Assembly: GCA_028286395.1 (NCBI GenBank)
Contig: JAQBRS010000003.1
Location: 124,001 to 188,000 of the forward strand
Length of the DNA stretch: 64,000 bases
Direction: 5' to 3'
DNA from: Candidatus Saccharimonadota bacterium
GTDB lineage: Bacteria; Patescibacteriota; Saccharimonadia; Saccharimonadales; Saccharimonadaceae
The notes below the pieces were generated by a model. That model had not been told where the DNA came from. It saw only the letters and a program-made list of their open reading frames with translations, and did not search any database. Numbering within the stretch: the stretch's first letter is position 1; every line of letters begins with the position of its first letter. The position numbers and the translations under genes were made by a program. Of this stretch, positions 1 through 64,000 are shown piece by piece.

Positions 1-1530
1 GCTCAGACAAGTGTCACAATTGACGACATTGACGTCGTCATCGACAGTGGACTAGAGCGACGTAGTGAAGTACGGAACGGCGTTGAAGGCTTATTCATTG
101 CACAGATCTCACAAGCGGATTCTTTGCAACGTGCTGGCCGTGCGGGACGTACCAAAGAAGGGGAGTATATCCTCGCGCCATACGACGTCATGCCGTGTTT
201 ACGATTTGAAGAACGACCCGAATACGGAACACCTGAAATTCTAAGAAAACACATTGATCGACTCGTATTACGCTTAGCGAATATTGGTATCGACATTGAA
301 TCACTCGATTTTTATCACGATCCAAGCAAGGGTGCCATACGTCGCGCAAAGCAAACTTTGATTGCACTTGGTGCAATTACCTATGCGGGAGACGTGACGA
401 GTATCGGTCGTAAAATGGAGCGCTACCCAGTCGAATCAAGTTACGCACGTATGATCGTAGAATCAGAATTGTATGGTCACGAAGTCCAAACAAAATTGGC
501 AGCCATTATTGCGATCCAGGAAGTCGGTGGCATCGCCAAAGGCGGCACTCGCTACACGGGTTGGCATAAGTATACGAAACAAAAACGATCGGATCTTTTA
601 GCACAGTATGACCTGTATTTAGCCTTGCCGAATATTTATCCCGATGACTATGAAGACCTAGGCATCATCAGTAAAAATGTCACGAAAGCCCGTGAAGTCA
701 TGGAACGTCTGAGTAGTGACCTAGCTGACATTGACGTAGACGATTCTTTGTTAACACCAATCACCGAAGACGAGCAAAACTTCCTGATGCGTTGTATCGT
801 GGCGGGACAAATTGATCAGCTTTGGACAGTTGATGCCGAAGGAAATGCTACGCACATCTCAGCGAGGGTGACGCGTGAACTATCCGCAACCACTGTTGTC
901 AGGAATCCGACGCTCATTGCTGGGACACCATTTGATCTTGAGGTTCCAACGCGCGACGGCACGCTGCAAACGCTCCACCTGGTGCAGGGGATTACGGCTG
1001 TGAATACAGAATGGCTTATCGACCTCGCGCCAGAACAATTCGCGACCAAACGAGGCAAAATGGTCTACGATCCACGATCGGGCAGTTTGGTAATTCGACA
1101 ACAAATTCGTGCTGGCAAACAAGTCTTTGAAGGCACGGGCATTCCTGTGACACAAAACACTCGACAGAACCAAAAGTTTTTTCAAGAAGCACTGGCAAAG
1201 TGGGTCTACGAACAATTAGAAAAAGAACGGTATGCCTTAACCAGCTCGCATAGCAAGCGCATTCCACAGGTACCATATCCTCAAGTTCGTCGTTTAGTAT
1301 CATCACTCGCCAGTAACAGTATCACCCTCGAATCAATCTCACCAAGCAAACGCCAGCAGTTATCCGAGTTATCGAAACTTGCCACACACTTCGGCGTCGA
1401 CTTTATGAATCAAGTTGCTTCAACCTTCAGAAAAGAACACACGCCAGGACGACACCACGCACATCGCGGATGGAAGCCAGGGCATAAACAACGAGAATCA
1501 AAACGCGACAATCGGCGTCGGTTTGATTGA
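1..1530 (+). CDS. DEAH-box RNA helicase, HrpA/HrpB-like (5' end outside window)
   Basis: This is the C-terminal part of a DEAH superfamily 2 helicase. The frame is open from base 1, so the N-terminus with Walker A and DEAH lies upstream. The visible start has the motif V region (VIDSGLERR) followed by motif VI (QRAGRAGR, about 125-148), which contacts ATP and RNA. After that comes a winged-helix/ratchet region typical of HrpA-type helicases, then a long unassigned region and a strongly basic His/Arg/Lys tail that could bind RNA. HrpA-like enzymes unwind RNA, for example in mRNA processing or ribosome rescue; the substrate here is unknown. It ends in TGA at 1528-1530, about 40 nt before the next gene on the same strand. 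Confidence 0.85.
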   Translation, partial: AQTSVTIDDIDVVIDSGLERRSEVRNGVEGLFIAQISQADSLQRAGRAGRTKEGEYILAPYDVMPCLRFEERPEYGTPEILRKHIDRLVLRLANIGIDIESLDFYHDPSKGAIRRAKQTLIALGAITYAGDVTSIGRKMERYPVESSYARMIVESELYGHEVQTKLAAIIAIQEVGGIAKGGTRYTGWHKYTKQKRSDLLAQYDLYLALPNIYPDDYEDLGIISKNVTKAREVMERLSSDLADIDVDDSLLTPITEDEQNFLMRCIVAGQIDQLWTVDAEGNATHISARVTRELSATTVVRNPTLIAGTPFDLEVPTRDGTLQTLHLVQGITAVNTEWLIDLAPEQFATKRGKMVYDPRSGSLVIRQQIRAGKQVFEGTGIPVTQNTRQNQKFFQEALAKWVYEQLEKERYALTSSHSKRIPQVPYPQVRRLVSSLASNSITLESISPSKRQQLSELSKLATHFGVDFMNQVASTFRKEHTPGRHHAHRGWKPGHKQRESKRDNRRRFD

Positions 1531-1568
1531 CATATCAGTTTAAAGATACTATAACAAGTATTAGTATC

Positions 1569-2636
1569 ATGTCGAGAGAAATTGAGTTAAGTAGTAAGCC
1601 CTGGGAACATGTGTCGAGTGATGAACTCGGCTATACTTTTCCTGGACTAAAAATCGAAACTACTCCTTACGAAAATGAACATACCGGCCAACGCTTCAAC
1701 GTATTAGACATCGATGGAAGAAATAGCGAAAATGACCCAACGGTTATCTCGGCTGCTTCATTCAATTATCGAATTGATCCTTTGAAAATACGTGAGCTTT
1801 CAGTCTTTGCTAAACAGTCAAATGCGCGAATACTCTATGCAGAGCAGCCAGGTGTTACTATGGACCTTAAAGATCCGATGCATACACGAGGTGACTTTCA
1901 AACACCCAAACAACTGGTATTGGCATTTGCGGGCAACTTTGACCCGCTTGTTCGCGAACAATTAAAAGCAATCGATAGTGTTGCGCATCTGAAAAATGGC
2001 CAGGAAGTACAGTTTTTTGGTGAATCATTGGCTGCGTACTCTATCGCCGCCATGATCCGAGTACTTGCTCGCGAAGAATTCGAGAAGCAGTTTGTTGTCA
2101 CGCGTATGGACTTCCACGAGCCCGTCAATGCATACCAAAATCGTCGCATTAAAGATCAGGTGAAAATGTATTATCAGCTTGCTTCAGTCGAAGATGCGCG
2201 TCGTCAAATGTACCTTGCTAAAAATAAAGCATTGTGGCCAGAAGACTACGTTGGTGCTTTTGAGAAAATCTCACCATTCACTGCGCGCATTGATAAGCAC
2301 GTGAAACGACGCCAAATCCTCCCTGTCTATGCAGGCGGTGCAGGGCTACGAAAAGGGCTTCATACCGCACTCGGAAATGCACTCGATGCAAATCATGACC
2401 TACGCGATACACCAATGATATTTAGTCGTGGGAAGGACAGCACTGCTTCGTTTGAAAGAGACCTACTTGCTGGCGCACAAGTTGTTCGTACACACGGCGG
2501 GCGTGCAGAAACGGCGACTCTTGTCAGCGAACCAGGTGATACAACACCAATTGGTCATGCGGCCTTGGATGCATTCGCATACATGGCATCGTATGCAGTT
2601 GCGCGAAAAGCAGAAATCGACGCGTTTAAGCTTTAG
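1569..2636 (+). CDS. Conserved hypothetical protein, possible alpha/beta hydrolase fold
   Basis: About 355 residues, function not recognised. I start at the ATG at 1569; the frame also has a TTG at 1527 overlapping the helicase stop, but no ribosome site supports it. A hydrophobic strand (LVLAFAGNF) followed by FFGESLAAYSIAA resembles the strand and Gly-X-Ser nucleophile elbow of alpha/beta hydrolases, and a late His (PIGHAALDA) could complete a triad. This is a motif reading only, and overall similarity to known lipases or esterases is not obvious. There are no signal peptide or membrane segments, so it is probably cytoplasmic. Its last codons overlap the 3' end of the convergent TetR gene by 11 bp. 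Confidence 0.7.
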   Translation: MSREIELSSKPWEHVSSDELGYTFPGLKIETTPYENEHTGQRFNVLDIDGRNSENDPTVISAASFNYRIDPLKIRELSVFAKQSNARILYAEQPGVTMDLKDPMHTRGDFQTPKQLVLAFAGNFDPLVREQLKAIDSVAHLKNGQEVQFFGESLAAYSIAAMIRVLAREEFEKQFVVTRMDFHEPVNAYQNRRIKDQVKMYYQLASVEDARRQMYLAKNKALWPEDYVGAFEKISPFTARIDKHVKRRQILPVYAGGAGLRKGLHTALGNALDANHDLRDTPMIFSRGKDSTASFERDLLAGAQVVRTHGGRAETATLVSEPGDTTPIGHAALDAFAYMASYAVARKAEIDAFKL

Positions 2637-3183
2637 ACTTCAATTGATCCAGAAGTTGCGTGGCGATTGTCTCAAATGGCTTAATGGATTTTTGCGCTCG
2701 TGCGACAACAACGGCTCCTTCAGTCGTCACGACAAGTTGTAGCGCAAACGTTTTTGCATCCTGTTCGTTTAGTCCGCCTTGCTCTAATAAATCAGCGAGC
2801 GTATCTTGCCATTTCTGAAAGACATTCGAAGTGGCTTCTAATAATTCAGGCGAATCAGTCGCTACCGTCACGGCCAACACAGAACACCCAGCACGAAACT
2901 CAGAATATGTCAGAAGTTGTCGCCACAAATCTAAAAAGTACTCGGTTATTTCCAGCGCGGAACTGCCGGCTTTTTTGCGTAACGCATCCAATGTATTTTG
3001 CCCAGCCTTCGTCACGGCTTCAGCAATCATCTGATCCTTACCAAGAGGGAAATGGTAATAGATCGAACCACGTGGCGCCCCCGTTAATTCTAATACTTCA
3101 GTAAACGAAGTTGCCTGCAACCCACGGGTCGCAAGTAATCGAATAGCGCCATCAATCATCAAGTCTTTTGCCTTACTGGTCAT
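2626..3183 (-). CDS. TetR/AcrR-family transcriptional regulator
   Basis: About 185 residues. The N-terminal 50 residues form a TetR helix-turn-helix (DGAIRLLATRGLQATSF, then TGAPRGSIYYHFP, with the SIYYHF signature). The rest is a helical ligand-binding and dimer domain of the LmrA/YxaF type (CSVLAVT, then DxPEL). The ATG at 3183 is preferred over the one at 3213 because the HTH normally begins about 5-10 residues in. It is divergent from the tautomerase gene at 3273, and the 90-bp gap carries an inverted repeat over the tautomerase promoter. The likely role is local repression of the neighbour and itself, relieved by an unknown small ligand. Confidence 0.88.
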   Translation of the reverse strand: MTSKAKDLMIDGAIRLLATRGLQATSFTEVLELTGAPRGSIYYHFPLGKDQMIAEAVTKAGQNTLDALRKKAGSSALEITEYFLDLWRQLLTYSEFRAGCSVLAVTVATDSPELLEATSNVFQKWQDTLADLLEQGGLNEQDAKTFALQLVVTTEGAVVVARAQKSIKPFETIATQLLDQLKSKA

Positions 3184-3193
3184 GGCTTTGTCC

Positions 3194-3262
3194 TTGACTA
3201 TGATGTTCGTCATACATTATTATGATGAATGTCATACTAATAGTCTACTACGGATAGAGGAG
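3194..3262 (+). promoter_or_regulatory. Tautomerase promoter with TetR-type operator
   Basis: TTGACT (3194-3199), 18 nt, then TATTAT (3218-3223). An inverted repeat CGTCATA-N6-TATGATG (3208-3227) covers the -10 region, with a further direct copy of GTCATAC (3209-3215 and 3231-3237). A strong ribosome site, GAGGAGG, lies just upstream of the ATG at 3273. The arrangement fits repression by the divergent TetR protein. Confidence 0.6.
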
Positions 3263-3272
3263 GGTAACAATT

Positions 3273-3716
3273 ATGCCAATGATCGACGTTTACGCGACCA
3301 TAGGAACTTTCGCAGACAAGCACGAACTCGCAAAGGAGTTGGCCGATACACTAAAAACAATCGAGGGCGTGCCGAACATCCCGATGTTCCGGCAAAATAC
3401 TGCAGGATTCGTTCATGAACTACCCGAAGGCGACATCTCCAACGTCGAGGGCGAATCAAACTACGTCCGCGTGCAGGTCTTAACAAATGCAGGCGCATTG
3501 GGCCGTGACAAGCAACTTGCCGTTGTCGAACAATTCACCGACATTATCGCAAAAGCTGCAGGCGACGAGACACTAAAAACTCGTACTTGGGTACTGCTCA
3601 CCGAAGCCGTCGAAGGCGGTTGGGGACTTTCAGGCCACGCCAATACAAATGAAGAATTAATTGCCGCTGCACGAAAGCAAATTGGCGAGTTACAGGCCAA
3701 AGCTGCTGAAGACTAG
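3273..3716 (+). CDS. Tautomerase-superfamily (MIF/4-OT fold) enzyme
   Basis: 147 residues beginning Met-Pro. After Met removal, Pro becomes the N-terminal catalytic base of the tautomerase superfamily. The segment TRTWVLLTEAVEGGWGLSG matches the conserved second half of tautomerase-family proteins, and the length fits the longer, fused beta-alpha-beta members. It probably catalyses a keto-enol tautomerisation, or defence against an unsaturated or quinone-like compound; the substrate is unknown. It has a good GAGGAGG ribosome site and is controlled by the divergent TetR gene, suggesting an inducible response. Its stop overlaps the stop of the convergent membrane gene. Confidence 0.85.
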   Translation: MPMIDVYATIGTFADKHELAKELADTLKTIEGVPNIPMFRQNTAGFVHELPEGDISNVEGESNYVRVQVLTNAGALGRDKQLAVVEQFTDIIAKAAGDETLKTRTWVLLTEAVEGGWGLSGHANTNEELIAAARKQIGELQAKAAED

Positions 3717-4264
3717 GCTTGCTTAGCAATCTTCCTCACAATCAAAAAGAGTCCGAAGGCTAGTCCAACTACACCAATAGCCACACCGATAGTAATAAAC
3801 GTACCACCAATAATAGTGTCCTGATGCAACAACCCCAATTGCCCAAACACGTAATTCCAGTCATGCTTCACAGTTTCACCTGGGCCAATCAACGGAATCG
3901 CTTGCGTACGCGCATCGGCCATATATACTCCTGCGCTTCGAAACGCCAGCATCACCCATAAACTTGCAAAGACGGTCGCAAAGTACGATTTTCCTTTTAT
4001 TGTTGCCGTCAGAATGAGGCCAGCAAAGATAATTTCACCAATCGAACCCGCCGAGGCGACCAATACAGACGGCAAAAAGAAGAACACAAGGTGTGATGCT
4101 TCATGCACGCCGAAATCAATAAATTGCATCCCACTCAGCAGGATATTATTTGCATTAAACGGCCCAAAGCTGAGGATCTGTGTAAATAAGTACGCGAAAA
4201 ACAACCAGCCAACGATATAGACCCATAACGGAAGACTCATACGTGCGACGACTGGTTTTGCCAT
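3713..4264 (-). CDS. Integral membrane protein with HEASH motif
   Basis: About 183 residues with four to five hydrophobic helices and short loops. The ATG at 4264 fits: it has TATGCT 6 nt upstream, and the longer ORF start at 4315 adds only a polar extension. An intramembrane stretch reads FIDFGVHEASHLVFFF. HEASH resembles the HExxH zinc motif of membrane proteases, but the partner Asp/Asn-Pro-Gly motif of the M50 family is not evident, so a protease call is not made. Function unknown. It is convergent with the tautomerase gene and is followed upstream on the same strand by another small unknown. Confidence 0.72.
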   Translation of the reverse strand: MAKPVVARMSLPLWVYIVGWLFFAYLFTQILSFGPFNANNILLSGMQFIDFGVHEASHLVFFFLPSVLVASAGSIGEIIFAGLILTATIKGKSYFATVFASLWVMLAFRSAGVYMADARTQAIPLIGPGETVKHDWNYVFGQLGLLHQDTIIGGTFITIGVAIGVVGLAFGLFLIVRKIAKQA

Positions 4265-4315
4265 GGTATAAGCATAGCAAACTGTCTCGCTTATACTAAT
4301 ACGAAAAGACCACAA

Positions 4316-4657
4316 TTATACTTTTGGTATCAGCCAAATAATAATTTCGAGTTCCTCGGGATTTTGCGAGTACGAAGATACTTCGACAGGCCGTCCGTAT
4401 ATTGCGATAAACTCCTTAATGACACGGTGTCGTTCAGTCGGTTCGCCGCTAACACTTAAAGAGATGATCTCATCCTTCTGAGGAGTTGGTAAGACGTGTC
4501 GCGTTACCATTATTTTTGCACCGCCGTCATATTCTTCCCAAATTTCGTGGTCACGTTGAATCTCACCAAGTTTGCTTTTTGGAAGACCGGCGACGCTCGC
4601 TTCAATGATTTCTCGTTCCATTGGCTCAATTCTAGCATAGTGAACTGACAGATGCAT
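4316..4657 (-). CDS. Conserved hypothetical protein
   Basis: 113 residues, soluble, rich in charged residues with alternating beta-like segments (AKIMVTRHVL; ELEIIIWLIP at the C-terminus). No recognised motif. Two starts are plausible. One is ATG 4657 (TATTAC 11 nt upstream); the other is ATG 4621, preceded by a TATGCT box (4634-4639 on this strand) and giving a 101-residue protein. It lies between the Fe-S glycosylase-like gene and the membrane gene, on the same strand as both. Confidence 0.6.
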   Translation of the reverse strand: MHLSVHYARIEPMEREIIEASVAGLPKSKLGEIQRDHEIWEEYDGGAKIMVTRHVLPTPQKDEIISLSVSGEPTERHRVIKEFIAIYGRPVEVSSYSQNPEELEIIIWLIPKV

Positions 4658-4686
4658 AGTATTATGATGTAATATCCCGACAGAGG

Positions 4687-5901
4687 CTAAAACAGCGGCT
4701 CGATCGGTGCGACAACATCTGAAATAGGGAAACGAACTCGTCGACCACGGATAATAATATTTCCACCAACATAATACTGTGTTCCTGGGATATTGAATTC
4801 ACACGTGTCTTGAACGGGGCAGATGGCACACGACTCGGCGTAGGCTTTTTGTTGCCCTGGATTCTCGACGTCGACAAGTTTTGGAATTAAGTACGTCTTG
4901 CGTCCGTTACGAATCTTTCGACCAAGTGGTTCGATAGTCGTATTACCTGGGTGACGTCCACAAGAAGACTCCGAGAGCATCCATACGGCATCACAAAGGC
5001 GAAGTGGATTCACGTTTCGTTCCTCGGCATAATCCAGGTACAATCCGCGGAGTGCCGCCAGCGTTTCTTTGGTGAATAAGTTTGTGCCGTAAGGCAATGG
5101 GTTGCCCTCGCTGTCAGAAAAACCAACCATCTCGTTGGCGATGCTGACACGCATGACGTGCAGATCAACGGGAATAGGGAAGTTGAATGGTTCGATTAAA
5201 TCTTCGTCCATAAGATAGTAAATGATCATGCTGGTCATTTTTTCTTGAAAGCCAATGAAGCCTTTGTTCTTTTTGTTCTGGATCAACTCTTGGCTTTGTT
5301 CGTACGTCGTCACACCATTAAAGATGTTACGTGGATCATCTTCATACTCTTTCATGCGCCAAGAATTTTCGATCCACTGCCCGGCAACGGTCGCTTGAAA
5401 GCCCAGTCCATGAGCTTTCAACACTCCTTGAATCTCTTGATTGAGGATACCTTCCATATCTTCGCTCATCGAAAGTCCTCGAACATACTCTGGATCAAAT
5501 AGCGCAGGGTGGTCATCATATACTGCGGACATTCGCTTCACTGCATCATTCGACTTAATGCCACCACGCATGTAATAGCAAACGTTGAATAAGAACATCG
5601 CGTGATCGCGTGATCCATACTCAAGCGTCTCAGGCATGTGGCGAGGATCGTGTGGCAAACGAACTCGATCAAGATTATAAGGCGCTTCGTTGTTGGCATA
5701 CGCCCGTAAGAGCTCATCGAGGATAGGGTAGGCGTGTTCTTTGTCGACAGTAACCTGAATGACTTCGCCTGTATTTGGAAGTACTTCAGGAATATAGTCA
5801 GCGGGAACTTGCAGTTCAGGCGAAAGCGGTTCGACGTGAATCACTTCAAGATCTTCTTCGATAAAGAAGCTCTGAGTGTATGTCATTTCCCCGTTAGTCA
5901 T
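4687..5901 (-). CDS. HhH-GPD (endonuclease III)-like protein with Fe-S cysteines
   Basis: 404 residues, and not an ordinary Nth or MutY. The segment GFIGFQEKMTSMIIYYL (about 214-230) aligns by eye with the helix-hairpin-helix of endonuclease III, placing Lys221 where Nth has its catalytic Lys. About 25 residues later, VDLHVMRV (245-252) matches Nth VDTHIFRV and supplies Asp246 as the catalytic Asp. Near the C-terminus, Cys358-x2-Cys361-x5-Cys367 is the spacing of the last three cysteines of the Nth [4Fe-4S] loop; Cys314 could be the fourth, separated by about 43 residues instead of six. The N-terminal 200 residues are unassigned. Likely a divergent Fe-S DNA (or RNA/nucleoside) glycosylase-lyase. 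It starts at ATG 5901 with an AT-rich box just upstream. Confidence 0.65.
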   Translation of the reverse strand: MTNGEMTYTQSFFIEEDLEVIHVEPLSPELQVPADYIPEVLPNTGEVIQVTVDKEHAYPILDELLRAYANNEAPYNLDRVRLPHDPRHMPETLEYGSRDHAMFLFNVCYYMRGGIKSNDAVKRMSAVYDDHPALFDPEYVRGLSMSEDMEGILNQEIQGVLKAHGLGFQATVAGQWIENSWRMKEYEDDPRNIFNGVTTYEQSQELIQNKKNKGFIGFQEKMTSMIIYYLMDEDLIEPFNFPIPVDLHVMRVSIANEMVGFSDSEGNPLPYGTNLFTKETLAALRGLYLDYAEERNVNPLRLCDAVWMLSESSCGRHPGNTTIEPLGRKIRNGRKTYLIPKLVDVENPGQQKAYAESCAICPVQDTCEFNIPGTQYYVGGNIIIRGRRVRFPISDVVAPIEPLF

Positions 5902-5950
5902 AACGTCTATTTAAGCCCACCGACACGGAGACACGCAAGCATAAGGATAT

Positions 5951-5980
5951 AAAAACACCGCTCATAAAAGCGGTGTTTTT
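5951..5980 (-). terminator. Intrinsic terminator
   Basis: Perfect inverted repeat AAAAACACCGCT / AGCGGTGTTTTT with a 6-nt loop. It has T/A tracts on both sides, so it works in either orientation. It sits just downstream of the small membrane gene 5996-6202 on the minus strand. Confidence 0.9.
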
Positions 5981-5995
5981 AGTGCATCTCAATTG

Positions 5996-6202
5996 TTAGA
6001 GTTTAATAACCCATACAAAGATGGCGGTTGCGATGGCGAGTAGGACAAAGAACAGCCCCAATCCAACGGGTGAACCCCAGCTGAACCAAGATCCCCAAGC
6101 CCGCCAGTGACTCCAGTGTGCTTGCGATAAATCGCGCCACTGATCGTACTGCTCTCGGGCCAGTTTCTCTTTTGCTCGTCGCTTTTCTTCGCGATCGATC
6201 AT
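5996..6202 (-). CDS. Small single-pass membrane protein
   Basis: 68 residues. The first 30 are very charged (EEKRRAKEKLAREQ), followed by a Trp/Ser/His-rich linker and one C-terminal hydrophobic helix ending at residue 68, so it is a tail-anchored-like topology. Function unknown. It has a clear GGAG ribosome site 6-8 nt before the ATG, unlike most neighbours, and a leader of about 100 nt from a TATAAT box at 6313-6318 (minus strand). The terminator at 5951-5980 follows, so this is a single-gene transcription unit. Confidence 0.7.
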   Translation of the reverse strand: MIDREEKRRAKEKLAREQYDQWRDLSQAHWSHWRAWGSWFSWGSPVGLGLFFVLLAIATAIFVWVIKL

Positions 6203-6221
6203 AGTGATCTCCTTGTTAATT

Positions 6222-6318
6222 ATCGACCAGCCCTGGTTCGATAGAAAACCGCAAATCTGTTCGTGCTGTGGGCTAGCCAGCCAGACCGCAAGGCGGATTT
6301 ATTTTCAAAGCTATTATA
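6222..6318 (-). promoter_or_regulatory. Promoter and structured leader of the small membrane gene
   Basis: On the minus strand TATAAT lies at 6313-6318. The transcript would have about 100 nt of leader containing GC-rich inverted repeats: a CCGC/GCGG mini-hairpin, and a larger one with ATCG-ACCAG / CTGGT-CGAT arms at 6222-6242 ending about 10 nt before the GGAG ribosome site. Confidence 0.45.
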
Positions 6319-6395
6319 CAACATCAATAGAGTAAAGAGTATCCTGGGATCGACAGATCATGGTACAATAAAAGCATAAGACGTAAGGAGGAACC

Positions 6396-7244
6396 ATTAC
6401 CCGAACTCACGCCAAACAAATTTGCCTTGTACTCCTTGGAGGGGTCATTACTGCAGCCGGACTGCAGTTTTTTCTTTTGCCAAACCACCTGATTGATGGT
6501 GGGGTAACTGGTATATCTATCATCATCGCACGTCTGACAGGCCTGCCGATCGGTCTCTTTTTACTCATTATCAATATTCCGTTTGTCTGGCTGGGGTATA
6601 AGAAATTCGGCAGGACATTTGCGTTGTTGTCATCAATTGGTATCATCACGCTGGCAATTCTGACGTCATTTCATACACCACACGGATTAACGGATATTCC
6701 AATTCTTGGCGCTATCTTTGGCGGTATCGTCGTTGGCGTTGGTGTTGGGATTGTCGTTCGCTATGGGGGAATCATCGATGGAACCGATACAATCGCACTT
6801 CTTATCGATCGCGTGACCGTCTTTTCGATTGGTGAAGCAATTCTCGTGATTAACGGCTTTATTATTATGTGTGGTGGACTGGTATTCGGATGGGATTCGG
6901 CACTCTACTCACTTGTCGCTTATTTTGTTGCCCATAAAGCAATTGACATTACCGTGGAAGGATTAAATGAGTCACGAAGCCTGTGGATCGTCAGCATGCA
7001 TGTTCGCGAAATCGGGAAAGTGATTAACGAACTAATCAAAGAACCCGTGACCTATGTAAAAGAAAGTAACCCACAAGACCGCGAACCACACGGTATCATG
7101 CTAGCCGTGATTACTCGTTTCGAAGAAGAGAAAGTGAAGAATGCGGCACGAGAAATAGATGCACACGCCTATATTGTTATCACGAGAGCACATGAAGTAC
7201 TAGGAAGAATTTCTGAAGGGTCTTTGTACAGAGAGAGTTCGTAG
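6396..7244 (+). CDS. YitT-family membrane protein (likely ATT start)
   Basis: A YitT/DUF161 protein: five to six membrane helices followed by a cytoplasmic DUF2179 domain (after about residue 185) containing PHGIMLAVITRFE. FLLPNHLIDGGVTGIS is the family's first conserved block and belongs after a first helix. An ATG/GTG/TTG-based start at 6477 (TTG) would delete that helix. Reading back in frame gives LVLLGGVITAAGLQF, a proper helix, up to a stop at 6384-6386. The only supported start is ATT at 6396, 4 nt after AAGGAGG (6385-6391), giving 282 residues, the usual family length. TACAAT at 6364-6369 is the likely -10. The transported substrate of the family is not established. Confidence 0.85.
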   Translation: MTRTHAKQICLVLLGGVITAAGLQFFLLPNHLIDGGVTGISIIIARLTGLPIGLFLLIINIPFVWLGYKKFGRTFALLSSIGIITLAILTSFHTPHGLTDIPILGAIFGGIVVGVGVGIVVRYGGIIDGTDTIALLIDRVTVFSIGEAILVINGFIIMCGGLVFGWDSALYSLVAYFVAHKAIDITVEGLNESRSLWIVSMHVREIGKVINELIKEPVTYVKESNPQDREPHGIMLAVITRFEEEKVKNAAREIDAHAYIVITRAHEVLGRISEGSLYRESS

Positions 7245-7300
7245 GAGAGTTACATGCCTATGCTTGCACGCGTCAATGAGAAGTAATCTCAATTCAAAAA

Positions 7301-7330
7301 GCCCCATCGGAGCAGTTGCTCTAATGGGGC
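7301..7330 (-). terminator. Terminator of the flotillin transcription unit
   Basis: On the minus strand GCCCCAT...ATGGGGC with an inner GAGCA/TGCTC stem is followed by TTTTTG. A second perfect 12-bp hairpin (GGGGTGCGTCGA / TCGACGCACCCC, 7379-7408) lies between it and the flotillin stop codon. Confidence 0.85.
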
Positions 7331-7378
7331 AGTGGTGTATTCAAGGGCACAAAGCCACGCTTAAATATGAGTGAGCCA

Positions 7379-7408
7379 GGGGTGCGTCGATTTTGGTCGA
7401 CGCACCCC
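7379..7408. repeat. 12-bp perfect hairpin in flotillin 3' UTR
   Basis: GGGGTGCGTCGA, 6-nt loop, TCGACGCACCCC. There is no T-run after it on either strand, so it is more likely an mRNA 3'-end stabilising hairpin or protein site than a terminator. Confidence 0.7.
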
Positions 7409-7426
7409 AGACAACACCATGCTACG

Positions 7427-9361
7427 CTAGCTCTTCTTGCGAGCGCTGCGCTCTTTGCCGAGTTTGATGCCCTTCTCGAGAAGTTCACCGGGGGTGTACT
7501 TCTCTGAGAGGACGGCCTCGACGGTAGCCGCCGGAATGCCGTAGCTTTCCGCCAGCTCTGTAATGGAGACTCCTTCCGCCTGCGCCCTCGCAACGATGGC
7601 AGCGAGAGTCTCGTCATCAAGGGTCTGTCCGATCACCGGGCTAGTGATCGTAGCAGGCTTGCTGACAGGCGTCGGCTCCACGATGGGTGCCGGCGCTTTG
7701 ACTGATTCTGCGGTCGACGGGCGGTCGTCCACAGGTGCAGGCGTCGGCTCCTCGCTGGCTTGCGAGGCATCGCTTGCAGGAGCAGGTGGTTGCTCGACTG
7801 AAGTCGAACCAGGTACCACCGGCTCACCGTTCCTTATAGCAGCCAGAGCCGCCCCGAGAGCGCCACCGAAGGAGGCACCGTTCAAGGCATCGCTCTGAAC
7901 GTCGAGCTTGCCGAGCAGTGCGGGGAAGTCTCCCAGGACCTTCGAAAAAAGGTTGTCTCCTGTATTCGTTCCGCCGCCCAGATCAACAAACTTGGCGTTC
8001 TTGCCGACCTCGGCCATAACCGTCGCCGTCTGCGTCGCGATGGTGATGCGAGTCTTCGACTCGATCTCCGCCAACGTGACGTGAAGGTTCGCACCTTCGT
8101 TTGCAGCGAGCGCGTCAGCCATGAGGCGCTGAGCCTCGGCCTCAGATGTACCACGTGCAAGGATTGCGGCAGCTTCTGCCTCACCCTGTGCCCGCGCGAT
8201 CTCGGCCTGAGCCAGACCCGTCTGACGAATCCGGTTCGACTCCGCTTCAGCCGTCTTGCTGATGGCGTCTGCCTCACCCTGAGCAGTGATAACCCTGGAT
8301 TGGGCCACGCCCTCGGCGTTCTTCTTGGCGACATCAGCCGCGGCACCTGCTTCGACCACCGACTGTTGGGCGGCGGCCTCTGCCTCGATGACCTGCGTCT
8401 GCTTGGCGGTCTCCGCTTCGGTCACCTTGACCTCGCGACGAGCCGCTGCGGCCGTCTGGTTCTGCTGCTCCCGAATGACCTCGACCTGTCCCTGACGGGT
8501 GGCGAGGTCCTGGTTGCGCAGCTCCAGCTGGAGCTGTCCTGCGATCTCGGCGTCGGCGTCCGCAACGGACGTCTCGGCCTTGATCGCAGCCCTTCGCAGC
8601 GAGAGATCGCGCTGCTGTTCGGCGAGCGCCAGGTCACGCTGCTGTTCGGCAGCCTTGGAGGCCTGGTCGGCCTCGGCACTGCGAACGGCGATCGCCTGAT
8701 CGGCTTCGGCCGTGAGGTTGGCGGCTTGACGTCGCGCAGCTTCACGGTCTTCGGCTGCCAGGTTCTTGAAGTAGTCGCTGTTGTCGGAGATCTTTCCGAT
8801 GTTAAGCGACACCAAGAGGTAACCGAGCTGCTTCATGTTCGGAGCAACCCCGGTATTAACCTCTGTCGCGAGCTCGGCCTTGCCCTGAACCAGGGCCTGA
8901 GGCGTAAGCGTCGCAACGACGGCACGAACTTCACCTTCCAGCGTCTGCTGGAGGGCCTTGCTGATCTCCTCCGGCTTGTAGTTGGTGAAGCCAAGGATAG
9001 CGTTCCGGATCGACTCGTTGAGCTGACCCGTGTCGTCCAGTGACGTGTCAGCGCGAAGTTGAGCCGTCCACTCCACGATCACTGGGACCATGGACTTGGA
9101 CTGCGTCTCGTCATCGCTTGACGTCACGGTGATCATGCCGAGGTCAAAGACGGTCGCCTTGCGGAACGGTGGCACGAATGCGCCACCTCCCACGAGGATT
9201 CGCGGTCCCTTCTTGCCACCCGTGATCACCAGCGCCTGGTTGGCGTCCGCAATCTTGTAGCGCGAGCGCACGTAGATGAAGACGATCAACGCGACGATGA
9301 TCAGGACCGGAATTGCGAGGAGCCAGGAAAGGCCCCCCAAGAAACCAAGGATTGCGTCCAA
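7427..9361 (-). CDS. Flotillin-like SPFH-domain membrane scaffold protein
   Basis: 644 residues. One N-terminal membrane helix (about 12-32) is followed by the SPFH/band 7 domain (about 35-220), with VPVIVEW and the typical EEIS...LEGEVRAVVATLTPQ block. Then comes a long Ala/Glu/Gln-rich coiled coil with flotillin EA repeats (about 220-450), an Ala/Pro-rich linker, and a C-terminal globular piece with an HTH-like look (TITELAESYGIPAATVEAVL region). Flotillins organise membrane microdomains. The start is TTG 9361, 7 nt after GAGAGGA; no ATG is available before the membrane helix. GC content and third-codon GC are clearly higher than in adjacent genes. It is a single-gene unit with consensus promoter, hairpin leader and terminator. 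Confidence 0.85.
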   Translation of the reverse strand: MDAILGFLGGLSWLLAIPVLIIVALIVFIYVRSRYKIADANQALVITGGKKGPRILVGGGAFVPPFRKATVFDLGMITVTSSDDETQSKSMVPVIVEWTAQLRADTSLDDTGQLNESIRNAILGFTNYKPEEISKALQQTLEGEVRAVVATLTPQALVQGKAELATEVNTGVAPNMKQLGYLLVSLNIGKISDNSDYFKNLAAEDREAARRQAANLTAEADQAIAVRSAEADQASKAAEQQRDLALAEQQRDLSLRRAAIKAETSVADADAEIAGQLQLELRNQDLATRQGQVEVIREQQNQTAAAARREVKVTEAETAKQTQVIEAEAAAQQSVVEAGAAADVAKKNAEGVAQSRVITAQGEADAISKTAEAESNRIRQTGLAQAEIARAQGEAEAAAILARGTSEAEAQRLMADALAANEGANLHVTLAEIESKTRITIATQTATVMAEVGKNAKFVDLGGGTNTGDNLFSKVLGDFPALLGKLDVQSDALNGASFGGALGAALAAIRNGEPVVPGSTSVEQPPAPASDASQASEEPTPAPVDDRPSTAESVKAPAPIVEPTPVSKPATITSPVIGQTLDDETLAAIVARAQAEGVSITELAESYGIPAATVEAVLSEKYTPGELLEKGIKLGKERSARKKS

Positions 9362-9391
9362 GGTGTTCCTCTCTGTTTGTTGTGTTGTTCA

Positions 9392-9492
9392 CTAACTGCG
9401 ACGCAGTTAGCTACATGGTGTTGCATTGTGAAGCTACGCTGCAACTCCACCTGCAGTTTTTTTATTTTAGACTATTTACGACTATATGTCAA
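9392..9492 (-). promoter_or_regulatory. Flotillin promoter and hairpin leader
   Basis: Minus-strand TTGACA (9487-9492), 17 nt, TAAAAT (9464-9469): a near-consensus sigma70 promoter. The leader has a GTTGCA/TGCAAC stem and a perfect palindromic hairpin CTAACTGCG-A-CGCAGTTAG (9392-9410), about 30 nt upstream of the TTG start. Confidence 0.7.
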
Positions 9493-9621
9493 TGGTTTAA
9501 CAGATTGACAGACTTATGTAAATACAAAAAAACAGAGGTCTTTAAGCATAGCAACCTTGCCGGGGGATAGTGGCGTGTTCTACAAATTGCTTTTATGTCG
9601 TAATTGTGATATAAAAATATA

Positions 9622-11286
9622 ATGACACCAGAGCTACGTGACCATGGAGACCATTTCACCCCAGAAGAAGGTAATGAGGCCCTGAAGCTATGGGATGAAT
9701 TTAGCAACTGGCTTGAACTTACGGCTGATCTCGATCAAGAAGATCCCACTATTGTCGCAGAACGCCAATCTTTTCTCGATCGAATGAGCACCCAAGCTGC
9801 GCTTCATCCTTCAATCGAAGACTTGCCCGAAAATGCGCCCGAACTTGTCCGAAGACGAGTCCTTATAGCGATCAACAAATCCCTGCCATACCAAGAACCC
9901 GTCGACAGCCTTTCGAAAGCCGTCGACCGTTATGGCATCAGCCTTGAACGTCTCCGTTCTTACAACCTTAACTGGTATGATGAGCAAAAGCTCCTTCTTG
10001 CGACTGCCTATGCAGCCAAGAGCCGGCACACAAAAGCTGGTGAAAAACTAGCAAAAAAGGCCCGCGCCATTTTGCGACATGAAGCAACCAATAGAATGCC
10101 GGATGGTCAATCAATCGATGACTACGAAAACGAGAACGAAGCAATTGCTGAAGTACATAAACGCGGTGATCACGCTCTAAGACAAATTCATGCAGCTGGT
10201 CTATCTACGTTGTTTGAATTAATGAACGTTGGCAAACTTCCAGATACTGCTCCCATTCCCAACATCGACACAGTCCTTCCGATTGTTGGGAAAAATTACT
10301 TAAAAACAGATACGACCCTCTGGACGGCGCTTCAGGATGCAAGCGATGCCTACGTCGAACCACTGGATGACTCTGATGCAGATTTTGCAGAGATTTTCAA
10401 AGATGAAGAACCGTTCGTTAACCTCACTTCGGAAGAAATTAAACGCCGCTTGACCCAATTACCAATTGTAGAAGACGAACTAAAAACTATTTTTGGCCAT
10501 GACTCGACGATAACTTACAAAGAAGTTAACCCCCTACACGATATTTCTATTCGCGATCTTGCAAGCTCGATAGAACGTGCCGACTCTTCTGATGACAATG
10601 AAGAGGGCAAAGAAGGCTCGTCAACCTTCGCAGAATATACTTTTTTAGAAATCATTCAGCCTGACGGCCAGACCTATGTTATTGCAGAGAGCCCATACGA
10701 AGCAAACGCTTGCTACGTACTACGCGGGGACGTCGTCGAAAAAGTGGGAAACCTGCTCGATACAGAATTGTCGTGGGAAGATATTATGAAGTATCCAAAA
10801 GAAACTGTCCGCCAACTTGGTGCGGTACGGTTCAATCATACTTCAGCAGGGGACGTCGTCGCCAAGATTGCAGACTATGTCCAACGACCTGCCGAAGAAA
10901 CGCTTAAACAACTTGCGCAACGTTGGCTTACTACTAGCCGAGCTGCTTTTGATCATGATCTAGAGGCAACTTCAGATAACCGCCTGCCGTTATCAATGCG
11001 GGCTATGGTGGCTACTCATCCAGAAAGTGTTAAAGAATTATTACTACAGTGGCTCGAGACAGACGAACTGCCAGCGACTATCATCCATCACCTTGGTGAA
11101 CGAGCGCTCCAGCCAAAAGTTGCTGAAACAAAGCCCGAAACGTCAGAGACAGAGCTCGATGCGTTGAAACGTGAAAATGCCGAATTACGGACACGACTTG
11201 AAGAAAAACAAGTGAGGGAGCTTAAATTCATTGCCCGCAACAAAAAGCTACGAAAGTTCATTCGGCAGCTTTTGAAAGAGTCTTAG
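9622..11286 (+). CDS. Large conserved hypothetical protein with C-terminal coiled coil
   Basis: 554 residues, soluble, acidic, not recognised. It is mostly predicted helix. The mid region (about 340-420) has beta-like segments (YTFLEIIQPDGQTYVIAES, then ACYVLRGD). The C-terminal 50 residues form a short coiled coil (ELDALKRENAELRTRLEEK) with a basic tail, suggesting oligomerisation or binding to nucleic acid or a partner. It starts at ATG 9622 with TATAAA 6 nt upstream and no ribosome site. It lies between two GC-rich cassettes but has the codon use of the general genome. Confidence 0.75.
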   Translation: MTPELRDHGDHFTPEEGNEALKLWDEFSNWLELTADLDQEDPTIVAERQSFLDRMSTQAALHPSIEDLPENAPELVRRRVLIAINKSLPYQEPVDSLSKAVDRYGISLERLRSYNLNWYDEQKLLLATAYAAKSRHTKAGEKLAKKARAILRHEATNRMPDGQSIDDYENENEAIAEVHKRGDHALRQIHAAGLSTLFELMNVGKLPDTAPIPNIDTVLPIVGKNYLKTDTTLWTALQDASDAYVEPLDDSDADFAEIFKDEEPFVNLTSEEIKRRLTQLPIVEDELKTIFGHDSTITYKEVNPLHDISIRDLASSIERADSSDDNEEGKEGSSTFAEYTFLEIIQPDGQTYVIAESPYEANACYVLRGDVVEKVGNLLDTELSWEDIMKYPKETVRQLGAVRFNHTSAGDVVAKIADYVQRPAEETLKQLAQRWLTTSRAAFDHDLEATSDNRLPLSMRAMVATHPESVKELLLQWLETDELPATIIHHLGERALQPKVAETKPETSETELDALKRENAELRTRLEEKQVRELKFIARNKKLRKFIRQLLKES

Positions 11287-11302
11287 TTCTTAAAAATCGA
11301 AT

Positions 11303-11357
11303 AGCCGCCCTCCAGAAAAGGAGAGCGACTACTCGATCCTTCTATGGATAGGCGGCT
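11303..11357. terminator. Branched hairpin between convergent genes
   Basis: AGCCGCC (11303-11309) pairs with GGCGGCT (11351-11357). The enclosed sequence can form two small hairpins (CTCC/GGAG and ATCC/GGAT). It is placed between the convergent stops at 11286 and 11366. No strong T-run on the plus strand; on the minus strand it precedes ATTCGATTTTT. Confidence 0.6.
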
Positions 11358-11365
11358 GATGAGGA

Positions 11366-11701
11366 CTAGTCCTCGACGGAGCCAAGGATGAAACGGATCG
11401 CATCGTCGTCGGTCACGACGCTGTAGGTGTCGACGTCCTCGCCGACGACGATGTCGCGCTTCTTGGCGAGGCGTCTGGCGTCGGTGAGTACCTGGGGGAG
11501 CATCTCCAAACCGATGTACTCGGTCATGTTGTGTGAGACGCCGTCCAGGACGACAGGGAATCCTCCGTGCAGGCCGAGGGCCTGGTTCAGACATTCCGTC
11601 GCCGCGTCTGCCAGAGTGTCGCCGAGACCTTCGTAAAGGTCATCGAGCGGCTTTGTCAGTAGTTCCTCGATCTGATCCGTGTTTCCATCTGTATTCGTCA
11701 T
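11366..11701 (-). CDS. Small acidic hypothetical protein (GC-rich cassette)
   Basis: 111 residues, strongly acidic, soluble, no recognised domain. The N-terminal half is helical (QIEELLTKPLDDLYEGLGDTL); the C-terminal half has short strands (VVLDGVSHN; DVDTYSVVTDDDAI). It has an excellent ribosome site, AAGGAG 7 nt before the ATG. Codons end mostly in G/C, as in the flotillin and 12007 genes. Upstream on this strand TTGCTT-N17-TATAAT and a CTGAG/CTCAG leader hairpin can be seen. Function unknown. Confidence 0.7.
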   Translation of the reverse strand: MTNTDGNTDQIEELLTKPLDDLYEGLGDTLADAATECLNQALGLHGGFPVVLDGVSHNMTEYIGLEMLPQVLTDARRLAKKRDIVVGEDVDTYSVVTDDDAIRFILGSVED

Positions 11702-11790
11702 GCTTATTCTCCTTCTGAGATACCGTACATTCCTAGAAATACTCAGTATACATTATATCATAAATATTCAAATAAAGCAATGTCTTCAGT
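11702..11790 (-). promoter_or_regulatory. Promoter and leader of the 11366-11701 gene
   Basis: On the minus strand TTGCTT, 17 nt, TATAAT, then a leader of about 50 nt in which CTGAG can pair with CTCAG directly before the AAGGAG ribosome site. Confidence 0.55.
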
Positions 11791-11817
11791 TACTGTGAGT
11801 CGGGGAATAAGGCTATA

Positions 11818-12006
11818 TTGACTTATAGCAAATAAAGTAGTATAGTATATACGCTGACATTACTCCCGTATGAGGTTGAGTAGATGGCACGTATTTTTTG
11901 AGCGTATTACGACAGACTGACCTGTGCCATTTTTTTGACATAGATCAGTCTGCCGTAAGGTGTACTCCGCACTCCACGGACTGGAGCCTACTCCTTAAGG
12001 AGAATC
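11818..12006 (+). promoter_or_regulatory. Promoter plus attenuator/riboswitch-like leader
   Basis: TTGACT (11818-11823), 17 nt, TATAGT (11841-11846), so transcription should begin near 11853. Stem A: ATGGCAC (11884-11890) pairs with GTGCCAT (11924-11930), directly followed by seven T, an intrinsic terminator. Stem B: TTACG-a-CAGACTGA (11907-11920) pairs with TCAGTCTG-c-CGTAA (11945-11958). The 5' arm of B lies in the loop of A and the 3' arm of A lies in the loop of B, so the stems compete or form a pseudoknot. Further down, CTCCA/TGGAG (11972-11986) and a 12-bp palindrome CTCCTTAAGGAG (11991-12002) holding the ribosome site could control translation. Confidence 0.6.
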
Positions 12007-12210
12007 ATGGCATCCCTCAAACGAGGCGACAAGGTCAAGACGATCAGCGAGATCTCGAACTTCCTGAAGCCAAACGTCAAGGACGGTGCGAAAGGAACGG
12101 TTCTCGGCGTGAAGTCGGGCAACAAGGTGGAAGTCCACTTCCCAAGCGCCGGCATCCTCTGGCCCGAGGTGACCTGTGAGGTCGACGTGAAGTTTCTCGA
12201 CAAGCTCTAA
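12007..12210 (+). CDS. Small SH3/KOW-like beta-barrel protein
   Basis: 67 residues. LKRGDKVKTI at the start and GAKGTVLGVKSGNKVEVHF in the middle read like a small KOW/SH3-type barrel, a fold common in RNA- or ribosome-binding proteins, with a basic N-terminal half. The exact role is unknown. The AAGGAG ribosome site is in a palindrome 4 nt before the ATG. By hand count 55 of 67 codons end in G or C (82%), against about 49% for the glutaredoxin gene at 32030. It is preceded by the attenuator-like leader and followed by a strong terminator, so it is probably well expressed and regulated on its own. Confidence 0.75.
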   Translation: MASLKRGDKVKTISEISNFLKPNVKDGAKGTVLGVKSGNKVEVHFPSAGILWPEVTCEVDVKFLDKL

Positions 12211-12253
12211 CGAGCGACCCTGCAACTACACCTACACCACGCTCAGAATACAA

Positions 12254-12295
12254 AAGCCCCCGCATACGTACGTTTTTTGTACGAGGCGGGGGCTT
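12254..12295 (+). terminator. Strong hairpin terminator
   Basis: AAGCCCCCGC pairs with GCGGGGGCTT; an inner CGTAC/GTACG stem extends it. It follows the 12007-12210 gene and precedes the opposite-strand tRNA-Gln. Confidence 0.85.
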
Positions 12296-12313
12296 ATTCT
12301 ATTGGGATCACTT

Positions 12314-12388
12314 TGGCTGGGGATGAGGGATTCGAACCCCCGAATGTCGGCACCAAAAGCCGATGCCTTACCACTTGGCGAATCCCCA
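12314..12388 (-). tRNA. tRNA-Gln(UUG), CCA encoded
   Basis: 75 nt on the minus strand, 7-bp acceptor (TGGGGAT/ATCCCCA), GGTTCGAATCC T-arm and anticodon arm TCGGC-TTTTGGT-GCCGA with anticodon TTG. The 3' CCA is encoded (12314-12316). Confidence 0.95.
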
Positions 12389-12526
12389 ATGCATGATTCG
12401 TGGAAAGAACTTAGTTATTTTACCATATTCAGACTGATTTGTACGTATTTTTTATCTGTTAAGCCAGCCTAGAGGGACCCGATATAATATACTCATTTAT
12501 ACGTTTACTTCTCCGCTTATGCTTGA

Positions 12527-12532
12527 TACAAT
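12527..12532 (+). promoter_or_regulatory. -10 box of the pilin-like gene
   Basis: TACAAT ends 8 nt before ATG 12541 with no ribosome site; predicts a leaderless mRNA. A second TATAAT-like box lies near 12483. Confidence 0.55.
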
Positions 12533-12540
12533 AACGTCAT

Positions 12541-14229
12541 ATGGATAGGGTTAGGGAAAGAATTCGCGGATTCACGCTTATTGAGCTTATCGTTGTTATT
12601 GCGGTTATCGGAATTCTCGCCACTATTACGGTTGTTGGATTTGGTCGCTATCAAGGTGATACACGCGACGCTCGTCGTTCTTCAAGTGCCAGTGTTATTG
12701 CTGAAGCACTCGAAAAGTACTATGACCTGAACGGAGAGTACCCAAGTTGTGCAGCCCTTACTGCATCAGGAAGTGTCATTTCAACGACCACCCTAAAAGG
12801 CGTCGACACAAATACACTCGTCGCACCTCAGGCGCCAAGTGCTGATATCACAAATGCGAACTCTATTAAATGTACGAGTTCAGGAAGCACGTTGACGACA
12901 AATGGCGTCGACTTCTTCGAATATCAAGGTGATGGTAGCCCTGAATGTGCCGCTTCCGGCTCTTGTTTGAGCTTTACATTGAAATACAAGGACGAGACCG
13001 ATGGCCAAATTAAAACGATTACCAGCCGACGTTCGACAAACATTGCGACATCAGGAAATATCACTAACCTGACAGCAAACTCTACCAGCTTTACCTCGAT
13101 CGGATTGAACTGGAGTCCTGTTATCAATACAGCTACTTACGATATTCAGGTTTCACTGAGCCCGACTTACAATACAAACGGATTCGTGACGATTTTCTCC
13201 TCAACCAGTAGCTCAACGAATACCGCGAGCATCACAGGCCTTAGTGCTTCGACAACGTATTACTTCCTTGTTCGTCCAGTATCTGGTACGGGTGGCAAAG
13301 GCGCGTGGTCTAATCTAGCGACGGCAACGACCAGGTCGCTTGCGACACCCATCGTCACCGCAAACGTCGATAGTGGCACACAGATCACTATTTCATGGGC
13401 ACAGATTACCTTTGCAACGAACTACAATGTTCAGCGAAGCACCACAAGCGGATTCCCTGCAGACGCAACGACCACCTCATCAAGTCAACTACCAACAGGT
13501 GTCACAACACAGACAAAAACATACACAGACGAAGCACCAGGACAGATTCACTGGTACCGCGTTCAAGCAACTGCTAGCTCAGGTACACAAGTCAGTGACT
13601 GGTCAACACCAGTACAAATGAGCCCTGCTGTTGTTCCCGCGGCGTTCACCATCACAAAGACCGACCCTCAGTATAATATTGAACGCGTCACCTCAAACGC
13701 TGTCTGTACCGCGGGTACCGTGCCGTACTACCAATGGTTCAAGAATGGTGTTGCTTGGACAGAAGGAAGTGGTGCAAGCTACCAAACCGTTGACGCCGTC
13801 TTCCCACAATGGAATTACACGCTCAAGGTAACAAACAATACACGTTGCCAAACATCAACCTACCAGTCACCATACGTCGCTGCAAGCAACAGTGTCAGCC
13901 GTACATTATCAGCGCCAACCTCAAGCATCGGAAATACCTCATACCGTACGATGACCTGGGACTGGACATGTCCTTCGGGAACAACATCGTATACGTACTC
14001 GTGGCATATTACAGGAAGTGTCAATAAGTCTGGGTCTGGATCTGGTGGTGCATCAACAAGTGGAAGCGGTGGGTACAGCAACACAGGTGTCGCCTGGGGA
14101 AGTGGTCGTGGATACTTTACGATCAACTGTAGCGCCGGTGGCACATACGGATGGGGCACTATTAGCGATAGCTCGCAGGGTGGATTTGGACCCGGTTGTC
14201 TTCCAATGACAGGAAGCTGCCCACCATAA
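12541..14229 (+). CDS. Type IV pilin-like surface protein with fibronectin type III domains
   Basis: 562 residues. The N-terminus MDRVRERIRGFTLIELIVVIAVIGILA is a textbook class III prepilin signal: cleavage Gly/Phe, Glu at +5, then a hydrophobic helix. A short pilin/pseudopilin head follows (ARRSSSASVIAEALEKYYDLNGEYPS). Two FN3-type beta sandwiches come next (about 180-270 and 270-365, with the SITGLSASTTYYFLV repeat type), then an Ig-like segment and a Ser/Gly-rich end. It is far longer than a shaft pilin, so it is probably a tip or adhesive component of a type IV pilus-like fibre. Many secreted-side cysteines may form disulfides. The next gene follows 20 nt later. Confidence 0.85.
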   Translation: MDRVRERIRGFTLIELIVVIAVIGILATITVVGFGRYQGDTRDARRSSSASVIAEALEKYYDLNGEYPSCAALTASGSVISTTTLKGVDTNTLVAPQAPSADITNANSIKCTSSGSTLTTNGVDFFEYQGDGSPECAASGSCLSFTLKYKDETDGQIKTITSRRSTNIATSGNITNLTANSTSFTSIGLNWSPVINTATYDIQVSLSPTYNTNGFVTIFSSTSSSTNTASITGLSASTTYYFLVRPVSGTGGKGAWSNLATATTRSLATPIVTANVDSGTQITISWAQITFATNYNVQRSTTSGFPADATTTSSSQLPTGVTTQTKTYTDEAPGQIHWYRVQATASSGTQVSDWSTPVQMSPAVVPAAFTITKTDPQYNIERVTSNAVCTAGTVPYYQWFKNGVAWTEGSGASYQTVDAVFPQWNYTLKVTNNTRCQTSTYQSPYVAASNSVSRTLSAPTSSIGNTSYRTMTWDWTCPSGTTSYTYSWHITGSVNKSGSGSGGASTSGSGGYSNTGVAWGSGRGYFTINCSAGGTYGWGTISDSSQGGFGPGCLPMTGSCPP

Positions 14230-14248
14230 CCAAATGGGGAAATATACT

Positions 14249-15178
14249 ATGGATAATGATAATTTAGATGATCTCAAAGCTCAGTACGAGCTCCCAGTTA
14301 CAAAGAAGAAGTCCTCCAAAGGACGCGCTATTCTTCTTGCTGCTTTAGTCGTGATTATATCTGCAGGGCTTGCTGTTGGCGGACTCGTCCTCTTTAAAGG
14401 CAAGACGAGCGATACAGCAACAGCACCTGGTGCGACAACGGTCGCAGGTCCAAAGCCAAGCGATATCATTGATAAGATCGCAGCTGATTCAACGGTTAAT
14501 GATGCAAAAGGGTATACGCTTTTCCGCGCCAGTAGCGGTAGCACTGACGTCATATCAGATACAAGCTCCGTCATCTTCCCTCATAGTGGGTATTCGTACA
14601 TCACAAATATCGCCCCCGAAGATGGATTGAAATTCTCACTCGCCTCTGACGGTACGTCGAACAAAACTGCTATGACGGCTGTTATTCAAAAAGCACTCGC
14701 TACTGCCTCGTATGTGGAAACGAAGCAAGATACGTCGGCCCTCAGCGCCTACAAGATCACTACGTATGTCAACGGTGGCACGGTGTGTCAACTTGTCGAC
14801 TATGCTAACGCGGCAGAGCTGACTGGGTTTGAGCAAAGTATTCTTTGTGCATCGAGCGCCTCATTACAAGCTTCATACGCCAACGTGACGGCACAGCTCA
14901 ACAAAGCTGATCCAGCGGTTGCAGGAACAGCAAAAGTAGTCACACAATCGACCGTGATGAACGGCACAAAAAAGCTCCTTACCTTATCCGTGCAAGCAAA
15001 CGGTTCAAGTAATACCACAAACTATTACTTCGCAACACTCGACACAAGTTACGGATATATCGGTAAGCGCGCAACGCCATCAGTCGATAACGCGGATAGC
15101 TACAATCTCTCCGACGAATTCAAAAAGAATATCTCGGACGCAAAGTGGGGAACATTCCTCACTGACAATATCAAGTAA
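14249..15178 (+). CDS. Membrane-anchored extracellular protein, unknown
   Basis: About 309 residues: short polar cytoplasmic N-terminus with a Lys cluster, one membrane helix (about 28-50), then a Ser/Thr/Ala-rich extracellular domain with two cysteines (about 180 and 200). No named family recognised. ATG 14249 is chosen (GGGGA 8 nt upstream); ATG 14234 would add five residues. It follows the pilin-like gene closely and is probably co-transcribed, suggesting a role in the same surface structure. A convergent gene ends 4 nt after its stop. Confidence 0.7.
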   Translation: MDNDNLDDLKAQYELPVTKKKSSKGRAILLAALVVIISAGLAVGGLVLFKGKTSDTATAPGATTVAGPKPSDIIDKIAADSTVNDAKGYTLFRASSGSTDVISDTSSVIFPHSGYSYITNIAPEDGLKFSLASDGTSNKTAMTAVIQKALATASYVETKQDTSALSAYKITTYVNGGTVCQLVDYANAAELTGFEQSILCASSASLQASYANVTAQLNKADPAVAGTAKVVTQSTVMNGTKKLLTLSVQANGSSNTTNYYFATLDTSYGYIGKRATPSVDNADSYNLSDEFKKNISDAKWGTFLTDNIK

Positions 15179-15181
15179 GTC

Positions 15182-15670
15182 TTAACTCGTTTTAATACGA
15201 CGATACGTAAACTTAGCGTTCTGACGCCATTGGCCCGAACTGTCGCTATCATATTGATAGATGATGCCGGCTTTGACTTCGCTAATCAGAATCAGTGCTG
15301 GGCTATACGGTGTCAGCGTGCGGTAAAATGCGATATCTTGCTGATTAATGTGGCCACGACCTGGAAAGATCTCTCGAAATTTCTTAGTCCCAATTTCATC
15401 AAAGTAGTGGGGGCGATTCTTTGGTGGTAAATACAATTCAGCCTTCAGTCCCACACGAGAAACGATCTTTTGCACGTCAGATAAGAGTAGTTTTGATTGG
15501 GCATCGATATAGAGGAATAATTGCTTTTTCTTGGTCAAGAAAAGCGTTGCTTCGGCGGTGCGACTGACGGGGAAACTGCGAGCAATAACGGAGTCGATCT
15601 CGGTAACGACGCCGAATTGAGCCTTGATGCTTTTCTCAAGGGCAAAGTCATGGTACACCTGTTCGTTCAT
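15182..15670 (-). CDS. Conserved hypothetical protein
   Basis: About 162 residues, soluble, mixed alpha/beta. Hydrophobic strands ATLFLTKKKQLFLYI and ALILISEVKAGIIYQY alternate with basic loops; the C-terminus WRQNAKFTYRRI is basic. No family recognised; nucleic-acid contact is possible from the charge only. ATG 15670 is preferred to 15679 because TACAAT on this strand (15678-15683) ends exactly 7 nt upstream and would overlap the longer start. It is divergent from the UvrD-like gene with overlapping promoter regions. Confidence 0.65.
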   Translation of the reverse strand: MNEQVYHDFALEKSIKAQFGVVTEIDSVIARSFPVSRTAEATLFLTKKKQLFLYIDAQSKLLLSDVQKIVSRVGLKAELYLPPKNRPHYFDEIGTKKFREIFPGRGHINQQDIAFYRTLTPYSPALILISEVKAGIIYQYDSDSSGQWRQNAKFTYRRIKTS

Positions 15671-15677
15671 GGGTGCC

Positions 15678-15703
15678 ATTGTACCACTCTTCGGTGTTAT
15701 AAT
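15678..15703. promoter_or_regulatory. Back-to-back -10 boxes of divergent genes
   Basis: Minus-strand TACAAT (15678-15683) is 7 nt before ATG 15670; plus-strand TATAAT (15698-15703) with an extended TG is 8 nt before ATG 15712. The two promoters share the same 42-bp gap, so they should compete for RNA polymerase. Confidence 0.65.
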
Positions 15704-15711
15704 GAACCGTA

Positions 15712-18700
15712 ATGGATTTTGAGAAGCGATACCAGCAGCTCAACGCTGCACAAAAACAAGCGGTAGATCTTATCGAAGGACCAGTCATGGTAATTGCCGG
15801 ACCTGGAACGGGGAAGACCGAGCTTTTGAGTGTGCGTGTCGCAAATATTCTAAAAAAAACGGACACGTTACCCGAAAATATTCTGTGTTTGACCTTCACG
15901 GAAAGTGGTGCGGCAGCAATGCGTGAACGTCTGATTGGAATTGTCGGAAAAGATGCCTACAAAGTTGCGATTCATACTTTCCACGGATTTGGCACAGAAA
16001 CGATTAATCAAAACCGCGAATTCTTTTATCGTGGTGCGTTATTCCAGCCAGCTGATGATGTCAATCGCTACGAAATTCTGCGCGCGATTTTCGATAGTCT
16101 TGAGTACAAGAACCCACTCGCCAGCACGATGAACGGCGAATATACTCACCAAGCCGATGCAGCCCGAGTTATCTCAGAATTAAAACGAAGTGGTCTAACG
16201 AGCGACGAACTCCTCGCGATTCTTGACGAGAGTGAAGCCGCAATCGATTTTGCCGAGCGTTTGATTGTTCCGCACATTATCGGCACCGTCAGTAAAACGA
16301 CACACGAAAAACTTGGTACTGTCATGCCCGAACTACAAAAACGCGCCGACGAAGCAGCGACGTTATTCGAGGTTTTGCCACTCATTCGAGTTATTACGGA
16401 TGCACTGTCAATTACCCTCGAACAAGCTGCAAATGATCACCCGACGAAACCGGTCACTGCATGGAAAAAGAAGTGGTTTGTGAAAAATGAAAAAGGCGAC
16501 TACATTTTTAAATCCCGCGCGCAATTAGTGAAGCTTCGCGCCCTGGCATACATTTATTTCGAATATCTCAGCCACATGGAGCAAGAGGGTTTGTTCGATT
16601 ACGACGACATGATCTTGCAAGTCGTGCACGCCATGGAAGTCCACGACGACTTGCGATTTAACTTACAGGAAAAGTATCTGTACATTATGGTTGACGAATT
16701 CCAAGATACAAACTTAGCGCAAACACGTATTCTGCATAGTTTGACATCAAACCCGGTGAATGAAGGCAAGCCAAACTTAATGGTGGTTGGTGACGATGAC
16801 CAAGCCATTTATAGTTTCCAGGGTGCTGATATTAGTAATATCCTTGAATTCCAAGAATCATATCCAGCCGTGCAACGTGTCGTCCTGACTGATAACTACC
16901 GATCAGGTGATGACGTAATTTCTCAAGCTCGTTCCGTCATTATTCAGGGTAACGATCGCCTTGAAAGTATCTATGAAGACATCAACAAACAGCTAACGGG
17001 CAACAAGGGAATCTCAGGTGAAGTTGAGCTGTACAAGGCAGAGTCAATTGATCACGAGCGACACTGGATCGTCGATAGTATTGCGACAGAAATTAAAAGC
17101 GGTGTATCACCAAATGATATCGTCGTCTTGACTCGCCAGCATAAAGAAATTCAAAACTTATTACCGTATTTCTATCGCGCAGGCATTGCAGTTAACTACG
17201 AGCGTCAAGAAAATGTCCTCGATCAACCGCCGATTATTGTTATCGAACAACTCAGCCGAGTTATCGTTGCCCTTGGAAAAGGCCAACACGACGTTGCAAA
17301 TTCACTCCTGCCAGAACTACTGGCACATCCTGCATGGAAGATTAGCCCCATTGAGTTATGGCAACTCAGCACCGACGCTTATACCGCCCGAAAGTATTGG
17401 CTCGATATCATGGCGACAACGCCGCGCTTCCTCGATATCCATAGTTGGCTCATCGAACTAGCAGCACTATCTCAGTACACACCACTTGAACCAATGATCG
17501 ATCGTATGATTGGCAAAGTTGAAGATACGGTTGTTCCAGCAAAAAATAGTCCGTTCTACGAATACTTCTTCGGACAAGAACGACTGGACGAGAATCCTTC
17601 TGAATATTTAGACTTCCTCGCTGCACTCCGCACCATTCGTTCGAAACTACGCGAATACCATAATAAAGACACCCTGACTGTTGAATCGTATCTTAGCTTT
17701 GTTGAGTTACATCGTCGCATCGGTACGACGCTATCTGTCTCGCACCTCGCTGATACACAATCAATCGCTGTAAATCTTATGACCGCTCATAAATCGAAGG
17801 GGCTTGAATTCGAAACTGTCTACATCTTTAACAGCGTCGATAATATCTGGGGCGAAAAGGCGAGGGGCATGAGTCGCAACATTGGCTATCCTGAAAACCT
17901 TCCGCTTGCCAATGCGGGTGATTCTGCTGATGAGCGTTTGCGTCTTTTCTACGTTGCGATGACCCGCGCCAAAACAAAACTACGCATTAGTTTCAGTGCA
18001 TCAGACGACAAAGACAAACAAACACTCATCGCTAGCTTCCTCAGTGATGCCGACCTCGAACCCATCTCGATTGCGCCGTCAAATGAAGCAGAACGTGTGA
18101 CATCGGCTGAACTTGCCTGGTACGAACCACTCACCACGCCAACGGCCGACCTTATAGAGCTTTTAAAGCCTTCCCTCGAGAATTACAAGCTGAGTGCAAC
18201 ACACTTGAACAATTTCCTCGATGTCACGCATGGTGGGCCTCAGATGTTCTTACTCGGTAATCTTTTGCACTTCCCGTCGACTAAATCGCCAGCGGCATCG
18301 TACGGAACTGCGATTCATGCCACATTACAACAAGCTCATGTCCATGTCGTTGCGACAGGCGAGAAAAAGCCACTCGAAGATATTCTTCACGATTTCGAAA
18401 CAAACCTGACAAACGAGCGTTTGAATCCACTCGATTATGCCACCTATCACCAAAAGGGAAGCGAGCAGCTCCAAGTATTTCTGTCGCAAAAATACGATAC
18501 ATTTACCAACACGCAAAAGACGGAGCTCAACTTTTCCAGCCAGGAAGTCTACCTCGACGATGCACACTTAACAGGCATGATCGACGTTGCCGACATTGAT
18601 AAGGCGGAAAAGACCATGATTGTCACCGATTACAAGACAGGGAAATCAGTTGCCAACTGGAAAACAACCGCCGAATACGACAAGATTAAACTCCACAAAT

Positions 18701-18987
18701 ACCGCCAACAATTATTATTCTACAAACTGCTCGTTGAACGATCCCGCGATTATAGCAACTACACCGTTATCGAAGGCAGGCTCGAATTTATTGAGCCAAA
18801 CCGTTCGAATGAAATTAGCACCCTTGATATGCCGTTCGATAAGGAGGAGCTGGCGCGTTTTGCGGAGCTTATAGGTAAGGTCTGGAAGCATATTATCGCA
18901 CTCGATCTGCCCGATACGTCGAGCTACGAACCAACCTATCGCGGGCTCCTTGATTTCGAGCAAGACCTCCTCGACGAACGTATCTAA
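15712..18987 (+). CDS. UvrD/PcrA-type helicase fused to a PD-(D/E)xK nuclease
   Basis: 1091 residues. The N-terminal two thirds is superfamily 1A helicase: Walker A AGPGTGKTE (29-37), motif II VDEFQDTN, VVGDDDQAIYSFQGAD, DNYRSG, LMTAHKSKGLEFETVY, and motif VI LFYVAMTRAK. The last 250 residues form a RecB/Cas4-like nuclease domain (ATHLNNFLD, then ASYGTAIHATLQQAH, then LTGMIDVADID with MIVTDYKTGK supplying the D-x(n)-D-Y-K motif). The layout matches AddA/AdnB-type recombination enzymes more than plain UvrD, so it may resect double-strand breaks or act alone in repair. ATG 15712 has TATAAT 8 nt upstream. It is followed by a hairpin and the ncRNA promoter. Confidence 0.9.
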   Translation: MDFEKRYQQLNAAQKQAVDLIEGPVMVIAGPGTGKTELLSVRVANILKKTDTLPENILCLTFTESGAAAMRERLIGIVGKDAYKVAIHTFHGFGTETINQNREFFYRGALFQPADDVNRYEILRAIFDSLEYKNPLASTMNGEYTHQADAARVISELKRSGLTSDELLAILDESEAAIDFAERLIVPHIIGTVSKTTHEKLGTVMPELQKRADEAATLFEVLPLIRVITDALSITLEQAANDHPTKPVTAWKKKWFVKNEKGDYIFKSRAQLVKLRALAYIYFEYLSHMEQEGLFDYDDMILQVVHAMEVHDDLRFNLQEKYLYIMVDEFQDTNLAQTRILHSLTSNPVNEGKPNLMVVGDDDQAIYSFQGADISNILEFQESYPAVQRVVLTDNYRSGDDVISQARSVIIQGNDRLESIYEDINKQLTGNKGISGEVELYKAESIDHERHWIVDSIATEIKSGVSPNDIVVLTRQHKEIQNLLPYFYRAGIAVNYERQENVLDQPPIIVIEQLSRVIVALGKGQHDVANSLLPELLAHPAWKISPIELWQLSTDAYTARKYWLDIMATTPRFLDIHSWLIELAALSQYTPLEPMIDRMIGKVEDTVVPAKNSPFYEYFFGQERLDENPSEYLDFLAALRTIRSKLREYHNKDTLTVESYLSFVELHRRIGTTLSVSHLADTQSIAVNLMTAHKSKGLEFETVYIFNSVDNIWGEKARGMSRNIGYPENLPLANAGDSADERLRLFYVAMTRAKTKLRISFSASDDKDKQTLIASFLSDADLEPISIAPSNEAERVTSAELAWYEPLTTPTADLIELLKPSLENYKLSATHLNNFLDVTHGGPQMFLLGNLLHFPSTKSPAASYGTAIHATLQQAHVHVVATGEKKPLEDILHDFETNLTNERLNPLDYATYHQKGSEQLQVFLSQKYDTFTNTQKTELNFSSQEVYLDDAHLTGMIDVADIDKAEKTMIVTDYKTGKSVANWKTTAEYDKIKLHKYRQQLLFYKLLVERSRDYSNYTVIEGRLEFIEPNRSNEISTLDMPFDKEELARFAELIGKVWKHIIALDLPDTSSYEPTYRGLLDFEQDLLDERI

Positions 18988-18989
18988 TA

Positions 18990-19019
18990 ACCCCTTAGAG
19001 CTATTGACTATAAGGGGTG
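18990..19019 (+). terminator. Hairpin after the UvrD-like gene
   Basis: ACCCCTTA (18990-18997) pairs with TAAGGGGT (19011-19018); its loop contains the -35 box TTGACT (19004-19009) of the following ncRNA. No T-run, so termination strength is uncertain. Confidence 0.5.
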
Positions 19020-19033
19020 AAAAGTGCTATAAT
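19004..19033 (+). promoter_or_regulatory. Promoter of the structured ncRNA
   Basis: TTGACT (19004-19009), 18 nt, TATAAT (19028-19033). The predicted start is near 19040. No start codon with a usable frame follows. Confidence 0.75.
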
Positions 19034-19039
19034 AGGTAT

Positions 19040-19506
19040 TAGCACCGATTGAGGACGTGAGACATTGACACCAAATAATACAGATTGGCGTCCATATCTC
19101 ACGTCCCGTCAGTTGCACATTGACAGAGATAGTGAAATAGTTCCGGCAGCTGGCGCGCGTTGCCCTCCGGAACCGTGGTCCCGCCCCTCCCTTTCAGTCA
19201 GATGTCAGATGTCCTGACCCATCTGTTTCCTGATCGATCGAATACACCCCTCAACCGACCTTGCAGAATACTGTGGGGGCGGCTTCCGAAGCGGTGCGGT
19301 AGGGGCGGGACCGCACAAAGCGTCCATCCATCCAAAAAGCTCGTGCGAAAGCGGCACTCAACACGTCGCTGACGAACGCTGGGCAGAAGCCCAAGAGCTG
19401 ACACCGGCAAGAACTGACTTAGATCAGGAGCGGATGGGGCAAGAAATCACTATCTCTGTCCGCTCAACCTATCCATAACTCGTTTATGAGTAGATTGAGC
19501 GTTTTT
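19040..19506 (+). ncRNA. Large structured non-coding RNA candidate, family unknown
   Basis: About 465 nt between the promoter and an intrinsic terminator, without a credible ORF. A 10-bp 5' hairpin (GGACGTGAGA 19053-19062 with TCTCACGTCC 19097-19106) is followed by a domain closed by a perfect 14-bp helix (19122-19135 with 19447-19460). Inside: GTTCCGG/CCGGAAC (19140-19146/19167-19173); a 12-bp long-range helix GGTCCCGCCCCT/AGGGGCGGGACC (19177-19188/19301-19312); AGCTC/GAGCT (19338-19342/19395-19399) enclosing small hairpins including CGTC-GCT-GACG and GGGC-AGAA-GCCC; and CCATCC/GGATGG (19324-19329/19432-19437). It does not show the conserved cores of RNase P RNA, tmRNA or SRP RNA. Nested long helices and two independent domains argue for a real RNA. 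Confidence 0.7.
19461..19506 (+). terminator. Intrinsic terminator of the ncRNA
   Basis: CGCTCAA (19461-19467) pairs with TTGAGCG (19495-19501), with an inner CATAA/TTATG stem, followed by five T. Confidence 0.85.
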
Positions 19507-19541
19507 GATTTAAAGACACGCATGAGATAATAAGCACCGTA

Positions 19542-20489
19542 ATGAAAAACTTCTGGCAAGACCTCCCAAAACCATTCTTCGTCTTGGCTCCTATGGAAGC
19601 CGTCACTGACGTTGTCTTTCGCCATGTCGTCGATGCGGCCGGTGGACCGGATGTCTACTTTACCGAATTCGCGAACGCGGCTAGTTATTTTAGCGAAAAA
19701 GGCCGTGCGAGTACTCGTGGTCGACTTGCATTTACTGACGACGAGCAGCCAATGGTCGCTCAAATTTGGGGAACGAATCCTGAATATTTTGAATTTATGG
19801 CAAACGGCCTTGCTGAACAAGGATTTGCGGGTATAGACATTAATATGGGCTGTCCTGCTAAAGATGTCGTCAAGATAGGGGCGGGAAGTGGCCTTATTCG
19901 CGATCCAGAGCGCGCTGCAGAGCTGATTGCTGCCGCAAAGAAATCTGGTCTACCTGTCAGCGTAAAAACTCGTCTGGGTGATCTAAAGACGGAGGAGTGG
20001 ACCGCGTGGCTCACTCATATCTTGAAGCAAGACGTCGTGAACCTCACGATTCATTTACGTACTCGAAAAGAGATGAGCAAAGTCCCTGCGCATTTCGAAC
20101 TGATTCATGAAATTAAAAAACTACGTGACCAGATTGCGCCACAAACGCTATTGACCATCAACGGTGATATCCGTGATCGCGAGCACGGTCTTGAACTCGT
20201 CAAAGAATACGGCGTTGATGGCGTCATGATTGGTCGTGGCGTCTTCAGTGATCCATTTGCTTTTGCGAAAGAAAAGAAGGAACGGACACGCGAAGAATTA
20301 ATCGACCTTCTGAATATGCAGCTTGATTTATTTGATAAGTACTCAGCAGAATTAGAACCACGAAAATTCGATCCTTTAAAACGATTCTTTAAGATTTACG
20401 TACGAAACTTCGAAGGAGCATCTGAGCTTCGTGATAAAATGATGCATACAAAAAGCACCGATGAGGTGCGTGAATTACTAGGAAAATAA
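19542..20489 (+). CDS. dus: tRNA-dihydrouridine synthase
   Basis: 315 residues, FMN-dependent Dus family, reducing uridine to dihydrouridine in the tRNA D-loop. TIM-barrel signatures: [15 protein letters not shown] at the N-terminus, [14 protein letters not shown] (about 100-113) with the catalytic Cys, [18 protein letters not shown] and [14 protein letters not shown] for FMN phosphate binding. A helical C-terminal domain follows. The catalytic Cys sits in the usual xxGCPxK context. Which uridine is modified cannot be read. It stands alone between the ncRNA terminator and a strong hairpin. Confidence 0.92.
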
Positions 20490-20513
20490 GCAAAGACCCG
20501 TTAGAGACAACCC

Positions 20514-20559
20514 GACGAGCGGGGCAACACAGACACTAGGCCTTGTTGCCCCGCTCGTC
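20514..20559. terminator. 16-bp hairpin terminator overlapping the acyltransferase stop
   Basis: GACGAGCGGGGCAACA pairs perfectly with TGTTGCCCCGCTCGTC. On the plus strand TTTGTTGTTGT follows, so it can end the dus transcript. On the minus strand the 5' arm is coding sequence of the acyltransferase and its TAG stop (20536-20538) lies in the loop. Confidence 0.8.
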
Positions 20560-21204
20560 TTTGTTGTTGTAAGTAGTGTCGGCGAGTGTCGCGAGGCGCT
20601 CCATCATGACTTCCGTCACGAGGCGCATCGCGACCTTATCTGACAGCACTACAGTCGACGTCTTCAAGATGGAGCTCAACTCAGCCTGGGGATCGAACAA
20701 CCCGAGGTGAATCGATCGCTTCGAGTGCAGCCCATTCTTGCGCATTCCTCGAATTCCCGCCAACGCGATTTTCACGTTAGCCTGGAGCGCGATCTTCACC
20801 GCACCGTCTTTGGCTCTGTGTAGCTCGACGTCATCGAACCGTGTCGCTTCAGGAAAGATCAGAACGGGATACCCGTTCTCAAGTTCCGCCGTCGCAGGCG
20901 CGATAGCTTCACCACCACGACCACCCCCTCGAATCACCGGAATTCCTCCAGCGTTTCGAAAGATCCAGCCGAAGACTGGAATGCGAAAAAGTGAATCTTT
21001 CGCCATGATGTGGAACTCGTGTTCCTGCAGGAATGCAGGAACAATGACCGTTTCCCTATAGGTCTTGTGCGGACCGACAACGAGCACGTACGGCTCATTC
21101 GGAAGCAGCTCACGCCCTATAACTTCCGTTGGGAAGAGAAGGCGAGCACCTGCGCCCAGCGTCGGCCCACGAAGGAACCCGTTAAGGCTCTTCTTGAACT
21201 TCAT
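20536..21204 (-). CDS. PlsC-like acyltransferase with HX4E variant (GC-rich cassette)
   Basis: About 222 residues, lysophospholipid acyltransferase (LPLAT) superfamily: motif I reads GPHKTYRE, i.e. His46-x4-Glu51 where most enzymes have HX4D; motif II-like IPVFGWIFRNAGGIPV; motif III FPEATR (117-122) instead of EGTR. It probably acylates a glycerolipid precursor at the membrane, but the variant acidic residue makes activity uncertain. I start at ATG 21204, 6 nt after AGGGGG; TTG 21210 is an alternative. Third positions are GC-rich relative to the acyltransferase at 21300. Upstream it has its own promoter and a TGTCAC/GTGACA leader hairpin. Confidence 0.78.
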   Translation of the reverse strand: MKFKKSLNGFLRGPTLGAGARLLFPTEVIGRELLPNEPYVLVVGPHKTYRETVIVPAFLQEHEFHIMAKDSLFRIPVFGWIFRNAGGIPVIRGGGRGGEAIAPATAELENGYPVLIFPEATRFDDVELHRAKDGAVKIALQANVKIALAGIRGMRKNGLHSKRSIHLGLFDPQAELSSILKTSTVVLSDKVAMRLVTEVMMERLATLADTTYNNKDERGNKA

Positions 21205-21238
21205 TTCCAACCCCCTAAGGGTCTTTGCTTGTTAAGGA

Positions 21239-21290
21239 TGTCACGGATGTGACACTCAACGATAGTACGACTTTTAAGAGGTGCGTGCAA
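21239..21290 (-). promoter_or_regulatory. Acyltransferase promoter and leader hairpin
   Basis: Minus strand: TTGCAC (21285-21290), 17 nt, TACTAT (21262-21267), then hairpin TGTCAC-ATCC-GTGACA (21239-21254) at the start of the leader. Confidence 0.6.
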
Positions 21291-21299
21291 ACATAAGGG

Positions 21300-22073
21300 C
21301 TACTGATCTGCGTAAGGATTGATCAGGATCCCCGAGCGTTCTTGGTGCGACATGTCGGCAACTGCCTGTTCAGCAATATCAGAGACAATCGCAATACGTT
21401 CGGTCTGCTTCATCACTCTTGGGGTCACCGCGTCAACAATCCCGTCAGGAAGTAACTGATAGTGTTTAAACTCCATACCGTAGTCCTGCGGGTCTAGTGG
21501 CGTCCCAAATTTTAACTCAGGAATTGTCAGTAACCCATGCCGCGGATAGATGATGCTGGTTGGAACAAGCGGAACGCCGTACTTAATAGCAAACGCAGCG
21601 GCGCCAACTTGAAATTTATTCAAACGACCATCCTTTGAACGCGTCCCTTCAGCATGAAGCAGGATCGATTCACCAATACTAAATCGGTATTTAATTGCTT
21701 TTCCAAGTATTGCTGCACCTCGAAAATTATCTGAACGATAAACAGGAATTTGCTGTGTGCTATCAACAAAATGCTTTACTTGTTTTCCTAAAAAGCCTTT
21801 ATTGTTAATACCACCACCCTCGAAGTATTCACTTTTTGCACCAAGTCGCAATGGCCGTTTCGTGTAGCGCGCATATGCTGCGGCAATAATGAGTGAGTCA
21901 TCAAAACGAAGGTGATTTGCCACAAACATCGCAGGACCTTCAGGAATATTTTCTCGACCCGACGTATGAATCTTTGGATATTTTAGTTTAAGATACGCAT
22001 TCACGAAGGGAACTGTTTTCATGTACCTGTCTGTTTCAGCAAGTTCCTCGTCAACGGGATTTCTTCGTTCCAT
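21300..22073 (-). CDS. 1-acyl-glycerol-3-phosphate acyltransferase-like (PlsC)
   Basis: 257 residues, LPLAT superfamily with canonical motifs: NHLRFDD (His54-x4-Asp59), a IPVYRSDNFRG block, EGTR (142-145) and VPLVPTSI. The predicted reaction is acyl transfer to lysophosphatidic acid to give phosphatidic acid at the inner membrane face. CPR genomes usually lack full fatty acid synthesis, so acyl groups may be scavenged; that is inference. It lies downstream of atpC on the same strand but about 90 nt away, and two acyltransferases follow each other here on the minus strand. Confidence 0.85.
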   Translation of the reverse strand: MERRNPVDEELAETDRYMKTVPFVNAYLKLKYPKIHTSGRENIPEGPAMFVANHLRFDDSLIIAAAYARYTKRPLRLGAKSEYFEGGGINNKGFLGKQVKHFVDSTQQIPVYRSDNFRGAAILGKAIKYRFSIGESILLHAEGTRSKDGRLNKFQVGAAAFAIKYGVPLVPTSIIYPRHGLLTIPELKFGTPLDPQDYGMEFKHYQLLPDGIVDAVTPRVMKQTERIAIVSDIAEQAVADMSHQERSGILINPYADQ

Positions 22074-22164
22074 ATCTCTCTAGGATAATCCTTTTAATAG
22101 AGGTGAGCAAGCATAGGCATTACTGCCCTCCTTGAAGAATATGATCCGTCTTGCGATCTAAAGA

Positions 22165-22587
22165 TTAGCTACGTTTGTGACGACGAAGACCGGCAACTTG
22201 TAATCGAACCGTATGGCGATCAATAAGTTCTTTGGCGTGATCAATATCAACTTGGTTCTTTGCTTCAGTTTTTAGCTTGAGTGCACGGTCGAGCGCCGCT
22301 TGAGATTCAGCCTCAATAATATCATCACCATGATCTGCTTCATCAACAAGAACGCGAACGGCAGTCTGATTCACTTCAATGACACCACCGCTGATCGCAA
22401 AGAACTCGCGGGCATCATCAGGATCACCTTTTTTGTAGCGAACGGCAAGTGCACCAGGAATGGCCACCGAAACAAGTGGTTCATGTCCTGGGAACACACT
22501 AATAGGACCAGCTGCAGTTGGCGCGCTGATTTCGTAGATCTCTTGATCGATCGCGATGCCAGTTAGGGTAATCAGTTGCAAATGCAT
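22165..22587 (-). CDS. atpC: F-type ATP synthase epsilon subunit
   Basis: 140 residues. The N-terminal beta-barrel domain has SVFPGHEPLVS (the conserved GxFGILxGHxP block), and a C-terminal helical hairpin begins after IEVNQTAVRVLVD. It forms the central stalk with gamma and can inhibit hydrolysis. Last gene of the atp operon, start 3 nt after the atpD stop. Confidence 0.93.
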   Translation of the reverse strand: MHLQLITLTGIAIDQEIYEISAPTAAGPISVFPGHEPLVSVAIPGALAVRYKKGDPDDAREFFAISGGVIEVNQTAVRVLVDEADHGDDIIEAESQAALDRALKLKTEAKNQVDIDHAKELIDRHTVRLQVAGLRRHKRS

Positions 22588-22590
22588 TGA

Positions 22591-24850
<2,260 letters not shown>

Positions 24851-24853
24851 GTA

Positions 24854-26395
24854 TTAGCCTGCAAAGCCTTTCGCAGCTGAACGAGCGGCAGTTTCGATGA
24901 TCTTGTTCATCGCATCATCAGGTTTGTCGCCCTTATCGAGGGTCTGCATGTCTTTTTTGTGTTCTGCCCATAGCTTCGTAAGAAGTGCAGATTGTGCATC
25001 CTTAATTTTAGCGGCAGTGACAGTGTCGAAGAAACCGTTGGTTACTGCAGCGATACTGACAACTTGTTCCCAAATCGCAGCTGGCTTGTATTGGTGTTGT
25101 TTCAATAGTTCAGTCAACCGTTGTCCACGATCAATTTGCTTCTTAGTCGCTTCATCCAGATCAGAACCGAACTGCGCAAAGCTGGCAAGTTCGCGGAACT
25201 GAGAAAGGCCAAGCTTCAAGTGACTCGAAACTGATTTCACAGCGGCAGTTTGAGCCGCACCACCAACACGAGACACAGACAGACCAGCAGAAATCGCTGG
25301 ACGAATACCTTGGTAGAACAAGTCCGTTTCAAGGAAGATCTGACCATCAGTGATAGAAATCACGTTAGTCGGAATGTAGGCGCTGATGTCACCGGCTTGG
25401 GTCTCAATAATTGGAAGGGCAGTCAAAGATCCGCCACCAAGTTCGTCAGACAACTTCGCAGATCGCTCAAGCAGACGAGAGTGAAGATAGAAGACGTCAC
25501 CTGGATACGCTTCGCGTCCTGGTGGACGACGGAGGAGCAGTGACATTTGACGATAGGCAACCGCATGTTTTGTAAGGTCATCGTAGATCATCAATGCATG
25601 CTGAGAATTGTCACGGAAGTACTCACCCATAGCAGTTGCTGCATATGGTGCGAGGTAGAGCAGCGACGCAGGGTCGGACGGGCTGGTCGCAACAATAATC
25701 GTCTGATCCATCACGCCTTCTTGCTTCAAACGTTCAACTAATCGGGCAATTTTCGAGAACTTCTGACCAATCGCAACGTAGACGTTAACGACGCCAGTAT
25801 TTTGTTTTGCTTGGTTAATCATCGTGTCGATCGCGATTGCCGTTTTACCAGTTTGGCGGTCGCCAATAATGAGCTCACGCTGACCACGACCGATAGGGAA
25901 CATCGCATCGATGGCCATAATACCCGTCATCAAAGGCTCGAAGACTGACTTACGACCCATGACGCCAATTGCTTCACGTTCGACGAGGCCAGTTTGCTTC
26001 GCCTTAATTGCGGGACCACCGTCAAGTGCGTGACCGAGCGGGTTCACGACACGACCAAGCAGTTCAGGACCGACAGGAACTTCAAGTACGGTACCTTTAA
26101 GACGAACAGTCTGTCCAGCCTTAACCGCTGCGTCATCACCAAGCAATACGGCACCGATTTCGTCCTCAAGAAGGTTCAATGCAAAAGCTTCAACAATACC
26201 GTTAGGAGTTTCAATGTTCAAGACTTCACTGTAGCCAGCACTGCGAAGGCCATGAATCCAGGCCACGCCATCACCAATACGAGTAATGACACCAACTTCA
26301 TCGAGTTGCTTTTTAGTATCTAGGTTTTCGATCGCGTTGCGCAGATCATTTGATAGACTGTTTATGTCTAAATTCGTGGGTGATTGTTCGCTCAT
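24854..26395 (-). CDS. atpA: F-type ATP synthase alpha subunit
   Basis: 513 residues. N-terminal beta barrel ([17 protein letters not shown]), non-catalytic nucleotide site with P-loop [33 protein letters not shown], and a C-terminal helical domain. Standard family length. It alternates with beta in F1. An AAAGGAA-type ribosome site precedes ATG 26395. Confidence 0.95.
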
Positions 26396-26407
26396 AATAT
26401 AATTCCT

Positions 26408-26809
26408 TTAAACTTTCTTGAATCTGGTCTTTAATACGGTCAGTTGGCGGACAATTGTCTGATCAAGCTCACGGCCGGGAACACTGATTTTGACGCCGCC
26501 AAGCACGGCCGGTTCAACCATGCTTGAAAGTGACACCTGGGTTGCTTTGGTCGCTTTCTTTACGAACGCCTCAAGCGCCTTTTTCGTTTCAGCACTTAAA
26601 TCAAAAGCTGAAACAATGTTTGTTCGGACGTAGCCCTTCTCGGCAAGGTAGTACTCGATGTCACGGACGATCAGGTCGAGTTCATCGGTGCGCTGCGTAT
26701 CAATAAGAAACGCAGCCAACTCGCTCAGCAATGCTTTTTTCGAAGGTTTTCCTTCAATCAAGCTTGTCGCGACATACTCAGCAATACTTCGGCGTGAAAG
26801 GCGAGTCAT
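26408..26809 (-). CDS. atpH: F-type ATP synthase delta subunit
   Basis: 133 residues, shorter than the usual 175-180. The C-terminal signature (VEPAVLGGVKISVPGRELDQTIVRQL) is clear, corresponding to the conserved GGxxIxxxDxxxDxSxxxxL block with Pro-Gly in place of Gly-Asp. The N-terminal helical bundle that binds alpha is reduced. It connects the peripheral stalk to F1. Its start is directly adjacent to the b-subunit stop. Confidence 0.85.
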   Translation of the reverse strand: MTRLSRRSIAEYVATSLIEGKPSKKALLSELAAFLIDTQRTDELDLIVRDIEYYLAEKGYVRTNIVSAFDLSAETKKALEAFVKKATKATQVSLSSMVEPAVLGGVKISVPGRELDQTIVRQLTVLKTRFKKV

Positions 26810-27352
26810 CTAGTTGCCCCTGCTTTCAGAAGAAGAAACGGCAGACGCAATTAATTCACCGTCGGCTTTTTTATCAAGCTTCTTGTTGATGATTTTTTCG
26901 GTCGCAAGCCCAACGAGTTCGAGCGTGTCATTGTAAAGAACCTTTCGGGCGTTCACGACATCTTTATCAAGTTGGTCGTGTGCATCTTGCGCAATTCGTT
27001 CAGCTAATTTTCGCGCTTTGTCTTCCGTTGTGCTGACAATTTCAGCAGATTCAAGCTTTGCAGTACTGATGATTTCACTGGCTTCCTTGCGGGCTTCGGC
27101 AAGTAGTTCAGCGACGGCTTCTTTGTTTATCTCGGCAGACTTTTGCGCTTCAGCGGTAGCTTTTGCCGCTGCTTCGATGCCAGCTTGGCGCTCGTCGACA
27201 GACTTCATCAACCATGGATAGACGTACTTACCGAGAAGAAACACCAACAGTAAAAAAGCAACAATCTGAATAATCAGATTATGCCAATCAATACCAAGAC
27301 TGGTAAAGATGTTTGTAGTCGCTGCTAATTGTGTTAATTCTTGCACTGACAA
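26810..27352 (-). CDS. atpF: F-type ATP synthase b subunit
   Basis: 180 residues: one N-terminal membrane helix (about 24-44, IIQIVAFLLLVFLLGKYVYPWL) and a long charged helix with Ala-rich heptads forming the peripheral stalk. Family-typical length and place between atpE and atpH. Confidence 0.93.
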   Translation of the reverse strand: MSVQELTQLAATTNIFTSLGIDWHNLIIQIVAFLLLVFLLGKYVYPWLMKSVDERQAGIEAAAKATAEAQKSAEINKEAVAELLAEARKEASEIISTAKLESAEIVSTTEDKARKLAERIAQDAHDQLDKDVVNARKVLYNDTLELVGLATEKIINKKLDKKADGELIASAVSSSESRGN

Positions 27353-27355
27353 TTC

Positions 27356-27571
27356 CTAACTAATAAACTTCGCGATAATTGCGACGATGATACCAATGAA
27401 GGCCAATGAGTCGGCGAACACGATACCAAGGATCATGAGCGTACGAATTTCTGCGAGCTTTTCTGGGTTACGTCCAAATGCGTTCAACGCACCGCTGGCC
27501 GTAATACCAATACCGATTGCTGCACCAAGTGCTGGTAGGGCATACCCGAGTACAAATGCTAATTTATCCAT
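27356..27571 (-). CDS. atpE: F-type ATP synthase c subunit
   Basis: 71 residues, two membrane helices with the RNPE loop (34-37). The ion-binding carboxylate is Asp54 (FADSLAFIG). In the first helix the position that is Gln in sodium-type c subunits is Ile, so by alignment to Ilyobacter-type signatures this ring should carry protons. An excellent AAGGAGAAA ribosome site precedes the ATG, fitting the high copy number needed. Confidence 0.95.
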   Translation of the reverse strand: MDKLAFVLGYALPALGAAIGIGITASGALNAFGRNPEKLAEIRTLMILGIVFADSLAFIGIIVAIIAKFIS

Positions 27572-27621
27572 ATATTTCTCCTTATTCTAATTTCTTTGAA
27601 TTACTTTAATTATAGCATTCT

Positions 27622-28401
27622 TCATGCTGGCTGCTTATCATGTGGTTCCTCGTGCGTGACGGCAAGTGAGGTAAAGATAAGCGTCAACACAAAGAACACA
27701 TATGCCTGAATAAAGCCGATGAATAGCTCGAACAGCATGAAGAACGGCAACACAATACTTGCGATATAGCTGGTAAGAAGCAAGATCACAATCAACAAAA
27801 TTTCACCTGCAAATGCATTTCCGAACAATCGAAGTGCAAGGGCAACACCACGGCTAAACTCGCCGATAATTTCAAGTGCGCCTTCGAAAGCGCCGACGGG
27901 GTTCTTGAGGGGGTTACGAATGTAACGCCTGATGTTACCAAAGACACCGAGGTATTTCACCGCATACATTTGGACCGTTACGAAAGTAATGATTGCGAGC
28001 GCGAGGGTGAAGTTGAGGTCAGCCGCCGAACTACGAAGAATCGGTATCCCATTTACTTTAATTGAATCAAGACCAGGTAAAACACTAAGCCAATAGTTAA
28101 ACATAACGACAAAGAAGATCGTAATCGCTAACGGCGTCATTTTCTTGGCAAGTTTCTTATCAGGAATAATATCGTTGATTTGATTCAAGAGCCCTTCGAA
28201 TACCCATTGGACCAAGCCAATGAAACGATTGTATTTACCGCGTTTCACGCTCAGTGCAACGTATACCAAGATTGCTACAGTGATAATAACTCCAACAAGC
28301 CCCGTCAAAAATGCATTGGTGACATTAAACCCGAAGACAGTAAAGAGTGTCTCGGCGCCAATACTGACCTGGAGATCAAAAGCTGCAAATTGTGACATCA
28401 T
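27622..28401 (-). CDS. atpB: F-type ATP synthase a subunit
   Basis: 259 residues with five to six membrane helices. FSRGVALALRLFGNAFAGEIL contains the essential Arg of the proton half-channels, followed by the typical EPHDKQ-like polar end. It forms the stator side of the proton path against the c-ring. Overlaps the upstream AtpI-like gene by 4 nt. Confidence 0.94.
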   Translation of the reverse strand: MMSQFAAFDLQVSIGAETLFTVFGFNVTNAFLTGLVGVIITVAILVYVALSVKRGKYNRFIGLVQWVFEGLLNQINDIIPDKKLAKKMTPLAITIFFVVMFNYWLSVLPGLDSIKVNGIPILRSSAADLNFTLALAIITFVTVQMYAVKYLGVFGNIRRYIRNPLKNPVGAFEGALEIIGEFSRGVALALRLFGNAFAGEILLIVILLLTSYIASIVLPFFMLFELFIGFIQAYVFFVLTLIFTSLAVTHEEPHDKQPA

Positions 28402-28655
28402 TTTTGAACCCCTTTCAGTAGTTGGTAAATCAGAAGCACGGATAGTGCGATTCCGAGTACCAACCCAATAATTGTTAGTAGTGGTATTGTATGGAGCGCA
28501 TGGTCAGCCATAAGTCCTAAGACTGTTCCAGCGACACCAGGCAGAATTGTCCGCCATGTTGCGTCAAGCCCAGTTAGCCCCAAGATCAGAACGGCATGCA
28601 CAGTCCCATTCTTTGTCGTCGTATCGGCAGATTTAGTTCGTGGCGACTCACCCAT
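28398..28655 (-). CDS. AtpI/AtpZ-like small membrane protein
   Basis: 85 residues: polar N-terminus, two hydrophobic helices separated by a short loop, and a basic end. Position as first gene of the atp operon plus two-helix topology fits AtpI/AtpZ assembly or ion-channel helper proteins; sequence similarity alone is weak. ATG 28655 has TACAAT 9 nt upstream (28665-28670), the predicted operon promoter. Confidence 0.7.
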   Translation of the reverse strand: MGESPRTKSADTTTKNGTVHAVLILGLTGLDATWRTILPGVAGTVLGLMADHALHTIPLLTIIGLVLGIALSVLLIYQLLKGVQK

Positions 28656-28664
28656 ATAGGGTAC

Positions 28665-28670
28665 ATTGTA
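28665..28670 (-). promoter_or_regulatory. -10 box of the atp operon
   Basis: Minus-strand TACAAT, 9 nt before ATG 28655 and no ribosome site; predicts a nearly leaderless operon mRNA. Confidence 0.6.
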
Positions 28671-28705
28671 ACAAAGGTCGGGGGAGTTGTACAGGTCAGG
28701 CCGTC

Positions 28706-31700
28706 CTAGTTAACCCCATTAATCGTTATGTAGCCGCCCGTATTAAAGCGAAAGGTCGTAAACCCAGGAGTACTCGCCGATACGTCAGTTCCCCCAATGA
28801 CTGCAAGGACACTAAATGTTCCCGTAGGGAAGGAGACCACAACGATACCTGAGCCACCAGCTCCACCATAGTTGTTCGCATTATAGTGTGAACCGCCACC
28901 GCCACCGCCACCAGTGTTCGCACCTCCAGCACCACCGGGGGTATTTGCCTGAGTCACGACAGCACCACCGCCACCAGGTGATCCAGGGTTTACGCCGGAT
29001 CCACCCGTCGTGACGCCGATACCGCCACCGCCACCGCCACCTGCACCACCGTTACCACCGATAGTTGTATAGCCTGCGCCACCGCCACCGCCACCGAAGA
29101 AGTACGAGGTTCCTAGAATATTATTCGAAACACCGACACCACCAGTAGCAACGTTTGTCGCACCGCCACCACCTGCACCGCCGCCACCAGTAGGATAGTA
29201 GCATCCAGGGGTTCCAGCGCTTCCGTTACCTTGACCAATAACAAATCCTGCATATAAATTTTGATTACATCCAGCACTTCCACCTGCTGATGCACCAGCG
29301 CCTGGAGGCGAAGCGTTAGTTGAATACTCTGAGCCACCGCCTCCTCCGCCTAAAGCACGGATGGTCGCGTAAGGCGATCCAGTCGGTGGAGTAAAGGCTG
29401 AGTTACCGCCGTTATTTCCACGTACCTGACTTATGCCCGCTGGACCACCAGTACCGCCGACACCAACACTCACGTTATATGTTCCAGTCGAAAGAGGGAA
29501 GGCTGCGTTGTAAATGACGCCTCCGCCTCCACCTCCGCCACCCATGTCTGAACCGCCTCCACCTCCGCCACCAACAACGAGAATCTTCGCGTTTTTAGAC
29601 GGTTGCACGGCTGGTGTAGGCGTGTAGGTTGAGTCATACGAATACGGCTCGACATTCGCCGAAGACCAGCTGGTGGTCGAGTCCCAGTTTGGACTGCTAC
29701 GATCAACTACCTTGCCCGTCGACAGGTCAACGGCAGCAAAGATGAACGCTCCAATATTTCCAGTTGGCGCGTTATACAAACGAACACCAAATGTATGCGT
29801 TCCCGGCTGAAGACTGATTGATTTCGAGTTTAACCCACTTCCCGATACAGGGCTGAAGACAAGGGTTCCATCGAGATAGATATTACATTGGTCGTCACAA
29901 TATTCTGAAAGGCGAATCGTCGTTGCAGTTGCAATCGTAAATGGCTGAGGATCTCTAAACCACGCATACGCATCACCAGGGCGATTTGTACCGCCACTGC
30001 TGTACTGCGTCGTAATGTATTCGGCCAAGCTATCTCCCGAAACACTCGTCCAGTTCGCTGGCGCGCCACCCCAGGGAAGGGCCGTGTTGTTCCACACACC
30101 CATATCGAGCACTTGTTGCCATGCCCCTGGTGTTTCGTCGTAGTTGTACGTTGAGTAGTGTGTCGGATCTCCCGAAACAACACGCCATGACGTATCGGAC
30201 ACGACCGTCGGAACCGTAGCACCACTCCTGACAAGCGCTGCAGTAAAGTCGGATGTCTGCGGAAGGTACGTGTCGTTCGTCAGCTCAACCACCATCGTAT
30301 GGCAGCCAGCCGACAATACAACCTGTGTCGAGGTGTCGGCACCAGCGGCGGTTGAAACTTGATTTCCATCAATATAGGTCGCCGCAATGTTCTGTGCTGT
30401 CGAGGTATAAACATCGAGGTTATAGGTCGCATCAACGGGGGCGTTAAAGTCTTTCCTGTAATAGACAACTCCGGCGTTAAGTGACGTATCGGCCAAACTA
30501 ATTGTCTGGGCAGCCGATGAAGCCGCTAAAGAATCTTGATTCGTCGTCTTTACCGCAGCCGACCAACCACGTGCGCTGGTTGCGTTTCCAGAACAAAGGT
30601 CAGGAACAACTGCATTTTGAACCCCTGGTTGTTTGTATGTTCGCCAGACCGCACCGTTTGATTGACGCGTCACTTCAACGTACCCAGTATTAGGAATCGT
30701 GACTGCGCGTCCTTGGCTGTCAACAGTCGGCTTTCCGACGCTGAATGAACTTCTAACATTATCGTTAACTGTGACCGAACATCTTGGATCAGAAGGACAG
30801 CTCGTACTACCTGTTGAGGTGACGTTGAATGTTCCACTTGAGGTAAACTTATGAATTTCAAACCCACCAGAATAGGTGACCGAGCCACCCGTCGCGGTAA
30901 TACCACTGTTAACGCGGAAAGATATAATAACGACACCAGAGCCACCGGCGCCGCCACTATAATAAGTGCTGTTGTACGATCCACCGCCACCGCCAGAGCC
31001 GGTATTTGCAGCTCCTGCCGTACCAACGTTGTCTACTTGTCCAGAGCCACCGCCGCCGACACCACCGGTTCCAACATAGCTCCCATTGATTTCGCCGCCG
31101 CCGCCGCCAGCTGCGTAGTACACCATAGATCCAGTAATATTATTTGTAGTTCCAGCCCCACCAGCTGCAGTACCTGGAGTATTTCCACCAGCACCACCTG
31201 CGCCACCTGCGCCACCGCCACCACCGTTATTTCCAACCCAGCTAGCAGCCGATGAACCCTGGCCACCAACATTACCCTGACTCGCCGCACCACCTGCGCC
31301 ACCAGCACCTGCTGTTCCTGAAGATGACATACCACCACCTCCACCAGAGCCACCAGCAGCACCTGGATTGGCGCCATGCGTTCCACCACCACCACCACCG
31401 ATTGCAGTGATAGTACTGAATACTGAATTACCGCCAGATCCACCTAAAGCTGCGACGTTACCCGTCGCCGCTCCTCCGGCGCCAACAGTAATAGAGTAGG
31501 GCGTTGCCGTAATCGGAACACTGTCATTATACTGATAGCCTCCACCTCCCCCACCACCGGCAGCACCACCTCCGGCGCCACCACCGGCAATGACCAGCGC
31601 CTTAACGTTAGGTGATAACACGACGTTACCCGAACAATCCGTTGCAGGGGTAAGTGGCTTGGCATCTGTCCACTGAGGGATATTTCCACTACTAGCCAAA

Positions 31701-31909
31701 CAGGCTTTTGCCATCGCAACGCCTGCTTCACCAGCAACCTGTGCGAGTTGCGTATAATATTGAGCCTTCAACGTCTCACGGATAGTGGCCGTTGCCGTCA
31801 CAGAGACCGCAAGCACGATCAATAAAACGACGGACGCAATTAAAACAGTAGGCAGCGCAAACGCCCGTTGTCCCTTATTGTGCCCAAATATGCCTGTATT
31901 TATTCGCAT
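28706..31909 (-). CDS. Giant glycine-rich prepilin-like surface protein
   Basis: About 1067 residues from ATG 31909; the frame extends to 31966 but the prepilin signal fits the shorter form. KGQRAFALPTVLIASVVLLIVLAV is a PilX/PilV-like class III signal: basic stretch, Ala-Phe cleavage region, hydrophobic helix. A short helical pilin stalk follows. Two long glycine-rich blocks (about 110-340 and 820-1040) end in GGAGGSGVVIISF and GGAGGSGIVVVSF, apparently copies of one repeat domain. Between them lie beta-sandwich segments (VYYRKDFNAPVDATYNL; IRLSEYCDDQCNIYLDG) resembling PA14-like carbohydrate-binding folds. Likely a minor pilin/adhesin. It is transcribed towards the atp operon. Confidence 0.8.
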   Translation of the reverse strand: MRINTGIFGHNKGQRAFALPTVLIASVVLLIVLAVSVTATATIRETLKAQYYTQLAQVAGEAGVAMAKACLASSGNIPQWTDAKPLTPATDCSGNVVLSPNVKALVIAGGGAGGGAAGGGGGGGYQYNDSVPITATPYSITVGAGGAATGNVAALGGSGGNSVFSTITAIGGGGGGTHGANPGAAGGSGGGGGMSSSGTAGAGGAGGAASQGNVGGQGSSAASWVGNNGGGGGAGGAGGAGGNTPGTAAGGAGTTNNITGSMVYYAAGGGGGEINGSYVGTGGVGGGGSGQVDNVGTAGAANTGSGGGGGSYNSTYYSGGAGGSGVVIISFRVNSGITATGGSVTYSGGFEIHKFTSSGTFNVTSTGSTSCPSDPRCSVTVNDNVRSSFSVGKPTVDSQGRAVTIPNTGYVEVTRQSNGAVWRTYKQPGVQNAVVPDLCSGNATSARGWSAAVKTTNQDSLAASSAAQTISLADTSLNAGVVYYRKDFNAPVDATYNLDVYTSTAQNIAATYIDGNQVSTAAGADTSTQVVLSAGCHTMVVELTNDTYLPQTSDFTAALVRSGATVPTVVSDTSWRVVSGDPTHYSTYNYDETPGAWQQVLDMGVWNNTALPWGGAPANWTSVSGDSLAEYITTQYSSGGTNRPGDAYAWFRDPQPFTIATATTIRLSEYCDDQCNIYLDGTLVFSPVSGSGLNSKSISLQPGTHTFGVRLYNAPTGNIGAFIFAAVDLSTGKVVDRSSPNWDSTTSWSSANVEPYSYDSTYTPTPAVQPSKNAKILVVGGGGGGGSDMGGGGGGGGVIYNAAFPLSTGTYNVSVGVGGTGGPAGISQVRGNNGGNSAFTPPTGSPYATIRALGGGGGGSEYSTNASPPGAGASAGGSAGCNQNLYAGFVIGQGNGSAGTPGCYYPTGGGGAGGGGATNVATGGVGVSNNILGTSYFFGGGGGGAGYTTIGGNGGAGGGGGGGIGVTTGGSGVNPGSPGGGGAVVTQANTPGGAGGANTGGGGGGGSHYNANNYGGAGGSGIVVVSFPTGTFSVLAVIGGTDVSASTPGFTTFRFNTGGYITINGVN

Positions 31910-32029
31910 AACCCTATAAAAACTCTTGTGATTATTGTAGCATAAGCACAGTGACTCAGGGGGCAAATACTATTTACTTGAGTCAATAATTACTGTACAA
32001 TGTATAGTGAAACAAGAAGGGTATAACTT

Positions 32030-32308
32030 ATGACTGATGCAGCAACTCCACAGATAACCATTTATCGCACTAGCTGGTGCGCCTTTTGCCACACCGAAAT
32101 GCAGTGGCTCGACAAACTAGGTATTCCTTATACCGCAAAAGACATTGAAGCCGATCCAGCCGCCAATGAAGAATTGATGGCGAAAATCAACGGTGACTTC
32201 CGTGGCGTTCCTGTCACCGATGTTGCGGGCGACATGATTCTTGGATTTGATCGTCCAAAGATTCAAGACGCAATCAAAGCTCACGGCATCCAACCCGTCG
32301 TAGCGTAA
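32030..32308 (+). CDS. Glutaredoxin-like (mycoredoxin-type) thiol oxidoreductase
   Basis: 92 residues, thioredoxin fold. Active site SWCAFC (Cys17-x2-Cys20), cis-Pro motif GVPVTDV and C-terminal GFDRPKIQDAI, the pattern of glutaredoxin/mycoredoxin proteins that reduce mixed disulfides with low-molecular-weight thiols. The electron donor is not visible in the window. Ribosome site AAGAAGGG upstream and TACAAT further up (about 31994). Confidence 0.88.
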   Translation: MTDAATPQITIYRTSWCAFCHTEMQWLDKLGIPYTAKDIEADPAANEELMAKINGDFRGVPVTDVAGDMILGFDRPKIQDAIKAHGIQPVVA

Positions 32309-32330
32309 CCCTTATTTCATCTCTTTACGC

Positions 32331-32336
32331 TATACT
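32331..32336 (+). promoter_or_regulatory. -10 box of gene 32346
   Basis: TATACT ends 9 nt before ATG 32346; no ribosome site. Predicted leaderless start. Confidence 0.55.
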
Positions 32337-32345
32337 AGGTACTAG

Positions 32346-32822
32346 ATGGCTAAGATGGACACACCTGATGAACCTTCACCCCACTTCAACGTAAGTGACA
32401 TCAACTCTTTTGCCTCCGAAAAAGGAAAACTTGATCGACACGAAGTCGATACCGATGATCTAAACGACGTCGATTTTGCCCACTATCGCCTAGCCGTATG
32501 GTCACATCCCGCAAACTTATCGCGAGTCGTGGAAGTGATCATACGTGATCTTATTGACGACACGGATCGGCAAGCCCCAAGTATCGACCGGCTTCGAGCA
32601 CTGATAGCTGACCCTCGGTATGACTCTGCACCGGTCAGACAAGACCCGTACGACGCAAATTTTGCCGATGCTTTGCAATACGCGAGTACGGACGAACAAG
32701 CCTTTGCGATAAACGCGGTTCATCGATTACATACGGTCACGCTTTCAAGCGAGTTAGCCTATTCAGGTGTTGATTCGCACATTCGTCTACTTGTCGAAGC
32801 AATCCTTAAAACAAAAAGCTAA
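32346..32822 (+). CDS. Conserved hypothetical protein
   Basis: 158 residues, acidic, mainly helical and soluble; not recognised. The first 45 residues are polar and probably disordered. A regular helical second part follows (LSRVVEVIIRDLIDD; AFAINAVHRLHTVTLSSELAY). It has a TATACT box 9 nt before the ATG. It converges with the ParB-domain gene, overlapping it by 4 nt. Confidence 0.65.
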   Translation: MAKMDTPDEPSPHFNVSDINSFASEKGKLDRHEVDTDDLNDVDFAHYRLAVWSHPANLSRVVEVIIRDLIDDTDRQAPSIDRLRALIADPRYDSAPVRQDPYDANFADALQYASTDEQAFAINAVHRLHTVTLSSELAYSGVDSHIRLLVEAILKTKS

Positions 32823-34063
32823 AAGAGGGGACCGTGCGCATCAAGCGTTGCCACGCCAACCATGCGCGCTGCCTTATCGACAGAAACCTGAAAATCATGC
32901 GTCACCGCTTCATACAGATCAGGATCAATGATTTCACGGTGTAACTGAATGAGTTCAGCTGCAGATGTTGAAGGAGTTTTACTGTAAATCCGGAGATATT
33001 CGGTAATCTCTTTGCGGGCCATGGCCAATTCTTCGTCAAGAATCTCATCGCTGGTTTTAAGATCAAGATCGAAAAGCGCCGTGTTCTCTCGTTTCTGCTT
33101 TTCATCTTCGTCAACAATCATGTCACGTTGCAAGCGAGCACGCATGGCACGAAGACGCTTCTCGGCAGCAGTACTATTTAATTTATGGTTAAGAATAAAG
33201 TTCATCTCGATCGTCAGCCTCTCGTCTAGTAGTTGCGCCACTTTTTCACGCTGCTTCACCGTCAACTTGTTCTCTTTTTTCTTCATCCTAAACAGAATGT
33301 GCTCTTTAATGTCAGCACCCGTCTTGCCAAGTTCAATGCCTGTATTGTAGGCAGCTTTACCTGCAAGAATAAAGTTACGAATGTGCGGAGGAATATGAGA
33401 GAAGGAAAGTGCCTCAGAAAGAACTGACTTCCCGACATTGCGATTGTGGGCAAGGAATTCTTTTTGTGTTTTCCATTTTCCTTGACGCACACCCCATTCA
33501 TAGGTTTCGACGATCGCCACCGCACGACGCTCGCGCGGTGGTTGGCTGTGAATATTCTCATCAAGTTGAATCTGGATGATTTGTTCGGGTGTCGTGACAT
33601 TGTGCACTTTTGCCTCAAGAGGATAGATCGGAATTCGGCCTTCTTCCTCTAATTCGGTAATAGCTTGGTGGCGTGAGTGTCCAGCAATCACCAGGAAGTA
33701 GGTTCCGTCTGGTCGTCGCTTATCAGCAAACTCCTCAATACTGGTATCTGACCCCCAGACTTCATTCACAAACGAAATGTATTCTGCCAATGTCACTTCA
33801 TCCAAATGCGCGACGTCGATTGAGTTCAGTAAATCCGTGCGCTCAATACTGTCCTTCAGTTCTTCGCTGACGGTATTTTTTTCGCCACGTACTTGACTCA
33901 TTTTTACGTATTCGATGGCAAAGAGTTCAACGCGCTCAAAACGACCATGGACTCGTTCGTAAGCAGGCTCTTGCTCAAGCAGCGGACTATCAGAAAAGCC
34001 GTCCGATTGCGGGGCGTGAACGAGATCTCCATCTACCTTGGGATACGTCATATAACTACCCAT
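32819..34063 (-). CDS. ParB/Srx-domain protein, orphan
   Basis: About 414 residues from ATG 34063. The open frame runs on to 34378, but that stretch overlaps the divergent hydrolase promoter and reads like non-coding translation. ParB-like nuclease/Srx domain: TYFLVIAGHSRHQAITELEEEG (box I with GxSRxxA) then IIQIQLDENIHSQPPRERRAVA (box II ENxxR-like). A helical region with a predicted HTH (NVGKSVLSEALSFSHIPPHIRNFI) and a long helical C-terminus follow. No ParA or parS is visible, so this is not the segregation operon. It may be a DNA-binding or CTP-switch regulator; role unknown. Confidence 0.8.
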   Translation of the reverse strand: MGSYMTYPKVDGDLVHAPQSDGFSDSPLLEQEPAYERVHGRFERVELFAIEYVKMSQVRGEKNTVSEELKDSIERTDLLNSIDVAHLDEVTLAEYISFVNEVWGSDTSIEEFADKRRPDGTYFLVIAGHSRHQAITELEEEGRIPIYPLEAKVHNVTTPEQIIQIQLDENIHSQPPRERRAVAIVETYEWGVRQGKWKTQKEFLAHNRNVGKSVLSEALSFSHIPPHIRNFILAGKAAYNTGIELGKTGADIKEHILFRMKKKENKLTVKQREKVAQLLDERLTIEMNFILNHKLNSTAAEKRLRAMRARLQRDMIVDEDEKQKRENTALFDLDLKTSDEILDEELAMARKEITEYLRIYSKTPSTSAAELIQLHREIIDPDLYEAVTHDFQVSVDKAARMVGVATLDAHGPLF

Positions 34064-34139
34064 AGTGAACGATGCGGTGGGCAAAGACAAGCACAAGCAT
34101 GGCAAGAAATGAAGCTTTTTCGACAATCTTTGAATGGAG

Positions 34140-34145
34140 TATAAT
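34140..34145 (+). promoter_or_regulatory. -10 box of the hydrolase gene
   Basis: TATAAT ends 8 nt before ATG 34154; no ribosome site. Confidence 0.6.
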
Positions 34146-34153
34146 GACCACAG

Positions 34154-34933
34154 ATGAAAAAACAAACGATTATCCTTATCCACGGCTTCCGTGGGACCCA
34201 CCACGGCCTTGCGCTCATCGCCGATCACCTGAAAGAGTACGACACGATCGTTCCTGACTTGCCTGGATTTGGGGAAGGAGACCAGCTTGAAACGCACGAC
34301 CTGGACTCGTACGTGCAGTGGCTCAAGGCTTTTATCGAAAACCAAAACCTCGTATCGCCACCGGTGCTTCTCGGTCATTCATTCGGTAGTATTATCAGCG
34401 CAGCCTACGCAAAGAAGTATCCTAAAACGATTTCAAAACTGATTCTGGTGAATCCAATCGGTGCGCCAGCGCTTGAAGGACCAAAAGCCGTTATGAGCAA
34501 ACTGGCTGTCTTTTATTACTGGGTCGGCACAAAATTACCCCATAGTTTTGCGCAGAAATGGCTGGCATCAAACCTGATCGTCATGGTCATGAGCGTCACG
34601 ATGGCAAAGACAAAAGACAAGAAACTTCGCGCCTTTATTCACGATCAGCACCGTCAGTATTTTAGTTTGTTTCACACTTCAAAATCAGTTGCCGAAGGGT
34701 TTTCTACCTCTGTTAATCACAGCGTTCGTGACTTTGCGAAAGACATCAAGACACCAACGCTCCTTATTGCTGGTGCGCAGGATGACATCACCCCAGTCCA
34801 AAAACAAAAAGAGCTCCAAAAGCTCTTTCCAAACGCTGAATTAGAGATTATTCAACACGTTGGTCATTTAACGCACTACGAAACACCCGATCAAGTGGCC
34901 GCCTCGATTCAGGCGTTTATAAGGTCTTTGTAG
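34154..34933 (+). CDS. Alpha/beta hydrolase
   Basis: 259 residues. IILIHGFRGTHHG is the oxyanion-hole segment, LLGHSFGS (about 73-80) the nucleophile elbow with Ser, TLLIAGAQDDITP carries the acid Asp, and HVGHLTHYE the catalytic His. It could be an esterase, lipase or peptidase; the substrate is unknown. The cap domain (about 125-190) is helical. No signal peptide. Its 3' end overlaps the convergent glycosyltransferase by 25 bp. Confidence 0.88.
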   Translation: MKKQTIILIHGFRGTHHGLALIADHLKEYDTIVPDLPGFGEGDQLETHDLDSYVQWLKAFIENQNLVSPPVLLGHSFGSIISAAYAKKYPKTISKLILVNPIGAPALEGPKAVMSKLAVFYYWVGTKLPHSFAQKWLASNLIVMVMSVTMAKTKDKKLRAFIHDQHRQYFSLFHTSKSVAEGFSTSVNHSVRDFAKDIKTPTLLIAGAQDDITPVQKQKELQKLFPNAELEIIQHVGHLTHYETPDQVAASIQAFIRSL

Positions 34934-36075
34934 ATTTCTTCGAAGCGATCAAGTGTCGTGTTTAAGTCGTGCGTGTGTGCAATTGCGAGACTTTCCTTGC
35001 TCATTTTCTTTCGAAGTTTTGGATCACTAATAATGCTTGCGAGTGATTCCGCAATTTGTCCGATATCATCCTTGTAACATAAGTATCCGTTACGCCCGTC
35101 TTGGCAAAGTTCTTTCAGTGCACCAGCATCGACGGCAACAACTGGCTGTCCACTGGCCATTGCTTCTAGTGTCGCAATACTTTGTAGTTCGGTTGGTGAT
35201 GGCATCGCAAAAACAGTACCAATTTGGTGAAGCAAGACTTTGTCTTCTTCTGAAACACGGCCAGTAAACGTGACATGGCTGTAAACGCCATACTCATGGG
35301 CAATCTCTTTTAGGTTCAGTGTATCCTGGCCAGATCCCACAATCATCAAGTGCGCTTTATGATGTTTGCGGACTTGTGCGAACGCTTTGACGAGAATAGG
35401 TAAGTGTTTTTCGACATCAACGCGTCCGACATAGGTAATAATCGGCTCGTCTTCGGGAAGTTTAAATTTCTTAAAGATTTCAGATCCCGGTTTACCTGGC
35501 TGGAAACGGATAAGATCGATACCGTTCGAAACTGCTTCCATCGGGACAGTCATCTTTTCAGTTGCTTTGAACATCTCAATCGCAGACTGCGTAGGCATCG
35601 TAATAAAATCTGCTTTTGAGTGGAACCGCATGCCGTACTGACGAAGCATAAAGTTAATTGGGCGGGCAATCGGCGCAAGAAGCAGAATGTTGTCCATCAA
35701 GTTTTCGGGCATCGCATGGTTCGTGCTCACAATTGGAATACCGAACTTGTTACCGTACTTCATCGCAGCCTGGCCGATCCACATCAACATTTGAATGTGA
35801 ATAACATCCGGGTCAAAATCAAGAATTGCTTTTTTGACTTCGCGACCTGGTGTAGGAGAAATACGGAAGTTTTGGTAGGGCACGAATGGCACTGACGCAG
35901 TGCGAACGACAACGTGGTTGATATCGACTTCTTTGAACTTTTTGCTGGTTTGGCTTGGAGCGATGACCATCACTTCGTGACCACGTGCAGCAAGACCGAT
36001 GGCAAGTGTTCGACCAAATGTGGCTACACCGTTAATAGTCGGGTAGTGTAAATCCGACGCGATGAGGATTTTCAT
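34909..36075 (-). CDS. Glycosyltransferase family 4
   Basis: 388 residues, GT-B fold. N-terminus MKILIASDLHYPTINGVATF, mid-region EPIITYVGRVDVEKHLPILVKAF, and the donor-site block MPSPTELQSIATLEAMASGQPVVA (EX7E). It resembles the MgtA/PimB-type glycolipid or cell-wall mannosyl/glucosyl transferases of Gram-positive bacteria. Divergent from another GT4 gene at 36136, with 60 bp between them. Acceptor unknown. Confidence 0.88.
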   Translation of the reverse strand: MKILIASDLHYPTINGVATFGRTLAIGLAARGHEVMVIAPSQTSKKFKEVDINHVVVRTASVPFVPYQNFRISPTPGREVKKAILDFDPDVIHIQMLMWIGQAAMKYGNKFGIPIVSTNHAMPENLMDNILLLAPIARPINFMLRQYGMRFHSKADFITMPTQSAIEMFKATEKMTVPMEAVSNGIDLIRFQPGKPGSEIFKKFKLPEDEPIITYVGRVDVEKHLPILVKAFAQVRKHHKAHLMIVGSGQDTLNLKEIAHEYGVYSHVTFTGRVSEEDKVLLHQIGTVFAMPSPTELQSIATLEAMASGQPVVAVDAGALKELCQDGRNGYLCYKDDIGQIAESLASIISDPKLRKKMSKESLAIAHTHDLNTTLDRFEEIYKDLINA

Positions 36076-36121
36076 ATTTGTCTATTATACCATGAGTCGT
36101 TAGTCGCCCAAGTCACCGTGG

Positions 36122-36127
36122 TACAAT
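36122..36127 (+). promoter_or_regulatory. -10 box of GT4 gene
   Basis: TACAAT ends 8 nt before ATG 36136; decides this start over the GTG at 36118. Confidence 0.6.
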
Positions 36128-36135
36128 GTGTGAAT

Positions 36136-37200
36136 ATGAAACTGTTCTACGATGCGCGCTATATTCGAACTGATTTCCATGACGGTGTAAGCCGTTACTC
36201 GGCCGAACTCGGCAACGCACTCGCCAAAATCACCGATGTCACATTCCTTATTTGGGATCCTGCGCAAATTCAATTTTTACCAAAAAATGCGAAGTACATC
36301 CAGATCCATTCGCCAATATCGGCAAAAGAGCCGTTCACGGCCAGTGTCTTAAATAAATACGAGCCCGATATTGTGTACTCGCCGATGCAAACCATCGGAA
36401 CGGCAGGACGAAACTACAAACAAATCCTCACGTCACATGACATGATTTATTTCCGTCACCCGAAACCGCCAACGAACCTCAGTCCGCTCTTGCGACTCGG
36501 CTGGCGACTATACCACCTAACCTATCTTCCTGAACGCATCGCACTGAACGGCGCCGATGTCGTTGCGACTGTCAGTATCACGGTCAAACGTGAGTTCGAA
36601 CAAGCGAAACTAACCAAGCGACCGATCATCGTCATCCCAAATGCACCACAAAAGTTCCATACCCATAAAGTCATCCAAAAAGATGGTCCAAAAAATATTG
36701 TCTTCATGGGATCCTTCATGCCGTACAAGAACGTTGAGACACTCATCAAAGGGATGGAATGGCTCCCAGGACGAACGCTTCACTTGCTCAGCAAGATCAC
36801 ACCAGCCCGCCGAAAAGAGTTAACGAAACTTATTCCAAAAGGTGCCGATGTGCGTTTCTACGGTGGTGTTACCGATGACGCCTACGAAGCACTGCTGGCA
36901 AACGACGCCGTTTTAGCCAGCGCAAGTTACGAAGAAGGCTACGGACTGCCTGTTGCCGAAGCGCTCTCCATGGGTGTTCCCGCAGTCGTCAGCAATACAC
37001 CGATCTTCCACGAGGTTGGTGCTGGTGGTGCGCTTTATTTCAACCCAGCTAAACCAAAAGATTTCGCAGAACAAGTCAAAAAGCTTGATGACAAAACGCT
37101 TCGCAATGAACTTATCAAGAACGGTCGTGAACATATCGGTTTATTCACTTGGGATAACTCCGCACGAGCCCTGCTCAAGACGATAAAAACACTCGTCTAA
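36136..37200 (+). CDS. Glycosyltransferase family 4
   Basis: About 354 residues, GT-B fold: MKLFYDARYIRTDFHDGVSRY at the N-terminus, NIVFMGSFMPYKNVETLIKG, and ASASYEEGYGLPVAEALSMGVPAVVS as the donor-sugar site with EEGYGLPxxEA. It is more like the mannosyltransferases of surface polysaccharide synthesis than the first GT4; donor and acceptor are unknown. I start at 36136 because of the TACAAT box 8 nt upstream. Confidence 0.88.
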   Translation: MKLFYDARYIRTDFHDGVSRYSAELGNALAKITDVTFLIWDPAQIQFLPKNAKYIQIHSPISAKEPFTASVLNKYEPDIVYSPMQTIGTAGRNYKQILTSHDMIYFRHPKPPTNLSPLLRLGWRLYHLTYLPERIALNGADVVATVSITVKREFEQAKLTKRPIIVIPNAPQKFHTHKVIQKDGPKNIVFMGSFMPYKNVETLIKGMEWLPGRTLHLLSKITPARRKELTKLIPKGADVRFYGGVTDDAYEALLANDAVLASASYEEGYGLPVAEALSMGVPAVVSNTPIFHEVGAGGALYFNPAKPKDFAEQVKKLDDKTLRNELIKNGREHIGLFTWDNSARALLKTIKTLV

Positions 37201-37205
37201 CCTGT

Positions 37206-37211
37206 TACAAT
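37206..37211 (+). promoter_or_regulatory. -10 box of smpB
   Basis: TACAAT ends 10 nt before ATG 37222. A GTG at 37213 lies too close to the box to be the start. Confidence 0.6.
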
Positions 37212-37221
37212 AGTGGGTATT

Positions 37222-37695
37222 ATGGCAACGAAGAAGAAAAAGCCTACTCAGCCCCGTGCGATCGTCAATCGTCGTGCGTCTTTTGACTATGCTCTTGACG
37301 AGGAATTAATCACCGGCATTGTCTTAACGGGAAGAGAAGCCCGCGCAGCTCGAGACGGCCACGTACAGCTCAAAGGATCGTTCGTGACGATTCGCAATAA
37401 CGAGTTGTGGCTGAATAACTCAAGTTTTAGTCTTGCGTTGAACTCAAAAACTGACGGAGGGAAGTCGGTCGACACATCGGCGCGAAAGCTCCTCGCCAGT
37501 CGCAAACAAATCGACGAACTAGCTGACCGGAAACAGTCTGGCATGAGCATTGTTCCACTCAAACTCTTGACACAAGGTCGTCACATCAAACTCGTCATCG
37601 CACTCGGTAAAGGCAAGAAGAATTACGACAAGCGAAACACTATCAAACTCCGTGACCAAGAACGAGAAAACAAGCGTCTCATCAAGCATCTCTAG
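37222..37695 (+). CDS. smpB: SsrA-binding protein SmpB
   Basis: 157 residues. GIVLTGREARAARDGHVQLKGSFV and the C-terminal GKKNYDKRNTIKLRD-ERE block identify SmpB, the tmRNA partner in ribosome rescue. The OB-fold core is intact. The C-terminal tail is short and ends RLIKHL, losing part of the basic tail that probes the mRNA channel in other species. No tmRNA gene is visible within this window. First of a run of plus-strand genes. Confidence 0.92.
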   Translation: MATKKKKPTQPRAIVNRRASFDYALDEELITGIVLTGREARAARDGHVQLKGSFVTIRNNELWLNNSSFSLALNSKTDGGKSVDTSARKLLASRKQIDELADRKQSGMSIVPLKLLTQGRHIKLVIALGKGKKNYDKRNTIKLRDQERENKRLIKHL

Positions 37696-37702
37696 AAGAT
37701 GA

Positions 37703-37708
37703 TAAAAT
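37703..37708 (+). promoter_or_regulatory. -10 box of xth
   Basis: TAAAAT ends 8 nt before ATG 37717. Confidence 0.55.
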
Positions 37709-37716
37709 AAGAACAT

Positions 37717-38517
37717 ATGAAACTCTATTCGTGGAACGTCAACGGAATTCGGGCAGTGCTGACAAAAGGCACTTTTCAAACCTTCATCGAAGAGCACCAG
37801 CCAGACGTGCTGTGCCTTCAAGAAACAAAAGCCAAACCAGAACAGGTTGAATTAGACCTCCCTGGCTATCATTTGTATTGGAACAGCGCCGAAAAAGCAG
37901 GCTACAGCGGCACGGCAATTTTCTCAAAAATGGAACCTCTGCAGGTCCTTAACGGCTTCGCTGATGATATCGCCGCAAAGTACAACCTGGCTGGCGACAG
38001 TTACGGCGACCCTTCAAAAGAAGGGCGTGTCATCTCTGCAGAATTCGAAAAATTCTGGGTCGTGACCGTCTACACACCGAACTCAAAAGGGGATTTGTCA
38101 CGTTTGGACCTCCGTCATAAACAGTGGGATCCAGCTTTCCTCGAGCATATAAAAGAACTTGAGAAATCCAAGCCTGTCGTCTTTAGTGGTGACTTAAACG
38201 TCGCGCATAATGAAATTGACCTCTCGAACCCGAAACCAAATGTCGGTAAACACGGCTTTACCAACGAAGAACGTGAAGGCTTCGATAACTTCGAAAGCGC
38301 CGGCCTTTTCGATACGCTACGAACTGCCTATCCTGAAGCGCCCGAACTCTATACCTGGTGGACTCACTGGGCGAATGCTCGTGCGCGGAACGTCGGCTGG
38401 CGGATCGATTATTGGGTCGCCAGTGACGCACTGAAAGACAATATCAAGTCAGCAGCCATTCACCCCGATGTCATGGGGTCTGACCACTGTCCCGTCAGTA
38501 TAGAACTGGATATCTAA
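37717..38517 (+). CDS. xth: Exodeoxyribonuclease III (Xth)
   Basis: 266 residues, endonuclease/exonuclease/phosphatase family. MKLYSWNVNGIRAV, LCLQETKAKPEQ (metal-binding Glu), SGDLNVAH, and the terminal GSDHCPVSIEL with catalytic Asp-His. It cuts abasic sites during base excision repair. It is followed by a MTH1-like Nudix gene whose ATG overlaps its TAA by one base, a sensible pairing for oxidised-base damage. Confidence 0.93.
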   Translation: MKLYSWNVNGIRAVLTKGTFQTFIEEHQPDVLCLQETKAKPEQVELDLPGYHLYWNSAEKAGYSGTAIFSKMEPLQVLNGFADDIAAKYNLAGDSYGDPSKEGRVISAEFEKFWVVTVYTPNSKGDLSRLDLRHKQWDPAFLEHIKELEKSKPVVFSGDLNVAHNEIDLSNPKPNVGKHGFTNEEREGFDNFESAGLFDTLRTAYPEAPELYTWWTHWANARARNVGWRIDYWVASDALKDNIKSAAIHPDVMGSDHCPVSIELDI

Positions 38518-38999
38518 TGAACAAAAAAGTCCTCTCGTTGCTATTCCTGAGGCAAGATGACAAGATTTTGCTTGCCATGAAAAAACGAGGCTTTGGTGAA
38601 GGTCGGTGGAACGGCGTCGGCGGAAAAGTCGAAACAGGTGAGTCGGTTGAACAAGCCATGATCCGTGAGACCCAGGAAGAAATCGATGTCACGCCAACCG
38701 TCTATGAAAAAGTAGCTGACATTCGGTTCGATGAATACTTCAAAGGCGAGCCGACCTTGATGCATGTTCACGTTTTCGTTGCGACAGAGTGGGTTGGTGA
38801 TCCTATCGAATCTGACGAGATGGCGCCACAGTGGTTTCCAATCGAAGATATTCCCTATAAAGACATGTGGTCCGATGATCCGTACTGGCTCCCGCACGTA
38901 CTACACGGTGCTAAGGTCAGCGCCGACTTTCAACTTGATGCTGCAGACGTTATAATGGAACATACAATTAACGAGGTGGTGGGATTTAAGGACGATTAA
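38517..38999 (+). CDS. MutT/MTH1-like Nudix hydrolase (8-oxo-dGTPase type)
   Basis: 160 residues. The Nudix box GKVETGESVEQAMIRETQEE is complete (GX5EX7REUXEE), and MKKRGFGEGRWNGVGGKV matches the MTH1-type substrate pocket closely. Likely hydrolyses oxidised purine nucleotides such as 8-oxo-dGTP to the monophosphate. Its ATG overlaps the xth stop, so it is translationally coupled. Confidence 0.88.
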   Translation: MNKKVLSLLFLRQDDKILLAMKKRGFGEGRWNGVGGKVETGESVEQAMIRETQEEIDVTPTVYEKVADIRFDEYFKGEPTLMHVHVFVATEWVGDPIESDEMAPQWFPIEDIPYKDMWSDDPYWLPHVLHGAKVSADFQLDAADVIMEHTINEVVGFKDD

Positions 39000-39001
39000 A
39001 C

Positions 39002-39721
39002 ATGGCCCTATCAGGAGAACTGCTCGCGTTACATCATAAAGAGGACGACTATAAAGGTGATGAGTTTTTAGTCGGTACGCAAATATACAACAAAACCACC
39101 CACATGGTCGCTGGCGTATCGAATGCTGGCAAAACAACGCTTATCGAGCATGCCGTACCGCTTGTTGAAAATAGTGCTATGGTTGGCACCGTCACGGACC
39201 GAGGGTATAAAGAGGATGATCCTGGTAACTACGTCTATTTTTCCAGTGACCACATAAAATTCTTGATTAATGACGACCAAATGGTCAATTATGCCGTCCA
39301 TCCAGCAACTGGCAAGCTCTATGGAACTTTACCTGAAAGTTTTCCTGCAAAACATAATTTTCTGCCAACAATGGTGACAAGCATGAAGCAGATCGAACGT
39401 GCTGGCTTCGATGAGACAACTCGAACATACATCACAATGGAGGGTGTATCATGGCGAGGACTCATTGAAGCAGTAGATTTCAAGGGGTCCCGACGAGCTC
39501 GCATGGAAGAAGGCATCACCTCACTTACCACCGCAGAACAGGAGGCAGAAACATTCCAGTTCGTGAGGAACGTCCTCGGCGAAACCGGTCTGAAACAAGC
39601 GACAAATGATCTTATCGCTGTCACCGTTGGTGGCGAAGAAGGCTACGATCGAAACAAAGCCGTTGAAGATATCCGCGAAATGCTTGCTATCGCAAAAGAT
39701 CTTGCGGTACGATCAGAGTAA
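39002..39721 (+). CDS. Guanylate-kinase-like P-loop protein
   Basis: 239 residues. The Walker A GVSNAGKTT (38-46) and MVGTVTDRGYKEDD with YVYFSSDHIKFLINDDQMVNYAVH...KLYGT follow the layout of guanylate kinase (P-loop, SVTTR block, GMP-binding loop). Standard gmk sequences are shorter and more similar to each other; this one has extra N- and C-terminal segments, so nucleotide specificity is open. It sits 2 nt after the Nudix gene, and the next gene overlaps it by one base. Confidence 0.7.
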   Translation: MALSGELLALHHKEDDYKGDEFLVGTQIYNKTTHMVAGVSNAGKTTLIEHAVPLVENSAMVGTVTDRGYKEDDPGNYVYFSSDHIKFLINDDQMVNYAVHPATGKLYGTLPESFPAKHNFLPTMVTSMKQIERAGFDETTRTYITMEGVSWRGLIEAVDFKGSRRARMEEGITSLTTAEQEAETFQFVRNVLGETGLKQATNDLIAVTVGGEEGYDRNKAVEDIREMLAIAKDLAVRSE

Positions 39722-40509
39722 TGGATTTCACTTACTGGAAAAAACAAACCGCCGAAGCGCCGCTCTATCCCGACATCGAGTGGAGTAAACCCGAGCGAAA
39801 ATCAATGGCTGGGAAGCTGGGGATTATCGGCGGAAACAAACTTGGCTTTGCGGGTGTCGCCGAGGCATATTCAGTTGCGCTTGGCACCGGGACGGGTAAT
39901 ATCCGCGTCCTCCTCCCCGACGTTTTAAGAAAAATGATTCCGCCAACGATCACTGATGCTGTTTTCGGACCAACGAACCCTTCTGGAAGCCTCAACAAAG
40001 ATGCCCTCGACGAAATGAATGCCATGAGCGCTTGGGCGGATGCCGTCCTGTTAATCGGTGATGCAGGACGTAGTAGCGAAACGGCGATTCTGTACGAACA
40101 ATTCATTCAAAAGTACGAGGGACAGCTCATTTTGACACGCGATGCGATCGATTTGGTCAAAAATAGTGCCGAACTGTTAGTCGAAAGACCAAAAACGGTA
40201 CTTGTTGCGTCATTTGCGCAGCTCCAAAAGCTGTTTCAGTCGGTCTATTATCCAAAAGTGTTAACATTCAGCATGCAACTGACAAATTTCGTTGAAGCAG
40301 TACACAAATTCACCATTACGTATCCCGTCACGATCGTGGTACTTCATAAAGACCATTTAGTTATCGCTAGTGCGGGAGATGTGGTCAGCCAGTACTGGGA
40401 GAATCCCATGATGATCTGGCGAGGGACCGTTGCCGCCAAAGCAGCGTCGTATTGGCTCTGGAACCCTTCAAAACCAATTGAAGCTATCGCCAGTTCCATT
40501 CATGCGTAG
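39721..40509 (+). CDS. NnrD/ribokinase-superfamily (CARKD-like) protein
   Basis: 262 residues. GKLGIIGGNKLGFAGVAEAYSVALGTGTG resembles the N-terminal GxxxxxGGSxxYxGAAxLAAxAAxRxGAG signature of ADP-dependent NAD(P)H-hydrate dehydratase. FGPTNPSGSL and ADAVLLIGDAGRSSET are weaker counterparts of the phosphate-binding and ATP motifs. The nicely conserved GAGD-like anion hole is altered, so catalytic function is uncertain; repair of damaged NAD(P)H would suit the repair-oriented operon. ATG overlaps the preceding stop (TAATG). Confidence 0.6.
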   Translation: MDFTYWKKQTAEAPLYPDIEWSKPERKSMAGKLGIIGGNKLGFAGVAEAYSVALGTGTGNIRVLLPDVLRKMIPPTITDAVFGPTNPSGSLNKDALDEMNAMSAWADAVLLIGDAGRSSETAILYEQFIQKYEGQLILTRDAIDLVKNSAELLVERPKTVLVASFAQLQKLFQSVYYPKVLTFSMQLTNFVEAVHKFTITYPVTIVVLHKDHLVIASAGDVVSQYWENPMMIWRGTVAAKAASYWLWNPSKPIEAIASSIHA

Positions 40510-40535
40510 CCCTTGATAAAAACTCTAAAAAATGG

Positions 40536-40541
40536 TACAAA
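40536..40541 (+). promoter_or_regulatory. -10-like box of gene 40548
   Basis: TACAAA ends 6 nt before ATG 40548. Confidence 0.45.
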
Positions 40542-40547
40542 AACACT

Positions 40548-41582
40548 ATGGATAACCGTCGATTTGGAGAAGCATACCAAGACCTCCCGGAAAAGAAACT
40601 TCCGAGTAATCTTGAACGACGCGAACTACTTGAAGCACCACGTGAGTGGATGCATTTTTTTAATGACACTTTAAAAAATTACCTGGTCGGAAATGAACCT
40701 CCAGAAAAGGCAGAGTTCATCGATAAGCTTTCAGAATACTTCGCCTGGTCACAGATTAATCTGAATGTCCTCATCAAAAGAGCGGGGGAGATTGACGACC
40801 CAATGCTCAAAAGTGACATCTCAAGCGAATTCAGCTTTCATCAAATCAATGGACCACTGACATTTCTTTGGTATAGCCTCATCTACCACGAAACCAATGC
40901 ATACTCAGTTCCTGAAATAACGGATATGCAAGCCCACCTTGCGATGACAATGGCCGAGCCTAGCAATCGTTTACGGAAAATCGACGAAAACCCGAGCATC
41001 GAGACAACCAAAGAGCATAAACGACTCAAAGGAACGCTTTCGGAAGCCGACGTGATGATCGTCCTCATGGAACTCATGAAGAAAGAGCCTGGCCTCATTG
41101 CACTGCCAGCGCCCGAATTGTTCGAGCACAATCCGCATGCTTTTTGGCGCAACGTCGATGCTCTCCTCATCGACACGGTGACAAAACAGGTTCAAGGATT
41201 ACAGGTGAAGACAAATACTGTCGACATTAGGGATGATGCGGACAAAAAACACTATGACGCCCACTTTGCGACCGTTATCGACAGCGCCCACGAGCTTGGC
41301 AATACGACCTATACGATGCGCCACGCCGACCGGCGACAAAACCTTCCAGGCCAACTCGCCCTGAGCTTACTCAGCGAACGTCCGATTAATAAACCGCCTC
41401 GTGCCGTCGCAAAGCCAGCATTTATGCGCTCACGTCAGATCGCTATCGAACTTAGCCGAGGTCGAAAACCATTCATAAATCAAGCGGTCCACAATCTAAG
41501 TGCTCGAATTCTGCCCGAACTAAGAGCGGATGTCGCCCAAGAAGACGCCCAAGACGCCATCGAAAACGAACAAATCGCCTAA
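40548..41582 (+). CDS. Conserved hypothetical protein, possible restriction-endonuclease-like fold
   Basis: 344 residues, soluble. The N-terminal half is helical. A central segment (LSEADVMIVLMELM, then WRNVDALLIDTVTKQVQGLQVKT, about 165-222) has the spacing of a PD-(D/E)xK core: Glu in a helix, Asp at a strand start, then QxK. This is a weak, by-eye reading and the acidic residue before Lys is Gln. The C-terminus is acidic. Ends at the hairpin 41581-41617. Confidence 0.55.
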   Translation: MDNRRFGEAYQDLPEKKLPSNLERRELLEAPREWMHFFNDTLKNYLVGNEPPEKAEFIDKLSEYFAWSQINLNVLIKRAGEIDDPMLKSDISSEFSFHQINGPLTFLWYSLIYHETNAYSVPEITDMQAHLAMTMAEPSNRLRKIDENPSIETTKEHKRLKGTLSEADVMIVLMELMKKEPGLIALPAPELFEHNPHAFWRNVDALLIDTVTKQVQGLQVKTNTVDIRDDADKKHYDAHFATVIDSAHELGNTTYTMRHADRRQNLPGQLALSLLSERPINKPPRAVAKPAFMRSRQIAIELSRGRKPFINQAVHNLSARILPELRADVAQEDAQDAIENEQIA

Positions 41583-41617
41583 GAAAAAAGCCCGCCATGA
41601 CGACGAGCTTTTTTCTT
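41581..41617. terminator. Bidirectional terminator
   Basis: AAGAAAAAAGC (41581-41591) and GCTTTTTTCTT (41607-41617) pair perfectly with T-runs on both strands. It ends both the 40548 gene and the opposite-strand tRNA-Leu. Confidence 0.88.
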
Positions 41618-41704
41618 TGGTACCGCGAGCCGGATTTGAACCGGCACGTCCATGAAGGACACCAGATTTTGAGTCTAGCGTGTCTACCATTCCACCACCG
41701 CGGC
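41618..41704 (-). tRNA. tRNA-Leu(CAA), CCA encoded
   Basis: 87 nt on the minus strand, with long variable arm (GTCC-TTCAT-GGAC), anticodon arm CTAGA-CTCAAAA-TCTGG with anticodon CAA, T-arm GCCGG-TTCAAAT-CCGGC, and an acceptor with G-U closing pairs. CCA encoded (41618-41620). Confidence 0.94.
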
Positions 41705-41717
41705 ATATTTTTTTTGC

Positions 41718-41766
41718 GTCGCTTAGCGTGTCTACTCATATTTGACACCACCGCGGCATAAGCGAC
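41718..41766. repeat. Partial, imperfect duplicate of the tRNA-Leu 5' half inside an inverted repeat
   Basis: TAGCGTGTCTAC (41724-41735) and CACCACCGCGGCATA (41746-41760) repeat 41676-41687 and 41692-41706 of the tRNA-Leu gene, with a 10-nt rather than 4-5-nt spacer. GTCGCTTA (41718-41725) and TAAGCGAC (41759-41766) flank this copy as an 8-bp inverted repeat. It could be an attachment-site or recombination scar beside the tRNA. Confidence 0.8.
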
Positions 41767-41823
41767 TCTACTACTGAAAAGTACCAATGTATTGTACAAT
41801 AGAAACCAGTAGGAATCAAAGAT

Positions 41824-43005
41824 ATGAACCCCGACGAAAGCAGTCCTGACGACGAGAAAACGCAGCAAACTGCGGCAGCTAACGTTATTCGGTCTCAAAT
41901 CGACACTCTTTATACCGGCGAAGTACACGCCGAAGCTGAAGCAAAAGCTCAACCTCAACAACAAACCGGAACATACCACCGCACTCATAATCCACACCCA
42001 AAACCCGAGGCAGAGCAGTGGAAAGAGTACCATACCGCCTGGCAGAACTACTACCAGAAATACTACGAGAACTTCTATACGGCGCAGGCGAAGAGTCCCG
42101 TACAAGCTTTGGCTGAAAAAGCCAACGTCGCTTCAGACCAGCCCGATGTTAAAAAAGAAGGCTACTTTAGTGCCCAACCGGCTCAATCAGAAGAAGCAGA
42201 AGAAACGCCCGAAGCGTTGTCGAACGATCAGGCATTATACGAACTTCGCCAAAAACTACTAGGAAAAGTGCAGGCTTCTGCCACCAAAATTCGAAAAAGC
42301 CGTCACTTCATTCCGATTCTTTCAGCCGTTGGTGTCGTCGCTATCTTTGTCTTTATCCAGTACAACCAAGTGTTTATTGCCAACGTCAAAGCTTACGTTT
42401 CGCCAGGGAGTATCGATCCGCAAAATATCGTCGTTGATCCAAGTAGCGACAACGTCGTGTCGCAAGACCCTCGCATCATCATTCCAAAGATTAACGTCGA
42501 TGTGCCCGTTACGTATGACATCGGGACAGACAACGCTTCACAAATGGCTGCAATGGCAAACGGATTAGCGCATTTCCCAGTTGCTGGTGCCAGCAGCCAC
42601 CCAGGCGAGATCGGCAATACCGTTTTGGCTGGTCACAGTAGTAATGACTTATTCGATACAGGTGATTACAAGTTCATCTTTGCGCAACTTGATAAATTGG
42701 TTGTCGGCGATACCGTATACGCCAACTATAAAGGCAAGCGCTATACGTATGTCGTGACCAAGACCCAAGTCGTCAAACCAACCGACGTCAGTGCGCTTGT
42801 CTATCCAACGACGAAACCTATCCTGACACTTCTGACGTGTACGCCGCTAGGGACCGCTCTGAACCGTTTACTGGTGACAGCCGAACAAGTCAGTCCCGAT
42901 CCAAGCGTCGCAGCGGCAGCGCCCGCACAAACTGGTCCAGCGACGACATCTATCCCAGGCGATAGTGGCACGCTCTTCTCGAAATTATTCGGTGGCGGAA
43001 ACTAG
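41824..43005 (+). CDS. Sortase, class E-like
   Basis: 393 residues. Long Gln/Glu/Ala-rich disordered cytoplasmic tail (1-160), membrane helix (about 162-180), then a sortase beta barrel: IIIPKINVDVPV, VLAGHSSN with His271, LLTCTPLGTALNRLLVTA with Cys339 and Arg348. The TLLTCTP-xGT-xRLxV block is the class E/D signature. It anchors proteins to the cell wall or pilin polymers; no LPXTG-type substrate is obvious in this window. The 160-residue cytoplasmic tail is unusual. AGGAATC upstream and TACAAT near 41797. Confidence 0.88.
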   Translation: MNPDESSPDDEKTQQTAAANVIRSQIDTLYTGEVHAEAEAKAQPQQQTGTYHRTHNPHPKPEAEQWKEYHTAWQNYYQKYYENFYTAQAKSPVQALAEKANVASDQPDVKKEGYFSAQPAQSEEAEETPEALSNDQALYELRQKLLGKVQASATKIRKSRHFIPILSAVGVVAIFVFIQYNQVFIANVKAYVSPGSIDPQNIVVDPSSDNVVSQDPRIIIPKINVDVPVTYDIGTDNASQMAAMANGLAHFPVAGASSHPGEIGNTVLAGHSSNDLFDTGDYKFIFAQLDKLVVGDTVYANYKGKRYTYVVTKTQVVKPTDVSALVYPTTKPILTLLTCTPLGTALNRLLVTAEQVSPDPSVAAAAPAQTGPATTSIPGDSGTLFSKLFGGGN

Positions 43006-43018
43006 AAAGAACAAGTAA

Positions 43019-44491
43019 TTAGTTCAAGATCATCATGACACGTTGCAATTGGTAGCTTGTGCCGTTGCTTGCTTTCGCAATACCGTAGAGGTATTTACCA
43101 TTCTGGCTGAGCGTTGCGTCGAAGCCTGGTTCCATATTCATAATGACGTGCGTGTTGGTGCCATCGAACTCACGGATCGAGAGGTGGCCATCGTAGACCG
43201 CCCATAGGTAGGCATCGTCGAGCCACTGCATGGTGTGTGGCGTTGTTTCGCTGGTCGTGACAGTCGCACCAGTTTGACGCATATACTCAACTTCGTAGCT
43301 GACAAAGTTCAGGCCCGATTGAATAATTAAGTGATCGCCTGTCTTGCTAAACGACGTCGTGTCGACATTTGCGGTGGTCTTAAATTCATCGTATGGTTTA
43401 AGGCTAGCGCTGAGCGTATCGCTTGAAGAAGGGAAGCTGCCCTTCAGGACTGTCACTTTCAAGCCTTCGGAGATTGCAACAAAGTCGTCGCTATAATACT
43501 GCGTCAACGCAATCGATAGCGGCGTCGTCAGGTCATTAACGGTGCGAAGCACGTGCGACACTTCATCACCCTCACGGTAAATACCTGCAACTTGATGCGC
43601 CGCATTAGAAGGGTCAGTTCCTGTGTAGGTAATAATGTTAGTATCAAACATGTCGAAGCTCTTTACGTTCGAAACTAAGCCACGAGAAATTGTCGCACCG
43701 GACAGATCGAGTTTTCGAATCACGCCGTCACTCAAACCATACAGAATGTTGCCACTCGTCCCAGAGAACTTCAATTCAGTCAGAGAAACGCTGAGTAATG
43801 TCGAGACGTTTACACTCGTCCCAGGATCTTGGGTATCGATGACGATGTATTCAGTCTTGTCGTTGAAGGTGTGTTTGACGATCACGTAACGACCGTCCGT
43901 ATCCCAACTCTCTATCGAGAATGAGTGAGTCACACCCTCGGTGGTCGCATCGGTATACAGTGTTGTCGGTAACGAAATCGTCGAAGTCTTAATCTGCGTC
44001 GAGCGAAGGTCAACCAATTGGAAACTTGGCGTGTCAGCTTTTTCCTGTACTAATAACCATTTGTAATCGGGTGAGGCTTTTTCGCCGAAGACCGTCGTAT
44101 AGTTTGCGACCGACTCGACAGGAAGTGCTTTCGGAACCAGACGAACGTAATCGAGCCATTCCAAGGTCCCGGCCTTCACATTCAATGTCTTTGACCATGG
44201 TTGGTAGCCATTCTTGCTCATTGCAAATGCGTGAATACCAGCCATAACCGACTGTTTCGACGGCGTGTTGGCATTGATTGACTTGGTATCAATCTTTACG
44301 TCAGCACCGTTTGGCTTTGAATCAAACTGAACAAGCGCACCCTGTTCAAGCTTGCCTTTATCACCATCCAAACGGTAGCCAAGTATGAAGAGGATCGTTC
44401 CTGCGACAATCACAAGCACCGCTACCACCATGACGACATAGGTAATAATGCGACGAATCAGGAGTTGTTTTTTACTAGGGCGTCGAAACAT
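43019..44491 (-). CDS. PEGA-domain membrane protein with beta-propeller-like body
   Basis: About 490 residues from ATG 44491, which has TATAAT 9 nt upstream (44501-44506). Basic N-terminus RRPSKKQLLIRR, one membrane helix (about 15-40), a PEGA domain (LVQFDSKPNGADVKIDTKS...HAFAMSKNGYQPW, about 55-105), then repeated beta strands with WD/YncE-like regularity. PEGA proteins are surface proteins that often bind glycan or other surface layers. It is convergent with the sortase gene. Confidence 0.8.
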   Translation of the reverse strand: MFRRPSKKQLLIRRIITYVVMVVAVLVIVAGTILFILGYRLDGDKGKLEQGALVQFDSKPNGADVKIDTKSINANTPSKQSVMAGIHAFAMSKNGYQPWSKTLNVKAGTLEWLDYVRLVPKALPVESVANYTTVFGEKASPDYKWLLVQEKADTPSFQLVDLRSTQIKTSTISLPTTLYTDATTEGVTHSFSIESWDTDGRYVIVKHTFNDKTEYIVIDTQDPGTSVNVSTLLSVSLTELKFSGTSGNILYGLSDGVIRKLDLSGATISRGLVSNVKSFDMFDTNIITYTGTDPSNAAHQVAGIYREGDEVSHVLRTVNDLTTPLSIALTQYYSDDFVAISEGLKVTVLKGSFPSSSDTLSASLKPYDEFKTTANVDTTSFSKTGDHLIIQSGLNFVSYEVEYMRQTGATVTTSETTPHTMQWLDDAYLWAVYDGHLSIREFDGTNTHVIMNMEPGFDATLSQNGKYLYGIAKASNGTSYQLQRVMMILN

Positions 44492-44500
44492 GTTACCTAT

Positions 44501-44506
44501 ATTATA
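44501..44506 (-). promoter_or_regulatory. -10 box of PEGA gene
   Basis: Minus-strand TATAAT, 9 nt before ATG 44491. Confidence 0.6.
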
Positions 44507-44574
44507 GCAGTCTGCATACATTTTTTAATCAGGGCTTGCATAAGCGTAATGATACTTCTAATATAAGTAACAAT

Positions 44575-44605
44575 GTATGCGGGCAAATCCCATACTCCAT
44601 TTTTT
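44575..44605 (+). promoter_or_regulatory. Possible attenuator hairpin upstream of gene 44629
   Basis: GTATG-c-GG pairs with CC-CATAC (44575-44595) and six T follow (44600-44605), all between a TATAAG box (about 44562) and the gene, whose ribosome site GAGGAA is at 44613-44618. The stem is only moderately strong. Confidence 0.4.
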
Positions 44606-44628
44606 GACCTGCGAGGAATAAAGACAGT

Positions 44629-45585
44629 ATGCAATCGAACAAAACGGTAACAATCAATGGGCGTCTTTATGACGCCAAGACTGGATTACCGGTTAAAGCA
44701 TTGAAAGCGGATGAAAAGCCCGTCTCTCCAGCCGTCGTCAAAAAACGAGCCGCTGAAGTTGCGTCAAGCAGTGTTCACGCACAGCCGCAACGATCTATGA
44801 CATTACACCGTCGTGCAGCCAAGAAAGCATTGGCTCCTGGCCTCGCCAAGCGTCCACAACCAGGTCGTCACATGGATATCTCTCGAAGTTCAAAAATAGC
44901 GAGATTTGCTCCGCACCCAGTTGCTGCCCTAAAACCAAAGACAGCTGAGATCCCCGATATTGCGACGAAAGCGCATCCTGTTGCCGCTCGTGCACTTGCC
45001 CGAAGCACAAAACCAGTCGTCTCAATTTTCTCCTCATCAAAAACGGCAAAGCAAATCAAAGATGAAGCAATCACTAAAGCACTGTCTACTCCGACTGAGA
45101 AGCCAGCGAAAAAGAAACGTGGCTTCCATATTTCTCGTCGCTTCACAATCATCACCGCTATTTTTGCCGTGCTTATTATTGGCGCCTATTTAACATGGGT
45201 GAACATTCCAAGCATTTCCGTCAGCTTCGCAGCCTCACAGGCAGGCATCAACGCGACCTATCCTCAGTACAAGCCAGATGGCTACAGTCTCAGTCAACCC
45301 GTCACATTCAGTGATGGTACCGTCACGTTGAAGTTCCACTCAAATTCAGATAATAGCGAATACTCGATCATTCAAGCACGAAGCTCATGGGATTCAACGG
45401 CCGTTCTGACCAACATCGTTAAGAAAGCAGCTGGCGATAACTACATCACCACCCAAGAAAGTGGCCTGACGATTTACTCATACAGCAACTCAGCAACTTG
45501 GGTAAACGGTGGCATCCTCTACACGATCAACAGCAACGCACCACTTTCTGGCGAACAAATTCGTCACATTGCTACCAGTTTATAA
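44629..45585 (+). CDS. Membrane protein with basic cytoplasmic tail and DUF4367-like outer domain
   Basis: 318 residues. N-terminus TVTINGRLYDAKTGLPV, then a Lys/Ala/Pro-rich basic region to about 170 (pI high, disordered), membrane helix (about 173-192) and an extracellular domain (YPQYKPDGYSLSQPVTFSDGTV, EYSIIQARSSWDS, TIYSYSNSATWVNGGILYTI) of the DUF4367 type that fits anti-sigma-like or lipoprotein domains. The basic tail could bind DNA or membrane phosphates. Divergent from the PEGA gene. Confidence 0.72.
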   Translation: MQSNKTVTINGRLYDAKTGLPVKALKADEKPVSPAVVKKRAAEVASSSVHAQPQRSMTLHRRAAKKALAPGLAKRPQPGRHMDISRSSKIARFAPHPVAALKPKTAEIPDIATKAHPVAARALARSTKPVVSIFSSSKTAKQIKDEAITKALSTPTEKPAKKKRGFHISRRFTIITAIFAVLIIGAYLTWVNIPSISVSFAASQAGINATYPQYKPDGYSLSQPVTFSDGTVTLKFHSNSDNSEYSIIQARSSWDSTAVLTNIVKKAAGDNYITTQESGLTIYSYSNSATWVNGGILYTINSNAPLSGEQIRHIATSL

Positions 45586-45601
45586 GCCGTCTTTAATCTG
45601 T

Positions 45602-45607
45602 TATACT
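45602..45607 (+). promoter_or_regulatory. -10 box of gltX
   Basis: TATACT ends 7 nt before ATG 45615. Confidence 0.6.
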
Positions 45608-45614
45608 GTCACCA

Positions 45615-47048
45615 ATGTCACATTCTGTTATTCGTACTCGTTTTGCCCCAAGTCCAACCGGTTTTATGCATGTCGGCGGTATTCGCACCGCGCTGTTTGC
45701 GTGGTTCGTTGCTCGCCAAAGTGAAGGTGCCTTCATTCTTCGTCTTGAAGATACTGACCAAAAGAGGGAAGTGGAAGGTTCTGCCGACCATATTCTTGCT
45801 GCACTTGGCGCATTAGGGATTACTCACGACGAAGGACCAGATATCGGTGGCCCGTATGCGCCGTATGTCCAAAGCGAACGCCTCGATATTTATAAAGCCT
45901 GGGCGCAGAAACTGATTGACGTCGGCAGAGCTTATGCCGATCCGTACACGGCGACGGAACTAGAAGCTTTCCGTGAATCTGCCAAAGCCAATAAAAAAGC
46001 CTTTTTATATCGTGAACACCGCCCCGAAAATCCACCAGAATGGGACGGCACGACACCACTTCGATTGAAGTCTGATCCGAAGCCGTACCAATGGCACGAC
46101 GAAGTACTTGGTGATCTTTCGACTAGTCCAGAAGTCATCGACGACATTATCCTCATGAAGTCCGACGGCTTTCCAACGTATAACTTTGCTCACATCGTTG
46201 ATGATGCCGAGATGAAGATCACCCACATTATTCGTGGCCAAGAATTTATCGCCAGTCAGCCAAACTACCTTAATATTTACGATGCGCTCGAGATTGATCA
46301 CCCAATTTTCGCAACAATGCCTCACATTATGGCCGAAGCAGGCAACAAGAAACTTGGAAAGCGTGACGGTGCAAAAGACGTCCTTGATTACTTAAAAGAC
46401 GGCTACCTGCCCGAAACAATGATTAACTTTATCGCCAGCCTCGGCTGGAACGATGGCACTGAACAAGAAATTTTCACCATTCCCGAAATGATCGAGAAGT
46501 TCAGTCTCGACCGCGTGCAAAAAAGCGGTGCGCGTTTTGACGAGAAGCGACTTGAATGGATGAACGGCCAACACATCCGTTTGCTTTCTTTGGATGATCT
46601 ATATGCTCGAGTCGCTGATTTTTGGCCCGAATCTGCCAAAGACGCAACTGAAGACAAAAAGAAACTAGTCCTCGGTCTGGTTCAAGATCGCCTAAAAACA
46701 CTCAAGGACCTCGCGATCCTGACTGACTATTTCTTTACCGAGCCAACGCCCGACTGGTCAATGATCGAAGGCAACAAACAACTTTCGAAACTCGAACCAG
46801 TTGAGATCAACACGCTTCTTAGCGAAGCCATCGTTTCCCTTGAAGAGAGCGAATTCACGCCCGAAGCAATCCAAGAAACGCTGAATCAATTACTTGAGAT
46901 TACCGGCCAAAAACCAGGCATTCTGTTTAGTTTGATCCGCCTTGCTGTTTCATGGGCACCATTTAGCCCCGCCCTGAACGACACCCTTGCCGTCTTAGGG
47001 AAAGATACCGTCCTTGAACGGCTCCGCGCCGCAACCAGCGCCCAGTAA
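45615..47048 (+). CDS. gltX: Glutamate-tRNA ligase
   Basis: 477 residues, class I aminoacyl-tRNA synthetase. FAPSPTGFMHVGGIRTALF contains the HIGH counterpart (HVGG), and NKKLGKRDGAKDV the KMSKS counterpart (KLGKR). A C-terminal anticodon-binding domain follows. Charges tRNA-Glu, and possibly tRNA-Gln in an amidotransferase route; gatCAB is not visible here. TATACT lies 7 nt upstream of ATG. Confidence 0.94.
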   Translation: MSHSVIRTRFAPSPTGFMHVGGIRTALFAWFVARQSEGAFILRLEDTDQKREVEGSADHILAALGALGITHDEGPDIGGPYAPYVQSERLDIYKAWAQKLIDVGRAYADPYTATELEAFRESAKANKKAFLYREHRPENPPEWDGTTPLRLKSDPKPYQWHDEVLGDLSTSPEVIDDIILMKSDGFPTYNFAHIVDDAEMKITHIIRGQEFIASQPNYLNIYDALEIDHPIFATMPHIMAEAGNKKLGKRDGAKDVLDYLKDGYLPETMINFIASLGWNDGTEQEIFTIPEMIEKFSLDRVQKSGARFDEKRLEWMNGQHIRLLSLDDLYARVADFWPESAKDATEDKKKLVLGLVQDRLKTLKDLAILTDYFFTEPTPDWSMIEGNKQLSKLEPVEINTLLSEAIVSLEESEFTPEAIQETLNQLLEITGQKPGILFSLIRLAVSWAPFSPALNDTLAVLGKDTVLERLRAATSAQ

Positions 47049-47089
47049 CTCCACCCTCCGAGAAGAGTTACAAAGCGTAAGTACTTTGC

Positions 47090-47095
47090 TATACT
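47090..47095 (+). promoter_or_regulatory. -10 box of DUF3048 gene
   Basis: TATACT ends 13 nt before ATG 47109; a second box CTATAC lies closer. Confidence 0.5.
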
Positions 47096-47108
47096 GACAG
47101 CTATACGT

Positions 47109-48212
47109 ATGTTCAAACGCAAACCAAAAAAAGAGTTCATTGATATTGGCCCAAAAAAGCCAAACTGGTTTCGTCGACATAAAAAACTCGCCATTATTTT
47201 AGGCGTTGTTATCGTTCTTCTCGCAGGGGCGGGAACGGCTACCGCACTGTACTTCATGAACAAAAAACCAGCAGCAACAGCGCCAGCAAAAGTCGTGAAG
47301 CCTATCGTCAAACCACCAGCACCGAAATTCTACTCGCCACTGAGTGGTAATCAAGTACCTGATGAAGCATCGACCAAACAAGCAGTCACCGCTGTCATGA
47401 TCGAGAATAGTCCCGACGCTCGTCCGCAATCAGGCCTTAAGGAAGCTGGCGTCGTCTTTGAAGCCATTGCCGAAGGTGGCATCACTCGCTTTGCCGTGTT
47501 GTACCAGCAAGAAAAGCCAGGTCTGATTGGCCCCGTTCGTAGCGTTCGTATGTACTTTGTTGATTGGCTAGCTGCATTTAATGCCAGCATCGCCCACGTC
47601 GGGGGATCAGCCGCAGCACTGGCTGAAGTTCGAAATGGTAACTACCGTGACATCGACGAATTCTTTAATAGCGGGTCATACTACCGTGCAACTGATCGCT
47701 ATGCGCCACACAATGTGTATACGACCGCCACGCGACTTGATGCCCTGAACGTCAGTAAAGGCTACACCAGCTCGACATTCACTGGATTCACCCGTAAAGA
47801 CAGCGTGGCTGCAAAGGTGCCGACCGCAACATCAATCAGCGTCGACATTAGCAGTGGCTTGTATGACAGCTCATACGCCTACAACGCGACGACCAACACC
47901 TATGACCGTTCAGAAGGTGGTGCGCCACACATGGACCGCGAACTAGGCCAGATTAGCCCGCGTGTCGTTATCGTGATGAAAATTCCTGAACGAACCGTCC
48001 TTGAAGACGGCTACCGTGAACAAATTGATGCCATCGGCAGTGCAGAAGCGACTATCTTCCAAGACGGTACCGTACAAAAGGTAACCTGGACTAAAAAATC
48101 GATGCTCGACCAAATTACGTTTACGAACGCAGAAGGCAAAGACGTGCCACTGGCTCGTGGACAGACCTGGCTGACATCAGTGCCTGAAGACGGAGGAGTC
48201 ACATGGCAGTAA
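47109..48212 (+). CDS. DUF3048 (YerB-like) membrane-anchored protein
   Basis: 367 residues. Basic N-terminus, one membrane helix (about 28-52), Pro/Ala/Lys-rich linker, then the DUF3048 domain (AVMIENSPDARPQSGL, GVVFEAIAEGGITRF, GPVRSVRMYFVDWLAAFNAS, VHVGG-type block) and its C-terminal part (ATIFQDGTVQKVTWTK). Function of YerB proteins is not settled; in Bacillus related proteins are lipoproteins. The first base overlap with the kinase gene (10 nt) implies co-expression. Confidence 0.85.
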   Translation: MFKRKPKKEFIDIGPKKPNWFRRHKKLAIILGVVIVLLAGAGTATALYFMNKKPAATAPAKVVKPIVKPPAPKFYSPLSGNQVPDEASTKQAVTAVMIENSPDARPQSGLKEAGVVFEAIAEGGITRFAVLYQQEKPGLIGPVRSVRMYFVDWLAAFNASIAHVGGSAAALAEVRNGNYRDIDEFFNSGSYYRATDRYAPHNVYTTATRLDALNVSKGYTSSTFTGFTRKDSVAAKVPTATSISVDISSGLYDSSYAYNATTNTYDRSEGGAPHMDRELGQISPRVVIVMKIPERTVLEDGYREQIDAIGSAEATIFQDGTVQKVTWTKKSMLDQITFTNAEGKDVPLARGQTWLTSVPEDGGVTWQ

Positions 48213-49792
48213 CCGAACCGCAGAAGTTCGCCAAAGACTTTTGGCCTTACTTTAATAAGGTCGTCACGACCGTCATTGTCTTTTCGCAACTCATCATTTT
48301 GGTCACGACCGCCGCAATTCTTTTCATGTTCAACTTCCTGTCGACCAATCTGCTGGCATTTATTTGTATCCTCGCCGCACAGTTAGTTCTTGGCATCGTG
48401 TCATCGATTTTCCTGTATAAGTTAGCCGCGCAACCGCTAAAAGACCTGCTTGCAGCAATTATCCATATTTCCGGTGAACCAACCGCAACCACACCACCAA
48501 ACCCGAATGACGAACGATTCGATAAAAGTGGCTTTAAGGACGTCCTGCAAACTATCTACGAACTTGCCAGTAAGGACAATACTCCCGCCGGTGTTATCTC
48601 GTCAACACCAGCCAATGGAGCGGTCGTAGCTCCAACCGCTCAAGTTGCCATACCGACCACATCGCCAACTGCCATGATTGAAGCCGCGCTCAACGAAACG
48701 TCATGTGGGTTTGTCGTCATGAATCATGATCGAAAGATTACCTTCTCGAATAAAGCGGCGCCTATTAACATCGACGCGCAGGGGGTCACCTCACTGAGCC
48801 TGATGTTTAACGGCCAAGAAACCCTGGATGCCTGGCTGGAAGACTGCGACAAAAACGCCGTCCACGCTGAACGGACCTGGTCACGCATCCCAAATAAACT
48901 TCCCGAGGAAGAGGATCGTCGATTCTTTGATGTTATCGCATCATACGACAAGGGCGCAGAGAGTGAAATTGTCCTTACGCTAATCGATCGTACCAGTCTC
49001 TATGCTGTCGGCGAACAAGAGCTGGACTTCATCGCCTTCGCTGCCCACGAACTCCGTGGACCAATTACTGTCATTCGTGGCTACCTGGATGTCCTTGAAG
49101 ACGAGCTAAAGGATGTCTTAAAAGACGACCAGCACGAACTGTTCCGCCGTCTAACCGTTTCTGCCAACCGTTTGTCGGGCTACATCAACAACATCTTGAA
49201 CACGTCTCGCTATGACCGTCGCCACCTCAACCTGCGTCTGGGTGAAACGACCGTCACCGAAGTCTACGACACCATTCGCGACGATATGGACCTCCGTGCG
49301 AGTGCGCAGAATCGTTTGCTGACCGTCAACATTCCCGCCGACCTGCCAAAGATCGCCGGTGATCCAGCCAGCCTTAGCGAAGTCTTTGGGAACCTGATCG
49401 ACAACGCCATCAAATACAGCAACGAGGGCGGCTCGATCAATGTCGGAGCATCAACAAAAGGCGACTTGGTTGAACTGACTATCGAAGACCACGGTATTGG
49501 TATGCCCGCGAGTGTCATCGGCAACCTGTTCCAGAAATTCTACCGTTCACACCGTTCACGTGAGACCGTCGCAGGAACCGGCATTGGCCTCTACATTTCG
49601 AAGGCAATTGTCGAATCCCACGGGGGTACGATCAGCGTGCGTAGTGAAGAAGGACGAGGATCAACCTTTATTGTTTCACTTCCAACCTTCCAATCAGTTG
49701 CAGACAAGCTCAAAGCAGGCGATAATAGTAACAAAGGATTAATTGATCAAGGATCGGGTTGGATTAAAAACCACTCCATGTACAGAGGATAA
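48203..49792 (+). CDS. Sensor histidine kinase
   Basis: 529 residues. Two membrane helices (about 20-42 and 48-75), a Pro/Thr-rich linker, a PAS-like segment (about 160-265), HisKA with AAHELRGPITVI (His282 as phosphorylation site), and HATPase with LIDNAIKYS, DHGIGM and TGIGLYISKAIVESHGG. No extracellular sensory loop of note, so the signal may be membrane-related or cytoplasmic. It precedes the single-domain response regulator 49813 and overlaps the DUF3048 gene. Confidence 0.9.
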   Translation: MAVTEPQKFAKDFWPYFNKVVTTVIVFSQLIILVTTAAILFMFNFLSTNLLAFICILAAQLVLGIVSSIFLYKLAAQPLKDLLAAIIHISGEPTATTPPNPNDERFDKSGFKDVLQTIYELASKDNTPAGVISSTPANGAVVAPTAQVAIPTTSPTAMIEAALNETSCGFVVMNHDRKITFSNKAAPINIDAQGVTSLSLMFNGQETLDAWLEDCDKNAVHAERTWSRIPNKLPEEEDRRFFDVIASYDKGAESEIVLTLIDRTSLYAVGEQELDFIAFAAHELRGPITVIRGYLDVLEDELKDVLKDDQHELFRRLTVSANRLSGYINNILNTSRYDRRHLNLRLGETTVTEVYDTIRDDMDLRASAQNRLLTVNIPADLPKIAGDPASLSEVFGNLIDNAIKYSNEGGSINVGASTKGDLVELTIEDHGIGMPASVIGNLFQKFYRSHRSRETVAGTGIGLYISKAIVESHGGTISVRSEEGRGSTFIVSLPTFQSVADKLKAGDNSNKGLIDQGSGWIKNHSMYRG

Positions 49793-49812
49793 TTTAAGGG
49801 GTAAAATAACAC

Positions 49813-50196
49813 ATGGCAATCAAAACAATTCTCATTATCGAAGACGATCGCTTTATCGGCGAGATGTACGTTCGCAGTCTTAAAAAAGCCGGCTACGAAA
49901 TCGACTGGATGGTTGATGGCAACGACGGCCTTATCGCCGCGCGTAACAAGCCGTACGACTTGATCCTATTAGATGTCATGTTGCCCGAACGAAGGGGCAC
50001 AGAGATCCTCGAAGCCCTCCGAGGTGGCGCCGAGGACCTCATCCCTAATACTAAAGTGTTGATCTTAACTAATTTTGAACAAGACGACGAATCTCGCCTG
50101 GCAATGGAGAAAAACGCAGACGGCTACCTCATCAAAGCCGAAATCACGCCAAGCAAACTCATCAGCGTCATTACACAACTCGATAAACCCGCATAA
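49813..50196 (+). CDS. Single-domain response regulator
   Basis: 127 residues: only a receiver domain. Acid pocket E10-D11-D12, phosphorylation Asp54 in LILLDVMLP, Thr in ILTNF and Lys in YLIKAE. No DNA-binding output, so it must act by protein contact (CheY/Spo0F-like). A partner for the kinase directly upstream. Confidence 0.9.
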   Translation: MAIKTILIIEDDRFIGEMYVRSLKKAGYEIDWMVDGNDGLIAARNKPYDLILLDVMLPERRGTEILEALRGGAEDLIPNTKVLILTNFEQDDESRLAMEKNADGYLIKAEITPSKLISVITQLDKPA

Positions 50197-50198
50197 CA

Positions 50199-50846
50199 AT
50201 GGCTGAAAATCATTACGTCGACCCGAAGGACCAGCACATAGCCGCCGAGGGCGTGCCGTCACGGACTGACTTAACGACGGCGTATCGTGACGCAAAAAAA
50301 GAAACACTCGGGCCTTGGATGCAAGAGGATGAGCGTCAGTTGATAATGGAGAAGGACCGACAAAAAGTCATCACAAGCTTGCGCAAGTCTTCATTCCTGA
50401 TTGGGCTCTATACCAGCCTGCCGGTTGTCACAGGCATCCTACTGTATGATTTCGCAATCGTCCGCGCCACTCTTGATCAAGCTACTGCGCTCATCCTAGC
50501 ATTCGTGCTTCTTCTTGCAGCAGCAATCTGGGCAATCATCAGTTACCGACTATTCAAATGGATAGGGGAGACGTTTCGTCAGCACACCCTGAGGGCACTT
50601 CCTATTACCTTTACGACGCTGTTGATTTTGGGCTTTTTGGTCCGACCGACGTTTATGTATTTCACGACGCACTTCGTTGATACGATTGGCCAAATCATCT
50701 GGCTTGCTTCGTTATTAGTCATTGGAGTCGCCGTTTCAATCATCTTGATATTTATCTGGACCACCAAGTGGATACCAGGACTACTAAAAATCTTTATTTT
50801 ATTGGCATTATTCGGGGCCGCAGTCGCCGTCGCATACCTCACATAA
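50199..50846 (+). CDS. Multi-pass membrane protein, unknown
   Basis: 215 residues: charged N-terminal 60 residues, then five hydrophobic helices with short loops. Not recognised. Begins 2 nt after the response regulator stop, so probably same operon and possibly the target or partner of the two-component system. Confidence 0.7.
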   Translation: MAENHYVDPKDQHIAAEGVPSRTDLTTAYRDAKKETLGPWMQEDERQLIMEKDRQKVITSLRKSSFLIGLYTSLPVVTGILLYDFAIVRATLDQATALILAFVLLLAAAIWAIISYRLFKWIGETFRQHTLRALPITFTTLLILGFLVRPTFMYFTTHFVDTIGQIIWLASLLVIGVAVSIILIFIWTTKWIPGLLKIFILLALFGAAVAVAYLT

Positions 50847-50910
50847 CTAGACATTACCACTGTTATTTGGTATATTAGGCAAGTTCAACAAACCACAATT
50901 TAAACAATAT

Positions 50911-50985
50911 GGTCCCGTCGTCTAACGGTTAGGACACCAGGTTCTCATCCTGGCAATCGGAGTTCGATTCTCCGCGGGATCACCA
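50911..50985 (+). tRNA. tRNA-Glu(CUC), CCA encoded
   Basis: 75 nt, acceptor GGTCCCG/CGGGATC with pair G-C, anticodon arm CCAGG-TTCTCAT-CCTGG with CTC, T-arm CGGAG-TTCGATT-CTCCG, CCA encoded (50983-50985). Promoter-like TATATT near 50870. The accessory island begins right after its terminator. Confidence 0.95.
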
Positions 50986-50986
50986 T

Positions 50987-51022
50987 AGAAAAAAGTTCAG
51001 GCTTTGGCTTGGACTTTTTTCT
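50987..51022 (+). terminator. tRNA-Glu terminator
   Basis: AGAAAAAAGT (50987-50996) pairs with ACTTTTTTCT (51013-51022); T-run in both directions. Confidence 0.8.
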
Positions 51023-51150
51023 TTTGATGAACTTGCATAGCAAGTCCGAACTCCGAAAGAGTCCGAGTACAAGGTATACCGAGAGTATAATGGAGTAAAC
51101 GGAGATAAAAGTATGCTGTATTTCGAAGACTGCATGAAAGGTTTGCATAA

Positions 51151-51876
51151 ATGCCGAGGATAAAGGGATTCGACGAGATTGAGCTCGAGATAGCTAGCCA
51201 CAAGGGAAAGATAGCTGTTGATGAATGGGCAAATTTTTCTCGTATATTTGTTGATATTTACCAAAAGAACAGGAGTGAACTTACGCAGCTGCTGGAGGAG
51301 CCCTCAAAAAACGATAAGCTTTCAATGGAACTTTTTCAGAATGTCAGACCGCCAATTATTAAGAATATGTACACGAATGAAGTTTTGCGAAGCATATTTA
51401 ACTACTTGTCGAGCTTGAGCTCATTAGTTGACGTAGGACTCCGCTTAACACGCAACTATTCGGATGCTCAAATGGAAGAATACGACAAACACAAAGCCGT
51501 TATAGTTAACTCGGATATTAATGCCTTCTTCGGTAAGTTGCGCAACTATATCCAACATTACGGCATCCCGCCCATTGGTTGGGTAACTCATCTAAACGAA
51601 GACAAACCAAATGATTGCACGTATTTCCTGTCGAAAGATAAACTGCTCGGCTGGAACGAATGGGGCTCGAAAGCAAAGTCGTACGTACTTAAAGGCGACG
51701 TTGACTTACTCGAATCTATTCGAACACATGGAAAAATGATTGACGAAGCTTATGGTACTTTGTTGCGTCTCTCCTCGAGCATACACAGTGCCGATATGGA
51801 TGAAGTAAATATATTAATACGCCGAAGAAATGATATCTTATCTGGCAAAATACCCATTGTTGATATAGACGACTAG
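51151..51876 (+). CDS. Hypothetical protein with HEPN-like RNxxxH motif
   Basis: 241 residues, helical, soluble, not recognised. LRNYIQHYG (about 130-138) contains Arg131-Asn132-x3-His136, the R-polar-x3-H motif of HEPN ribonucleases in the middle of a long helix. The rest gives no clear toxin or antitoxin family. As part of an AT-rich island beside a restriction system it may be an abortive-infection nuclease; this rests on one short motif. No ribosome site; the start (ATG 51151) has TTGCATAAA-like sequence upstream. Confidence 0.6.
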   Translation: MPRIKGFDEIELEIASHKGKIAVDEWANFSRIFVDIYQKNRSELTQLLEEPSKNDKLSMELFQNVRPPIIKNMYTNEVLRSIFNYLSSLSSLVDVGLRLTRNYSDAQMEEYDKHKAVIVNSDINAFFGKLRNYIQHYGIPPIGWVTHLNEDKPNDCTYFLSKDKLLGWNEWGSKAKSYVLKGDVDLLESIRTHGKMIDEAYGTLLRLSSSIHSADMDEVNILIRRRNDILSGKIPIVDIDD

Positions 51877-51904
51877 CCTAAGTATCGAGTAATAGAATAA
51901 CTAT

Positions 51905-52033
51905 ATGCCAGAAAACCAAAACGAATTCAATACCAAAGGCACGGCTGCCGAGGAGCTAATTGCGGAGCTTTGCGGTAATGCATTTTTCAGAGATTTCCAT
52001 ACAAGTTCACTGAGTTCGATCATGAATTCATAA
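51905..52033 (+). pseudogene. Truncated N-terminal remnant of an accessory (nuclease-related?) gene
   Basis: 42 codons: MPENQNEFNTKGTAAEELIA, ELCGNAFFRDF, then an off-pattern end. The KGxxAEExxxELCxxxFFxDF pattern recalls the start of nuclease-like accessory proteins, which continue with Pro/Asn-rich and catalytic parts; here the frame stops after 15 unrelated residues and the rest is missing. Probably a decaying gene. It could also be a real small ORF. Confidence 0.4.
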
Positions 52034-52061
52034 TAGTACTATTGAGGACGTTAATTCGATG

Positions 52062-52067
52062 TACAAT
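52062..52067 (+). promoter_or_regulatory. -10 box of the restriction endonuclease gene
   Basis: TACAAT ends 8 nt before ATG 52076; no ribosome site. Confidence 0.55.
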
Positions 52068-52075
52068 GGATTCAT

Positions 52076-53626
52076 ATGAACGAAGGCCAGCGTCGAGCTC
52101 CGACCTATAAGCAAATGGCATTTGAAACTGCCGTAAGAAATCCTGAGAGGTATATTCCTGTACTTCAAGCTCTTAAGGACTACGAGGGATTGATCTTGAA
52201 TGATAAGAACCTTCTTGATATCGTCACTACTTTATATCGTGAAGGTATCGTAGAGAGCGACGGTGTCGACCTGGACCAACCTGAAGACGTTATAAAAAAA
52301 CAGGTCATAAGTGTAAATTCAACTCGTCGAGCAGACGGGTCTTTCCCTTCAGGATATGCCTCTAGATTTTGGACGTACATGCGTACACCATCGGAACTAG
52401 GATTTGTGTACGCTAGATACGGTAAAAAGTTTCTGATATCCCCACTGGTGCACAAGCTACTCCTCGGCGAATTAGATGAGCAAGAACTTTTTGCAATTCA
52501 AAGTTTTCGAGGGAACCGACGTTCACCATATCGTAACGTGAGCAATAATTATAATTTCTTTAAATTTATATTTTCTGTTTTAAAGAAGAGGCAAGTTGCG
52601 GGTAAGGAGCTAACCCTTGAACAATTTGTAATTGCGATGTTTAGCGAAAATGGGGATGCTGACGAATACTTACAACTAATCGAAAATAATAAGTTTCCAG
52701 ACCTAGATACCGTGTACGATTTTCTTCTCGAAAACTACTCAATTCACACGGTAATCGGTACCGTAACTCGTGATTATCCAGACGTGGTTATTAGACTTCT
52801 CGCAATTACCGGTTTAATTTCAATTCGCTACAGTGGTAAAAAGTTCATCGGCTTAAATAAAAACAAAATTGACTTCTTTGACGACTTGGCAAAGTTGGTT
52901 TCGCCACTATCAGAGGCTGCAGTCGAAAACGATGCGTTATTTTACGAAGAAATGAACTCTGACATTTCAGAATTCATGCCGTTAATAGAAAAGTATCGTC
53001 AAGACGATAAGATCGAAGCATCTGAGTACAAAAGCTCATTAGCAAGGCTCATAGAGAGATACAGCCTAAACGAAAATCTGATTAAACAAGATTTGATTGA
53101 TATTAATTCGAGTCATAATCATATTGAAGCATTCAAAGAAATACCTAGGCCTCTTAAGCTCGAGTTCTATATAGCGTTGCTACTGTCGATGAAGTACGGT
53201 GACAAGTTTAATATTCGCCCAAACTACAAAGCAGACCATGAAGGCAAACCTTATTCACATGCCCCAGGTGGTGGTGGGGATATAGACGTATTCTCAGAAA
53301 ATATGTACTGGCTTATCGAGGTAACCCTCATACAAAATAAAACACAGCAGTTAAATAGCGAGACGGCGACGGTTTTCAGACACATGGTAGAAAATCAAGA
53401 ATTTAAAACTAAGCCACTTAAGTATCTTTCTTTTATCGCTCCTCACGTACACCACGATACAGATGAATTCTTCGAAGCATCAGTCTTCAAATATAGAACC
53501 ATGAACTTAAAATTCAAATCTTACACAATAGATCGTTTTATTGACGTAACTCTTGAGCAATCCAACCTGAATGACATGGAACGCAATACAACAAAGATAC
53601 TTGAAACATTCCTTAACGGAGTTTAG
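52076..53626 (+). CDS. Type IIS restriction endonuclease, AlwI-family candidate
   Basis: 516 residues. The N-terminal two thirds would be the DNA-recognition part (FWTYMRTPSELGFVY, then repeated helical elements). The C-terminal domain has RPLKLEFYIALLLSMKYG (Glu363) and GGDIDV...WLIEVTL (Asp402 or Asp404, Glu415), a PD-(D/E)xK nuclease core ending in E-V-T. This arrangement and the two adjacent adenine methylases fit AlwI/PleI-type type IIS enzymes with short asymmetric sites. Which site is cut is unknown. Its 3' end faces the methylase operon with 12 bp between. Confidence 0.7.
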   Translation: MNEGQRRAPTYKQMAFETAVRNPERYIPVLQALKDYEGLILNDKNLLDIVTTLYREGIVESDGVDLDQPEDVIKKQVISVNSTRRADGSFPSGYASRFWTYMRTPSELGFVYARYGKKFLISPLVHKLLLGELDEQELFAIQSFRGNRRSPYRNVSNNYNFFKFIFSVLKKRQVAGKELTLEQFVIAMFSENGDADEYLQLIENNKFPDLDTVYDFLLENYSIHTVIGTVTRDYPDVVIRLLAITGLISIRYSGKKFIGLNKNKIDFFDDLAKLVSPLSEAAVENDALFYEEMNSDISEFMPLIEKYRQDDKIEASEYKSSLARLIERYSLNENLIKQDLIDINSSHNHIEAFKEIPRPLKLEFYIALLLSMKYGDKFNIRPNYKADHEGKPYSHAPGGGGDIDVFSENMYWLIEVTLIQNKTQQLNSETATVFRHMVENQEFKTKPLKYLSFIAPHVHHDTDEFFEASVFKYRTMNLKFKSYTIDRFIDVTLEQSNLNDMERNTTKILETFLNGV

Positions 53627-53638
53627 CAATAACTTTAT

Positions 53639-54598
53639 TTAATAATTCGTAACGACAACTTCTTTGAAGTTCTTAATCGAATTATCATGATAGCTGATGT
53701 AGTTGCTCTTGATCTCATTTGAAGAATACTTTCTTGACCACTCAAGAAATATTGAATTTATCCTGCCTTTGTAGTGGGTGACGTTGGATATTGCAAACTT
53801 AACCCCTAGCTTATTTAACTTATCTAGAAGTTCCAGAATTTCGAATTCATTCTTTTCATCCCAAATCTTATTGTATTCACTGAATGTAATTAGGTATGGC
53901 GGATCTAGGTACAAAAAGTCACCTTTTTTGAATTTAAATGCCTTCAGGAATTCAAGATAATCCAGGTTATTCCATACAACCTTCTTTTTTCTAGCCCATG
54001 AAAAATATGCCTCAAGTGACTGAACGACGTTCTTGTTAAAGTCAACGTTTCCTACGGGAAGATTGAAATTTCCTTGCCCGTTGAAACGTATCATACGATT
54101 AAAGCCGTAAATAAGAAGGAGGTACAGCTTGAATGCGTCCTTTTCGATATCGGAATTGTAATCATCCCTAAGTCTCCTATACGAACTCTCGTTGAACCGA
54201 GCATAGTATGTCTTTTTCCATTGCGCCCTAAGTATCGGCGGGACAATATCTGACGAGTAAGATCTGCTCAATCCATAGGACTCGATCATCGAAGAAACGA
54301 CTTTAAAAAATTCTTTCTCATTTGTTGCGTATCTTTCGAGAAGCTTGTGGATATTTACTATATTCTCATCGATATCATTCAAATAGTATTCGTCAGCATC
54401 AACATTCATTGCTACGGAACCACCACCCGTGAAAGGCTCAACGAATCGTTTTATATTAGTCGGGAAAATACCCAAGAGCTGAGAAATCAACTTATATTTA
54501 TCACCCACATAAAATAGGGGGGATCGAACCAGTTGCTTATTGGACTTGTGTAATAAAGACGTATTCTTTGTGGTCATCGAACTGTGTATTCCCTGCAT
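53639..54598 (-). CDS. Adenine-specific DNA methyltransferase, D12 class (second of pair)
   Basis: 319 residues. Target recognition and N6-adenine transfer: motif X/I FYVGDKYKLI and FVEPFTGGGSVAMN, catalytic DPPY (FLYLDPPYLITF), in the order of alpha-group (Dam-like) methylases. ATG 54598 lies within the upstream methylase, giving a 62-bp overlap; ATG 54577 (41-bp overlap) is also possible. Together with the other methylase it would protect both strands of an asymmetric site. Confidence 0.88.
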   Translation of the reverse strand: MQGIHSSMTTKNTSLLHKSNKQLVRSPLFYVGDKYKLISQLLGIFPTNIKRFVEPFTGGGSVAMNVDADEYYLNDIDENIVNIHKLLERYATNEKEFFKVVSSMIESYGLSRSYSSDIVPPILRAQWKKTYYARFNESSYRRLRDDYNSDIEKDAFKLYLLLIYGFNRMIRFNGQGNFNLPVGNVDFNKNVVQSLEAYFSWARKKKVVWNNLDYLEFLKAFKFKKGDFLYLDPPYLITFSEYNKIWDEKNEFEILELLDKLNKLGVKFAISNVTHYKGRINSIFLEWSRKYSSNEIKSNYISYHDNSIKNFKEVVVTNY

Positions 54599-55535
54599 TA
54601 AAATGTTTATGAGATATTGACTCTGAAATTGTCTTTCCCTTTTTAGATAGAATTTCTACTATCTCCTCCAGAGTAATCTTATTCTTTGATGAGCTACTCT
54701 TTGGATTGTAGGTATTATTGTACGAAACAATTATGTGTTTACAATTTAACGAATCGATTAAGTCGGCGAACGCTTTTTTCGCACTCACCTTGGAATAATC
54801 ACTCATGTTAGCCGGTTCGGGCTTCATGGCTACACCAAATAATTCTGGCTTCTGCCAACTCACCAAATTATCAAGGACGTGGTAGAACCTGCTGTATTGG
54901 CGAGAATTGTAAGGAGGATCAATATAGACAATGTCGCTTTCTATTCTCCGAGCAAGCTTATTAGAGTCTTCACAATATATGTCAAACTTACTATCCTCTT
55001 TCGGACTAATCGACTTCACAAGAAGGGTTCCGCGATTATTCGAGGTCCTAAAGTATGCATCATAATGTCCGACAGTATTTGCAATCTTATCAGCGGAGTA
55101 CATAAGAGAAGTTATTAAAATCCAATACTCTCGTTTTGTAATTTTGTTTTTTTCCGACTCAATGAAATCACGAATATGTCCAATCTTCTTCGCATTGTCC
55201 ATTGAAAAGTACCTATCTCCATAGCTTTCAGAAAAATAGTTAGGCTCCAGATCTGAAGCATTCAACATATTAAATTCAAGAATGTATTTATCTATCTTCT
55301 TCTGGCTAAACCTACCCTTACCAAAAAAGGCTTGATACGTAGCATGATTAGACGGCAGGAAATCATTGATTAAGATGTTTCTGTAATGCTCTGAAGCCGC
55401 TTCTGCGACCACACCGGTTCCTCCAAACAAATCCAGAAAAGAATCTCCCGAACAGTGATTTCTTGAAAGTTCCATTATCCAATCCACTAGTTGAGATTTA
55501 CTACCCGTGTATCTTCTATTCGATATATTAAACAT
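54537..55535 (-). CDS. Adenine-specific DNA methyltransferase, D12 class (first of pair)
   Basis: 332 residues from ATG 55535, chosen because TACAAT (55547-55552 on this strand) stands 11 nt upstream; ATG 55556 lies before that box. RRYTGSKSQLVDWI (motif X) and FLDLFGGTGVVAEAA (motif I), then VYIDPPYNSRQY (motif IV), all alpha-group N6-adenine features. M.FokI joins two such domains in one chain; here they are two overlapping genes. Convergent with the endonuclease. Confidence 0.88.
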   Translation of the reverse strand: MFNISNRRYTGSKSQLVDWIMELSRNHCSGDSFLDLFGGTGVVAEAASEHYRNILINDFLPSNHATYQAFFGKGRFSQKKIDKYILEFNMLNASDLEPNYFSESYGDRYFSMDNAKKIGHIRDFIESEKNKITKREYWILITSLMYSADKIANTVGHYDAYFRTSNNRGTLLVKSISPKEDSKFDIYCEDSNKLARRIESDIVYIDPPYNSRQYSRFYHVLDNLVSWQKPELFGVAMKPEPANMSDYSKVSAKKAFADLIDSLNCKHIIVSYNNTYNPKSSSSKNKITLEEIVEILSKKGKTISESISHKHFNAGNTQFDDHKEYVFITQVQ

Positions 55536-55537
55536 AA

Positions 55538-55553
55538 CTACAATGAATTGTAG
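55538..55553. promoter_or_regulatory. Palindrome over the methylase -10 region
   Basis: CTACAAT-GA-ATTGTAG is a perfect inverted repeat that contains the TACAAT box of the methylase operon. A protein binding here would block transcription; control by a methylase or C-protein is possible but no C gene is visible. Confidence 0.5.
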
Positions 55554-55661
55554 CATTTAACGATGGAGGATTATAGTGTAAATATTACATTTTTTTGCAA
55601 ATAATAGATGGTATAGTTTATTTATCTATGATAAACGTCCTTATGGCAAAAGAGTACTGGC

Positions 55662-55934
55662 TTAAGATTCAGTATCATCGTTTGACGGCGACTTTTCTCT
55701 TTGTCGCTCATTCATTTCACTAATATCTTGCTGCATCCTCATAATCGCAGTCTGTACCTGCCACCATCTAATTAAAAAAGCTACGCTAGTAATAAACAAA
55801 GCAATTCCTATAAATAACATAGCTAGAACTAGAAGAAGAGAGTTATTAAGATAGCTGAGTGAAACTGATCCGTTAGAATTGGCCATTTGGTATTCAATAT
55901 GAGTTGTTTCGCTAAAAAGATTAAATAAATTCAT
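55662..55934 (-). CDS. Small single-pass membrane protein
   Basis: 90 residues: polar N-terminus, one hydrophobic helix (about 33-57), then a Gln/Arg/Glu-rich helix ending in a Ser/Asp-rich tail. Function unknown. AAGGAG 6 nt before ATG. It may be an island accessory or a toxin/immunity-sized protein; no evidence chooses. Confidence 0.55.
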   Translation of the reverse strand: MNLFNLFSETTHIEYQMANSNGSVSLSYLNNSLLLVLAMLFIGIALFITSVAFLIRWWQVQTAIMRMQQDISEMNERQREKSPSNDDTES

Positions 55935-56035
55935 ACATTACTCCTTGCCTTAAGCATAGTAGTTTCAGACGTAAACGCAATACGTATCCGCTTCTCTTGC
56001 CACAGCCCTGTCATTCCGTCACACTAATTATCACT

Positions 56036-56734
56036 ATGAGTAACCCGGTGGACAAATCTCTACAAAATCCTTGGAAAAATTTATCACCAAAACCTCCTTA
56101 CGTGTTAGCTGAAGACATGTCGATTATTGAACGCTCGCGACACGCAAAGGAGTTGAGAATAGATACTTTACCCGATCCATTCGTCGGAGGCCTAGACTCC
56201 GCTGAAGTCATATTTCTAGCATTAAACCCGGGCTTCATAGATAGTGACATTGAGCTAAACCTAAAGATGCCAGAATTCTTAGAAGCTAACCGCACAAACC
56301 TAAATGATCCGTACAGTTCACCATTTTACTACTTTAGCGGTTCCTTTGAAGAGACCGGTGGTCACATATGGTGGGAGAGAAAACTCAAGCCACTTTTACA
56401 AGCAGGTATTACCGAGTCAGTGCTTCGTGAAAAAATTATGCTTATCGAGTACTTGGGATATCATTCTAAAAATGCCGATAAAATTAAAGGTCTCAAGGTG
56501 CCGTCACAACATTTCTCTTTCAACCTAGTTCGCGAAGCAATAAGTCGGCAAAAAACAATCGTTATCATGCGTAGTAAAAAGCTATGGTTAGAAGCAGTGC
56601 CTGAACTTGACGCGTATCCCTATATGACACTTAATAGTTCCCTCAATGTCACCATATCCCCAAAGAATATTGGCGAAGCAAACTTTGAGATTATACTAAA
56701 GAAACTAACCAATAAAGAACCCCGGGAGAATTAA
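56036..56734 (+). CDS. Hypothetical protein, possibly uracil-DNA-glycosylase-superfamily-like
   Basis: About 232 residues from ATG 56036 (an upstream ATG 55997 adds a poor extension). VIFLALNPGFIDSD recalls the first strand and water-activating loop of UDG-superfamily proteins, and the late SSLNVTISPKNIG could be the second loop, but the pattern is short and no catalytic Asp/His pair is firmly placed. Not recognised otherwise. On the AT-rich island. Confidence 0.5.
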   Translation: MSNPVDKSLQNPWKNLSPKPPYVLAEDMSIIERSRHAKELRIDTLPDPFVGGLDSAEVIFLALNPGFIDSDIELNLKMPEFLEANRTNLNDPYSSPFYYFSGSFEETGGHIWWERKLKPLLQAGITESVLREKIMLIEYLGYHSKNADKIKGLKVPSQHFSFNLVREAISRQKTIVIMRSKKLWLEAVPELDAYPYMTLNSSLNVTISPKNIGEANFEIILKKLTNKEPREN

Positions 56735-56738
56735 TAGT

Positions 56739-56924
56739 ATGCCACGAACATTTATGGTAGGAACATTAGACGATAAACCACTATTAGTTATTAAGCTCGA
56801 TGAACTAACCTATTTTGTTGATTTAGATACTAAAGAGGTCGTAGAAGACAAACCTGGCTTGCCGCCATTAAAGGACACAGACTTAATAAAGCGCGTACTA
56901 AAAGCTGCAGACGAAAGTAAGTAA
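56739..56924 (+). CDS. Small hypothetical protein
   Basis: 61 residues, no membrane segments, strand-rich start ([17 protein letters not shown]). Begins 4 nt after the preceding stop, so it is likely in the same operon. Function unknown. Confidence 0.5.
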
Positions 56925-56934
56925 TTTAAAGACT

Positions 56935-57426
56935 ATGAATAACCTAGTTGCCACCCACGACGTCTACGGCAACTCGTACCAAGCCAACCTCGCCGACCTC
57001 ACCCAAACAATCCGCGTCTACGCCGTCATCAAAAAAGACGACAAAATCCTTGTCACCAAACAATGGGACGGCGTCAGCTGGCCCGGCGGTGGGGTAGAGA
57101 AGGGCGAGACGCTTGAAGACGCCCTCATCCGAGAACTCAAAGAAGAAACCGGCCTCGTCGTCACACCAGGCAACGTCTTCTATAATACCTCACGCTTTTT
57201 CCAACGCGACAAAGACAGTAAACCCGTTCAAGCATTTATGTTCTTCTTTGACAGCGAATATGTGTCTGGCGAAATCTCAAACGCTGCGATTACCGACAGT
57301 GAAACCAAGTACACGAACGGCATTGCCGAATGGATCGCCTCCGAAAATCTGACTGAAGGAGCCTTCCGCCACAGCGTCAGCCTCAAAGAAGTCCTCGACG
57401 CGTACGAAACCAGCCACGCGCAATAG
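56935..57426 (+). CDS. Nudix hydrolase
   Basis: 163 residues. Nudix box [26 protein letters not shown] (about 45-70) is complete, with an N-terminal strand [17 protein letters not shown] typical of ADP-ribose or nucleotide Nudix proteins. Substrate not assignable. Codon use differs sharply from the AT-rich genes before it (many GCC, GTC, ATC), which marks the island's right edge. Confidence 0.85.
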
Positions 57427-57519
57427 CTTTTCTCTTGCCTCAACCCCCATAATCCGTCATACTATCCACAAGCACTTTGACCGAAGGTAAATTAGGGGGC
57501 AGCTATCACACCGCTTACA

Positions 57520-59457
57520 TTGTCACGTTTTTGGCATCGCCGCATCTACGAGGTGGCTTTTTTGCTTTCACTGGCAGTCCTCATCCTTTATATCCTGCCG
57601 CAAGTAACAAATATTGCCGCAATCGGACCGTTTAATGTCAGTATTTTCGTCGCTATCACCGCCACCGCCACGATATTGATGAGCATCCTCAGCTACTTCA
57701 TCGAACCAAAAACGCATCACTTCATTGAACCGCTGGTTGTCTATCTATTGTTTAGCCTTACGGTTGGTCTTCTGGTTTTCCAAACAGGTGGCATCACGTC
57801 GCCATTCCTGATGCTGTGGATGTTGGCAGCTTTCTTTAGTGGCGTCTTTGCCGTTTACGGGTGGCTCCCAATTATCATCGCGACGGGGGTATTTTTCGCC
57901 GAGCAATACCTGGCGAATAAGTTCAGCCCCAGCCTCATCGGAATAGTAGGGGTGAGCTCATTACTACCAACGATCATCGGTATCATCCTCTGGCGCAACC
58001 ACACGACGACGGAAGCAGAGAAGAGCGTCAAAACACTGGCCAGCGAACTGTCGGAAGTCGCCAACCGTTCTGAAATCGTCATTAACGCTATCGGTGACGG
58101 CGTCATTGCAATTGATGCACAGGGCACTATTCAGCTAATCAACCCAGCGGCTCAAGAAATTCTCGGGTGGGGGAAGCAAGACGCCCTCATGCTGAACTAC
58201 AAATCGATTTTGCAGCTGACTGACCTCAATAATAAGCCCCTGGATCCAGGCGCCGATCCAATCATGCAGGTGCTGAACACCAACCAGCAAATTCGCTCCA
58301 GCGCCCTGATTATCCTGACAAAATCAGGTAAAAAAGTGACTTCGTCGCTGGTGGTATCACCGATCGGGACCCCTGGTTCTGGCGTCATTACCGTTTTCCG
58401 TGACATGACAAAAGAAAAGGCCGAAGAGCGCGAGCAAGCCGAATTCATTAGCACGGCTAGTCACGAAATGCGTACGCCAGTTGCCTCGATCGAAGGCTAC
58501 CTGGGACTGGCATTGAACCCGAACACGGCCCAAATCGACGCCAAGGCTCGTGATTTTATCATGAAAGCACACGAGGCGGCCCAACACCTTGGACGGCTGT
58601 TCCAGGACCTCCTGGACGTCTCTAAATCTGAAGATGGTCGCTTGGCAAATACACCGAAGGTGGTTGATCTTGCCGTGTACACCGAAACAATCGTTCAGGG
58701 CTTGGTTCAAAAAGCGACTGAAAAAGGACTGGGCCTGACATTCAAGCCGAAAGATAACAACAATCAAAAGACGATTACCCCGGTGTATTTCGTCAACCAG
58801 GACAACGATCACATTCGTGAAATCATCGATAACTTGGTCGAAAACGCTATCAAATACACGCTGAAGGGCGAAGTCGTCGTTGATGTCACCGGAACGGACA
58901 GCAAGGTTATCGTCAGCGTCAAAGACAGCGGACTCGGTATTCCAGCCGAGGACGTGCCACACTTGTTCCAAAAGTTCTACCGCGTCGACAACGCAGACCG
59001 CCAACAGATTGGTGGAACCGGACTTGGATTGTATCTCTCACGTCGTCTGGCGGAAGCGATGCAAGGTCGGCTGTATTTGGAGAGTGTTCACGGACAGGGA
59101 AGTACTTTCTTCCTCGAACTGCCTCGCATCGATAGCCAAGAAGCTGCTGACTTGCGTCAAAAACAATTCGCCCAAGCCGCCGCTGCAGCTCAACAAGCCG
59201 CACAAGCACCAGTTGCGCCACCAACCGCACCAGCGATGCCTCCCGTCGTTAATCCGTATCCTCCAGCAGCAGGGCAGGTGGCACAACAACAACAACCAGT
59301 AGCCCAAGAGGCTCCAGGCACCGTCAAGGCAGCCACAACGGTGCCACGTGGCGAAAGTCTCAGCCGTGAGCAGATCATGGCACACGTTCGTGAATTAGAG
59401 GCAATGGCGAAGGCGCAAAACACACCGCCGCCACCAACTGGACAACAGCAACCATAA
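57520..59457 (+). CDS. Membrane sensor histidine kinase with PAS domain
   Basis: 645 residues. Five to six membrane helices in the first 160 residues, a PAS domain (about 182-300, VINAIGDGVIAIDAQG), HisKA with STASHEMRTPV (His315), HATPase with VENAIKYT, DSGLGIP and TGLGLYLSRRLAEAMQG, then an Ala/Pro/Gln-rich tail of about 100 residues. TTG 57520 is in the frame; an ATC at 57505, 5 nt after AGGGGG, is an alternative. The upstream stop is at 57493. Followed by a matching response regulator. The long Pro/Gln tail is unusual. Confidence 0.85.
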   Translation: MSRFWHRRIYEVAFLLSLAVLILYILPQVTNIAAIGPFNVSIFVAITATATILMSILSYFIEPKTHHFIEPLVVYLLFSLTVGLLVFQTGGITSPFLMLWMLAAFFSGVFAVYGWLPIIIATGVFFAEQYLANKFSPSLIGIVGVSSLLPTIIGIILWRNHTTTEAEKSVKTLASELSEVANRSEIVINAIGDGVIAIDAQGTIQLINPAAQEILGWGKQDALMLNYKSILQLTDLNNKPLDPGADPIMQVLNTNQQIRSSALIILTKSGKKVTSSLVVSPIGTPGSGVITVFRDMTKEKAEEREQAEFISTASHEMRTPVASIEGYLGLALNPNTAQIDAKARDFIMKAHEAAQHLGRLFQDLLDVSKSEDGRLANTPKVVDLAVYTETIVQGLVQKATEKGLGLTFKPKDNNNQKTITPVYFVNQDNDHIREIIDNLVENAIKYTLKGEVVVDVTGTDSKVIVSVKDSGLGIPAEDVPHLFQKFYRVDNADRQQIGGTGLGLYLSRRLAEAMQGRLYLESVHGQGSTFFLELPRIDSQEAADLRQKQFAQAAAAAQQAAQAPVAPPTAPAMPPVVNPYPPAAGQVAQQQQPVAQEAPGTVKAATTVPRGESLSREQIMAHVRELEAMAKAQNTPPPPTGQQQP

Positions 59458-59503
59458 GCACTATAGTAATTTTAAAGATCATCAGATAGAATAAAGGGTA
59501 ATT

Positions 59504-60544
59504 ATGGCAAAAATTTTACTGGTAGAAGACGACAAAAGCCTCCGCGAAATTTATGGAGTCCGCCTCATGGCCGAAGGATACACTATTACCTCTGCTGGTG
59601 ACGGCGAGGAAGCATTAGCTGTAGCGATTAAAGAGCGCCCTGACCTGATCGTCAGCGACGTTATGATGCCAAAGATTAGCGGATTCGACATGCTCGATAT
59701 CTTGCGAAGCACAACGGAAACAAAGAATATTAAAGTCATTATGATGACCGCGCTTTCTAGCGAAGATCAACGTGCCCGTGGCGAAGCACTTGGTGCAGAT
59801 CGTTACTTGGTTAAGTCTCAAGTTGGTATCGAAGATGTTGTCCGTACCGTCCACGACGTTCTTGGTGACGGCATCGGTGGTGCAGCGCCTGCTGCTGGAC
59901 CAGTCTTTCCTGCGGCAGCTCCTGTTGCAGCTCCTGCAGACCCCGCAGCTGTTCCTGCGCTAGTTGATCCGCTTGCGCCAGCACCAGTTGCACCCGTCCA
60001 GCCAACACCTGTGATCGCAGCCCCTGTTGAAGTTGAAGCCGTAACCGCACCCGTGCCAGTTGCCGTCGATACGCCAGCCTTTACACCGATACCACAAGCT
60101 CCTATAGAAGTAGTGGCTCCAGCGCCTTACGAAGCTCCCATGGCACCAGCAGTAGCGCCTCTTGCACCAGTCGCCCCGGCGCCGATTGCTCCAGAACCAT
60201 TCGCAGTACCAGCATTTCAGCCAGCGCCTGCTCCGGTAGCTCCCGTGGCTCCAGCGCCAGCACCATTCACTCCAACACCACTTCCACAGCCAACTGCGCC
60301 GTTCTCATCGAATCCTCCAGCAGGACTTGGCGATCGCATCATCAATCCGCTTCCATCAGCAGACAGCCTCACGCAAGGTGGTGTCGCCGACATTGCTTCT
60401 CAGATGAACCAAGAGTTGAACGCACATATCCAAGCACTCAACCCGGACCCTGCGCCCGTCACGCCAGCACCACTGCCTCCTCAGCAGTATGCAATCCCTC
60501 CACAGCCCCCAGTTCCTCCGCTTCCACCTCAACCAGGCGTCTAA
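59504..60544 (+). CDS. Response regulator with a long Pro/Ala-rich tail
   Basis: 346 residues. Receiver domain in the first 120 (acid pocket EDD 8-10, Asp52 phosphorylation site in DLIVSDVMMP, Lys104). No recognised DNA-binding or enzyme domain follows: residues 125-346 are almost only Ala, Pro and Val with a few aromatic/Asp islands (SSNPPAGLGDRIINPLPS; QALNPDPAPV). The tail could bind a partner or anchor the protein. Ribosome site AAAGGG precedes the ATG. Tail composition resembles that of the upstream kinase. Confidence 0.82.
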   Translation: MAKILLVEDDKSLREIYGVRLMAEGYTITSAGDGEEALAVAIKERPDLIVSDVMMPKISGFDMLDILRSTTETKNIKVIMMTALSSEDQRARGEALGADRYLVKSQVGIEDVVRTVHDVLGDGIGGAAPAAGPVFPAAAPVAAPADPAAVPALVDPLAPAPVAPVQPTPVIAAPVEVEAVTAPVPVAVDTPAFTPIPQAPIEVVAPAPYEAPMAPAVAPLAPVAPAPIAPEPFAVPAFQPAPAPVAPVAPAPAPFTPTPLPQPTAPFSSNPPAGLGDRIINPLPSADSLTQGGVADIASQMNQELNAHIQALNPDPAPVTPAPLPPQQYAIPPQPPVPPLPPQPGV

Positions 60545-60558
60545 CCTTAGTAAGCTGT

Positions 60559-60564
60559 TATACT
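60559..60564 (+). promoter_or_regulatory. -10 box of the pseudouridine synthase gene
   Basis: TATACT ends 7 nt before ATG 60572. Confidence 0.6.
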
Positions 60565-60571
60565 AGTCAGC

Positions 60572-61249
60572 ATGAGAGAACGTCTTAATAAACATCTCGC
60601 CTTTCAAATGGGCATCTCACGTCGTGAAGCCGACGAGCTTATTGACTATGGTCACGTTAAAGTAAACGGTGCAAAAGTCACCCTCGGCGCACGCTTCGAA
60701 GAAGGAGATGAGATCACTATCCGCAACCAACCTCTGGGCGCAGCGGTGGACTTTGAATACATTGCCCTCAACAAGCCGACTGGCTACGTGTCTTCCCGTA
60801 AACAACAGGGTGAAACGCAGACAATCTACTCGTTATTACCTGAAAAATACCACACCCTTAAACCCGTCGGACGCCTCGATAAAGACAGTAGTGGACTGAT
60901 GCTGTTAACGAACGATGGCGATTTCGCCTATCAGATGACCCACCCGAAATTCTACAAGACAAAGAAGTACGAGATTACCCTTGATATCCCTTTAGCGCCC
61001 CTGCATCAGCAAATGATCGCTGACCACGGGATTCAGCTTGAGGACGGACCAAGCCAATTAAGCCTGGAGCGAGTCGATGATAGCCGAGAGCACTGGATTG
61101 TTACCATGCATGAAGGACGCAACCGTCAAATTCGCCGAACTTTTTTCTCGATAGGGTATAACGTCACGCGACTTCATCGAACAGACTTTGGGCATTATAC
61201 GCTGGGTGATATAAAGCCTGGTGAATTTTCTATCGTTGAAAAGCTGTAG
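60572..61249 (+). CDS. Pseudouridine synthase, RsuA/RluB/E/F family
   Basis: 225 residues. N-terminal S4 RNA-binding domain (LNKHLAFQMGISRREADELI, then GHVKVNG), a catalytic domain with GRLDKDSSGLMLLTND (Asp of the GRLD motif), YEITL and EGRNRQIRR. Modifies a uridine in rRNA; which one cannot be read. The TATACT box predicts leaderless expression. Confidence 0.93.
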   Translation: MRERLNKHLAFQMGISRREADELIDYGHVKVNGAKVTLGARFEEGDEITIRNQPLGAAVDFEYIALNKPTGYVSSRKQQGETQTIYSLLPEKYHTLKPVGRLDKDSSGLMLLTNDGDFAYQMTHPKFYKTKKYEITLDIPLAPLHQQMIADHGIQLEDGPSQLSLERVDDSREHWIVTMHEGRNRQIRRTFFSIGYNVTRLHRTDFGHYTLGDIKPGEFSIVEKL

Positions 61250-61327
61250 TTACCCCTGTAAAACCATTGCTTTTATATATACTTTGTTATATAATAGTAC
61301 TCAACAAAAGTAAGCAAGTTGTAAGAG

Positions 61328-62023
61328 ATGCCACGACCACCACAAACAAATCACCTCATTACCTCAGAGCAAGTGCTCTCATTTCGTGATGCCTCTCGTC
61401 GTCAGATCGAATCATGGCCTGGTGATATTCCCGACTATACCTCTGTGGCGGGGTCACAGCCCGTGTATGCCCAAATGGGTAATCTGTACACAGAACGAAT
61501 GCTCGCCGACGGACTGGACCCACGCTTTAGATCAACCGGCTCGACAGGGGGACTATCAATCATCCCTCGTTTCCTCTACGCTGGTGCTGCAAAGGCAGCC
61601 GTACTTGGCTATGAATTAGCCGATCTCAAAGACGGCATGTACAATCATGGCACGCTTGAATCCCTCTCAAACCTGACTGTCGATGAGAACGACGTCGTTG
61701 TTGCCCTGGAAATAGAGCTTGGACTTCGTCCTGGTGGAGTAAAATCGATTGATGAAAGTCTCGACCACTACACCTTTGATCCAGAAAACGGACTTGGCTT
61801 TACTAATTTCGACCGCGCTCGTCGTACCGCTCACATGGATGCCTACATTCGTCACGGTAAATCATATGAATTTAGGACTGAGCTAGAGTCGCGTTGCGAG
61901 GGTCAGCGAACCGGTGTTCTTGCGATCGCATACCGTGCCATGCTAATGATCAGTTTGTCAGATCCAAACCTATTTCAGGCGACACTTGAAGCAAAAGAGT
62001 CTACCGAAGACGACGCCGCATAA
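61328..62023 (+). CDS. Conserved hypothetical protein
   Basis: 231 residues, soluble, acidic, no recognised family. Helical with some strands; notable LRPGGVKSIDESLDHY and a C-terminal acidic tail. A TATAAT box (about 61290) lies 30 nt upstream, giving a short leader. It is independent of neighbours. Confidence 0.65.
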   Translation: MPRPPQTNHLITSEQVLSFRDASRRQIESWPGDIPDYTSVAGSQPVYAQMGNLYTERMLADGLDPRFRSTGSTGGLSIIPRFLYAGAAKAAVLGYELADLKDGMYNHGTLESLSNLTVDENDVVVALEIELGLRPGGVKSIDESLDHYTFDPENGLGFTNFDRARRTAHMDAYIRHGKSYEFRTELESRCEGQRTGVLAIAYRAMLMISLSDPNLFQATLEAKESTEDDAA

Positions 62024-62064
62024 TACGAATCACGCTTATGCTCGCAAAAATAAGCGACCTCTGT

Positions 62065-62070
62065 TATAAT
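62065..62070 (+). promoter_or_regulatory. -10 box of der
   Basis: Extended TG plus TATAAT ending 11 nt before ATG 62082. Confidence 0.6.
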
Positions 62071-62081
62071 TACCCTTTGTT

Positions 62082-63545
62082 ATGGCCTCTAAATTACCAA
62101 CCGTTGCAATTATTGGACAAGCGAACGTCGGAAAGAGTTCGCTCTTTAACCGTTTCGTGCGGTCTCGTCAGGCAATTGTGGCAAAAGAGGCAGGTACCAC
62201 TCGTGACAACGTTCTAGGTAAAGTCACCCACAACGATCATACGTTTTGGCTCGTCGACACCGCTGGGCTTAAAGACGCAGCTGACGACTTTGAAGCCTCA
62301 ATCCAAGAGCAAATTACAGAGGCCGCTGAAGCTGCTGACGTCATCATGGTTGTCGTCGACGGCACGCAATATGCCAGCGACCAAGACAAGTTCGTCGCCA
62401 AGAAAGCACTTCGCAGCAAGAAGCCTGTTTTACTCCTTATCAACAAAGTTGACCTTTCAGGCAGCCTTCCGTCTGACGAATTTAAGCGCCTCGGCATTAA
62501 AGAAATTATCCGTACTAGCGCTGAGCACAACATTGGTATCGAAGCGGCAATTCAGACAATTACCGAGCTGATTCCACCCGCACAAGACGAACCAGCAGGC
62601 GACGTGATCCGTATTTCACTCATCGGCCGTCCAAATGTTGGTAAGAGTAATCTCTTCAACACCCTCGCAGGTAAGCAGCAAGCAATTGTCGCTAATATCG
62701 CAGGAACGACTCGTGACATTAACCGTATCGCCATCAAATACAAAGGCGCGAATATCGAAATTCTCGACACCGCTGGTATGCGAAAACCCGGCAAGCAAGA
62801 AGTCGGCATCGAGAAATTCTCAGTGCTTCGTACGCTCCAAGCGATTGAAGAGTCTGACATCTGTTTCCTCCTTATGGAAGCAAACGAGCTTAACACCGCG
62901 CTGGATCAACGCCTCGCCGGTATTATCGACGAAGCAGGCAAAGGCCTCGTTATTGTCGTCAGTAAGTGGGACATCGTCGAAGATAAAGACGAATTTACTC
63001 GTGATGCGATTGCGCCAAAGATCGCTCATACCTTTGAGTTCGTGCCCTGGGCACCACTTATCTTCACCAGTAGCGTAACTGGTCAAAACGTCACCAAATT
63101 ATTCGACCTCGCCCTCGAAATCGACGAACGTCGTTTGACTGAACACAAGACTCGTCACATGAATGACCTCCTGCAAACTATTGTTCAAAAACACCCGCCA
63201 GCTGGTCTGAAGAATACCCACCCGCGTCTTCGTTACGTCGTCCAAACTGACACGTCACCTCCATGGTTCGTCATCCACGGAAGCAACCTTAAATTCATTC
63301 ACTGGTCTTACAAACGCTACATCGAACGCAACTTCCGCGAAGCATTTGACTATGTCGGCACACCGATTAAATTTAGTTTCGTCGACGAGAAGCAAGTTAA
63401 AGACAACAAAGCTCGTATTGCCGAGGGTAAAGAGCCTATCAACAAGGCAAAAGCGAAGAACGAAGAAGCCAAAGTGAATCTTGCCGCTCGACAAGATGCT
63501 GGCCGCGAAGCGAAAAAAGAAGCTCGCAAAAACCTCTCAGAATAA
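62082..63545 (+). CDS. der: GTPase Der (EngA), ribosome biogenesis
   Basis: 487 residues with the two tandem G domains unique to Der: GQANVGKSSLFN (about 10-21), DTAGLKD, NKVD; then GRPNVGKSNLFNTL (about 185), DTAGMRKPG, SKWD; then a KH-like C-terminal domain (RLRYVVQTDTSPPWFVIHG). Essential 50S assembly factor. Ends in a Lys/Glu/Ala-rich tail of about 30 residues beyond the usual length. Confidence 0.95.
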   Translation: MASKLPTVAIIGQANVGKSSLFNRFVRSRQAIVAKEAGTTRDNVLGKVTHNDHTFWLVDTAGLKDAADDFEASIQEQITEAAEAADVIMVVVDGTQYASDQDKFVAKKALRSKKPVLLLINKVDLSGSLPSDEFKRLGIKEIIRTSAEHNIGIEAAIQTITELIPPAQDEPAGDVIRISLIGRPNVGKSNLFNTLAGKQQAIVANIAGTTRDINRIAIKYKGANIEILDTAGMRKPGKQEVGIEKFSVLRTLQAIEESDICFLLMEANELNTALDQRLAGIIDEAGKGLVIVVSKWDIVEDKDEFTRDAIAPKIAHTFEFVPWAPLIFTSSVTGQNVTKLFDLALEIDERRLTEHKTRHMNDLLQTIVQKHPPAGLKNTHPRLRYVVQTDTSPPWFVIHGSNLKFIHWSYKRYIERNFREAFDYVGTPIKFSFVDEKQVKDNKARIAEGKEPINKAKAKNEEAKVNLAARQDAGREAKKEARKNLSE

Positions 63546-63573
63546 AACTCAAAAATAGATCAGAAAAGGAAGA

Positions 63574-63613
63574 ACCCCGCTCCAGGGAGCAAGGCTCGAC
63601 CGTGGAACGGGGT
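63574..63613 (-). terminator. Hairpin between der and the partial membrane gene
   Basis: ACCCCG-c-TCCA pairs with TGGA-a-CGGGGT around a 17-nt loop; on the minus strand TTCTTCCTTTTC follows, so it probably ends the minus-strand gene. Confidence 0.6.
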
Positions 63614-63643
63614 AGTGATGTGGGATTTCTCCCGTTGTTTCTT

Positions 63644-64000
63644 CTAGTCGCGCCTGAAGGATCTGACCCATCCGATAGCAATCACGGTAAACGCAACTGC
63701 AACGATCGCCACGACCGGTGCGTACACGAACATACGTTGCACCTCAGGTGACGGCATGGTGAATCCCACGATATGCGAGGTGACCACCAGAACAACCACG
63801 AAGGCTGCGATGCGACCGAAGTGGTAACGCGACCGCCTGCGAAGGCGACCGAATTGCGCGTTTGTCCCCACGACAGCGAGATAGATCCCAAGGGCTCCAA
63901 CCGCTGTCAGTACTGCCAGGATCAGGTTGCCCTGTTTGGTGTGTGCCGAAGCATACACCAAAACCCAGTAGTACATCAGTCCGAATAGACCGACAGATGC
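63644..64000 (-). CDS. Multi-pass membrane protein, 5' end outside window
   Basis: At least 119 residues. The frame is open to base 64000 upstream of ATG 63976 (ASVGLFGL before it would complete the first membrane helix), so the gene is probably cut by the window edge. Four hydrophobic helices with basic loops (LRRRSRYHFGR). No recognised family. It shares GC-rich third positions and a 3' hairpin with the other GC-rich genes of the window. Confidence 0.6.
   Translation of the reverse strand, partial: ASVGLFGLMYYWVLVYASAHTKQGNLILAVLTAVGALGIYLAVVGTNAQFGRLRRRSRYHFGRIAAFVVVLVVTSHIVGFTMPSPEVQRMFVYAPVVAIVAVAFTVIAIGWVRSFRRD

What the first reader, a model, noticed from the sequence alone, without database searches (positions are those of the whole stretch)
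19004..19506. Large structured ncRNA with no recognised family between a UvrD-like helicase and dus
Seen directly: promoter (TTGACT-N18-TATAAT), a 10-bp hairpin, a perfect 14-bp helix closing a 339-nt domain (19122-19135 / 19447-19460), a 12-bp long-range helix (19177-19188 / 19301-19312), several inner hairpins including an AGAA tetraloop, then a terminator with five T. Known RNA families of this size would show recognisable cores (RNase P, tmRNA, SRP), and none do by eye. It is either an unreported RNA of these organisms or a very divergent version of a known one.
Basis: partly seen in the sequence, partly recalled or inferred. Interest (0 to 1): 0.82.

Follow-up and report, generated by a model that had tools for sequence, protein, structure and literature searches.

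The report
rRNA-style RNA with swappable small gene
Between two ordinary genes, this tiny epibiont-type bacterium (Saccharibacteria) and most relatives examined carry a highly structured RNA that is built like a miniature ribosomal-RNA transcript but, in nearly all relatives, encloses a small-protein gene that is swapped from species to species, suggesting an undescribed kind of fast-evolving RNA/protein locus.

Summary
Every listed element lies at the stated coordinates, the RNA folds far better than shuffles (z -7.6), and no Rfam family matches. The interpretation "large ncRNA" is incomplete. All 15 same-genus genomes with dus, and many other genera of the family, have the same kind of unit between uvrD and dus. 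Its frame is constant: promoter, leader hairpin, a boxA-like sequence, a 14-bp leader-trailer helix and a terminator. The helix shows strong compensatory change (11 of 14 pairs). Box and helix resemble the organisms' own 16S rRNA leader and trailer. The inside is hypervariable: a strongly folded 5' part, sometimes tRNA-like elements with abnormal anticodon loops, and usually one 40-70-codon ORF with an exceptionally strong Shine-Dalgarno. The ORFs fall into several unrelated families without Pfam, PHROG, NCBIfam or PDB relatives. The two families searched occur only at this locus. The window's own copy has lost its Shine-Dalgarno and start; only an ORF tail remains. Its closest relative, with 93% identical RNA, carries an intact zinc-type ORF there. 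Best reading: a single-copy, rRNA-style transcription unit that expresses a stable RNA with an exchangeable small-protein cassette. Function is unknown; a conflict or recognition role is my best guess.

The parts
19004..19033 (+). sigma-70-type promoter, TTGACT-N18-TATAAT
   Evidence: sequence; TTGAC / GCTATAAT at the same place in genus members
19053..19106 (+). 5' leader hairpin (10 bp), position of a boxB-like hairpin; deleted in sister genome G015
19114..19125 (+). boxA-like sequence TGCACATTGACA (9/12 to E. coli boxA TGCTCTTTAACA); the own-genus 16S leader has CTTTGACA at the matching place
19122..19135 (+). leader strand of the closing helix GACAGAGATAGTGA
19140..19330 (+). strongly folded variable region (hairpin 19140-19173, 12-bp helix 19177-19188/19301-19312 and inner hairpins)
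   Evidence: 93% identical in G015
19333..19401 (+). ORF remnant ...QKARAKAALNTSLTNAGQKPKS*, without Shine-Dalgarno or usable start; looks by eye like the C-terminus of a small-protein family with a ..N.SL..AGQ..K tail (BLASTP not significant)
19339..19424 (+). cassette not alignable to sister G015, which has about 220 nt here with an intact zinc-type ORF
   Evidence: matches 114-335 and 422-503 only; L008
19447..19460 (+). trailer strand of the closing helix TCACTATCTCTGTC
19461..19506 (+). terminator hairpin (CGCTCAA..TTGAGCG with inner CATAA..TTATG) and T run
15712..18987 (+). upstream neighbour, UvrD-like helicase (1091 aa)
   Evidence: synteny
19542..20489 (+). downstream neighbour dus (315 aa)

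Best explanation
A single-copy, rRNA-style transcription unit fixed between uvrD and dus in one family of Saccharibacteria. A strong promoter starts a transcript whose leader carries a hairpin and a boxA-like site, followed by a leader-trailer helix that closes the whole RNA just before an intrinsic terminator, as in 16S rRNA operons. Likely course: Nus-factor antitermination lets RNA polymerase pass the GC-rich hairpins without coupled translation; the closing helix makes a compact, nuclease-resistant or RNase III-trimmed RNA; ribosomes enter at an exceptionally strong, partly hairpin-held Shine-Dalgarno and make one small protein. The payload (folded part, optional tRNA-like, ORF) is replaced as a cassette between constant flanks. 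In the window's genome the cassette has lost the ORF's start. Shown computationally: architecture, covariation of the closing helix, coding capacity, locus-specificity and turnover. Inferred: antitermination, processing, expression, and a role in conflict or recognition (phage or host), which is a usual reason for such allele turnover.
For: Synteny: unit in all 15 same-genus uvrD-dus intergenics and in many of about 60 other genera. Closing helix in 21 units: 93.9% of cells paired, 11/14 pairs with double changes, covariation 0.415 vs 0.174 in shuffles (0/500) and at most 0.137 when slid. rRNA likeness: 16S leaders of the genus read CTTTGACAATTTAGTAGTGCAAA with trailer TTTGCACTACTAAGTTGT; the unit reads CTTTGACAGAGATAGTGAAA..TTTCACTATCTCTGTC; one unit (L060) has boxA TGCTCTTTAACA 12/12; median 8/12 where 0.3% of background 12-mers reach 8. 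ORF: SD energy median -14.7 vs -7.2 kcal/mol for 708 ordinary genes; GGAGGTGA in 11 of 25 payloads, 0.2 expected. Pre-ORF segments all fold far better than shuffles (19/19 z<-3, median -7.5), ORF segments do not (0/19, median -0.5). Family I protein: 14 of 151 genomes, one copy each, 12 directly upstream of dus and 2 in genomes where dus sits near a contig end; 8 loci among 84,980 species, all titled Saccharibacteria or Patescibacteria and all 8 upstream of dus. Family III: 6 real hits in 295 genomes, all at the locus.
Against: No transcript, protein or processing has been measured. The window copy itself lacks an intact ORF. boxA is a short motif and is poor in some units (4/12 in L062, L068, L079). 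The 3' arms in the covariation alignment were located by complementarity, which favours pairing (the slide control and the constant position before the terminator argue against this being the whole effect). Small ORFs were picked by eye from ranked candidates. Several genomes lack the unit (uvrD-dus gaps of 2-66 nt in L029, L082, L086, L192). No direct evidence supports a conflict role.
Confidence: 0.62

Rival explanations
1. Only a small-protein mRNA with an elaborate 5' UTR: the RNA has no role of its own, and structure, boxA and closing helix merely raise stability and output.
For: Strong SD and intact ORF in 56 curated loci; minimal units are little more than helix plus ORF (L037, L068, L069).
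Against: Folded pre-ORF part is kept in 19/19 units tested while its sequence changes completely; tRNA-like elements; the window copy keeps frame and fold although the ORF start is lost.
Confidence: 0.3
2. A structural RNA comparable to GOLLD or ROOL, in which tRNA-like parts and ORFs are passengers of a scaffold.
For: Large ornate RNA, tRNA-like elements in the variable part, no Rfam hit; GOLLD also has a constant and a variable part with tRNAs in the linker (PMC12286853).
Against: No match to GOLLD or ROOL models; no conserved core beyond the ends; ORF with strong SD in nearly all; chromosomal fixed locus, not phage; family I absent from IMG/VR contigs.
Confidence: 0.12
3. A recombination or insertion hot spot that collects foreign DNA; the RNA look is a by-product.
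For: GC-rich payload, GC3 0.70 and AAG 0.83 in genus ORFs vs about 0.5 and 0.35-0.52 in ordinary genes; cassette difference between the two closest genomes.
Against: Constant frame with compensatory helix changes, one ORF per unit, closed families seen only here.
Confidence: 0.1
4. The RNA is adapted to ribosomes of the actinobacterial host: SD GGAGGTGAT complements GGATCACCTCC better than the own 16S end GGATTACCTCC, and codons are GC-rich.
For: Own-genus 16S ends read GGATTACCTCC; GGAGGTGA strongly preferred; GC3 bias.
Against: The GTGA also pairs with an upstream TCAC in an SD hairpin, which explains the G; no sign of RNA export; ordinary genes rarely use either extended form (1 vs 1 of 708).
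Confidence: 0.03

Closest known systems
16S rRNA operon leader/trailer with boxA antitermination (rrnTAC, leader-trailer helix; PMC10250234)
   Same: boxA-like site directly followed by the 5' strand of a helix that pairs with the trailer just downstream of the RNA; own-genus rRNA leader has nearly the same layout and letters
   Different: Encloses no rRNA; encloses a hypervariable fold plus small ORF; helix is about 14 bp
GOLLD and ROOL RNAs
   Same: Large ornate RNAs; constant part plus variable part; tRNAs in or near the variable part
   Different: Different sequence and structure (no Rfam hit), chromosomal fixed locus, encoded small proteins, only the ends are conserved
Dual-function (coding) structured RNAs such as tmRNA or SgrS (own knowledge)
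   Same: A structured RNA that also carries a short reading frame; tRNA-like parts in many units
   Different: ORF has its own SD and start, 40-70 codons, several unrelated protein families; tRNA-like elements are internal, not formed by the RNA's ends

Membership tests
rRNA-type boxA / leader-trailer unit | boxA sequence in the leader | tested here: met
   L060 12/12, window 9/12, median 8/12 in 21 units vs 0.3% of background 12-mers >=8; three units only 4/12
rRNA-type boxA / leader-trailer unit | leader-trailer helix flanking the RNA | tested here: met
   14-bp helix, 11/14 pairs covary
rRNA-type boxA / leader-trailer unit | functional antitermination and RNase III cleavage | not testable with these tools
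   needs experiments
rRNA operon | encodes rRNA | tested here: not met
   no Rfam rRNA match
GOLLD / ROOL / OLE / raiA and other Rfam families | covariance-model match | tested here: not met
   cmscan, 4227 families, gathering and E<=10
RNase P RNA | is the genome's RNase P RNA | tested here: not met
   RNase P RNA found at G000:C4:16888-17222, E 1.6e-82
tmRNA | ARAGORN/Rfam tmRNA match | tested here: not met
   none in the window unit or the homologous loci scanned
known small-protein families | Pfam / PHROG / NCBIfam match of the encoded proteins | tested here: not met
   10 representatives, no match above curated cut-offs; PDB sequence and fold searches without significant match

The most novel reading that the evidence does not exclude
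A new class of polymorphic dual-function RNA locus: an rRNA-mimicking transcription unit in which a folded RNA, tRNA-like domains and a species-specific small protein act together in a conflict or recognition system (against phages or towards hosts), with cassettes exchanged at one fixed chromosomal site.
Probability: 0.3. Interest if true: 0.9.

Novelty: categorically new. Interest (0 to 1): 0.78.

Why it matters
Saccharibacteria have very small genomes, yet many keep several hundred to over a thousand bases between uvrD and dus for this unit. It borrows the apparent transcription and processing logic of ribosomal RNA for something else, and its cargo changes completely between closely related species while the frame is preserved by compensatory mutations. 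If confirmed it would be an undescribed RNA class with new small-protein families, and a ready marker for cassette exchange in uncultured epibionts. It is testable in existing cocultures.

Tried and rejected
Known RNA families: rejected. Phage origin: family I has no relative in IMG/VR; family III had no stretch conserved enough for that scan. A motif-only search (TTNACAGAGATAGYR) finds the unit once per genome within the genus plus one chance hit inside a ribosomal protein gene. The SD-hairpin pattern in 345 genomes gives 7 hits: 5 at this locus, 2 chance (inside a Fic-like ORF and upstream of an ATP-synthase-like gene). Other families of the order have dus but not uvrD beside it, and no such unit upstream of dus. 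SD as adaptation to a foreign ribosome: weakened by the SD hairpin. High expression as the cause of the codon bias: weakened, since rpoB, rpsL and atpA/D do not share it. Own-genome 16S not in the bin, so genus relatives were used. Remnant versus a family II protein by BLASTP: too short to be significant. Homology of small-protein families I and III: same three-helix layout in confident models, but profile comparison inconclusive. A recurrent hairpin loop of the form AANGNY was seen in 17 of 62 loci vs 7.4 in shuffles but not followed further. No paper describing the unit was found.

Full report
What was checked. The RNA is much more stable than dinucleotide shuffles (z -7.6 for 19040-19506; z -5.7 for the closed domain). 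Rfam 15 gives nothing for it, and the genome's RNase P RNA is on another contig.

Homologues by synteny. DNA similarity finds only one clear relative in 60 (G015, same genus), and only in three pieces: 1-67, 114-335 at 93%, and 422-503. Using the neighbour dus as anchor, 15 of 17 same-genus genomes give a uvrD-dus intergenic of 557-842 nt. All fifteen hold the same frame: promoter, leader hairpin, '(T)TGACAGAGATAGTG' or a close variant, a GC-rich inside, 'CACTATCTCTGTC' or its compensating variant, terminator. Across the family (151 genomes, 142 with dus) many genera have the same frame with drifting letters, for example GACAGGAATAGTG/CACTATTCCTGTC and GACAGGCACAGTGA/TCACTGTGCCTGTC. Some genomes lack it (gap 2-66 nt), and at least one has two tandem units (L031). 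In the other families of the order uvrD is not next to dus and no unit was seen upstream of dus. Named hits are Candidatus Saccharibacteria; from two contig lengths (1,013,781 and 845,464) I believe the family includes Saccharimonas aalborgensis and RAAC3_TM7_1 (own knowledge).

The frame is rRNA-like. In seven same-genus genomes the 16S leader carries CTTTGACAATTTAGTAGTGCAAA (or one-letter variants) and the trailer TTTGCACTACTAAGTTGT: a boxA-like site running into the leader-trailer helix. The unit has CTTTGACAGAGATAGTGAAA and TTTCACTATCTCTGTC in the same arrangement. One unit contains the E. coli boxA TGCTCTTTAACA exactly; the median match in 21 units is 8 of 12, against 0.3% of background 12-mers, although three units reach only 4. 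In E. coli boxA recruits the antitermination complex, and the leader-trailer helix is essential for 30S formation and overlaps the RNase III site (PMC10250234). That the unit uses these mechanisms is inference.

Covariation. A composite alignment of both arms from 21 units gives 93.9% paired cells, 11 of 14 pairs with changes on both sides, and a covariation score of 0.415 against 0.174 +/- 0.019 in shuffles and at most 0.137 when the partner is slid. The 3' arms were found by complementarity, which biases towards pairing, and relatedness is not corrected. The arm always sits directly before the terminator hairpin, however, and several independent pair types occur.

The payload. Upstream of the ORF every one of 19 units tested is strongly folded (z below -3 in all, median -7.5), while ORF segments are ordinary (median -0.5). 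In 56 curated loci there is a 40-70-codon ORF; Shine-Dalgarno energy has median -14.7 kcal/mol against -7.2 for 708 ordinary genes of G012. The SD often lies in a small hairpin (CACC..GGTG; 32 of 56 with at least 5 bp vs 14.6 +/- 3.3 shuffled), and starts include 12 TTG, 12 GTG, 2 ATT, 1 ATC and 1 ACG. GGAGGTGA is the most enriched word inside payloads (11 of 25, 0.2 expected). The proteins split into unrelated groups: three-helix families I and III (confident models, pLDDT 90.5 and 89.2), a family ending ..SxxxxGQ.., and cysteine-rich zinc-type proteins, two of them with a hydrophobic signal-like N-terminus (L031, L079). None has a family or fold match. Families I and III occur once per genome and at this locus. 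Codon usage of the ORFs is GC-rich compared with neighbours and with rpoB, rpsL and atpA/D. About twenty loci also hold tRNA-like elements, often with 6- or 8-nt anticodon loops or rare anticodons but good acceptor and T arms.

The window copy. Sister G015 has an intact 63-codon zinc-type ORF between the inner CCATCC and GGATGG strands. In the window that stretch (19339-19424) is shorter and different; only an ORF tail (19333-19401) without SD or start remains. It looks by eye like the tail of another small-protein family, but the match is too short to test.

Interpretation. The simplest account is one rRNA-style unit per genome that yields a stable RNA and one small protein, with the cargo exchanged between conserved flanks. 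What the protein and the fold do is unknown. Allele turnover with a constant frame is what one expects of conflict or recognition systems, so I favour that, with low confidence. The main rival is that it is just a heavily protected small-protein mRNA.

Noticed in passing
L112-L118 (16S loci of same-genus genomes): The 16S 3' end reads GGATTACCTCC instead of the canonical GGATCACCTCC.
   Followed up: partly
L022, L025, L026, L028, L035, L036, L039-L041, L055-L057, L060, L074-L076, L080, L083, L180, L189: tRNA-like elements inside the uvrD-dus region, several resembling tRNA-Pro bodies but with abnormal anticodon loops (aagg, ctta, gcaa, agag, tt, ac) or A34 anticodons.
   Followed up: partly
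L031 and L079: Cysteine-rich small proteins of the unit have a hydrophobic, signal-peptide-like N-terminus in these two genomes; L031 also has a second tandem unit.
   Followed up: no
L026, L056, L057, L060, L184, L187: A further ORF of 70-105 aa sits directly upstream of dus, downstream of the RNA unit.
   Followed up: no
uvrD-dus intergenics of 17 of 62 loci: Recurrent hairpin loop AANGNY, usually closed by C-G (e.g. GACAATGGCGTC, GACAACGATGTC), enriched over shuffles.
   Followed up: partly
L009, L010, L011: Small ORFs appear to start with ATC, ACG and ATT at the spacing where relatives have ATG/TTG.
   Followed up: no
window:12541-14229: 562-aa ORF with a type IV pilin-like N-terminus followed by what look like fibronectin-type repeats (by eye).
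   Followed up: no
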